DNA of 36,999 bases, taken from Rhodobacterales bacterium (GTDB taxonomy: Bacteria > Pseudomonadota > Alphaproteobacteria > Rhodobacterales > Rhodobacteraceae). Of this stretch, positions 1 to 36,999 are shown in pieces (position 1 is the stretch's first letter; each line of letters starts with the position of its first letter). The translations under genes were made by a program, and so were the position numbers. The notes below the pieces were generated by a model that did not search any database, was not told where the DNA came from, and worked only from the letters and a program-made list of their open reading frames with translations. The stretch lies in the NCBI GenBank assembly GCA_002746935.1, contig PDRW01000011.1, positions 1-36,999 on the forward strand. The letters are read 5' to 3'.

Positions 1-1
1 C

Positions 2-664
2 TTTTCCGGCCAGCGCAACCGCTTCCGCCGCTCCAACCTCGCCGCCAGCGCCAATTTCGACTGGCGCGCGACCCTGCGCGAGAACCTCACCCGCTACGAC
101 CCCGAACGCCAGCGGATCGTCGCCGAAAGGCTGCGGTTCAACGCCCGGACGCGCCGCCACCTGCCCTGGACCGTGCTGCTCTGCGTCGACCAGAGCGGCT
201 CGATGACCGACAGCGTGATCCATTCGGCGGTGCTCGCGGCGATCCTCACCGGCCTGCCGGGGGTGCGGGTGAAGATGGTGCTGTTCGACACCGCGGTGCT
301 CGACGTGACCGACCAGCTGTCGGACCCGCTCGACACGCTGCTTTCGGTGCAACTCGGCGGCGGCACCGACATCGGCCAGGCGCTGGGCTATTGCGAGACC
401 CTGGTGGAGGATCCGGGCCGCACGGTGCTGGCGCTGGTGAGCGACTTCTTCGAAGGCGGCAGCGGGCGGCGGATGCTCGCCGCCATCGCCCGGCTGGCCG
501 AAGCGCAGGTGACGCTCCTCGGCCTCCCGGCGCTCGACAACAGCGGCCGGGTCTGGGTCAACGAGACGCTGGCGGCACAGGCGGCAGCGCTCGGCATGGA
601 GGTCGGCGCGATGAGCCCCGAGTGTTTCGCCGACTGGCTGGCGGATGTGATGGCGGGCCGGTGA
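2..664 (+). CDS. VWA-domain protein, 5' end outside the window
   Basis: The frame is open from the first bases of the window, so the true start lies upstream. The visible part carries a von Willebrand factor A fold with a metal-ion-dependent adhesion site: DQSGS (bases about 188-202), then the second metal ligand region GGGTDIGQAL and a later SDF strand end. An internal GTG at 173 could be mistaken for a start, but it would cut off the first strand and the conserved basic stretch before it. The SWIM-domain gene follows after only a few bases, so the two are cotranscribed. In many bacteria such VWA proteins sit with a MoxR-type AAA ATPase, and the pair is thought to act as a chaperone-like or metal-insertion system; the ATPase would be just upstream, outside the window. 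VWA assignment is firm, the exact role is not known. Confidence 0.88.
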   Translation, partial: FSGQRNRFRRSNLAASANFDWRATLRENLTRYDPERQRIVAERLRFNARTRRHLPWTVLLCVDQSGSMTDSVIHSAVLAAILTGLPGVRVKMVLFDTAVLDVTDQLSDPLDTLLSVQLGGGTDIGQALGYCETLVEDPGRTVLALVSDFFEGGSGRRMLAAIARLAEAQVTLLGLPALDNSGRVWVNETLAAQAAALGMEVGAMSPECFADWLADVMAGR

Positions 665-673
665 GGTGTGGCG

Positions 674-2584
674 ATGAGCGGTGACACAGGCAAGATGGGC
701 CCCATGCTGGCCGCGCTCGACGACGCAGGCCTCGTGGCGCTGGCCTCCAAAGGGCTGCTCCGGCGCGCCAGGGCGGCGCTGAAGACCCCCGGAGCGGTCA
801 GGCTGTGCGAGGCGAACGAAACAGGCGCCGTGCTGGAGATCGAAGGCCATGAGGTCACGCTCGACCCGCGCGGCCTTCCCGCCGCCCGCTGTAGCTGCCC
901 CGCAACCGGCCTCTGCCGCCATGTGCTGATGGCGGCGCTGACGCTCCGCGCCCGCGAAGCGGCGCCCGGCTCCGAAGCCTCCGCCCCGCGCCCCACCGCG
1001 CTCGACGAGATCAGGCGCCTGACCCGTGCCGAAATCGAGGCCTTTGCCGGGGCCGACTGGCCGCGGGCACAGCGGATCGCCGCTGCCTCGCGGCAAAGCC
1101 CGCAAGAGGCCGATGCCACCAGCCTCGTGGTCACGATGGAGGGCGCGCCGGGGCCGGTCACCTTTCTTGCGGGCGGCGGGCTCAAGGCGGCCCGGTTCAA
1201 GGGGCCCGACGCGCAGCGGCGGCGGTTCGTCGCTGCCGCGGCCCTGATCGTCAGCGGCCATGCGCCCGAAGCGCCCCCGGAGACAAGCGCCCCCGTCGAC
1301 AAAGACCTGCTCAAAGCCTGCCACGCCGCCCTCGACGCCGCCCTGCACCACGGCCTTCGCGGCGACCCCGGCCTTGCCCGGGACCGCCTCTTCGACCTCG
1401 CAACCTCCGCCCGCGCCGAGGCCGCCCCCCGGCTCGCCGCCACCCTGCGCGATGCCGCCGCGCTCGCCGGACGCCTTGCCAACCGTGACCCGAAAACCGA
1501 CCCCACCGCGCTGCTGCTGGCGCTCGCCACCTGCCACGCGCTCACCCGCGCCCTCGCCGCCGCGCCGGGCGACCCGGCGCTCACCGGACAGCTCCGCCGC
1601 GACTACCAACCGGCCCCGGCGCTCGACCTCGCAGTGCTCGGACTTGAGGCCTGGCGCAGCCCCTCGGGGGCGCGCGGGCTGACCATCCACGGGCTGGCCG
1701 CAGGGCGGTTCCTCGCCTCCGGCCCGGCGCGGCTGGCCGGCACCGACCCGGGCTTCGACCCGGCCAACGCCAGCCAGCTGCCCTGGTGGCCCGGCCTGAC
1801 CCCTGCGGCGATGACCGGACGGGTGCTGCACCTGCCGCACCCGCTGATCGCACCCGACGGCATGTTGTCGCGCCAATGCGAGGTGGCCCCGGAGACCCGC
1901 GCCCTCGCCCCCGAAGAGCTCGGCTTCCACGACGACTGGCAGACGCTGCGTGCCGATATTGCGGCGCGGCGCGGCCTCGGCCTGCGAGCGCTCACCCGGC
2001 CCGTCCCGGCGCTCATCCGCTTCGCCGCCTGCGGCGCGCCGCGCCGCGACCCCGCCACCCGGGTGCATCTGCTGGATATCGCCGACCGGCGTGGCGCGGC
2101 GCTCGCCCTGGAGCTTCCGGATGCTGCGGCAGCCACGGCGATCGGTGCGATGCAACACCGGCTGCATGGCGCGCTGGTGGTTGCCGGGGGTGATGAGGCC
2201 GGCACCCGCTTCCGGCTGGTGAGCCTGTTCCATGACGGCATGCCCGCACCCTGGAACGTCACCCTCGACCCGGTACCGCCCGCCCTCGCCAGGCCCGGAA
2301 AGTTCGACCGCCTGCGCAGCCGCAGCCGCATCGTTCGGACGCCCCCGCAGACCGCCCCCGGCGCGGCCATGATCTTCGCCGACCGGGCGCTCAGAGCCCT
2401 GACCGACGCGGTTTCGGTGCCTCCGGACCCGAACGAATGCGCCGCCCTCACGACTGCGGCCGAAACCCTCGGCCTGGCCAGCCTCGCCCGTCGCCTTGCT
2501 TCTCTCGACGGACAGGACAGCGCCATGTTCCTTGCGCTCGCCTGGGAAATCACCCTGCTGCGGCGGGCCCTGACGAAAACATGA
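674..2584 (+). CDS. SWIM zinc-finger protein
   Basis: A protein of about 636 residues with a SWIM zinc-binding motif near the N-terminus: CSC, six residues, then CRH (about residues 74-84). SWIM domains bind zinc and are predicted to contact DNA or protein partners. The rest is Ala/Arg/Leu-rich and I recognise no further domain. A GTG at 668 is also in frame, but the ribosome-binding sequence GGTGAGG (660-666) is one base from it and seven bases from the ATG at 674, so 674 is preferred. The gene starts right after the VWA gene and is the last of that operon. SWIM proteins are regular partners of MoxR/VWA clusters, so this is probably an accessory subunit of that system; function is inferred from context. 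Confidence 0.8.
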   Translation: MSGDTGKMGPMLAALDDAGLVALASKGLLRRARAALKTPGAVRLCEANETGAVLEIEGHEVTLDPRGLPAARCSCPATGLCRHVLMAALTLRAREAAPGSEASAPRPTALDEIRRLTRAEIEAFAGADWPRAQRIAAASRQSPQEADATSLVVTMEGAPGPVTFLAGGGLKAARFKGPDAQRRRFVAAAALIVSGHAPEAPPETSAPVDKDLLKACHAALDAALHHGLRGDPGLARDRLFDLATSARAEAAPRLAATLRDAAALAGRLANRDPKTDPTALLLALATCHALTRALAAAPGDPALTGQLRRDYQPAPALDLAVLGLEAWRSPSGARGLTIHGLAAGRFLASGPARLAGTDPGFDPANASQLPWWPGLTPAAMTGRVLHLPHPLIAPDGMLSRQCEVAPETRALAPEELGFHDDWQTLRADIAARRGLGLRALTRPVPALIRFAACGAPRRDPATRVHLLDIADRRGAALALELPDAAAATAIGAMQHRLHGALVVAGGDEAGTRFRLVSLFHDGMPAPWNVTLDPVPPALARPGKFDRLRSRSRIVRTPPQTAPGAAMIFADRALRALTDAVSVPPDPNECAALTTAAETLGLASLARRLASLDGQDSAMFLALAWEITLLRRALTKT

Positions 2585-2608
2585 CGGGGGCCCGGCGGGG
2601 GTCTGGGG

Positions 2609-2640
2609 CCGACGGGGGGCCGACGGGGGGCCGACGGGGG
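2609..2640 (+). repeat. 11-bp G-rich tandem repeat, three copies
   Basis: The unit CCGACGGGGGG occurs three times head to tail (2609, 2620, 2631; the last lacks one G) just after the SWIM gene stop. It is non-coding and looks like a small slippage-type minisatellite. Confidence 0.8.
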
Positions 2641-2666
2641 CATGCGCGGGGCTTGAGAGGGCAGGG

Positions 2667-2688
2667 CCGAGGGGGCCAGCCCCCTCGG
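2667..2688. terminator. hairpin between convergent genes
   Basis: A 9-bp perfect stem, CCGAGGGGG pairing with CCCCCTCGG around a CCAG loop, sits between the 3' ends of the SWIM gene (plus) and pcs (minus). There is no T-run directly after the stem on the plus strand, so it may act as a bidirectional stall or 3' end stabiliser rather than a classical terminator. Confidence 0.5.
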
Positions 2689-2690
2689 GC

Positions 2691-2718
2691 TCCCCCGGAG
2701 TATTTCGGCCAGGAAAAG
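2691..2718 (+). repeat. CCCGGAGTAT-type intergenic element, copy A
   Basis: The 28-bp stretch contains CCCCCGGAGTATTTCGGCC followed by AGGAAAAG. A related stretch lies on the minus strand at 16343-16370, with most bases shared by eye (about 21 of 28). Both lie just after a gene 3' end and beside a G-rich minirepeat. From memory, elements with this core are common at gene ends in Rhodobacterales. Confidence 0.55.
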
Positions 2719-2721
2719 GAC

Positions 2722-3447
2722 TTACCGGTGCAGGACGGATGCGGTGCCGCGGGGCGGGACGATCTGTTGCAGGATGCCCGCGATGAGCAGGTAGATCGAG
2801 GTGGCGACCATGCCCCATTGGGCCCAGCTGCCCGGCTGGAACTCTTCGAAGGCGGCCCATCCGGCAAAGCCTGTCCAGGCGATGGCGATGGGCAGTGAGG
2901 CCGGGCGCCAGCGTTCGGTGCGCACCGGGTGGATGAACTTGAGGGGGGTGAACATGGCCACCGCGAGGGCGAGCACCATGCCCAGCGTGACCCAGAAATT
3001 GGGTTCGGTCGCGAACAGGACGATCACCACCATGTTCCAGCAGCCGGGAAAGCCGGCGAAGGAATTGTCCTTCGTTTTCATGCGGGTGTCGGCGTAGTAG
3101 AGCGCTGACGTGAAGACGATCACGATGATCGCCACCCAGCCGGTCCAGCCCGGCAGGAGCCCGGACTTGAACAGCGCATAGGCCGGGATGAAGACATAGG
3201 TCAGGTAGTCGATGATCAGATCCATCAACACGCCGTCGATCTGGCGGGCGTAGGTTCTGACGCCGTAGCGCCGGGCGAGGGGGCCGTCGAGCCCGTCGAC
3301 GACGAAGGCTGCCATCAGCCAGAGAAACATCAGCGCCCATTTCTCTTCCGCCGCGGCCAGCATGGCGAGCATGGCGCAGACGGCGCCGGTGGCGGTGAAA
3401 AGGTGGACGAGATAGGCCTTGATCTCACGGGTCATGGCCGCCTTCAT
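2722..3447 (-). CDS. pcs: Phosphatidylcholine synthase
   Basis: Makes phosphatidylcholine in one step from CDP-diacylglycerol and choline in the inner membrane. The 241-residue product matches the usual length of Pcs proteins and has several hydrophobic segments. The CDP-alcohol phosphotransferase signature is visible at about residues 47-78: DGLDGPLAR, then DGVLMDLIID carrying the G-x3-D-x3-D part, with the longer spacing typical of Pcs. Later Pcs-like stretches include YYADTRMKT, GFPGCWNMVV and FIHPVR. An open frame extends far upstream of the start but is only read-through under xerC. Two starts are possible: ATG at 3447 (241 aa) and ATG at 3435 (237 aa, begins MTREIKAY), and AAGGCGG lies before the second. 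It follows xerC on the same strand with a 70-bp gap. Confidence 0.93.
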   Translation of the reverse strand: MKAAMTREIKAYLVHLFTATGAVCAMLAMLAAAEEKWALMFLWLMAAFVVDGLDGPLARRYGVRTYARQIDGVLMDLIIDYLTYVFIPAYALFKSGLLPGWTGWVAIIVIVFTSALYYADTRMKTKDNSFAGFPGCWNMVVIVLFATEPNFWVTLGMVLALAVAMFTPLKFIHPVRTERWRPASLPIAIAWTGFAGWAAFEEFQPGSWAQWGMVATSIYLLIAGILQQIVPPRGTASVLHR

Positions 3448-3517
3448 GACCGATTTGTGACGCGGGTTCAACGGGATTGCGCGTTCCGGGGCCGGTTCGG
3501 CCGCGGTTCCGGCCGGT

Positions 3518-4459
3518 TCAGCCCCGGGCGCGGGGATGGGCGGCCTCGTAGACCTCGAGGAGTCGGGCAGTATCGACGGCGGTATAGGCTTCGGTGGTGG
3601 AGAGCGAGGCGTGGCCCAGCAATTCCTGAATCGCGCGCAAATCGCCGCCGGCGTCGAGCAGGTGGGTGGCGAAGCTGTGGCGCAGGGCATGCGGCGTGGC
3701 GGAGGCGGGCAGGCCGAGCTGGAGCCGGGCGCGTTCCATCGCCTTCTGCACGAGACGCGGGTTCAGCTTGCCGCCGCGGGCGCCGCGAAACAGTGGTGCC
3801 GCCGGGGTTTGCGGCCAGGGGCAAAGCGCGAGATAGGCGTCGACCGCGGCTTTCGCGGCGGGCAGGACCGGAACAAGGCGTTCCTTGCCGCCCTTGCCGG
3901 TGATCCGCAGCACGTCTTTCAGCGGGGCGTCGGCGCCGGTGAGGCTCAGCGCTTCCGAGATCCTGAGGCCGCAGCCATAGAGCAGGGTGACCACGGCGGC
4001 GTCGCGGGCGCCGGTCCAGGGGTCGGGGCTCTGGCTTTCGGTCGTGGCGATCACCTCGCTTGCGGCGTCGGGGGCGAGCGGGCGGGGGAGTTTGCGCCGG
4101 TAACGCGGCGAGCGGGTGGAGAGCACCTGGGTGGCGTCGAAATCGTCGCGGTCGGAGAGCCAGCGGTAGAAGCTTTTCACCGCCGAGAGGCTGCGGGCGA
4201 GCGAGCGGGCGGCGGTGCCGCGGGCGCGTTCATGGGCCATCCAGGCGCGCATCTCGGAGAGCCCCACCGTGGCCAGCGCGCCACGGCCCTGGGGGCCGCC
4301 GCGGTGGGCGGCGAGGAAGGCGAGAAAGCCGGTCACGTCGGCGCCATAGGCGGTGACGGTGGCCGGGGCGGCGCCCTCCAGCGCGGAGAGGTGGGCAAGC
4401 CAGCCCCGGAGCGCGTCACGGGCACCGGGACTGATGTCAAGGCTGTTGTTTTTCAACAT
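3518..4459 (-). CDS. xerC: Tyrosine recombinase XerC
   Basis: Site-specific recombinase that resolves chromosome dimers at dif together with XerD. The 313-residue protein has an N-terminal SAM-like core-binding domain (about 10-110) and a C-terminal catalytic domain (about 125-305). All catalytic residues are present: Arg166 in GCGLRISEAL, Lys189 in TGKGGKER, His257 and Arg260 in HALRHSFATH, His283 in LLGHASLSTTEAY, and nucleophile Tyr292. The gene follows DUF484 after 51 bp of unusually AT-rich DNA. The DUF484-xerC order is conserved widely in Proteobacteria, which supports XerC rather than XerD. The ATG at 4459 lacks an obvious ribosome-binding site at normal spacing, so the start is less certain than the gene. 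Confidence 0.93.
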   Translation of the reverse strand: MLKNNSLDISPGARDALRGWLAHLSALEGAAPATVTAYGADVTGFLAFLAAHRGGPQGRGALATVGLSEMRAWMAHERARGTAARSLARSLSAVKSFYRWLSDRDDFDATQVLSTRSPRYRRKLPRPLAPDAASEVIATTESQSPDPWTGARDAAVVTLLYGCGLRISEALSLTGADAPLKDVLRITGKGGKERLVPVLPAAKAAVDAYLALCPWPQTPAAPLFRGARGGKLNPRLVQKAMERARLQLGLPASATPHALRHSFATHLLDAGGDLRAIQELLGHASLSTTEAYTAVDTARLLEVYEAAHPRARG

Positions 4460-4510
4460 TTACGGGTGAAAATAGCACCTTTCTTCGGTAATACTTACAC
4501 TTATCGAACC

Positions 4511-5218
4511 TTAGCCCAGCCAGTGCCGCATGGCGCGCTCGAACACGCCGGCGAAGAAGCCCAGCAGATCGGTGCCCTGACCGGGCTTGAACTGATGCGG
4601 GTCTTCGGCGCCCAGAACCAGCATGCCCGGCAGACGGCCCTCGCCGAGGTCGAGCCGCAGGCAGGCTTCGGAGCGGATCCAGACGCCGCTTTCGCCATAG
4701 ACCTTTGTGTCCTGTTCATGCACCTGACGCAGCACCACCGGGCGCGGCGAGATCGCGCGGGGTTCGCCGATATAGGCGGAGACGAAGCCCGGTTCGCCCA
4801 CCACCAGCATCTCGCCGAGACGTTCCGCGATCGCCTTGCCCTCGTCGAGCTCGGTTTCCAGAACGAGGCGGATGCAGTCGACCTGAAGCACCTCGGCCAC
4901 CTCACCGCCGAGATCCGTCATGAAGCTCTCGAAATCGCCCGGGTCGAGCATCCGCAGCACCGCGCGGTGGATCAGGTTCATGCCGGCGAGGTTTTCATAG
5001 GCCGCAGCGATCACCGAGCGGTGGGTTTCTTCGAGCCGGTCGAGGCGGCTTTCGAGCCGTTCCATGGCGATGCCGCGCAGATCGACGATATTCGCCCCCA
5101 TGCTGCGTTCGTTGGCGGCGATGAGCGCGCGCATCATCTCGTGGTCATCGAGAATGACCTCGGGTTGCGCAATGATGCGCTCGCGCATTTCCTCTGTGAT
5201 CGGTGCGGTACTCGTCAT
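4511..5218 (-). CDS. DUF484 family protein
   Basis: A 235-residue cytoplasmic protein of the DUF484 (YigA-like) family, with a GAF-like fold expected for its C-terminal half. The N-terminal part (about 10-75) is charged and helical, consistent with a coiled coil (ERLESRLDRLEE). The C-terminal part has the conserved pattern with RQVHEQDTKVYG and GMLVLGAEDPHQF. The molecular role is not established. Its steady position before xerC suggests a link to chromosome dimer resolution or cell division, but that is inference. A possible promoter lies upstream on the minus strand: TTGGAG, 17 bases, TGCTAG (about 5255-5285), weak. Confidence 0.88.
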   Translation of the reverse strand: MTSTAPITEEMRERIIAQPEVILDDHEMMRALIAANERSMGANIVDLRGIAMERLESRLDRLEETHRSVIAAAYENLAGMNLIHRAVLRMLDPGDFESFMTDLGGEVAEVLQVDCIRLVLETELDEGKAIAERLGEMLVVGEPGFVSAYIGEPRAISPRPVVLRQVHEQDTKVYGESGVWIRSEACLRLDLGEGRLPGMLVLGAEDPHQFKPGQGTDLLGFFAGVFERAMRHWLG

Positions 5219-5399
5219 GTCTGCCTCGGGTGTTTTCGTTTTGGCGCGAGACTAGCACTTCGGATGTTGAATTTCTCCAACTATTTTTTCAATCCCGCCG
5301 GGTATGGCGAAAATGCCCCGGCACACCGGCACAGCCGCAAACCGGCGCGGATCAGGCGCCGGTTCCGGGTGCGGTTTGGGGGGCCGTTCGGGGGCGGGG

Positions 5400-6050
5400 T
5401 CAGATCTTCAGCCCGGCGGCCTCGGCATCCCTGAGGAAGGCGGCGAGGCCCTTGTCGGTCAGCGGATGCGCGGCCATGGCCTTGATCACCGCGGGCGGGG
5501 CGGTCATCACATCGGCGCCGATCAGGGCGGCGGCGCGGACATGGTTGACGCTGCGCACCGAGGCGGCGAGAATTTCGGTCCCGAAGCCGTAATTGTCGTA
5601 GATCTGGCGGATGTCGGCGATCAGGTCCATACCGTCGAGATTGATGTCGTCGAGACGGCCGACGAAGGGCGAGATGAATGTCGCCCCGGCCTTGGCGGCG
5701 AGCAGCGCCTGGTTGGCGGAGAAACAGAGCGTGACGTTGACCATCCTGCCCTCGCCGGTGAGCACCTTGCAGGCCTTGAGGCCGTCAAGCGTCAGCGGCA
5801 CTTTCACCGCGATATTGGGGGCGATTTCGGCGAGCTTGCGGCCTTCGGCGATCATCGCCTCCGCTTCGGTCGCCAGCACTTCGGCCGAAACCGGGCCGGA
5901 GATGAAGGAGCAGATTTCGCGGGTGACTTCGAGGATGTCACGGCCGGATTTCTTGACCAGCGAGGGGTTGGTGGTCACGCCATCGCAAAGCCCGAGGTCG
6001 TCGAGTTCGCGGATGGCGTCGACGTCGGCGGTATCGGCAAAGAATTTCAT
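5400..6050 (-). CDS. fsa: Fructose-6-phosphate aldolase / small transaldolase
   Basis: A 216-residue class I aldolase of the small transaldolase (TalC/FSA) subfamily, acting in the cytoplasm on fructose 6-phosphate or as a transaldolase in the pentose phosphate pathway. It shows the N-terminal [10 protein letters not shown], the phosphate-binding GVTTNPSL (24-31), the Schiff-base lysine Lys83 in NIAVKVPLT, and [11 protein letters not shown]. Length and motifs fit members annotated in either way, and sequence alone does not separate the two activities. The frame stays open far upstream on the minus strand under priA, but the ATG at 6050 matches the family start exactly. It is divergent from priA with 153 bp between the two starts. 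Confidence 0.93.
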
Positions 6051-6203
6051 CGCGGGTCCTGTCTGTTGGCTGCGGTCGGTTGGCTTTGTCATACAGGCTT
6101 GGGCGGGTTGCCGGAAGGTCGAATCGGTCGGGGCGGGGGCGCGGAGGCGGCCGAAGCGACCGGTGCGGCGCCTTGCAGGGCGCCGGTTGCGCGGGAGGTG
6201 GGC

Positions 6204-8414
6204 ATGACAACAGCGTTGGAGAACGCACCGCGCCTGTTCGAAGGAGGCGCCCGGGTTGCGGTGCTCACCACCCAGCCGCTCGACCGGATGCTGACCTACC
6301 GCGCCCCCGAGGGCGGCTGCTGGCAGGGGGCCTTCGTCGAGGTGCCGCTGGGGCCGCGCAAGGTGATGGGCGTGGTCTGGGGGGCGGGGGAGGCGGGGTT
6401 TGACGCCGCAAGGCTCCGCCGCGTCGCCCGGGTGCTCGACGTCGCCCCGATGCGCGGCGAGATGGCCGCTTTCCTCACCCGCGCGGGCGATTACACGCTG
6501 ACCCCGATGCACCAGATGCTGCGCCTCGCCACCCGCGCGCCGGGGCTGACCGATCCGCCCTCGATGCGCAAGGTCTACCGGCTGGGCACGGCGGTGCCGG
6601 AGCGGATGACCGCGGCCCGCGAAAAGGTGCTGGCGGTGCTGGAGGAATTCGACGGCCTCGCCTTCACCCTTGCGGAACTGTCCGCTCAGGCGGGGGTGAG
6701 CAGCTCGGTGGTCAAGGGGCTGGTGCAGCTCGGGGCGGTGCGCGAGGCGGCCACCCCGCGCGATCTGCCCTATCCGCCGCTCGACCCGGCCCTGCCCGGC
6801 AAGCCGCTCACGCCCGAGCAATCCGCCGCCGCCGCCCGGCTGGTGGAAGGCCAGCGGAGCGGGCGTTACGGCACGGTGCTGCTGCGCGGGGTGACCGGGT
6901 CGGGCAAGACGGAAGTTTATATGGAGGCGGTCGCCGAGGCGCTCAGGCTCGGCCGTCAGGCGCTGGTGCTGCTGCCCGAAATTGCCCTCACCGCCGATTT
7001 CATCGCCCGGGTCGAGGCACGTTTCGGCGCCCGCCCCGCCGAGTGGCATTCGGGCGTGACCATGACCGAGCGCCGCCGTCTGTGGCGCATGGCGGGGGAG
7101 GGGGCGGCACCGCTGGTGGTGGGGGCGCGCTCGGCGCTGTTCCTTCCGTTTCGCGACCTCGGTCTGGTGGTGGTCGACGAAGAACACGACCATTCCTACA
7201 AGCAGGAAGACGGGGTGCTCTATTCCGCCCGCGACATGGCGGTGATGCGTGCTTCGCTCTGCGATGCCCGGGTGGTGCTCGCCTCGGCCACGCCCTCGCT
7301 CGAAAGCTGGGCCAATGCCGAGGCCGGGAAATACACCCGCCTCGATCTGCCCTCGCGCTTCGGCCCGGCGGTGCTGCCGGAGTTGCGCGCCATCGACATG
7401 CGCGAAGAAGACCTGCCCGCCAACCGCTGGATCTCGCCGACGCTGGAAGCGCATCTGCACGACCGGCTTGCCAAGGGCGAACAATCGCTCCTGTTTCTCA
7501 ACCGGCGCGGCTATGCGCCGGTGACGATCTGCCGCGCCTGCGGCCATCAGATCGCCTGCCCGCATTGCGACGCGCGCATGGTCGAGCATCGGTTCCTGAA
7601 ACGTCTCGTCTGCCACCAATGCGGCGAGACCAGCCCGATGCCTGCCGCTTGTCCGTCCTGCAAGGTGGAGGGCAAGCTCGCCCCCGTCGGTCCGGGGGTG
7701 GAACGGCTGGCCGAGGAGGTGGGCGAGCGTTTCGCGCAGGCGCGGGTGGCGGTGCTGTCGTCGGATCTGTTCGCCTCGGCCCGCGCGCTCAAGGAACAGG
7801 TGGGCGTGATCGCCGGTGGCGGCGCCGACATCGTCATCGGCACCCAGATGGTGGCCAAGGGCCACAACTTTCCGCTGCTCACGCTGGTCGGGGTGATCGA
7901 CGCCGACCTCGGGCTTCAGGGCTCGGACCTGCGCGCCGCGGAAAAGACCTTCCAGCTGATCCGTCAGGTGGCGGGCCGCGCGGGGCGGGCCGAGAAGCCG
8001 GGGCTGGCGCTGCTTCAGACCTTCCAGCCGGAACACCCGGTGATCCGGGCGATCCTCTCGGGCGACGAGGAAGGGTTCTGGCGCGCCGAGGCGGCGGAGC
8101 GCCGGGCGGCGGGGGTGCCGCCCTACGGCCGGCTTGCGGGGGTGGTGATCTCGGCGAGCAACGCGGAGGCGGCCTTCGACCTCGCCAATGCGCTGGCCCG
8201 CGCCGACGGGCCGCTGCGCGCCGTGGGGGCACAGCTTTACGGCCCCGCGCCGGCGCCGATCGCCCGGATCCGCGGCCGCCACCGGGTGCGGCTGCTGGTG
8301 AAGGCGGACAAGGCCACGCCGCTGCAACCGGCCCTGCGCGCCTGGATCGCCCAGTTCACCCCGAAGGGCGATACCCGCCTCAGCGTCGATATCGACCCGC
8401 AAAGCTTCTACTGA
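6204..8414 (+). CDS. priA: Primosomal protein N' (PriA helicase)
   Basis: The 736-residue 3'-5' DNA helicase restarts replication at stalled forks by loading the replicative helicase. Visible parts: N-terminal 3'-end-binding domain (about 1-110), a winged-helix segment, helicase lobe 1 with Walker [10 protein letters not shown] (about 229) and DEEH (about 324), the zinc-binding insert with CRACG, CPHC, CHQCG and CPSC (about 443-490), then helicase lobe 2 with VAGRAGR (about 590) and the C-terminal domain. The start is set by GGGAGGTG (6193-6200) four bases before the ATG at 6204. A longer open frame upstream overlaps the fsa gene and its leader and is not coding. Highly confident. Confidence 0.97.
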
Positions 8415-8553
8415 GACCGGCCTGACAGGTATTCGTTAAGCTTTTGTCAGGATTTCTGGTGCAAACCCGTTACCGGACAGCCGCCGCCCAGGGGCGGGTC
8501 CGGAACGGCCGCGCCCCGCTCGCCGGGGGCCGGCGCACAGGAGGCATTCGCTC

Positions 8554-8862
8554 ATGGACCACCGGGTTCTCGAAATCCGTTACGACACCGCCGCGATCCC
8601 CGGCGGCAACCCGCATGACCCGGCGGACCCGCACCTGCTGCGGTTTCGCGACATGGCCATGCAGCAGATCGGTGCCGCGCTGGGCGATGACGGGCTTGGG
8701 GCCGAACTCGGCGCGGTGGTGGAGCAAAACGGGGTGCGGCTGAAATTCATGGTGATGGATTTCGACGCGGCAGAGGCGCGCCTCGGCGCGGCGCTCGGCC
8801 GGTCCGGCCTCGGCAAACCGGTCGAGATCCTGCGCTACTGGGACGACAAGGCGCTGATCTGA
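8554..8862 (+). CDS. Small protein, first of a tandem paralogue pair
   Basis: A soluble acidic protein of 102 residues that I do not recognise. It starts MDHRVLEIRYD and ends with PVEILRYWD. AGGAGG (8539-8544) nine bases before the ATG sets the start. It aligns without a gap to the 102-residue product of 9096-9404; by hand count 51 of 102 positions are identical, including DP at 25-26, RFRD, DGLG, DFDAAE and PVE-LRYWD. No signal peptide, membrane segment or metal motif is visible. The strong ribosome-binding sites and shared motifs make both convincing genes. Function unknown. Confidence 0.82.
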   Translation: MDHRVLEIRYDTAAIPGGNPHDPADPHLLRFRDMAMQQIGAALGDDGLGAELGAVVEQNGVRLKFMVMDFDAAEARLGAALGRSGLGKPVEILRYWDDKALI

Positions 8863-9095
8863 GCCCCTGCGGCACGCCACTCGGCGGTATTCTGCCAGGA
8901 CAGGCCGGCCAAAGCCGCATTCCGGCCCGTCTCATGGCCTGACTATGGCGCACCGGTGGTTTTGTTTCCCGGGCAGGAACACTCCCATTTTCGGACAGGA
9001 TTCCGACAGGGAAATGCCCGATTCCTCTGATCTGGTTATTTGCAGGTCACCCGGCCCCGCAACAACGCACAAATTCACAGAGGAGGAGAACGCGC

Positions 9096-9404
9096 ATGGA
9101 CCACAGGATAATGGAAATCTGCTATGATCTGAACACGATCCCCGGCCGCACCGCCGATGCCCTGCAGGATCCGCGCGTGATTCGCTTCCGCGACATTGCG
9201 GTGGCGCGGATCGACCAGGCTCTGGCGCCGGACGGGCTCGGCTATTGCGTCGGCGCCGAAGTCGAATATGACCGGCTGCGCCTGCGCTTCGTGGTTCAGG
9301 ATTTCGACGCGGCCGAGATCCGGCTCGATTCGGAGCTGGACGGCACCGCCTGGAACCAACCGGTCGAGATGCTGCGCTATTGGGATGCGGCCGCCGCCGC
9401 CTGA
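9096..9404 (+). CDS. Small protein, second of the tandem paralogue pair
   Basis: A 102-residue paralogue of the preceding gene (51 identical positions by hand count, no gaps). AGAGGAGGAG (9079-9088) precedes the ATG at 9096. The last residues differ (AAAAA instead of the charged DKALI tail), and the middle GRSGLGK loop of copy 1 becomes DGTAWNQ here, while DFDAAE and PVEMLRYWD are kept. The 233 bp between the copies has room for a separate promoter, so the copies may be regulated differently. Family and function not recognised. Confidence 0.82.
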   Translation: MDHRIMEICYDLNTIPGRTADALQDPRVIRFRDIAVARIDQALAPDGLGYCVGAEVEYDRLRLRFVVQDFDAAEIRLDSELDGTAWNQPVEMLRYWDAAAAA

Positions 9405-9739
9405 GCGGCGCATTCCGCCTTGTCATCCTGCTCCCGGGCAGGAGCCGTTCCGCTCTGGCCCCGAAAGGCCGGTGTGCGACGCGGGCAATGCCGGGTCGGC
9501 AGCGGTCTGTCCGCCGGCGGCCCGGTGGTGACGCGCGCCCCGCATTTCGGGAGGATGCCGGGCGGAAACAGAGACAGGCGTGATCTCAAGCATGACCTGG
9601 GGGCCGCCCGGATCTGCCCGGGCCGCTCTTCCCCGTTTGCTCCCGTGTCACAGCCCCCGGGTGGCACGTTGCCTGTCGCCAAATCCGACCTCGCCTTCGC
9701 CCCCCGGCTGGCCCATAACGGGGCAAACGGAGGCATCAC
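9405..9739. other. Intergenic stretch without recognisable gene
   Basis: These 335 bp separate the second small paralogue from msrA. Open frames here are short and GC-driven. The only local features seen are a short hairpin CCTGC/GCAGG soon after the stop and the msrA ribosome-binding site GGAGG at 9729-9733. Confidence 0.6.
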
Positions 9740-10393
9740 ATGGTCCCACCCAGCACCAAAACCCAGATGGTCGACAGGGCAGACGCCCTGCCGGGCCGTA
9801 ACCACCCGATCCCCACCGCCACACAGCACCACGTCTTCGGCACCGCGCTCGGCATGGAGGTGCCACCGGGCCATGAGGTGGCGATCGTGGCGATGGGCTG
9901 TTTCTGGGGCGTCGAGCGGCTGTTCTGGCAGATGCCCGGCGTGCGCATGACGATGGCCGGCTATACCGGCGGCTTCACCCCGAACCCGACCTATGAGGAA
10001 ACCTGCACCGGCCGCACCGGCCATGCGGAGGCGGTGCGGATCACCTTCGACCCCGCCCGCCTTGCCTACGAAGAGCTGCTCGCCACCTTCTGGGAAAACC
10101 ACGACCCGACCCAGGGCATGCGCCAGGGCAACGACCGTGGCAGCCAATACCGCTCCGGCCTTTACTGGACCTCCGAGCCCCAGCGCGCCGCGGCGCTCGC
10201 CTCGCGCGATGCCTTCGCACAGAGGCTGAGCGCCGCGGGTTTCGGCCCCATCACCACCGAGATCGCCGAAGCCGGCCCGTTCTACCCGGCCGAGGAATAC
10301 CACCAGCAATATCTCTCGAAGAACCCCAACGGCTATTGCGGCCTCCACGGCACCGGTGTTGCCTGTCCCGCCGCCATCGTCCCTGGTTCCTGA
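9740..10393 (+). CDS. msrA: Peptide-methionine (S)-S-oxide reductase
   Basis: Repairs oxidised methionine by reducing the S-epimer of methionine sulfoxide, with electrons from thioredoxin. The 217-residue protein has the catalytic GCFWG motif with Cys54, the family stretches [30 protein letters not shown] and GSQYRSG, and a C-terminal resolving cysteine about eight residues from the end in GVACPA; a further cysteine lies in GYCGLHG. GGAGG (9729-9733) six bases before the ATG supports the start. It is of the longer type with about 45 residues before the catalytic core (as in E. coli MsrA). No export signal, so cytoplasmic. prmA follows after 38 bp and may be cotranscribed. Confidence 0.96.
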
Positions 10394-10431
10394 CCCGCCG
10401 CCCTCTCCACAGCCCCGCCAAAGGAGCCCCC

Positions 10432-11304
10432 ATGCCCACCTTCACCGCGCTCACCACCCTCGAAGGCCAGACCGCCGCCCAGGCCCTCGGCGACGCGCTC
10501 GAACGCCTCGACCCCGCCCCCACCGGAATCGGTGTCTTCGAAGTGGAAGACGACAGCGGCCTCTGGGAGGTGGGCGGCTATTTCACCGAAGCGCCCGATA
10601 CGATCGCGCTGGCGCTGCTCGCCAGGGCCTATGGGGCCGGGGATTTCACCGTGTCGGAACTGCCCGAGACCGATTGGGTTGCGCATGTGAAACGCAGCCT
10701 GGCGCCGGTCGCGGCGGGGCGGTTCTTCGTCTACGGGGCGCATGATGCCGACAAGGTGCCCGAAGGCGCGGTGGCGCTCAGGATCGAAGCGGCGATGGCC
10801 TTCGGCACCGGCCACCACGGCACCACGCTCGGCTGCCTGTTGAGCCTCGACGAGATGGTGCAGCACGGCGCGGTCAAGACCCGCGTGGCCGACATCGGCT
10901 GTGGCACCGCGGTGCTGGCAATGGCCGCCGCCCGCATCTGGCCGGGCCCGGTGCTGGCCTCCGACATCGACGCCGTGGCGGTCGAGGTGGCCGAAGCCAA
11001 TGTCGCCGCCAACGGGCTGGGCGAGCGGGTCCGGGTGGTCGAGGCGGCGGGGTTCGATCACCCCGATCTCGCCGCCGGGGGCTTCGATCTGGTCTTCGCC
11101 AACATCCTCAAGGGGCCGCTGATCGCGCTGGCGCCGGACATGGCCCGTCACATTTCTGCCCGGGGTCACGCGGTCCTTTCCGGCATCCTCAACCCGCAGG
11201 CGGCGGAGGTGGTCCAGGCCTATGAAGCCCAGGGATTCAAGGTGAATACGCACCGGGAGATCGGCGACTGGACCACGCTCGTCCTCGAAAAGTCAAATGA
11301 TTAG
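10432..11304 (+). CDS. prmA: Ribosomal protein L11 methyltransferase
   Basis: S-adenosylmethionine-dependent methyltransferase that modifies ribosomal protein L11. The 290-residue product has an N-terminal L11-binding domain (about 1-95) and a Rossmann-type catalytic domain: AFGTGHHGTT (about 123-132), the SAM-binding VADIGCGTAVLAMAA, SDIDAVAVEVA, and the motif LVFANILKGPL (N-I-L in place of the more usual N-I-L-A). AAGGAG (10421-10426) five bases before the ATG at 10432 sets the start. An upstream in-frame ATG at 10336 lies inside msrA and is not used. After the stop there is an A-rich then T-rich stretch (11305-11330) that could form a weak terminator. Confidence 0.95.
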   Translation: MPTFTALTTLEGQTAAQALGDALERLDPAPTGIGVFEVEDDSGLWEVGGYFTEAPDTIALALLARAYGAGDFTVSELPETDWVAHVKRSLAPVAAGRFFVYGAHDADKVPEGAVALRIEAAMAFGTGHHGTTLGCLLSLDEMVQHGAVKTRVADIGCGTAVLAMAAARIWPGPVLASDIDAVAVEVAEANVAANGLGERVRVVEAAGFDHPDLAAGGFDLVFANILKGPLIALAPDMARHISARGHAVLSGILNPQAAEVVQAYEAQGFKVNTHREIGDWTTLVLEKSND

Positions 11305-11454
11305 AAAAAGTTATTTTCCATTTTTTCCGGCCTGTGCCGCCTCATTGCCGCATTCTGACCCATGGTCCGCCACAATCTGCCGTATTCTGTCCTTAATCAA
11401 GGAACAGCCAAACGGGTCCGCAACGGGCCGGTGTTCACCGAGACGGAGTGAGAC

Positions 11455-11793
11455 ATGATGGATGCCAACTACGCCCGCTTCAATCAGCGGCTCAACACAA
11501 TCGAAACCCGCCATGCGCGCCGGTCGTCGGGGTTTTTCCGCCGTAACGGTACTTTCGTGCAGGGCGAACCTGTCCGCGCCCGCCGCGGCCTGCCGATGCG
11601 CGGCATTGTCCTGAGCCTTCTGGCTTTCGTGGCCTTCAAGGGCTTCCTGTTGGCCAGCCTCGGCGAGGCCAGCTATGCCGAACGGGTCGCCGGGCTCGAG
11701 ACCGGCAGCGTTGTCGAGCAGTTCGGCGCCTGGGCGATGCATGCCGACCCGATGACGATCTGGATTGCCAATCAGATCATTACCTATTTCTGA
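11455..11793 (+). CDS. Small single-span membrane protein
   Basis: A 112-residue protein with a basic N-terminal half (RRNGTFVQGEPVRARRGLPMR), one clear transmembrane segment (about residues 50-68, GIVLSLLAFVAFKGFLLA), and a C-terminal part with a tryptophan near WAMHADPMTIWIANQI. GGAG at 11445-11448 precedes the ATG at 11455. By the positive-inside rule the N-terminus would be cytoplasmic. I do not recognise a named family. Position after prmA with a 150-bp gap suggests its own promoter. Confidence 0.78.
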   Translation: MMDANYARFNQRLNTIETRHARRSSGFFRRNGTFVQGEPVRARRGLPMRGIVLSLLAFVAFKGFLLASLGEASYAERVAGLETGSVVEQFGAWAMHADPMTIWIANQIITYF

Positions 11794-12592
<799 letters not shown>

Positions 12593-12614
12593 GCCGCGAT
12601 CCGCCCGAAAGGCG

Positions 12615-13196
12615 TCAGCCCGTCACGGCGGGGATGGCGAGGAACACCAGCACGAAGGCCAGAGCCTGCACCACATGGTAAAAGGCGTTGAAGGTCAGCC
12701 CCAGCCCGCTCACCTTGCGCATTTGCAGGAGGGCGGCGAGCAGCGCCACCGCGAGCCCCGCCGCGCCCAGCCAGTTGCCGGAGGAGGCAAAGGCGGCGGT
12801 GAGAACGAGTGTCGGCGGCAGGCTGAAGCCTGACGACAGCAGAAAGCTGCGGGTGACGAAGATTGCGAGCGCGGCGTAGAGTGCCAGTTGCCCCCAGGCG
12901 ATCACATCCCCCAGAGGCGCGACCAGAGCCAGGATCTGCGCCGCGATCAGCCACAGGAAGCTGTTCGCCACGCCGATCGCCAGCATGGTGGCGAGCCAGT
13001 TGGCCTTGCCGAGCCCGCCGCTCCGGTCGGTGAACCAGCCATGCGACAGCGCCCCGGTGAAGGCCGCGACGCCAAGCGCGGCGTAGAGCCCCGCGAACAG
13101 CCCCTGAACGTCACCTTCGCCGAGCAGCAGGGCGGTGAAGCCGAAACAGAGCGCGGCCAGTCCGAAATCGGTGAGCGTGACGTCGGGTTCTCCCAT
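12615..13196 (-). CDS. Multi-pass inner-membrane protein
   Basis: A 193-residue protein that is almost entirely hydrophobic, with about six or seven transmembrane segments separated by short loops. Recognisable points are a GALSHGWFTD loop after the second span, and a C-terminal NAFYHVVQALAFVLVFLAIP stretch where a histidine pair pattern (SHG, YHVV) could bind a ligand. No enzyme family is recognised; it may belong to one of the uncharacterised membrane DUF families. The ATG at 13196 is preceded by AGGAG on the minus strand. Function unknown. Confidence 0.75.
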   Translation of the reverse strand: MGEPDVTLTDFGLAALCFGFTALLLGEGDVQGLFAGLYAALGVAAFTGALSHGWFTDRSGGLGKANWLATMLAIGVANSFLWLIAAQILALVAPLGDVIAWGQLALYAALAIFVTRSFLLSSGFSLPPTLVLTAAFASSGNWLGAAGLAVALLAALLQMRKVSGLGLTFNAFYHVVQALAFVLVFLAIPAVTG

Positions 13197-13294
13197 GGCT
13201 CTCTCCTGTCTGCGCGCCTTGGTTGTAATAGTGATATTCGGGATGCGAACATCGCGCACTCACCCTCATAAAGGGTTGAAAAACTGAAGCCCGA

Positions 13295-14560
13295 TCACAG
13301 GGCCCGCCAGCCGATGTCACGCCGGCAGAACCCCTCCGGCCAGTCGATCCGGTCGACCATCGCATAGGCCCGGTCGGCGGCCTCGCGCAGGCTTTGCCCA
13401 CGCGCGGTCACGTTCAGCACCCGGCCGCCCGAAGCCGTCAGCTTGCCGCCAACCTCGGCGGTCCCGGCGTGAAACACCATATGTTTCGAATCTTCCGGCA
13501 ACGCCTCCAGCCCGCCGATCACCGAGCCCTTCACGTAATCCCCCGGGTAGCCTTTGGCCGCCATCACCACCGTCATCGCGTGGTCATCGGCCCAGTTGAC
13601 CTGCGCCTCAGCCAGACGCCCCTCGGCCGTCGCCAGCATCAGATCGAGCGCCTGCGCCCCGAGGCGCATCATCAGCACCTGGCATTCGGGGTCGCCGAAG
13701 CGCACGTTGTATTCCACCAGCCGCGGCTGGCCATCCTCGATCATCAGCCCGGCATAGAGCACGCCGCGATAGGGGGTGCCGCGGGCGGCCATCTGTTTCA
13801 TCGTCGGTTCGACGATCTCTTCCATGGCCCGCGCCGCGACCGCCTCTGTCAGCACCGGGGCCGGGGAACAGGCGCCCATGCCGCCGGTATTGGGGCCGGT
13901 GTCGCCTTCGCCGACGCGCTTGTGATCCTGCGCGGTGCCGATCGGCAGCAGGGTCTCGCCGTCCGACAACACGAAGAAACTCGCCTCCTCGCCGGTCATG
14001 AAATCCTCGATCACCACTTCCGCCCCCGCGCCCCCGAAGGCGCCGGCAAACATCTCGTCGACCGCCGTGAGCGCGGTGTCCTCGTCCATGGCGACGATCA
14101 CCCCCTTGCCGGCGGCGAGCCCGTCGGCCTTGACCACGATCGGGGCGCCCTGCGCGCGGATGTAATCCTTCGCGGGGGCGGCGGCGTCGAACCGCGCCCA
14201 GGCGGCGGTCGGCGCACCGGCGGCGTCGCAGATCTCCTTGGTGAAGCGTTTCGAGGCCTCAAGCCGCGCCGCCGCCGCCGAGGGGCCGAAACACAGCACC
14301 CCGGCTTCCGCCAGCCGGTCGGCCACGCCCCGGGCCAGCGGCGCCTCGGGGCCGATGATGACGAAATCCACCGCCTGTTCGGCGCAGAATTCCGCCACCC
14401 TGCCGCCGTCCTCGATATCAAGGCTCGCGCATTCGGCGATCTCCGCGATCCCGGCATTGCCGGGGGCGACGATCAGCCGGTCGCATTTCGGGTTCTGTTT
14501 CACCGCCCAGGCGATGCTGTGTTCGCGTCCGCCGCCGCCGAGGATCAGGATGTTCATCAT
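13295..14560 (-). CDS. purD: Phosphoribosylamine-glycine ligase
   Basis: Catalyses the second step of purine synthesis, joining glycine to phosphoribosylamine with ATP. The 421-residue product begins with the family start NILILGGGGREHSIAWAV, has an N-terminal preATP-grasp domain, the ATP-grasp core (KADGLAAGKGVIVA, VIEDFMTGEEASFFVLSDG, DHKRVGEGDTGPNTGGMGA), the RFGDPECQVLM metal-binding segment, and the C-terminal domain ending with a DIGWRAL-type tail. Two adjacent ATG codons (14560 and 14557) are possible starts. No strong ribosome-binding site is seen. It is divergent from xseA with 159 bp between the starts. Confidence 0.97.
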   Translation of the reverse strand: MMNILILGGGGREHSIAWAVKQNPKCDRLIVAPGNAGIAEIAECASLDIEDGGRVAEFCAEQAVDFVIIGPEAPLARGVADRLAEAGVLCFGPSAAAARLEASKRFTKEICDAAGAPTAAWARFDAAAPAKDYIRAQGAPIVVKADGLAAGKGVIVAMDEDTALTAVDEMFAGAFGGAGAEVVIEDFMTGEEASFFVLSDGETLLPIGTAQDHKRVGEGDTGPNTGGMGACSPAPVLTEAVAARAMEEIVEPTMKQMAARGTPYRGVLYAGLMIEDGQPRLVEYNVRFGDPECQVLMMRLGAQALDLMLATAEGRLAEAQVNWADDHAMTVVMAAKGYPGDYVKGSVIGGLEALPEDSKHMVFHAGTAEVGGKLTASGGRVLNVTARGQSLREAADRAYAMVDRIDWPEGFCRRDIGWRAL

Positions 14561-14719
14561 TCGCCCATTTTTCGCCGCAAATCTGTGGCACCGGTCTAGG
14601 TACCCCGGGGGCCCAAGGCAAGGGCGCGCCATGCCCGGCACCGCCTTCTGCCCTTTGGCGAGGGGGCGAAGCGGGCAGGGGTCTGGTCCCCCGAAGGCCG
14701 AGGGGCTAGTCTCGCCGCC

Positions 14720-16270
14720 ATGGATCTCATCGACGCCCCCGACCAGCCCGGCAATGCCCCCGAATTTTCCGTCTCCGAACTCTCGGGGGCGGTGAAACGC
14801 GCGATCGAGGGCGGGTTTTCGCATGTGCGGGTGCGCGGCGAGGTCGGCCGGGTCAGCCGGCCGCGCTCGGGCCATGTCTATCTCGATCTCAAGGACGACC
14901 GCGCGGTGCTCGCCGGGGTGATCTGGAAGGGCCAGGCCGCGCGCCTTGCCACCCGCCCCGAAGAGGGCATGGAGGTGATCGCCACCGGACGGCTCACTAC
15001 CTTCCCGGGCCAGTCGAAATACCAGATCGTGATCGAAGACATCGCACCCGCGGGTGTCGGCGCGCTGATGGCGATGCTGGAGAAACGCAAGGCCGAGCTC
15101 GCCGCCGAAGGGCTGTTTGCGCCCGAGCGCAAGCGTCCACTGCCCTATCTGCCCGAAATCATTGGGGTTGTCACCTCGCCCTCGGGTGCGGTGATCCGCG
15201 ACATCCTGCACCGGCTGCGCGACCGCTTCCCGCGCAAGGTGCTGGTCTGGCCGGTGGCGGTGCAGGGTGCGGCCTGCGCGCCGGAGGTGGCCCGCGCCAT
15301 TGCAGGTTTCAATGCGCTCACCCCGGGCGGTGCGCTGCCCCGGCCGGATCTGCTGATCGTCGCCCGCGGCGGCGGCTCGATCGAAGACCTCTGGGGCTTC
15401 AACGAAGAGGCGGTGGCGCGGGCGGCCGCGGCCTCGGAGATCCCGCTGATCTCCGCCATCGGCCACGAGACCGACACCACGCTGATCGACTTTGCCGCCG
15501 ACCGCCGCGCGCCCACCCCCAGCGCCGCCGCCGAAATCGCGGTGCCGGTGCGCCGCGAGTTGCTGACGTGGACGGCGGAACAGGAGGGACGGTTGGCCTC
15601 GGCGCTGACCCAGGCGATCAGCCGCCGTGCCCAGCGCCTCGCCGACCTCTCCCGCGCCCTGCCGAGGCCTGCGGACCTGCTCGACACCCCGCGCCAACGC
15701 CTTGACCGCGCCGGCGAAAAGCTGCCCGCAGCGCTCGCCCGGCGGGTAAGCGAGGGCGAGCTCCGGCTTCAGAGGGCGGCGGGCGGCCTGCGCCCCGGCC
15801 TGATCGACAGCCACCGCGTCCGGCTGGCCGACCGGCTCGCGGCGCTCGCCCGGAGGCTCGATGCCGCTCTCGCCCGTCCCACGGGCGAAAAGCGCCGCAC
15901 GTTTGACCGCCTCGCCCCACGGCTCGACCCGACGCTGGTCACGCAGGCCGCAAAACGCAAAGCCCGCGAGACGGAGGCGCTTCTCCACCGCCTGACCCTC
16001 GCAGGCCAGACCCGCAACGCCGGTGCCCGCGCCCGTCTCGACGCGCTTGACCGCACCCGCCAGACCCTCGGCTACCGCGAAACCCTCAAACGCGGCTTTG
16101 CCGTGGTGCGTGGCGAGGGCAGGGTGGTCACCACCAGAAAAGCCGCCGCCCGGGCGAAAGCGCTCGAAATCGAATTCGCCGACGGCAGGCTCTCGCTCGA
16201 TGGTCCCCCGGGCCGCCCGGGCAAAGCAAAACCCAAAACCCCGCCGTCCGGACAGGGCTCGCTGTTCTGA
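14720..16270 (+). CDS. xseA: Exodeoxyribonuclease VII large subunit
   Basis: Catalytic subunit of exonuclease VII, which degrades single-stranded DNA from both ends with the small XseB subunits. The 516-residue protein has the N-terminal OB fold (FSVSELSGAVKRAIE, RVRGEVGRVSRPRSGHVYLDLKDD, about 14-110), the central nuclease core (PYLPEIIGVVTSPSGAVIRDI, DLLIVARGGGSIEDLWGFNEE, PLISAIGHETDTTLIDFAADRRAPTPSAAAE), and a long helical C-terminal region (about 285-450) rich in Arg/Leu/Ala that forms the coiled-coil arm. It is somewhat longer than the E. coli protein, mostly in the coiled coil. No xseB is present next to it. Confidence 0.96.
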   Translation: MDLIDAPDQPGNAPEFSVSELSGAVKRAIEGGFSHVRVRGEVGRVSRPRSGHVYLDLKDDRAVLAGVIWKGQAARLATRPEEGMEVIATGRLTTFPGQSKYQIVIEDIAPAGVGALMAMLEKRKAELAAEGLFAPERKRPLPYLPEIIGVVTSPSGAVIRDILHRLRDRFPRKVLVWPVAVQGAACAPEVARAIAGFNALTPGGALPRPDLLIVARGGGSIEDLWGFNEEAVARAAAASEIPLISAIGHETDTTLIDFAADRRAPTPSAAAEIAVPVRRELLTWTAEQEGRLASALTQAISRRAQRLADLSRALPRPADLLDTPRQRLDRAGEKLPAALARRVSEGELRLQRAAGGLRPGLIDSHRVRLADRLAALARRLDAALARPTGEKRRTFDRLAPRLDPTLVTQAAKRKARETEALLHRLTLAGQTRNAGARARLDALDRTRQTLGYRETLKRGFAVVRGEGRVVTTRKAAARAKALEIEFADGRLSLDGPPGRPGKAKPKTPPSGQGSLF

Positions 16271-16342
16271 GCGCCACTCCGCCGCGTCACTCAGGGTTCT
16301 CCGCGGCTCCCCAACTGCATGACCCCGTTCCCCCTACCCCCA

Positions 16343-16370
16343 CTTTTCTTGGGAAAGATACTCCGGGAGG
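16343..16370 (-). repeat. CCCGGAGTAT-type intergenic element, copy B
   Basis: Read on the minus strand this stretch gives CCTCCCGGAGTATC, then TTTCCCAAGAAAAG, and resembles copy A at 2691-2718. It lies just downstream of xseA and directly touches a 9-bp tandem repeat. Confidence 0.55.
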
Positions 16371-16397
16371 TCCGGGAGGTCCGGGAGGTCCGGGAGG
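16362..16397 (+). repeat. 9-bp G-rich tandem repeat, four copies
   Basis: TCCGGGAGG occurs four times without interruption (starts 16362, 16371, 16380, 16389). The first copy is part of the CCCGGAGTAT-type element, so the array seems to have grown from the edge of that element by slippage. Confidence 0.85.
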
Positions 16398-16685
16398 GGA
16401 CGGGGGCTGACACAGCTGTCGATTGCACCTGAGCCGCTCCGGGTGCTGCTGATGTCCCTGTCTGGCAGCGTTGTCTTCGATGTTTCGGCAGGGCCTTCAA
16501 GCCGACATGTTTCAGGTCTCTGAACGTGGCCTTCCCTGGTGCCGCGGGCCGGTATGGCTGACGGGAGTGGATCCTGATCTCTCTGGCCCGAACTTCGAAC
16601 CCCGTGTCGCCTGCTCCGCGTCGATCGCTCGCCCTGGCCGTGCGGCCATGCCGCGTCTTCGTCCCGTTTCCAGGTGAAGGCCCCC
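16398..16685. other. Intergenic stretch before a transposase remnant
   Basis: No gene start or known family is seen. A minus-strand frame of about 160 codons covers it, but its product is Arg/Pro-rich and crosses the repeats, which suggests a chance frame. The stretch may be decayed mobile-element DNA that belongs with the IS110 remnant at 16686-16853. Confidence 0.5.
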
Positions 16686-16853
16686 GCATCCCGCGAAAGG
16701 GTCTCGCGCCATATCCCCGCCCTCGCCGCGCTTCGGAACCGCTTGCTCTCAGCCGGAAAAGCCCCAAAGACAATCCTCCTCGCCGTCGCTTGTCAGCTCC
16801 TCGTCATCCTCAACGCCATGATCCGCGACAACCAACCTCTCAGGCTCGCCTGA
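16686..16853 (+). pseudogene. IS110-family transposase, 3' remnant
   Basis: The plus frame from 16686 to the TGA at 16851-16853 ends with NRLLSAGKAPKTILLA and then [15 protein letters not shown]. This is the characteristic C-terminal end of IS110/IS116-type transposases (a short-chain R-L-x-x-A-G-K-x-x-K segment followed by a helix with ILNAM-RD). Nothing of the N-terminal DEDD nuclease domain or of the serine-containing domain core is visible upstream, so only the last 55 or so codons survive. The remnant lies about 100 bp before hisF, where hisA would commonly be found in related genomes. Confidence 0.75.
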
Positions 16854-16956
16854 CCAACACAATTGCCCCCGAGGGGAGTGGCCCCGGGGCGGGGCTCCCT
16901 CTGGCAAAGCCGCGCGAAACCGGCTATCCCGCCCAAGGACAGCGCTCGGAGGGCAC

Positions 16957-17715
16957 ATGCTCAAGACCCGCATCATCCCCTGTCTCGACGTCGCCGAGGG
17001 GCGCGTGGTGAAGGGGGTCAATTTCGTCGATCTGGTGGATGCCGGCGACCCGGTGGAGGCCGCCAAGGCCTATGACGCCGCAGGCGCCGACGAGCTCACC
17101 TTCCTCGACATCCGGGCCACCCACGAAAACCGCGGCACGATGTACGATCTTGTCACCCGCACCGCGGAGCATTGTTTCATGCCGCTGACCGTCGGCGGCG
17201 GGGTGCGGACCCATGAGGACGTGCGCGATCTGCTGCTTGCCGGCGCCGACAAGGTGAGCTTCAACTCGGCGGCGGTGGCGAACCCGGATGTGGTGGCCGA
17301 AGCCGCCGACCGTTTCGGCTCGCAATGTATCGTGGTGGCGATCGATGCCAGGACCGTCACCCCCGGCAAATGGGAGATCTTCACCCATGGCGGGCGGCGC
17401 CCGACCGGGGTGGACGCGCTCGACTTTGCCCGCACCGTGGCGGCGAAAGGGGCTGGCGAGATCCTGCTCACCTCGATGGACCGCGACGGCACCAGGGCGG
17501 GGTTCAACATCGAGCTGACCCGGACGATCTCCGAGGCGGTCGACATTCCGGTGATCGCCTCCGGCGGCGTCGGCGAACTTGAGCATCTGGTCGAAGGGGT
17601 GACCGAGGGCAAGGCCTCGGCCGTGCTCGCCGCCTCGATCTTCCATTTCGGCATCTACACCATCCGCGAAGCCAAGGCGCATATGGCTGCCGCGGGCATC
17701 CCCGTGAGGCTCTGA
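16957..17715 (+). CDS. hisF: Imidazole glycerol phosphate synthase, cyclase subunit
   Basis: Forms imidazole glycerol phosphate and AICAR from PRFAR, using ammonia from the HisH glutaminase. The 252-residue TIM barrel has both catalytic aspartates, Asp11 in IIPCLDV and Asp130 in VVAIDAR, and the phosphate-binding stretches LTVGGGVRT (about 77-85) and VIASGGVGE (about 202-210). GGAGG lies before the ATG at 16957. hisE starts at the last base of its stop codon. hisH and hisA, the usual upstream neighbours, are not in the window; a transposase remnant lies upstream instead. Confidence 0.97.
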
Positions 17716-18026
17716 TGGACGTGTTGCAGCATCTGGCGGACACCATCGAGGCCCGCAAAAGCGCCGACCCGGAGACGAGCTGGACCGCGAAGCTCCTGGC
17801 CAAGGGGCCGGAGAAATGTGCCGGGAAGTTCGGCGAAGAGGCGGTGGAAGCGATCATCGAAGCGGTGAAGGGCGACCGCGCCCGGCTGACGGCGGAGGCT
17901 GCCGACGTGCTTTATCACCTGCTGGTCATGCTCGCCGCCCGCGGCGTGACGCTCGACGAGGTGCTCGCCGAGCTGGAACGGCGCGAGGGCGTGTCGGGCA
18001 TCGCCGAGAAGGCGTCGCGGGGCTGA
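17715..18026 (+). CDS. hisE: Phosphoribosyl-ATP pyrophosphatase
   Basis: Hydrolyses phosphoribosyl-ATP to phosphoribosyl-AMP, the second step of histidine synthesis. The 103-residue protein is all-helical and of the MazG-like fold. Conserved points are [28 protein letters not shown] (the E-x2-E metal ligands, about residues 38-49) and [17 protein letters not shown] (the E-x2-D ligands, about 60-75). The start overlaps the hisF stop as TGATG, so the two are translationally coupled. A separate hisI is implied elsewhere because this is the single-domain form. Confidence 0.96.
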
Positions 18027-18134
18027 CAGCGTGAAATGACGCGCCCGGGCCGCCGGAACCGCCGGGAACACACCTGAACCGGATGCCTGTCGGGGTATCG
18101 CCCCAGGGTATTGCCAAGGAAAGCGTTGGGAAAG

Positions 18135-18218
18135 TGGTGGGCGACCCTGGAATCGAACCAGGCATGGGTCTCCCCGGCGGAGTTACAGTCCGCTGCCGCA
18201 CCTTGCAGCTCGTCGCCC
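18135..18218 (-). tRNA. tRNA-Tyr (anticodon GTA)
   Basis: On the minus strand the 84-base sequence folds as a class II tRNA. The acceptor stem is GGGCGAC (18212-18218) with GTCGCCC (18139-18145), discriminator A and an encoded CCA (18135-18137). The anticodon stem GCGGA/TCCGC encloses the loop CTGTAAC with anticodon GTA. A long variable arm with GGG/CCC follows, as expected for tyrosine tRNA, then the T stem CCTGG/CCAGG around TTCGATT. The gene faces hisE. Confidence 0.95.
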
Positions 18219-18451
18219 GAACCGGTGCCTCGGCCCCGGAACGAGGGCGGATGTACAGGGGTGCCCGGCCTCCGTCAAGCCCTGTCGGGCACTGCCGGGG
18301 CGAAAACGCTTGCACCTTTCCGCAAGCCTTGCGCATTCTCCGCACCAAAGCCCGCGCGGGCCCGGTTGCGGACCCGTGGCGGACCCGGTGGCAGGCCCGG
18401 AGGCGGGTCGGGCGAAGGGATCGGGCGAAGGGATCGGGAAAGGAAACGAAC

Positions 18452-19234
18452 GTGGCCAGAAAACCCTCCTGGGTGGTCGAAAAGGAGCGCGCCCGCAGCG
18501 CTGGCGCGCGCGAGACCCTGTGGCTTTTCGGCCTGCATGCGGTGCGTGACGCGCTGCTCAACCCGGCCCGCGAGAAGCGCCGTCTGGTGGTGACCAAAAA
18601 CGCCGCCGACCGGCTCGGCGAGGCCATCTCCGCTGCCGGGCTGGAGCCGGAGATTGCCGATCCGCGCCGGTTTCCGGTGCCGCTGGACCCGGGAAGCGTT
18701 CACCAGGGTGCAGCGCTCGAGGTGAAACCGCTCGACTGGGGCCCGCTCGAGGCGATCTGCGCCGCGCCCCCCGGCACGGCTCCCCGTGTGGTGCTGCTCG
18801 ACCGGGTGTCGGACCCGCATAACGTCGGTGCCATCCTGCGGTCGGCGGAGGTGTTCGGTGCCGCGGCTGTGGTGGCGACCCGGCGCCATGCCGCCCCCGA
18901 AACCGGGGCGCTCGCCAAGACCGCCTCCGGCGCGCTGGAGCGCCAGCCCTACCTGCGGGTGACCAACCTCGCCCGGGCGATGGAGAGCCTGCGCGGCCTG
19001 GGCTATGTGCTGCTGGGCCTCGACGGCGAGGCCGAAGAGGGCATCGGCGCGGCGGTTGCGGCGCTGCCCGGCGTGCCGCTGGGCCTGGTGCTCGGCGCCG
19101 AGGGGCCGGGCCTGCGCGACAAGACCCGGGCCACCTGCGACCGGCTGGTGAAAATCCCCTTTGCCCGCGGGTTCGGCTCGCTCAACGTCTCCAACGCCGC
19201 CGCAGTTGCCCTTTACGCTGCCCGGGCCGGGTGA
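18452..19234 (+). CDS. rlmB: 23S rRNA 2'-O-ribose methyltransferase, RlmB type (SpoU family)
   Basis: SPOUT-class methyltransferase expected to methylate the ribose of G2251 in 23S rRNA. The 260-residue protein has an N-terminal RNA-binding domain (LFGLHAVRDALLNP, about 22-35) and the three SPOUT motifs in order: DRVSDPHNVGAILRSAEVFGA (about 112-132), LGLVLGAEGPGLR (about 209-221) and IPFARGFGSLNVSNAAAVALY (about 236-256). The third motif has Phe-Ala-Arg where many RlmB proteins have Met or Gly variants. The start is a GTG at 18452 with AAAGGA (18439-18444) seven bases before it; the open frame extends upstream across the tRNA but is not coding there. Whether the target is G2251 or another site cannot be told from sequence alone. 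Confidence 0.92.
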   Translation: MARKPSWVVEKERARSAGARETLWLFGLHAVRDALLNPAREKRRLVVTKNAADRLGEAISAAGLEPEIADPRRFPVPLDPGSVHQGAALEVKPLDWGPLEAICAAPPGTAPRVVLLDRVSDPHNVGAILRSAEVFGAAAVVATRRHAAPETGALAKTASGALERQPYLRVTNLARAMESLRGLGYVLLGLDGEAEEGIGAAVAALPGVPLGLVLGAEGPGLRDKTRATCDRLVKIPFARGFGSLNVSNAAAVALYAARAG

Positions 19235-19307
19235 TCCGGCCGGGGACGAAATTCATGATGTGTTCACTTTTTGGCTACCCGCCCTTTTTCTGGCGCTATG
19301 TGTTCCT

Positions 19308-19404
19308 ATCTCTGTAGGGAAAGCGGACTGTGGAGCGTCCGTTTTCGTGATCACTGTCCCTCGTTCCACGAAACTGCGCCCGGCATTCCCGGGCGCTTCT
19401 TTTT
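19308..19404 (+). ncRNA. candidate small RNA or 3'-UTR RNA
   Basis: Between rlmB and the CoA-binding gene lie three successive hairpins: GAAAGCGGAC with GTCCGTTTTC (19319-19346, 10 bp, one G-T pair), a small TCGT/ACGA stem (about 19360-19370), and a strong terminator. No open frame explains them. A weak promoter could be TTGGCT (19271-19276) with GCTATG (19295-19300), giving a transcript of about 97 bases. The alternative is a structured 3' UTR of rlmB. No match to a known RNA family is recognised. Confidence 0.42.
19376..19404 (+). terminator. Rho-independent terminator
   Basis: GCGCCCGG pairs with CCGGGCGC around CATTC, followed by TTCTTTTT. It is a textbook intrinsic terminator, about 140 bp after the rlmB stop. 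Confidence 0.9.
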
Positions 19405-19478
19405 GGCGGTCTGGCCAGGCGGTATCCGACCCCGGGGGAAGGGGGGGCGTATCCGCACCGGAGCCGGAATGGGCAGGC

Positions 19479-19510
19479 AGGGGAGCCAGGGGAGCCAGGG
19501 GAGCCAGGGG
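19479..19510 (+). repeat. 9-bp G-rich tandem repeat, three copies and a partial
   Basis: AGGGGAGCC starts at 19479, 19488 and 19497, followed by a partial AGGGGCC. It is the third G-rich minirepeat in the window and lies between the terminator and the CoA-binding gene. Confidence 0.8.
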
Positions 19511-19582
19511 CCAAATGTCGCGCTTCCCTTCGGGCCACGCGCCGCCTATGGCGTTTGGCGAAATACCTGATACAAAAAGAGC

Positions 19583-19630
19583 ATCACCTGACGCGCCCAA
19601 AATCCATGATTTCAGGAAGCGTCAGGTGAT
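19583..19630 (+). promoter_or_regulatory. 12-bp inverted repeat upstream of the CoA-binding gene
   Basis: ATCACCTGACGC (19583-19594) and GCGTCAGGTGAT (19619-19630) are perfectly complementary with 24 bases between, and TCAGGTTTTT follows. It ends 34 bp before the ATG at 19665. It could be an operator for a dimeric regulator or an RNA hairpin with terminator character. Confidence 0.6.
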
Positions 19631-19664
19631 TCAGGTTTTTCGCATAACGCCCCGGGCTGCCCTC

Positions 19665-20087
19665 ATGACCACCGATACCGAACTCCGCCAGATCCTCGGC
19701 ACCACGAAGACCATCGCGCTCGTGGGCTTTTCCAGCAACCCCGAACGCCCCAGTCACAGGGTTGCCGTGTTCCTCGCCGAACGCGGCTACCGGGTGATTC
19801 CGGTCAACCCCGGTCTTGCGGGGCAGGACTTCATGGGAGAGCCCGTTGTTGCCGACCTTGCTTCGATTCCGAAGGATGCGGGCGTCGACATGCTCGACGT
19901 GTTCCGCCGCTCCGAACATGTGCCGCCGATCGTCGAGACGGCGCTGGCGGAGCTGCCCGGGCTGAAGACGATCTGGCTTCAGATCGGTGTGACCAGCGAA
20001 GCCGCCGCCAGGATGGCCGCGGACAAGGGCCTTGCCTTTGTCGAGAACCTGTGCCCGAAGATGGAGCTTGAGCGGCTCGACGGCTGA
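19665..20087 (+). CDS. CoA-binding domain protein
   Basis: A 140-residue single-domain protein of the CoA-binding (YccU-like) family with a Rossmann-type fold. Seen are the nucleotide-binding start KTIALVGFSSNPERPSHRVA (about 13-32), GYRVIPVNPGLAGQDFMGE, VDMLDVFRRSEHVPPIVE and the C-terminal ENLCPKMELERL, where the family usually has a conserved cysteine. Biochemical role is not established. The longer upstream frame runs through the terminator and repeats, so the ATG at 19665 (MTTDTELR) is chosen, which matches the family start. No strong ribosome-binding site is seen. Confidence 0.88.
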   Translation: MTTDTELRQILGTTKTIALVGFSSNPERPSHRVAVFLAERGYRVIPVNPGLAGQDFMGEPVVADLASIPKDAGVDMLDVFRRSEHVPPIVETALAELPGLKTIWLQIGVTSEAAARMAADKGLAFVENLCPKMELERLDG

Positions 20088-20466
20088 GCCCGCGCCGCCC
20101 TTCCGGCATGGCCGCCGCCGCGCGGCGGTTCGTGCGGGTCTCCGGGGCCGCCATGGCTGTATTGTTTTCCATTGGCTTTCAAGGGGCTGGCCGCTTTTCT
20201 TGAAGTGATGCCAACAATATCCGGTTCCCGCTCCGCGTTCCCTTGAGCCCGGGTGCCCGGGGTGCACAGGCCGCGCCACCGGTGCTCCGTTCGGCCTGCC
20301 CTGTCCCGCCCGCTGGCAACAACCCGCAGGCCATGGGGTCTGGCTGCATTTGGACTCGACTCGCGGCTTCCGGTCGGGGATACCCGGTGGCTGGGCGCAC
20401 CGGGGCCGGGGGCGTTCGGGTTCCGGTATGGGAACGGCACAGGGGCGGAATGGGGCAGGGGGCGGA
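20088..20466. other. Intergenic stretch without recognisable gene
   Basis: No supported gene is present in these 379 bp. An AT-richer patch at about 20158-20220 (TGTATTGTTTTCC, TTTTCTTGAAGTG, CAACAATATCC) could hold a promoter for the next gene, but no convincing pair of boxes is seen. Confidence 0.5.
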
Positions 20467-21291
20467 ATGGCGTTCAGAGAAATCACACCGGGCGATCTGC
20501 CGCTTCTGCCCGCTCTGCTCAGCGAGGGGTTTCCGGCGACCCGCCCGGAATTCTGGTCCCGGGCGCTCGATGTGCTCGACCGGCGGCCGCCGGTCGAGGG
20601 CTTGCCGCGCTATGGCCTCGTGCTGGAGGCGGAGGGCGGGCTTCATGCGGTGATGCTGATGCTGTCGCAGATGCGCGGCACGGTGCGGCTGTGCAATCTG
20701 TCGAGCTGGTATGTGCGCGCCAGTCACCGGGGCTATGCCTCCTTCATGCTTGCCCAGGCGCTGAAGGCGAAGGACGTGACTTGGCTCGACTGCTCGCCAA
20801 CCCCGCCGGTGGTGCCGATGATCGAGAAATTCGGCTTCGAGCCCTATACCGGCGGGTCGGTGCTGCTGGATGCGCGGGCCTCTGTCCGGCGGGGTCCGGC
20901 AGTGGGTCCGCTCCGGCCCGGCACGCTGGAGACGCTGGAGGCGGCGGAGCGGGAACGGATCGAGGCCAATCTGCGCGCCGGGTGCCGCGGGCTGGTGGCG
21001 CAGGGCACCGGGGAACAGCCGCTGCTCTACCGGGTCGCGCGGGTCAAGCGGCATGTGCCGGTCGCGCGCTTCGTCTACGGGGCGCCGGAGGTGATCCTGG
21101 CCCATGCGGGCGCGATCGCCCGCCACCTGCTGGCCCGGGGGATCCCGCTGGCGCTGGTCGACCGGCCGGTCGGGGCCGCCGTTCCGCTGGGCCGGGAAAT
21201 GCCCGGCTACGGGGTGCGCTACTGCCGCGGCGACGCCGCGCCGCCGGTGGGCGATCTGCTCGACACGGAATATGCCCTGTTCGGGATCTGA
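20467..21291 (+). CDS. Acyltransferase-like protein (GNAT-like N-terminal half)
   Basis: A 274-residue soluble protein. Its first 140 residues look like a GNAT fold: MAFREITPGDLPLL, a central strand YVRASHRGYASFMLAQAL (candidate acyl-CoA-binding turn) and MIEKFGFEPYTGG, a typical GNAT C-terminal motif. The C-terminal half has a region about ARHLLARGIPLALVDRP and ends with TEYALFGI. Substrate unknown. The frame is open further upstream, but GGGGCAGGGGGCGGA directly precedes the ATG at 20467 and the resemblance begins there. It is convergent with ccmI. Confidence 0.7.
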   Translation: MAFREITPGDLPLLPALLSEGFPATRPEFWSRALDVLDRRPPVEGLPRYGLVLEAEGGLHAVMLMLSQMRGTVRLCNLSSWYVRASHRGYASFMLAQALKAKDVTWLDCSPTPPVVPMIEKFGFEPYTGGSVLLDARASVRRGPAVGPLRPGTLETLEAAERERIEANLRAGCRGLVAQGTGEQPLLYRVARVKRHVPVARFVYGAPEVILAHAGAIARHLLARGIPLALVDRPVGAAVPLGREMPGYGVRYCRGDAAPPVGDLLDTEYALFGI

Positions 21292-21400
21292 AGCGGGGGG
21301 AGGGCGCGTGCCGCCGGGGTTGCCCTTGTTCATACGACGATCTGCGTGCCCGCGCGCCCGGGATGACCGCAACCGCCGTGGCCGCGCGGCCCGCCCGGGC

Positions 21401-22828
21401 TCACTCGATGTCGATCAGGTCCGCCACGCCGTTTGCCAGCATCTCGAGCACGGGCGGATCGGTTGCGAAATGCTCCTTCGCGGTGGCATAGGCGGCTTCG
21501 GCCTTTTCGTAATCGCCGAGCACCGCGTAGGAGCGCACCAGCATGATCCATTTGTCCGGATGGGCCGGGTCTTCGGCGAGGCGGGCGGCGAGGCCGGCAA
21601 CCATGGCGTCGATCGACGCGCCCTGTTCGGCCTCGGGCTGGGCGGCGCTCGCGGGGGCATCGGCCGTGGTGGGGCCGGAGGTGCCTGCGGGACTCTCGGG
21701 CTGGTAGATGTCCATTCCCAGCATGACCGCGGCCGCGTCGAACTTTTCCTGCACGAAGGGGGCGCCGGTGAAATGCGCAGCACCTTGAGTCAGCACGCTG
21801 GCGGCGCGGTCGTTGTCGCCCGCCCGGGCCAGCCGGGTGGCGAGCTCGATCCAGGCGGCATGGTCGAGCGGGTTTTCGGCGAGCTGCGCTTCCAGCTCGG
21901 CGATGCGGGCTTCTCCGACCTCGCCTTCGCTGGCCCCGCCGGCGGCGGCGATCTCGGCTTCGGTGGCGTCGGGCAGAACCTCGGTCAGATCCCGGCCGAG
22001 AAACCGCACCATGTTGACGATGTCGCGGCGCAGCAGCGCCATATAGGGGGCGTCGGCGGGGCTGTCCTGCTTCAGCCGGAGCCAGTCGTCCAGCGCGCCC
22101 GCGAAATCCTGCGCCTGCGCCTTGGCCAGCGCCACATAATAGCGGGCGCGCGGGTCCGGGGTTTCGGTGAGCACGGTTTCGAAGATGATCCGCGCCGCCG
22201 CCGGCACCTTGTTGCCGTTGGCGAGCACCAGCGCCTCGCCATAGGCCGCCTGCACCCCGGGCTCGTCGGGTTCCAGTTCGGCGGCGTGGCGATAGGCTTC
22301 GGCGGCGGCGGCGTTGTCGCCGATCTCGGCATAGGAGGTGGCGAGCACCCACCAGTCCTCGAAGCTTTCCGGGTTCTCGGCGGTGCGCCGGGTCATCAGC
22401 TGGATGCGGGCGGCCATGTCGCCCGAAGCGGCGCGGCGTTGGAGGATTTCGGTGCGTCGCTCCGCCAGCGGCCGGTCGGGCAGGCCGGGCTGGCCGGTGA
22501 CGACATAGCCGCCGAGCGCCACCGCGGCGGCGATTGCGGTGAGCGCCAGCGCCGCCAGCGGCGCGCGGTCGGAGCGGCTGAACCCGCCGTCGAGATGACG
22601 CGCGGCGGCGAGGGTGCGGCGCTCGATCTCCTGGGCGGCGGCGTCGCGCTGGTCGGCGGTGATCAGCCCCTGGGCCAGGTCGCGGTCGAGCTCGTCGAGC
22701 TGGTCGCGGAACACCGAGATCGCGCCGTCGCTGTCGTCCATCTCGATCGTGCCCCTGCGCAGGAAGGGCCAGGCGATCCAGAGCGCGCCGGCCAGGGCAA
22801 GGGCGAGAGCGGCAGGCCAGAACATCAT
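21401..22828 (-). CDS. ccmI: Cytochrome c biogenesis protein CcmI
   Basis: Holds apocytochrome c and presents it to the CcmF-CcmH haem ligation complex on the outer face of the inner membrane. The 475-residue protein has two N-terminal membrane spans (about 1-20 and 92-115) with a cytoplasmic loop between them carrying DQLDELDRDLAQGLI, and a long periplasmic part with TPR-like helices (ENPESFEDWWVLATSYAEIGD, DEPGVQAAYGEALVLANG, DKWIMLVRSYAVLGDYEKAEAAYATA). The start overlaps the ccmH stop by four bases, so they are translationally coupled. It is last in a regulator-ccmF-ccmH-ccmI operon, divergent from a multihaem cytochrome gene. Confidence 0.93.
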   Translation of the reverse strand: MMFWPAALALALAGALWIAWPFLRRGTIEMDDSDGAISVFRDQLDELDRDLAQGLITADQRDAAAQEIERRTLAAARHLDGGFSRSDRAPLAALALTAIAAAVALGGYVVTGQPGLPDRPLAERRTEILQRRAASGDMAARIQLMTRRTAENPESFEDWWVLATSYAEIGDNAAAAEAYRHAAELEPDEPGVQAAYGEALVLANGNKVPAAARIIFETVLTETPDPRARYYVALAKAQAQDFAGALDDWLRLKQDSPADAPYMALLRRDIVNMVRFLGRDLTEVLPDATEAEIAAAGGASEGEVGEARIAELEAQLAENPLDHAAWIELATRLARAGDNDRAASVLTQGAAHFTGAPFVQEKFDAAAVMLGMDIYQPESPAGTSGPTTADAPASAAQPEAEQGASIDAMVAGLAARLAEDPAHPDKWIMLVRSYAVLGDYEKAEAAYATAKEHFATDPPVLEMLANGVADLIDIE

Positions 22829-23367
22829 GTCTTCCCCTTGAGGATGCGTTGCGCCTTGCGGCGGTCGTCGTCGGAAAGCGCGGGCGCGGCGGGGGCGCGG
22901 GCCTGGCGGCGGCGGTAGCCATAGGCGCCGAGCGCGCCCAGCAGAAGGAACAGCACCGGGGCGGCCCAGAGCGCATATGTCCGCGCCGAGAGGGGCGGTT
23001 TCAGCAGCACGTAATCGCCGTAACGGTCATGGATATAGGCCAGCACTTCGGCGTCGCTGTCGCCCGCCGCCATGCGTTCGCGCACCAGCACGCGCAGGTC
23101 GCGGGCAAGACCGGCATTGGAATCGAAGATGCTTTCGTTCTGGCAGACGAGGCAGCGGAGTTTCCGCCCGATCGCGCGGGCGCGGGCCTCTTCGGCGGGG
23201 TTGTCGAACATCTCGGCGGCGTCGAGGGCATGGGCCGCGGGAATGAGGGCCGCAGGGATGAGGGCGAGGGCAAGCGCGAGGGCCAGAACAAGGCCCCTGG
23301 ACAGGCTCGGAAGACGCGGAGCCGTTTGCAAACGGCCTGGAGCGGAGCGGCGGGCCATGGGCATCAT
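22825..23367 (-). CDS. ccmH: Cytochrome c biogenesis protein CcmH
   Basis: Membrane-anchored thiol oxidoreductase that reduces the cysteines of apocytochrome c before haem attachment. The 180-residue protein has an N-terminal signal/anchor, the conserved redox motif LRCLVCQNESI (about residues 71-81), the helical NAGLARDLRVLVRERMAAGDSDAEVLAYIHDRYGDYVLLKPP, and a C-terminal membrane span followed by a short basic tail. Starts at 23367 or at the internal ATG codons nearby are all possible (MMPMARR). It begins four bases after the ccmF stop and overlaps ccmI. Confidence 0.94.
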   Translation of the reverse strand: MMPMARRSAPGRLQTAPRLPSLSRGLVLALALALALIPAALIPAAHALDAAEMFDNPAEEARARAIGRKLRCLVCQNESIFDSNAGLARDLRVLVRERMAAGDSDAEVLAYIHDRYGDYVLLKPPLSARTYALWAAPVLFLLLGALGAYGYRRRQARAPAAPALSDDDRRKAQRILKGKT

Positions 23368-23371
23368 CGTC

Positions 23372-25342
23372 CTATTCTGCCGGCTGGGCGGTGAAACGGC
23401 GGGTCGGGGCGCCGATCCGCAGCCGCCGGTCGGTGAGCGAGATCAGGGCGGAAAGCGTGAGCAGCAGCCCGCCGAACCACATCCAGGGCACGCCCGGGTT
23501 GTAGTAATAGCGCGTCACGAAGCCGCCCTGTCCGTCCGGGTCGCCCAGCACCGCGTAGAGATCGCCGTGCCAGAGGGTGACAATCCCGGCTTCGGTGGTC
23601 GGGCGTCCCTGCACCGGATAGAAGCGGCGTTCGGGGTGGAGGGTGGCGACGGGCTGGTCGTCGCGGCTGACGGTAACCGTGGCGATGGAGGTCTGGTAGT
23701 TGGGGCCGGCGTCGGCCACCACCTCGCCGAGGGTAAAGGCGTAGGGGCCGACCTGAACCGCGTCGCCCGGGGCGGAGGTCTGGATCTCCTCGACCTTCCA
23801 GACCGACACCGCCACCACGCCGGCCGCGGCGATGGCCAGCCCGAGGTGGCCGAGATAGAGCCCCCAGGCCGAGCGCGGCAGGCCGATGAGGCGCCTCAGC
23901 CGGGCCGCGCCGGATTTGCGGCCGCCGAGACGGGTCCAGAGATCCTGAAGCGTCGCCACGCCGAGCCAGATGGCGATGAGAATGCCGAGGAGGCCGACCG
24001 GGCTCTTGAGCCCGAGCGTGAGCGCGGCCAGCGCCGTCAGCCCCGAGGCGATGGCGAGGCCGATGCCGGCCTTCCTCAGCACCACCGCCGGGCGGGCGCG
24101 TTTCCACGACAGAAACGGCCCGATCCCGGCGGCGACCATCACAAGCCCGAAGACCGGCAGGAAGCTCTGGTTGAAATAGGGCGCGCCGACGGTGATCTTG
24201 GCGCCGTTCACCAGTTCGAGCACCAGGGGGTAAAGCGTGCCGACGAAGACCACGCCGGTGGCCGCCGAAAGCCCGATATTGTTGAACAGCAGCCCGGTCT
24301 CGCGCGACCAGAGCGCAAACACCCCGCCCTCGGCGATCGACGACCCGCGCCAGGCGTAGAGCGTGAGCGCGCTGCCGATATAGAGCGCGAGCAGCGCGAG
24401 GATGAAGGTGCCACGGTCGGGGTCGGTCGCGAAGGCGTGGACGCTGGTGAGAATCCCCGAGCGCACGAGGAAGGTGCCGATCAGCGAGAGCGAGAAGGTC
24501 AGGATCGCGAGCAGAATGGTCCATTTCAGCAGCGCATTGCGCTTCTCGACCACGATCGCCGAATGCAGCAGCGCGGTGCCGATCAGCCAGGGCATGAAGG
24601 AGGCGTTCTCCACCGGATCCCAGAACCAGAACCCGCCCCAGCCAAGCTCGTAATAGGCCCACCACGCCCCGAGCGCGATGCCCGCGGTTAGGCCCGACCA
24701 TGCGATCAGCACCCAGGGCCGCATCCAGCGTGCCCAGGCCGGGTCGACCCGTCCGGTGATGAGGGCGGCGACGGCGAAGGAAAAGGCGGTCGAGAAGCCG
24801 ACATAGCCGAGGTAAAGCAGCGGCGGGTGGAAGGCGACGCCCGGATCCTGCAACAGCGGGTTCATGCCCTGGCCGTCGAGCGGCGGGGTGGCGATGCGCA
24901 GGAAGGGGTTGGAGGTGAACAGGATGAAGGCGTAGAAGCCCGCGCCGATCATCGCCTGCACCGCCAGCACGGTGGAGCGCATCACCACCGGGATCATCCG
25001 CCCGAACACCGAGATCAGCACTCCGAACAGCGCCAGCATGAACACCCAGAGCAGCATCGAGCCTTCATGGTTGGCCCAGACCCCGGTGACCTTGTAGAGC
25101 ATCGGCTTCAGGGAATGCGAGTTCAGCGCCACGTTGACCAGCGAGAAGTCGGAGACCACATAAGCATATGTCAGCGCGCCGAAGGCCAGCGCGGCGGCGG
25201 CGAATTGCACCTGCGCGGCGCTGTCGGCCACCCGCATCGCGGCGGCGGAGCGCGCGCGGGTGCCCCAGAGCGGCAGACTGGCCTGCACCAGCGATGCGGC
25301 CAGCGCGATCCACAAGGCGAGATGGCCCAGTTCGGCGATCAT
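23372..25342 (-). CDS. ccmF: Haem lyase CcmF
   Basis: Core of the system I cytochrome c haem ligase. The 656-residue protein has about 14-15 membrane spans, the start MIAELGHLALWIAL, the NHEGSMLLW stretch (about 89-97), the periplasmic WWD haem-handling domain GGFWFWDPVENASFMPW (about 230-246), and four conserved histidine sites including LLHSAIV (about 255). The gene start overlaps the stop of the FNR-type regulator as TGATG, so regulator and haem lyase are translated together. A neighbouring ccmE, common in this position, is absent here. Confidence 0.96.
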   Translation of the reverse strand: MIAELGHLALWIALAASLVQASLPLWGTRARSAAAMRVADSAAQVQFAAAALAFGALTYAYVVSDFSLVNVALNSHSLKPMLYKVTGVWANHEGSMLLWVFMLALFGVLISVFGRMIPVVMRSTVLAVQAMIGAGFYAFILFTSNPFLRIATPPLDGQGMNPLLQDPGVAFHPPLLYLGYVGFSTAFSFAVAALITGRVDPAWARWMRPWVLIAWSGLTAGIALGAWWAYYELGWGGFWFWDPVENASFMPWLIGTALLHSAIVVEKRNALLKWTILLAILTFSLSLIGTFLVRSGILTSVHAFATDPDRGTFILALLALYIGSALTLYAWRGSSIAEGGVFALWSRETGLLFNNIGLSAATGVVFVGTLYPLVLELVNGAKITVGAPYFNQSFLPVFGLVMVAAGIGPFLSWKRARPAVVLRKAGIGLAIASGLTALAALTLGLKSPVGLLGILIAIWLGVATLQDLWTRLGGRKSGAARLRRLIGLPRSAWGLYLGHLGLAIAAAGVVAVSVWKVEEIQTSAPGDAVQVGPYAFTLGEVVADAGPNYQTSIATVTVSRDDQPVATLHPERRFYPVQGRPTTEAGIVTLWHGDLYAVLGDPDGQGGFVTRYYYNPGVPWMWFGGLLLTLSALISLTDRRLRIGAPTRRFTAQPAE

Positions 25343-26151
25343 CAGGCGGTTCCCCCCTTGTCTTTGAGCTTGTCATTGAGCCCGTCGTGAATGACGGGGC
25401 AAAGGCCCGGGCCTCCCCCGGGCGTGCCGGCTTCGCCGCCGTGGAGCGCCGCCATCGGGTTGTGCGGCTTGCGGGCCACGGGCACCGGCAGCCGGCGCGC
25501 TACCGCGGCGGGGTCGGGCACCACATATTCGGTGGGCGAGAGGAATTTGAACAGCCCGGATTTCTTCAGCCGCGAGAAGATCCGGCTGACGGTTTCGGCG
25601 TTGAGGCCGAGATAATCGGCAATGTCCTCGCGTGACAGCGGCAGATGCACCGGGGCGTGGCCCGGGGTGAGTTCGGCAAGCTCGGCCAGAAACAGGGTGA
25701 CGCGTTCGGTCGAATCGAGCCGGCCGAGGGTGGTCAGATGCCGGGTGGCGATCTCCAGCCGGGTGTGGACCACCTCGAACATCGTATACATGAAGCCCGC
25801 ATCCTGTTGCAGCGCCTCGATGTCGTGGCTGAGGTCGATCTCGCAGATCTCCACCGGCTCCAGCGCTTCGAGCCAGGCGGGGCTGTCTTCATGGGCCATC
25901 GGCCCGCAGACGGTGGCGCCCGGGCGTTCGATCCCCGAGATCTGCCGGCGCCCGTCGCGCAGCGAAATGCAGATCGCCGCGGTGCCGGACAGCACCGTCC
26001 AGAGCTTCATGCAGGCAGCCGGACGGGTCTCGATCCGCTCACCGCGGACGAGGGCGATCCTGCGGGTGGCCTGCCGTCCTGCCTGTTCGGCGTAGCGGCA
26101 AAGCTTCGAGGCGCAGGAGAAGCATTCACCGGCATCGGCAATGGTCGCCAT
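25342..26151 (-). CDS. FNR-type Crp/Fnr family regulator with Fe-S cysteines
   Basis: A 269-residue transcription factor with an N-terminal cysteine cluster (C10, C13, C18), a cyclic-nucleotide-binding-like fold and a helix-turn-helix. C103 in VEICEIDL aligns with the fourth cluster ligand of E. coli FNR, so all four ligands for an oxygen-sensitive [4Fe-4S] cluster are present. The recognition helix LGLNAETVSRIFSRLKKSG has the E--SR pattern that reads TTGAT half-sites. The last 50 or so residues after the winged helix are unlike FNR proteins and fall on palindromic DNA (see 25372-25423). It is the first gene of the ccmF-ccmH-ccmI operon and divergent from the cytochrome gene. Expected role: switch both on when oxygen is low. 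Confidence 0.92.
   Translation of the reverse strand: MATIADAGECFSCASKLCRYAEQAGRQATRRIALVRGERIETRPAACMKLWTVLSGTAAICISLRDGRRQISGIERPGATVCGPMAHEDSPAWLEALEPVEICEIDLSHDIEALQQDAGFMYTMFEVVHTRLEIATRHLTTLGRLDSTERVTLFLAELAELTPGHAPVHLPLSREDIADYLGLNAETVSRIFSRLKKSGLFKFLSPTEYVVPDPAAVARRLPVPVARKPHNPMAALHGGEAGTPGGGPGLCPVIHDGLNDKLKDKGGTA
25372..25423. repeat. palindromic DNA under the regulator's C-terminal tail
   Basis: GTCATT (25372-25377) pairs with AATGAC (25390-25395), and GCCCGGG (25405-25411) with CCCGGGC (25417-25423, loop CCTCC). The words TTGAGC-TGTC/TTGAGCCCGTC repeat beside them. The structure resembles a REP-like element that has entered the 3' end of the regulator gene and become coding. Confidence 0.45.
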
Positions 26152-26214
26152 TTTGGCTCCGGTCGGGTGTGGCTCAAGATTGCCCTATCCGAAACGACCT
26201 CCGCCCGCGCCGCA

Positions 26215-26228
26215 ATGACCAGGATCAA
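26215..26228 (-). promoter_or_regulatory. FNR-like box before the regulator operon
   Basis: ATGAC-CAGG-ATCAA matches the FNR consensus TTGAY-N4-RTCAA at nine of ten positions. It lies 64 bp before the regulator start, so the regulator may control its own operon. Confidence 0.55.
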
Positions 26229-26326
26229 GCCGCGCCAAAAGGATGCCGTCCGCAAGACCGTCCGCAAGGCCGTCCGTATGGGCGGGTTTCCGCGGCAGGG
26301 CCGAATTTCTCCGCAAACCGCGAAAT

Positions 26327-26342
26327 CCTGACAATTGTCAGG
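26327..26342 (+). promoter_or_regulatory. FNR/NNR-like palindrome before the cytochrome gene
   Basis: CCTGACAATTGTCAGG is a perfect 16-bp palindrome. Its core CTGAC-N4-GTCAG matches the Crp/Fnr-family pattern TTGAC-N4-GTCAA at eight of ten positions. TACACT follows at 26365-26370, the right distance for a class II (-41.5) activated promoter, predicting transcription from about 26376. Confidence 0.65.
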
Positions 26343-26364
26343 GCGGCGACATGCCGCGCCCGGT

Positions 26365-26370
26365 TACACT
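26365..26370 (+). promoter_or_regulatory. candidate -10 element of the cytochrome promoter
   Basis: TACACT lies about 32 bp from the centre of the palindrome at 26327-26342, as in FNR class II promoters. A -35 box is not needed or seen. Confidence 0.45.
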
Positions 26371-26379
26371 TTTCCTGAG

Positions 26380-26525
26380 CCGGCGCACCTGCGCGCGCCG
26401 GCGCGGCTTCCCGGCGGACGTCTCAGCGGCCGGTCCGGTCCGGCGCACCTGCGCGCGCCGGCATAACTTCCCGACGGGCGTCTCAGCGGTCGGGCCGGTC
26501 CGGTGCACCTGCGCGCGCCGGACCG
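26380..26525 (+). repeat. 60-bp tandem repeat in the cytochrome leader
   Basis: Two complete units (26380-26439 and 26440-26499) and a shortened third (from 26500) have an exact 60-bp period. Each unit starts with CCGGCGC-N8-GCGCCGG, a 7-bp stem (a G-T pair in unit 3). Each full unit also has a second stem: CCGGC/GCCGG in unit 1 (26411-26415, 26429-26433) and CCGAC/GTCGG in unit 2 (26471-26475, 26489-26493). The G-C pair is replaced by A-T, keeping the pairing. The array ends about 20 bp before the ATG and would be in the 5' leader. Confidence 0.85.
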
Positions 26526-26546
26526 GCTCTCAGAAGGGAGTGGATC

Positions 26547-28903
26547 ATGAGAAACGCAATCACAATCCTGTTGCTGCTCCTCGGCACCACCGGCCTTGCC
26601 GTGGCTGAGAGCGCAGAGACGACAGGCCCCGGCGCGGAAACGGCCGTGCCCGACCGTGTGGACCCGGATGTGGCAGCCGAAAAGGGCTGCCTGTCCTGCC
26701 ATGACGGCATCGAACAATTCACCACCGGCGACATGATGGAGCAGATCATGGACATCGGTGCCGAATACGGCGACCCGGGCGGTTGTGTCACCTGCCACGG
26801 CGGCACCCCGCAGGGTCTCACCGCCGAAGAGGCCCACCAGGGCGCGCCGGAAGATCTGGCCGACTACGGCCCCGACATGTTCTTCGCCGATCCGGGCTCG
26901 GTCTGGATCGCCGAGAAGACCTGCGGCCAGTGCCATTCGGGCTATGCCGACCGCCTCAGGCTCGCGCTGATGAACACCGAGGCCGGCAAGCTTCAGGGCA
27001 ACCTGTGGTCCTGGGGCGTGCTCGACACCCACCGCGCGGTCTATGGCAACTATGATCTGACCGATGAAGACGGCCATGTGCCGAGCGTCGGCACCGAGGC
27101 CTATCAGGACTACATGGTCGCCTTTGCCGAAGCCCATCCCGAGCAGATGCCGCTGTCGATGGAGCAGGTGCCGGAGGTCGATGTGGATGCGGTCTCCGAA
27201 CATCCGAACCTCGCCGGCATCACCTATTCGCGCCAGCAATGCCAGCGCTGCCACGTCGGCGTGACCGGCCGCGAGAAGCGCGGCGACTACCGCGGCACCG
27301 GCTGCTCGTCCTGCCACGTGCCCTATTCCAACGAAGGCTTCTACGAAGGCAACGACCCGACGATCGCGCGCGACCAGCCCGGCAAGCTGCTGACCCACCA
27401 GATGCAGGCGACCCGCGAGCGCAGCGTCACCGTGGGCGACGTGACCTATTCCGGGATCCCGTCCGAAACCTGCAACTCCTGCCACAACCGCGGCAAGCGG
27501 ATCGGCGTGAGCTATCAGGGCATCATGGAATTCCCCTATGGCTCGCCCTACACCGCCACCGGTGGCAAACAGCCGAAGCTGCACACCAAGAAATATCTCT
27601 ACATCAAGGACGACCTGCACCATTCGATCGAATCGCGCGACGGCAACCCCGAAGGCGGCATGCTCTGCCAGGACTGCCACACCACGATCGACATGCATGG
27701 CGACGGCAACCTGCCGGGCACCACGCTGGCCCAGGTCGAGATCGAGTGTGAAGACTGCCACGGCACGGTTGCCGAATTCCCGTGGGAACTGCCGCTGGGC
27801 TATGGCGAAGAGCACGGGATGGAGCTTGCGGATACCCCGCGTGGCCTGTCGGAAGACACCAACGACGAGAGCTACATGTTCGGCACCGAATATGAGGCGG
27901 GCGACGGCTACCTGCTCACCGCCCGGGGCAACCCGTTTGGCAACGTGGTGCGCCGGGGCGACAAGGTGATCCTGCATTCGGCTTCCGGTCTCGACTTCGA
28001 AGTGCCGGTGCTGAAGCAGATCGCCCTTGACGGCAGCTGGAAATCGCCCGATGCCGAGGTCGCGATGAGCCAGGTCGGCGCCCATATGGAAAGCATGGAA
28101 TGCTACGCCTGCCACGCCGACTGGGCGCCGCAATGCTACGGCTGCCACATCACCGTGGATTATTCCGAGGGCAAGACCGACGTCGACTGGATCGCCAACG
28201 CCAATGCCATCGGCCCCGACGGTCTCGGCCCGGACAACGTGCTCGGCACCAACGGCCTGACCTCCGCCGGCAAGGTCTCCGAGACCCGCTCCTACCTGCG
28301 CTGGGAAGAGCCGACCCTCGGGATCAACGGCGAAGGCCGCGTCAGCCCGCTGATGCCCGGTTGCCAGGTCATCACCACGGTGATCGACAAGGACGGCCCC
28401 CCGACGCCGGCGGCACCAAGGGCCTCGACCACGCCGCGGTGCAGCCGCATACCGCCGGCCGTGAGGCGCGCGCCTGCGAAAGCTGCCACAACAACCCCAA
28501 GGCGCTTGGCTACGGGATCATGGGCGGCCGCTTCATGCAGGGCTATCAGGACGGCTTCATCGTCGATCTGGAAACCGCCACCGGCGAGGTCATCCCCGGC
28601 CAGACCCAGTTCCAGTCGGTGCCGATCCCCTCGCTCGACCACGACCTCAGCCGGATCGTGACCGAGGATGGCCAGCAACTGGTGACCATCGGCTCGCACT
28701 GGCCGCTGACCGGCCCGCTGCCGCAGGAGATGCGCGACAAGATGGAACGCACCGGCCTGTGCATGGGCTGCCACCAGAACATGACCGATGAGGAGCTCTG
28801 GAGCCGTGTCAATACCCCCGGTTTCGTCTCCAACGAAGAGCACCAGAAGATTCTGGACGCGGCGCTCAAGGCCTATGCCGAAACCAACCCGGCCGGGAAG
28901 TGA
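26547..28903 (+). CDS. Secreted multihaem cytochrome c (12 CxxCH motifs, frame break at 28397-28402)
   Basis: A Sec signal peptide (about 1-20, AITILLLLLGTTGLAVA) is followed by CxxCH haem sites at about residues 48, 80, 126, 232, 253, 309, 374, 401, 519 and 530. The frame then shifts by -1 at a run of six C; in the other frame the product continues with GGTKGLDHAAVQPHTAGREA and two more haem sites (CESCH about 644, CMGCH about 739), ending at 28901-28903 for about 785 residues. Without the shift it ends at 28661 with 704 residues and 10 haems. One missing C restores a natural reading. No CxxCK or porin partner is seen, so it is not an obvious NrfA, Otr or PioA. Probable periplasmic electron carrier or reductase; substrate unknown. 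AGAAGGGAG precedes the ATG. Confidence 0.88.
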
Positions 28904-28930
28904 TCTCCTGACCGGATGACCCCGGGGCCC

Positions 28931-28965
28931 GGCCGGTCATCCTGACCGGCCGGGTTCCTTTTTGG
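28931..28965 (+). terminator. tandem terminator 1
   Basis: GGCCGGTCA pairs with TGACCGGCC around TCC (28931-28951), followed by GGGTTCCTTTTTGG. It lies 28 bp after the cytochrome stop. Confidence 0.85.
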
Positions 28966-28970
28966 GGTGG

Positions 28971-29004
28971 GGCCGGTCATCCCGACCGGTCGGGGTCTTT
29001 TTGG
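28971..29004 (+). terminator. tandem terminator 2
   Basis: A diverged copy of terminator 1: GGCCGGTC pairs with GACCGGTC with one G-T pair (28971-28991), followed by GGGGTCTTTTT. Confidence 0.75.
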
Positions 29005-29012
29005 GAAGTGGG

Positions 29013-29041
29013 GGCCGGTCATCCTGACCGGCCGGGGTTTT
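29013..29041 (+). terminator. tandem terminator 3
   Basis: GGCCGGTCA/TGACCGGCC again (29013-29033), followed by GGGGTTTTCC. The three hairpins have a spacing of 40 and 42 bp. Confidence 0.7.
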
Positions 29042-29177
29042 CCGAGTGGGGGCAGGGCCCCCGGCCGCCCCGGCCCGGACGGTCCCTGCCGGCCCGCACA
29101 CCTCCCGCAAATCGGGCTTGCGCCCGAAGCACCCCCCTGCCTTCATGGCGTCAGCACCGATCGACCCCGGAGACCCC

Positions 29178-29558
29178 ATGGCTCGCCTGAGATCCCTCTG
29201 CCTCGCCGCGCTTTGCGCCCTCACAGCCACCCCGGCCCCGGCCCCGGCCCCGGCCCCGGCCCAGCCGGTGCCGCTGCCGGTGCTCGCAAAAGACCTGCTC
29301 GGGCCCTGCCAGGACGCCGACAACGATGCCCGCGACGGGTTTCTGTCCGAGCTGGAATGTATCGGTTTCATCGCCGGTTTCGTGGCCGCGCTCGAAGTAT
29401 CGGACGGCCCGCCGCTCTGCCTGCCCGACACCAACCGCGAAGACGCGATCCGCCGCGCCTATGTGCGCTGGGTTCATGCGTCCTTTTCGAAACGCGCGAA
29501 GCTGCCGGTGGGCGTGGCGCTCAAGGCGGCGCTGGACGAAAGCTTCGGCTGCGAGTAA
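29178..29558 (+). CDS. Small secreted Rap1a/Tai-like protein
   Basis: A 126-residue protein with a signal peptide (MARLRSLCLAALCALTATPA), a Pro-Ala repeat (PAPAPAPAPA, from a 6-bp CCCCGG repeat in the DNA) and a compact domain. ECIGFIAGFVAAL, LCLPDT, AIRRAYVRWVHASF and the final ALDESFGC fit the Rap1a/Tai family, whose founding members are periplasmic immunity proteins against type VI effectors but which also occurs alone. There is no type VI effector nearby. GGAG lies before the ATG at 29178, which gives a proper signal peptide; upstream starts would not. Placed between the cytochrome and the oxidoreductase operon; function here unknown. Confidence 0.75.
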   Translation: MARLRSLCLAALCALTATPAPAPAPAPAQPVPLPVLAKDLLGPCQDADNDARDGFLSELECIGFIAGFVAALEVSDGPPLCLPDTNREDAIRRAYVRWVHASFSKRAKLPVGVALKAALDESFGCE

Positions 29559-29849
29559 GGCGCGCGAGGGGGGCGAATCACCCCGCGCGGGGCGTCAAGG
29601 GGTGCGCAAAACCCGACCATTTCGCTCAAAAATATAGTTGCATCAATATCTAAGCCCCCACGCGCTTTCTTGCGCAACACTTTCCCAACACAAGAAAACT
29701 TTCCGATGTTAGCGCTCGCGGCCTCGCTGGCTTGTCCCAGATCATGGCCGCTCAGGGGGGGCGGGGGTGACACTGACTCCAGTCCGGCAATCCGCAGATG
29801 CGCGCGGGGAGGAGGCTCCGGCCGGGCTCATGAACCCAAGGGACCCATC
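29559..29849. other. Probable promoter region of the oxidoreductase operon
   Basis: The 291 bp before the oxidoreductase operon contain AT-rich DNA (AAAAATATAGTTGCATCAATATC at about 29628-29650), a TTGCGCAA palindrome (about 29673) and TTAGCGCT (about 29709). These could be operator and promoter parts. No FNR-type box is seen. Short frames here are not supported. Confidence 0.5.
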
Positions 29850-30413
29850 ATGATCGAATACAGAATTCACGGACGTGGAGGGCAGGGCTCGGTGGCCGCT
29901 GCCTATCTGCTTGCCGCTGCCGCCTTCGAGGCGGGGTTCACCTGTCAGGCCTTCCCGGCCTTCGGGGCCGAGCGCCGCGGCGCCCCGGTGATGGCCTTCG
30001 TGCGGATCGACGACAAGCCGATCACCCGCCACAGTCAGGTCACCAGCCCCGACTTCATGATCGTGCAGGATGACACCCTGCTGCTCGACCCGAACCTCAC
30101 CCAGGGGCTCAGCCCGAAGGGCGCGATGCTGGTCAATTCCCGCAACCCCGCCTCGCATTTCAAACAGTTCAAAACCCGGCTGATCGCCTTTCCCGCGACC
30201 GAACTGGCCGTCGAGGTGATCGGCCGGCCGATCCCCAACACCGCCCTGCTCGCGGCCTTCCTCGCGCTCACCGAACACGTGCCGCAAGAGGCGCTCGCCG
30301 CCGCCCTCAGGGGGCGGTTCTCGGGCAAGATGCTCGACAAGAACCTCGAACTGATCGCCCGGGCCGCGGATGCGGTCGAGAAAGGCGCATGGAAGGAGAC
30401 AGCCGATGCGTGA
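29850..30413 (+). CDS. 2-oxoacid:acceptor oxidoreductase, gamma subunit
   Basis: A 187-residue subunit of a thiamine-diphosphate 2-oxoacid oxidoreductase, which oxidises a 2-oxoacid with CoA to acyl-CoA and CO2. The family signature GRGGQGSVAAAYLLA lies at about residues 8-22, followed by FPAFGAERRGAPVMAFVRI. The ATG at 29850 is preceded by AAGGGA, and the alpha-subunit gene overlaps its end by eight bases. First gene of a four-gene operon. The CoA-binding and domain-bridging role is that known for PorC-like subunits. Confidence 0.92.
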   Translation: MIEYRIHGRGGQGSVAAAYLLAAAAFEAGFTCQAFPAFGAERRGAPVMAFVRIDDKPITRHSQVTSPDFMIVQDDTLLLDPNLTQGLSPKGAMLVNSRNPASHFKQFKTRLIAFPATELAVEVIGRPIPNTALLAAFLALTEHVPQEALAAALRGRFSGKMLDKNLELIARAADAVEKGAWKETADA

Positions 30414-31575
30414 AGCCCTTGAAGGCTCGCAAGCCATCGCGCGCGCGGTGGCGCTTGCCAGGCCCGACGTGGTCGCGGCCTACCCGATCACGCCCCAGAC
30501 CCATATCGTCGAAAACATCTCCAAACTGGTGGCCGACGGCAGCCTGCACACCGAATTCGTGAGCGTCGAGAGCGAGTTTTCCGCCGCCTCCGTGGTGCTC
30601 GGCGCCGCTGCCGCCGGGGCCCGGGCCTATACCGCCTCGGCCTCGCAGGGCATCCTGCTGATGTCGGAGGTGATGTACAACATCGCCGGTCTGCGCGTGC
30701 CGCTGGTGATGACCATCGCCAACCGCGCCGTCGGCGGGCCGCTCAACATCTGGAACGACCAGTCCGACGCCATGGCGGTGCGTGACAGCGGCTGGATCCA
30801 GCTGCATTGCATGTCCAACCAGGAGGCGGTCGACACCACCATTCAGGCCTTCCGGCTGGCCGAGGAAACCGAGCTGCCGGTGGCGGTGAACATGGACGGT
30901 TTCGTCCTCACCCATACGATGGAAGTGATCGACATGCCGACCCAGGCCGATGTCGACCGGTTCCTGCCGCCGTTCAAGTTCGACCGCAAGCTCGACCCGG
31001 CCAAACCCGCCTCGCTCGGCACTCTGGTGGACCCGAACTGGTTCCCCGAAGTGCGCCATTCGCATCATGCGGCGATGGGCAGGGCGCTGGCGAAGATCGA
31101 AGAGATCGACAAGGATTTCGCCCGGGTCTTCGGCCGCGCCTCCGGCGGTCTGCTGAGCGTCGAGGGCGACAGCAAGGCCAGGGTGGCGATCCTCGCCATG
31201 GGCTCGGTGGTCGGCACGCTGCTGGCCGGCTTCGAGGAATACCCCGACATGCCCGCCCGCATCGTCAAGCTGCGCGCCCACCGGCCGTTCCCGGCCAAGG
31301 CTCTGCGCAAGGCGCTGAAGGGCTGCGAAAAGGTCATCGTGATCGACCGCGCGATCTCGCCCGGGATGGGCGGGGTGATCGGCACCGAGGTCTCGGCGGT
31401 GCTCTCGACCATGGCAAAGGCGCCGAAGGTCTACAACTACGCCCTCGGCCTCGGCGGCCGCGACATTCCGGTGTCCATGTATGCCGACCTGCTCAGGGCG
31501 GTCGAGAAGCCGAAAGCCCCGCGGTTTGCGGTGTTCGACGTCGATCTCAGGAAACTTCCCCCGGAGGACAGGTAA
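30406..31575 (+). CDS. 2-oxoacid:acceptor oxidoreductase, alpha subunit
   Basis: A 389-residue subunit with the pyrimidine-binding domain of the thiamine diphosphate site (MREALEGSQAIARAV, AYPITPQTHIVE, EFVSVESEFSA, ASASQGILLMSEVMYN) and a second transketolase-C-like domain (about 260-380). The catalytic Glu that activates the cofactor lies in VESEFSAAS. The ATG at 30406 follows AAGGAG at 30393-30398 and overlaps the gamma subunit's stop. It ends as TAATG, sharing its last base with the beta-subunit start. PorA-like; the substrate (pyruvate, 2-oxoglutarate, aryl glyoxylate) cannot be read from the sequence. Confidence 0.93.
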   Translation: MREALEGSQAIARAVALARPDVVAAYPITPQTHIVENISKLVADGSLHTEFVSVESEFSAASVVLGAAAAGARAYTASASQGILLMSEVMYNIAGLRVPLVMTIANRAVGGPLNIWNDQSDAMAVRDSGWIQLHCMSNQEAVDTTIQAFRLAEETELPVAVNMDGFVLTHTMEVIDMPTQADVDRFLPPFKFDRKLDPAKPASLGTLVDPNWFPEVRHSHHAAMGRALAKIEEIDKDFARVFGRASGGLLSVEGDSKARVAILAMGSVVGTLLAGFEEYPDMPARIVKLRAHRPFPAKALRKALKGCEKVIVIDRAISPGMGGVIGTEVSAVLSTMAKAPKVYNYALGLGGRDIPVSMYADLLRAVEKPKAPRFAVFDVDLRKLPPEDR

Positions 31576-32657
31576 TGGCCCCACGTTCCGACACGTCCAC
31601 CCGTCTCAACGAACTCAGGATGAAACATGGCCGCCCGCCGGCCTCCCCGGGCGAGCCCAAGGCCGAGACCCCGCAGACCCCGCAGACCCTGCGCGAGGCG
31701 CAGCCGCGGTTCCGCGGGCTCGAATCCGGCCACCGCGCCTGTCAGGGCTGCGGTGAGGCGCTGGCCGCGCGGCTGGTGATGGAAAGCGCCGGCCCCGATG
31801 TGATGGTCGCCAATGCCACCGGCTGCCTCGAGGTCTTCTCCACCCCCTGGCCGCAATCGGCCTGGCGGGTGCCGTGGATCCATTCGCTGTTCGAAAACTC
31901 CGCCGCTGTGGCCTCGGGCATGGAAAGCGCGCTGAAGGCCCAGGGCAAGAACACCAAGGTGCTCTCCTTCGGCGGCGACGGCGGCACCTATGACATCGGC
32001 TTTCAGGCGCTGTCGGGGATGCTGGAGCGGCACCACAATGTGCTCTACGTCACCTATGACAACGAAGCCTATATGAACACCGGCATCCAGCGCTCCTCCT
32101 CGACGCCGCATTCGGCCACCACCACCACCTCGCCCGCGGGCAAGGAGCGGATGGGCAAGCGGCATCTGAAGAAAGACCTGCTGAGCATCATCGCCGCGCA
32201 TCACATCCCCTATGCCGCTTCGGCCTCGGTGGCCTATCCGGCGGATCTGCAACGCAAGGTGCGCTACGCGATGGGGGTCGAGGGGCCCACCTTCCTGGTG
32301 ATCCACTCGCCCTGTCCGCTGGGCTGGAAACACGATTCGGCGCTCACCATCGAGGTCGCCCGGCGCGGCGTCGAATGCGGGCTGTTCCCGCTGGTGGAGC
32401 TGGAGCGCGGCGCGCTCACCAACATCATGCCGATCCGCAACCCGCGCCCGGTGTCGGATTATCTCGAACTTCAGGGGCGGTTTGCGCATCTGTTCCGCAA
32501 GGACGATTACCGCGCCACCGAGGAACTCGACCACCTTCAGGCGCTCGCGGATCACAACATCGCCACCTATGGCCTGCGCGGCGAAGGGATCGACCCGGTA
32601 GACACCACCGGCGTTGCCCAGGTGAAGCGCGGCGGCCCGCTGGCGGGGAGGAACTGA
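31575..32657 (+). CDS. 2-oxoacid:acceptor oxidoreductase, beta subunit
   Basis: A 360-residue subunit that binds the thiamine diphosphate pyrophosphate through GDGGTYDIGFQALSGMLE and the later DNEAYMNTG (about 134-170). Cysteines C56 and C59 (CQGCG), C84 (ATGC) and a later SPCPLGW match the four ligands of the [4Fe-4S] cluster in PorB proteins. The N-terminal 45 residues are an extra, Pro-rich segment before the conserved core. The start overlaps the alpha stop by one base (TAATG). Gene order gamma-alpha-beta and the flavoprotein next to it suggest electrons go directly to NAD(P) or ferredoxin. Confidence 0.92.
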   Translation: MAPRSDTSTRLNELRMKHGRPPASPGEPKAETPQTPQTLREAQPRFRGLESGHRACQGCGEALAARLVMESAGPDVMVANATGCLEVFSTPWPQSAWRVPWIHSLFENSAAVASGMESALKAQGKNTKVLSFGGDGGTYDIGFQALSGMLERHHNVLYVTYDNEAYMNTGIQRSSSTPHSATTTTSPAGKERMGKRHLKKDLLSIIAAHHIPYAASASVAYPADLQRKVRYAMGVEGPTFLVIHSPCPLGWKHDSALTIEVARRGVECGLFPLVELERGALTNIMPIRNPRPVSDYLELQGRFAHLFRKDDYRATEELDHLQALADHNIATYGLRGEGIDPVDTTGVAQVKRGGPLAGRN

Positions 32658-32658
32658 C

Positions 32659-34356
32659 ATGGGTGAAATGACACGCGGCCAGTTTGCGAAGGCTGGCACA
32701 TCGCTCAACTTCAAGACCGGCAACTGGCGCTCGACCCAGCGGCCCGTGCATGTGCATGCCAAGGCGCCCTGCCATGCGGCCTGCCCGGCGGGCGAGGATC
32801 AGCAGGCGTGGTTCGCGCTGCTGCAAGAGCACAAACCCGAGGCCGCATGGCGCGCGCTGGTGGCCGCCAACCCGATGCCGGGCGTCACCGGCCGGGTCTG
32901 CCCGCATCCCTGCGAAAGCGCCTGCAACCGTGCCCGGGTCGACGGGGCGCTGGCGATCCACAATGTGGAGCGCTGGCTCGGCGACGAGGCGGTGCGGCTG
33001 GGCTGGGATTATCCGGTGGAAGAGCCCGCGAAGGACGCGAAAACCGTCGCCATCGTCGGCGCCGGCCCGGCGGGGATTTCGGCCGCCTATCACTGCGTCC
33101 GGCTCGGGCTCAGGGCGGAGATCTTCGAGGCCCTGCCCGAGGCCGGCGGGCTGCTGCGTTCGGCGATCCCGCCGACCCGGCTGCCGCGCAAATCCCTCGA
33201 TGCCGAGCTCGACCGCATCCTCGATCTGCCCGGCATCACCCTCAACCTGCGCCAGCGGCTGGGGCGCGACGTGACCGTCGACAGCCTCAAGGCGCAATTC
33301 GCCGCGGTGCTGCTGGCGCCGGGCTGCGAACAGGCGAAGCCCTGGAGCGTCAAGGGCGCGGTGCCGGCGGATCTGCACGAGGGTCTGGAATTGCTGCGCG
33401 AATTCCAGGACCACGGCGCGCTGCCGGAAGCCGCGAAGGGCGATGTGATCGTCCATGGCGGCGGCAACACGGCGATGGACATCTGCCGGATCATGAAACG
33501 GGCCGGGGCGAAATCGGTGACGCTGATCACCGCCTCGGGGCTGCCGGGGCCGGACACGGCGCCGGACGATCTGATCAACGTGGTGCCGCGCGAGCTGGAA
33601 GAGGCGCTGGAAGAGGGGATCGAGGTGATCGACCACGCCACCGTCTCGCGGCTCATCATGAAGGGCTCGCGGGTGACCGGCGTGGAAATCATCGCGCTGA
33701 AGAAGGAGCCGGGCAAGGACGGGCGCAAGCGCCGGGTCGAGTTCGAGGGCACCGAACGGGTGGTCTCGGTCGACATGGTGGTGCCCTGCGTCGGCGAACA
33801 GGTCGACCCGGAGGGCTATGAGGGCCTGCTCCATGGCGCCTATTTCTGGCCAGACAATCCCGGCGGCCGGATCGCCGACCGGGTCTATGCGCTGGGCGAC
33901 GCCCGCGGCAACCGTGGCACCGTCTCGGCGGCGATCGGCGACGGGCGCAAGGCCGCGGAAGCGGTCTGGGCGGAGCTGAACGGCGAGGAAGACCCGGCGG
34001 AAGACGACCGCCCGACCATCGGCATCGACGGGCTCAACACCGCATATTATCCGGGCGCGCGCCGCACCCGGGTGGCGAAACTGCCCGCAAGCGAGCGCAC
34101 TTTCGAGGCCGAGATCGAAGGCCCGATCAGCCGTGCCGAGGCGCTGGCGGAGGCGCAACGCTGCCTTTCCTGCGGCAATTGCCTCGCCTGCGACAATTGC
34201 TGGACCATGTGCCCGGACAATGCGGTGATCAAGACCGCCGCTCTGGCGGTGGACGGCTCGCATTACGTGTTCGACTACGACTTCTGCAAGGGCTGCGGTC
34301 TCTGCACCCATGAATGCCCGACGGGCTATATCCAGAGCGTGCCGGAAACCAGCTGA
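32659..34356 (+). CDS. GltD-like flavoprotein fused to a [4Fe-4S] ferredoxin domain
   Basis: A 565-residue iron-sulfur flavoprotein that would link the oxidoreductase to NAD(P)(H). Domain order: an N-terminal cluster region with C38, C42, C81, C85 and C89 (CHAACPAG, GRVCPHPCESAC); an FAD site AIVGAGPAGISAAYH (about 131-145); an NAD(P) site VIVHGGGNTAMDICRIM (about 262-278); and a C-terminal ferredoxin domain with CLSCGNC, CDNCWTMCP and CKGCGLCTHECP for two [4Fe-4S] clusters. This is the role of the NAD(P)-coupling subunits of enzymes such as phenylglyoxylate:NAD and 2-oxoglutarate:NADP oxidoreductases, and DsrL has a similar design. It starts one base after the beta subunit. The direction of electron flow is not known. 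Confidence 0.92.
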   Translation: MGEMTRGQFAKAGTSLNFKTGNWRSTQRPVHVHAKAPCHAACPAGEDQQAWFALLQEHKPEAAWRALVAANPMPGVTGRVCPHPCESACNRARVDGALAIHNVERWLGDEAVRLGWDYPVEEPAKDAKTVAIVGAGPAGISAAYHCVRLGLRAEIFEALPEAGGLLRSAIPPTRLPRKSLDAELDRILDLPGITLNLRQRLGRDVTVDSLKAQFAAVLLAPGCEQAKPWSVKGAVPADLHEGLELLREFQDHGALPEAAKGDVIVHGGGNTAMDICRIMKRAGAKSVTLITASGLPGPDTAPDDLINVVPRELEEALEEGIEVIDHATVSRLIMKGSRVTGVEIIALKKEPGKDGRKRRVEFEGTERVVSVDMVVPCVGEQVDPEGYEGLLHGAYFWPDNPGGRIADRVYALGDARGNRGTVSAAIGDGRKAAEAVWAELNGEEDPAEDDRPTIGIDGLNTAYYPGARRTRVAKLPASERTFEAEIEGPISRAEALAEAQRCLSCGNCLACDNCWTMCPDNAVIKTAALAVDGSHYVFDYDFCKGCGLCTHECPTGYIQSVPETS

Positions 34357-34507
34357 GGCGCCCGGTAGTCGGGCCGGATTTGCGCGCCGGATTTGCGGCA
34401 ACCATGCGGAGGCGATACGGGGCCGGGGGCAGGGGCCTTCCGGCCCTTTCCATTGAGGTGAGTGCGCCTGCGGCGGGCGGGTCCGGGGGATTCAAGGTAT
34501 CTTCGGA
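34357..34507. other. Intergenic stretch after the oxidoreductase operon
   Basis: The 151 bp between the flavoprotein stop and the transposase remnant contain no gene or clear terminator; GCGCCGGATTTGCG-type words (GGATTTGCG) occur twice at about 34376 and 34389. Confidence 0.4.
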
Positions 34508-34774
34508 TCAATTCGGTTCATATCCTGAGTTTGCAAAGCAATTTGCCCATTCGTCCGGGCTGACTGCCTCCAGGGCGGCGGCGATTGCGGTTTCGAGGGC
34601 TTCGACGGGTCGTGCGGCGGCCTTGCGCAGGAGGGCCTTGATCCTGGCGAAGGCCTGCTCGATGGGATTGAAGTCGGGTGAGTATGGCGGCAGGAACAGC
34701 AGGCTGACGCCGACGGCTTCGATGGCAGCGCGTGTAACCCGGAGACGAGGGTCTTCGGATAAAATCTGAGCCAT
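34508..34774 (-). pseudogene. IS630-family transposase, C-terminal remnant
   Basis: The minus frame encodes about 88 residues that match the last third of IS630-type DDE transposases: AAIEAVGVSLLFLPPYSPDFNPIEQAFARIKALLRKAAARP, then ALEAVSPDEWANCFANSGYEP. The NPIE glutamate is the third catalytic residue. The two aspartates, the helix-turn-helix part and terminal repeats are not found around it, so the element is a decayed fragment. It lies between the oxidoreductase operon and the two-component system. Confidence 0.85.
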
Positions 34775-34820
34775 ACATGCTGGCCCCTCTCCCAGCGCGT
34801 ATTGTGAATCAGAAATCCCG

Positions 34821-34840
34821 TCGAAGGGGAATCCCTTCGA
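34821..34840. repeat. 8-bp hairpin inside a GTGAATC/GATTCAC repeat
   Basis: TCGAAGGG and CCCTTCGA enclose GAAT. An outer pair GTGAATC (34804-34810) / GATTCAC (34839-34845) surrounds them, so two alternative stems overlap. Beside the IS630 remnant; may be an insertion-sequence end. Confidence 0.5.
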
Positions 34841-34908
34841 TTCACTACGACGCGGAAATGCTCAATATGGAGTCAGGGTAATGTCGGAGGTGGTCTTCAT
34901 GCAGAAGA

Positions 34909-34948
34909 CGCTGCGGCGGGCGGAAACGCCCGCATATCAGCGGCAGCG
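34909..34948 (+). repeat. GAAA-tetraloop hairpin with outer stem
   Basis: GCGGGCG (34916-34922) and CGCCCGC (34927-34933) enclose the tetraloop GAAA, and CGCTGC/GCAGCG (34909-34914, 34943-34948) forms an outer stem. Confidence 0.5.
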
Positions 34949-34968
34949 TTGCCATCTGGCTGTTCAGG

Positions 34969-35005
34969 GCGGAAACGGTGCCTCTTTTGTGCAGGACGTT
35001 TCCGC
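34969..35005 (-). terminator. inverted repeat after the histidine kinase gene
   Basis: GCGGAAACG (34969-34977) and CGTTTCCGC (34997-35005) form a 9-bp stem with a 19-base loop just past the kinase stop at 35032. The same GCGGAAACG occurs at 34920-34928. No T-run follows on the minus strand, so terminator function is uncertain. Confidence 0.4.
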
Positions 35006-35031
35006 TCGAAAGGAAACGGGGCGTTTGCGGG

Positions 35032-36372
35032 TTATCCTTGATCCTGATCCGGAAACACGACGCAGAAGGTCAGCTGCATGTTGTCCGGGGAGGGGGTGAT
35101 GATCACCTCCGCGCCGTGCATATGGGCGCAGCGGGTGATGATCGACATGCCGAGCCCGGTGCCGGTTTCGACCTCTCCCGCGCCGCGCACGAAACGTTGG
35201 TCCATATGTTCCACGAGGTATTGCGGCACCCGTTGGCGGCAATCGTTGGCGATGCGGAAGCGCACGCCGTCCGGCGCGCGCGTGAGCGCAATCTCCAGCC
35301 GCCCGCCGTCGGGGCTGTAGCGCACGGCATTGTCGAGGAGGTTCTTGAACATGATCCGCAGCGCATCCCCATGGCCCCGGAAGGGCAGGGCGTCGGGGAT
35401 GTCGGCCGATAGGCGGATGGTCTTCGCCGCGAGCCGGTCGCCCGTCCCGGCCACGCTTTCACGCAGCAGTGCTGCAAGGTCGAGCGGCCCCGGTTCGGTG
35501 CGCTGGTTCTCGGGGTCGAGCCGGGCGAGGGTCATCAACTGGTCGACCGTATGGCTGGCACGGTCGACGCGGGTGCCGATCTCGTCGAAAACGGCGCGGG
35601 TGTCGTCATCGCGGGCCAAAGATCGCTGCAACTGCACTTCGGTCTTGATCGCGGCCAGGGGGGTGAGAAGCTCATGGGCCGCATTGGCGGTGAACTGCTT
35701 TTCGCCCTCGAGCCGGGCGTCGAGCTTGTCCACCACGGCGGCATATTCCACCTCCAGCGCCATGATCTTTTGCTGGAGCGGCAACAATTCGACCGGACAA
35801 TCCACAGGGCTCTCCCCCGGCCGCCCCTCGGCAAGGCTCTGCACCGGCCGGAACCAGACCCCGCTGCGGTGCCACAGCAGAACACAAGCCCCGACCAGCC
35901 CGAGAAGCGGCCAGATCAGCCTTGTGAGCACGGTGGCGATGAAAAACTCCCCCGGTTCGGGGTGTTCCGAGGTCAGGACGATCCGCCCCGCCTCCACCGG
36001 ATAGGCGTGGTAGCGCAGATGGATGCTGTCGTCCTCGTAATCCGGCAGCTCCAGCCCCGCGCCGTCGGGCGGCGGTGCAATCGTGCCATAGCGCCCGACC
36101 AGCTTCCCGTCGCAATAGGCGAAGATGCTGAGCGCCGAGGCAAGCTCCATCTCCGGGTTCAGCCTCTCCAGCGCGATCGCGGGGGCCGCCGCGCAACCGC
36201 CGGCCTGCTCCCAGACCGAGGCCACAAGCTGCGCCTTGACCATCATGTCGGCCTCGTCGCGGTCTTCCAGCAAAAGCTGGAACCCGTCGGTCAGCACCGC
36301 AAAGCTCCACACGAGCAGCAACATCGCCACGACCCCGGTGGCGGCGGTGAATTTCAGGCGCAGCGATGTCAT
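35032..36372 (-). CDS. QseC-like sensor histidine kinase
   Basis: A 446-residue membrane sensor kinase. It has an N-terminal span (about 8-28), a periplasmic sensor part of about 115 residues (28-143), a second span (about 145-167), a linker, and the kinase core. The H-box is FTANAAHELLTPL with phosphoacceptor His233; the N-box is MFKNLLDNAVRYS (about 342-354); the G-boxes follow with EVETGTGLGMSII. The sensor domain has cysteine pairs (C60, C87), which may form a disulfide; its signal is unknown. Its start overlaps the response regulator's stop by four bases (ATGA), so they are cotranslated. Confidence 0.92.
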   Translation of the reverse strand: MTSLRLKFTAATGVVAMLLLVWSFAVLTDGFQLLLEDRDEADMMVKAQLVASVWEQAGGCAAAPAIALERLNPEMELASALSIFAYCDGKLVGRYGTIAPPPDGAGLELPDYEDDSIHLRYHAYPVEAGRIVLTSEHPEPGEFFIATVLTRLIWPLLGLVGACVLLWHRSGVWFRPVQSLAEGRPGESPVDCPVELLPLQQKIMALEVEYAAVVDKLDARLEGEKQFTANAAHELLTPLAAIKTEVQLQRSLARDDDTRAVFDEIGTRVDRASHTVDQLMTLARLDPENQRTEPGPLDLAALLRESVAGTGDRLAAKTIRLSADIPDALPFRGHGDALRIMFKNLLDNAVRYSPDGGRLEIALTRAPDGVRFRIANDCRQRVPQYLVEHMDQRFVRGAGEVETGTGLGMSIITRCAHMHGAEVIITPSPDNMQLTFCVVFPDQDQG

Positions 36373-36999
36373 GGCAGGCTCCGCTCCAGACGGTAACCGA
36401 TGCCCCGCAGGGTCGAGATGCGGCCCTTGGCGAGCTTCTTGCGCAGCCGTGAAATCTGCGCCTCGATCGCATTGGGGGTGATCTCGCTGTCCCAGTCATA
36501 GGCGGCGGCGGCGATCTGGTCCTTGGAGAGGAAGGCGCCGCTGCGCGCGGCGAGCGCGCGCAGCACGTGAAATTCCGAGACCGCCACGGCGACCGGCTTG
36601 CCGTTTTCGGTGACGCTCATTCGATCGAGGTCCAGCACCACCTCGCCCGCGGTGACCAGATTGCTGGTCTGCACCACCCCGCGCCGCAACAGCGCCCGCA
36701 GCCGGGCGAAAAGTTCTTCCAGATCAAAGGGTTTGGGCAGGTAGTCGTCGGCCCCGGCGTCCAGCCCGCTGATCCGGTCGCGTGTCTCCGACCGGGCCGA
36801 GAGCATCAGCACCGGGGCGTCCATCCCCGTCCGGCGCAGCTCGGCCAGAAGCGCGGGGCCGTTGCCGTCCGGCAGCATCCAGTCGAGGATCAGAAGGTCG
36901 AACGCCTGATCCCCGACCGCAAACCGCGCATCCTCGCAGCCGGTGACCCAATCGCAAAGATAGTTGCGGCTGCGCAGGGCCCGTTGCAGGGAATCCCCG
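36369..36999 (-). CDS. OmpR-family response regulator, 5' end outside the window
   Basis: The minus frame enters from the window edge. The visible part has the end of the receiver domain (FDLLILDWMLPDGNGP with the phosphoacceptor Asp, MLSARSETRDRISGLDAGADDYLPKPFDLEELFAR, including the conserved Lys) and a full winged-helix OmpR-type output domain (about the last 95 residues: LSKDQIAAAAYDWDSEITPNAIEAQISRLRKKL and TLRGIGYRLE). The partner kinase follows with an ATGA overlap. It resembles QseB/PmrA-type regulators. The first 10-15 residues, with the acidic pocket, are missing. Confidence 0.92.
   Translation of the reverse strand, partial: GDSLQRALRSRNYLCDWVTGCEDARFAVGDQAFDLLILDWMLPDGNGPALLAELRRTGMDAPVLMLSARSETRDRISGLDAGADDYLPKPFDLEELFARLRALLRRGVVQTSNLVTAGEVVLDLDRMSVTENGKPVAVAVSEFHVLRALAARSGAFLSKDQIAAAAYDWDSEITPNAIEAQISRLRKKLAKGRISTLRGIGYRLERSLP

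Follow-up and report, generated by a model that had tools for sequence, protein, structure and literature searches.

A CcmF-CcmH-CcmI paralogue set linked to a divergent 12-haem cytochrome and an FNR-type regulator in Rhodobacteraceae and other bacteria

Why would a bacterium keep paralogues of CcmF, CcmH and CcmI beside the gene of one multihaem cytochrome? In the sections of the papers cited here, NrfEFG of Escherichia coli is described as a dedicated set for the nitrite reductase NrfA (PMC12285233) and SirEFG(H) of Shewanella oneidensis as CcmF/CcmH/CcmI paralogues serving the sulfite reductase SirA (PMC6976685); in both cases the dedication is explained by the odd haem motifs of the clients (PMC12285233, PMC6976685). 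The window, a stretch of 36,999 nucleotides that is an entire contig of a draft Rhodobacteraceae genome (2.81 Mb, 83.9% complete), carries ccmI, ccmH, ccmF and fnr in this order on the minus strand, with the genes abutting or nearly so, and a gene for a 12-haem cytochrome, called CYT here, runs divergently on the plus strand from 26547. An earlier note on this DNA had proposed that the genes form a dedicated maturation set controlled by its own oxygen sensor. The features are as follows.

21401-22828, minus strand: ccmI paralogue, 475 aa, apocytochrome chaperone with TPR domain (TIGR03142 81.4 bits, cut-off 29.3; PF23914 69.6 bits)
22825-23367, minus strand: ccmH paralogue, 180 aa, thiol-disulphide subunit, overlapping ccmI by 4 bases (PF03918 163 bits)
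23372-25342, minus strand: ccmF paralogue, 656 aa, cytochrome c synthetase (haem lyase) (PF16327 344.7 bits; PF01578 174.8 bits; TIGR00353 639 bits, cut-off 569)
25342-26151, minus strand: FNR/FixK-type regulator, 269 aa, with C10, C13, C18 and C103, sharing one base with ccmF (PF13545 52.4 bits; PF00325 47.7 bits)
26215-26228, unstranded: FNR-like box ATGACCAGGATCAA, 9 of 10 positions against TTGAY-N4-RTCAA (site scan and family-wide enrichment)
26328-26341, unstranded: palindrome CTGACAATTGTCAG, an FNR-like site of the conserved form CTGAY-N4-RTCAG (site scan; enriched in fnr-CYT gaps)
26380-26528, unstranded: G+C-rich tandem unit of 60 bp, 2.5 copies, between the palindrome and the CYT start (repeat scan)
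26547-28903, plus strand: CYT, 12-haem cytochrome, distant ExtM homologue, frame broken near 28397 (two profile matches, 26634-28490 and 28400-28888)
28924-29038, plus strand: 42-bp tandem repeat (2.6 copies, 28931-29038) with three terminator-like hairpins, downstream of CYT (repeat and hairpin scan)
29178-29558, plus strand: small Rap1a-family protein (PF18602, 36.8 bits, cut-off 27.7), start picked by eye within ORF 29046-29558

Coordinates and profile matches agreed with the gene calls of the earlier note for the FNR-type regulator overlapping ccmF and for ccmH and ccmI after it. The note's divergent cytochrome is likewise divergent; its 12 haem motifs, however, do not lie in one open frame, as 10 CXXCH are in ORF 26547-28661 and the last two in ORF 28100-28903. 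The split results from 31 bases that the window lacks at 28397 relative to the related loci L014, L015 and L016, a gap that is either a real lesion or an assembly fault. Furthermore, the palindrome stands about 205 bases from the CYT start in the window, compared to about 80 in, for example, L024. The copy in the window may therefore be non-functional, since its frame is broken and the distance from promoter to gene is enlarged by the repeat. Full-length relatives have a single ORF of about 770-920 aa with 12 haem motifs.

To establish whether the set is an extra copy, CcmF genes were counted in 49 genomes (25 with ccmF beside CYT, 14 with CYT only and 10 CYT-less members of the family). Two or three CcmF genes were present in 24 of the 25 genomes with ccmF beside CYT, or in 25 of 26 when the genome of L071, with two, is included; the sole exception was the window's own assembly, in which one CcmF was found. 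The 14 genomes with CYT but no adjoining ccmF had none or one, and among the 10 CYT-less family members nine had one and one had two. CYT is present in 7 of 246 genomes of the family, 243 or so of them from different genera. The six CYT-bearing genomes of this set other than the window's have 2, 2, 2, 2, 3 and 3 CcmF, whereas the 239 CYT-less genomes, counted by eye from a table in which a few of the multiples are split matches, have one CcmF in 210 cases, two or more in 25 and none in 4. In the window's own genome a second CcmI, 27% identical to that of the window, is encoded at G000:C89:54430-54777. General CcmB and CcmC, the latter of which we presume would match PF01578, were undetected in this incomplete assembly; the general ccm operon is therefore probably missing from the draft. 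These counts bear out the extra copy that the earlier note had suspected: the CcmFHI set is a paralogue, additional to the general set. An extra ccmF-ccmG-ccmH-ccmI set of another kind was also observed in the same family (L098, L100, L105, L108, L109, L115 and L124), in which CcmF forms its own clade (7 rows, SH-aLRT 100) and the fetched 9 kb hold no ORF with two or more CXXCH.

The neighbourhoods of CYT relatives were then compared across lineages. A genome scan gave 107 relatives, of which 80 were kept (L009-L013, duplicates of L014, L016, L021, L026 and L034, were removed before loci were counted), making 81 loci with the window; these are not independent, as many are close kin and related loci are counted repeatedly. 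Their labels span alpha- and gammaproteobacteria, Campylobacterota, Aquificota, Deinococcota, Chloroflexota, Bacteroidota and Planctomycetota. The linkage of CYT with FNR and ccmF/H/I, whose absence from relatives would have spoken against the reading of the earlier note, is conserved in 36 of the 81 loci, all without the remaining ccm operon. In 6 loci ccmF, H or I lies by CYT with no FNR nearby, 5 have a whole ccm operon, 2 a whole operon and FNR, 1 a ccm piece and 4 FNR only (among them L055 and L093, with no ccm gene within 7 kb). Neither ccm nor FNR was found in the other 27, of which 23 run into a contig end within 7 kb; the uncut ones are L043, L049, L052 and L053. At least one ccm gene thus lies within 7 kb of CYT in 50 loci and none in 31. 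FNR was scored by best match, by which L049, where FNR adjoins CYT, and L054 scored none, and FNR linkage is therefore at least 42 of 81.

The arrangement varies among these loci. A ccmABC...EFGHI operon encloses both CYT and FNR in L051 and L075, CYT directly follows ccmI in L062 and L067, and CYT splits the ccm operon in L068, L081 and L089; in gammaproteobacteria and Thermaceae CYT is beside the only ccm operon detected. A lone CcmI gene, whose product belongs to a clade of its own, follows CYT in L042, L044 and L059. An independent dedicated chaperone was considered for these three loci and dropped, as their genomes have 1, 1 and 2 CcmI and the second CcmI in G315 is a weak match of 39 bits. 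These genomes may have no full CcmI besides the one linked to CYT, and linkage therefore need not mean dedication. No CcmF at all was found in two Campylobacterota genomes and one planctomycete that have CYT. Separately, L053 and L054 bear the labels Thermus/Deinococcus group and Dehalococcoidia, and their CYT proteins share 73% and 70% identity with the alphaproteobacterial protein, which suggests that the contigs are mis-binned or recently transferred. A plasmid search gave a single, distant match (28% identity over 29%).

The descent of the module proteins was examined with the window CcmF as the query, and module-type CcmF was found in 8 of the 246 family genomes, 7 of them with CYT. Identity among these was 71-82% (71-100% including the window's own genome), and the next value among the matches listed was 57%. 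The eighth genome, G244, has module-type ccmF-ccmH-ccmI at L134:5355-9228 without CYT and FNR. A quick maximum-likelihood tree built from 83 CcmF groups those of the module in one clade (35 rows including the window, SH-aLRT 99) and places the general Rhodobacterales CcmF apart from it; the CcmF of whole operons near CYT (L051/L075, gammaproteobacteria and Thermaceae) fall outside the clade. Module CcmI likewise forms one clade (34 rows, SH-aLRT 100). Distances of CYT and of module CcmF were correlated over 33 loci (r 0.62; 0 of 2000 permutations as high), a correlation that vertical descent of both would likewise produce. Of the 20 His/Trp columns invariant in housekeeping CcmF, 19 are retained in the 35 module CcmF, and the RCxxC motif is retained in 39 of 39 CcmH from CYT loci and the window, so that module CcmF and CcmH look functional. 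Altogether, these conserved and co-inherited parts suggest that CYT has its own assembly line.

If so, the reason for it would differ from that given for the known sets. The analogy with NrfEFG and SirEFG holds as anatomy. Similar to NrfEFG, the module has CcmF/H/I paralogues beside the client, on top of general Ccm and with no CcmABCDE or CcmG of its own, and the window CcmF reaches the NrfE-type profile NF007691 (470.6 bits, cut-off 394); however, NCBIfam TIGR03145 for NrfE (627.6 against 927.3) and TIGR03147 for NrfF (94.1 against 159.2) stay below their cut-offs, the client has 12 haems and no CXXCK, and the module operon includes its own FNR-type regulator. Similar to SirEFG, in which the chaperone role is partly shared with CcmI (PMC6976685), CcmF/CcmH/CcmI paralogues go with one multihaem cytochrome. 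SirA, however, is described in the cited part of its source as an octahaem protein with a CX12NKGCH motif, regulated by CRP and SirR (PMC6976685), whereas CYT has 12 CXXCH (or 11 and one CX4CH) and no CX12-15CH; SirCD-like partners were not found in the window. Motifs were compared in 74 CYT sequences longer than 650 aa, with the window's 704-aa ORF, whose tail is out of frame, included in both the clustering and this comparison. No CXXCK is conserved among the 74 (L092 has a single CPTCK), and there is no conserved CX12-15CH; one of the 12 haem motifs is CX4CH in 18 of them. The comparable dedicated set that the earlier note had inferred from NrfEFG is supported in its paralogy and conserved linkage, and an NrfEFG-like reason for dedication is not supported. 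A search of the open-access literature returned no paper on the CYT-ccm module, with subscription papers outside its scope and absence therefore unproven.

Because CYT has ordinary motifs and is found in other genomes alongside a single CcmF, we think it rather probable that the extra set serves CYT through timing, load and apoprotein chaperoning. We infer that the set is dedicated to CYT in the genomes that have it; CYT also occurs with a single or no CcmF, and the set is therefore not strictly necessary for the CYT family. The same observations feed the main rival, in which the extra CcmFHI acts as another general synthetase, induced through FNR at low oxygen, when c-type cytochromes are made in large numbers, and serving all clients alike; it would adjoin CYT because no other client consumes as much haem. 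In its favor, the conserved CYT haem motifs are all handled by general Ccm in other proteins, CYT of Rhodospirillales, gammaproteobacteria and Thermaceae is in or beside a whole ccm operon, and the other extra CcmF-G-H-I set of the family has no multihaem gene in its fetched 9 kb. However, a general back-up would have no need to be nearly confined to CYT genomes or to co-evolve with CYT, as module CcmF is and does, and we regard such plain dosage as unlikely.

It is improbable that only the neighborhood is shared, that is, that an FNR-controlled island moves among marine bacteria with a synthetase and a cytochrome that are functionally unlinked. The patchy spread of CYT in the family and the orphan ccmFHI of G244 are consistent with such an island; however, the linkage of CYT to ccm genes recurs with different ccm clades and arrangements (L051/L075, L062/L067, L068/L081/L089 and L042/L044/L059), which one moving island does not explain. 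A reading in which CYT is no client but itself takes part in maturing c-type cytochromes, for instance as redox partner of CcmFH, would suit its repeated placement within or next to ccm operons (a whole operon in 7 loci) but is scarcely credible, as 239 of the 246 family genomes lack CYT and 235 of those have CcmF, and CYT occurs in the Campylobacterota and planctomycete genomes where no CcmF was found.

The region between fnr and CYT was examined for signs of oxygen control. The regulator cysteines C10, C13, C18 and C103 are kept in 35, 37, 38 and 38 of 40 CYT-linked regulators, and 35 of the 40 have the recognition helix ET[VI]SR, which we take to be of FNR type by comparison with E. coli FNR. 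A TTGAY-N4-RTCAA site (9 or 10 of 10 positions) is present in 29 of 40 fnr-CYT gaps, compared to 26 of 577 control regions, taken from upstream of other genes of these loci, and to 1.2 of 40 expected from shuffled gaps. The CTGAY-N4-RTCAG palindrome is present in 33 of 40 gaps and in 3 of 577 control regions. The FNR-like boxes that the earlier note had placed between the two genes are present, at 26215 and 26328 in the window, and across relatives such boxes are far more frequent than in shuffles and control regions. The overlap of fnr with ccmF is 4 bases in 22 loci. Rhodobacterales FnrL resembles the module regulator in its FNR-type fold, helix-turn-helix, four conserved cysteines and FNR-like boxes; the module regulator is nevertheless a separate protein, which scores 79 bits for FixK and 59.5 bits for FnrL, both below cut-off, and the true FnrL, encoded on another contig of the same genome, scores 434 bits (cut-off 300). 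The conservation of boxes, palindrome, cysteines and ET[VI]SR supports FNR-type control of the fnr-CYT gap, with either the linked regulator or FnrL as the candidate binder. From the four conserved cysteines, the divergent layout and the conserved boxes, we further infer that the CYT module may be controlled by its own oxygen sensor, as the earlier note had proposed.

In the mechanism that we propose, the 12-haem periplasmic CYT and a small secreted partner would be expressed divergently from the FNR-type regulator and the extra CcmF-CcmH-CcmI. Depending on oxygen, the regulator would gain or lose a [4Fe-4S] cluster, and it would turn on both divergent arms when oxygen is low. The extra CcmI and CcmH would take up the haem-rich apocytochrome and keep it reduced, and the extra CcmF would attach 12 haems delivered by the general CcmABCDE. 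Such an arrangement would spare this large client from competing with housekeeping cytochromes. If true, a set travelling with a cytochrome of ordinary motifs would mean that System I can be specialized by client recognition or load. A bolder version, in which a System I synthetase is dedicated to a cytochrome of ordinary haem motifs by apoprotein recognition through CcmI and by oxygen timing rather than by an odd motif, and CYT is a new catalytic 12-haem family using an invariant non-haem cysteine, is tentative, and we lean against it.

The nature of CYT itself was approached from its conservation. The earlier note had placed the cytochrome in no electron-transfer family that it could name, which is partly wrong, as CYT is remotely homologous to ExtM (215 bits for NCBIfam NF040943, against a cut-off of 800). 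ExtM of Geobacter sulfurreducens is a 12-haem cytochrome in the part of the source cited here (PMC5877670). CYT shares its 12 haem motifs, and the homology extends over about 460 residues; however, scores of 215 bits for the window and 208-245 bits for five diverse CYT are far from the cut-off, and no ext names (extHIJKLNOPQS) appeared among the ORFs scanned, which were a part of the neighbors. Among the 74 CYT, identity is 97% or higher in 183 columns, and a non-haem cysteine (MPGCQ, residue 606 in the window) is present in 74 of 74. As many residues outside the haem motifs are invariant, including this cysteine, the role of a terminal reductase is more likely for CYT than that of a mere electron carrier. 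A fold search of the PDB with a predicted CYT model gave no fold relative and no match supporting an enzymatic role. In alignment A1 (54 of 80 CYT loci; seven loci with truncated or over-long ORFs were excluded first, together with the window, then 12 more for size), eight non-motif histidines are invariant and two more near-invariant, and one or more haems may accordingly be without a histidine distal ligand. A signal-like N-terminal stretch, read by eye, predicts a secreted or periplasmic protein. CYT is a widespread uncharacterized 12-haem protein, as the fetched loci carry the labels of seven named phyla or groups of that rank, and would be a candidate low-oxygen enzyme if it has a synthetase set of its own. 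A link to denitrification was tried and rejected: NosZ (PF18764) showed no higher co-occurrence, at 16 of 30 CYT-bearing and 14 of 30 CYT-less genomes, and NirS-type proteins (PF02239 above 300 bits) were in 10 and 8 of 30, respectively, in a comparison in which several genomes of the first set and none of the second are from outside the Rhodobacterales.

The small Rap1a-family protein lies outside the range covered by the earlier note and belongs to the module, its cluster being present in 48 of 81 loci. In gammaproteobacteria and Thermaceae, the Rap1a-like protein is replaced by a TPR protein, with a cluster in 17 loci, and by another small secreted protein, found in 13. At L062:12358-13727 and L068:12370-13781, a TPR protein and a small protein with no Pfam match follow CYT. 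The absence of a porin or quinol dehydrogenase next to CYT, stated in the earlier note, is correct among the window ORFs scanned and does not extend to all relatives, as a putative porin lies within 1.5 kb of CYT in five loci (L052, L061, L067, L083 and L086; PF16930 in the one member scanned) and a NapC/NirT-type gene is near CYT in L058. A molybdopterin oxidoreductase cluster, of which one member was scanned, was also observed close to CYT in 7 loci, in two of which it is truncated by the edge of the locus; these loci are too few and too related to serve as evidence. Downstream of CYT, five terminators were counted in the region compared to 4.7 in shuffles, and the notable part is the tandem array.
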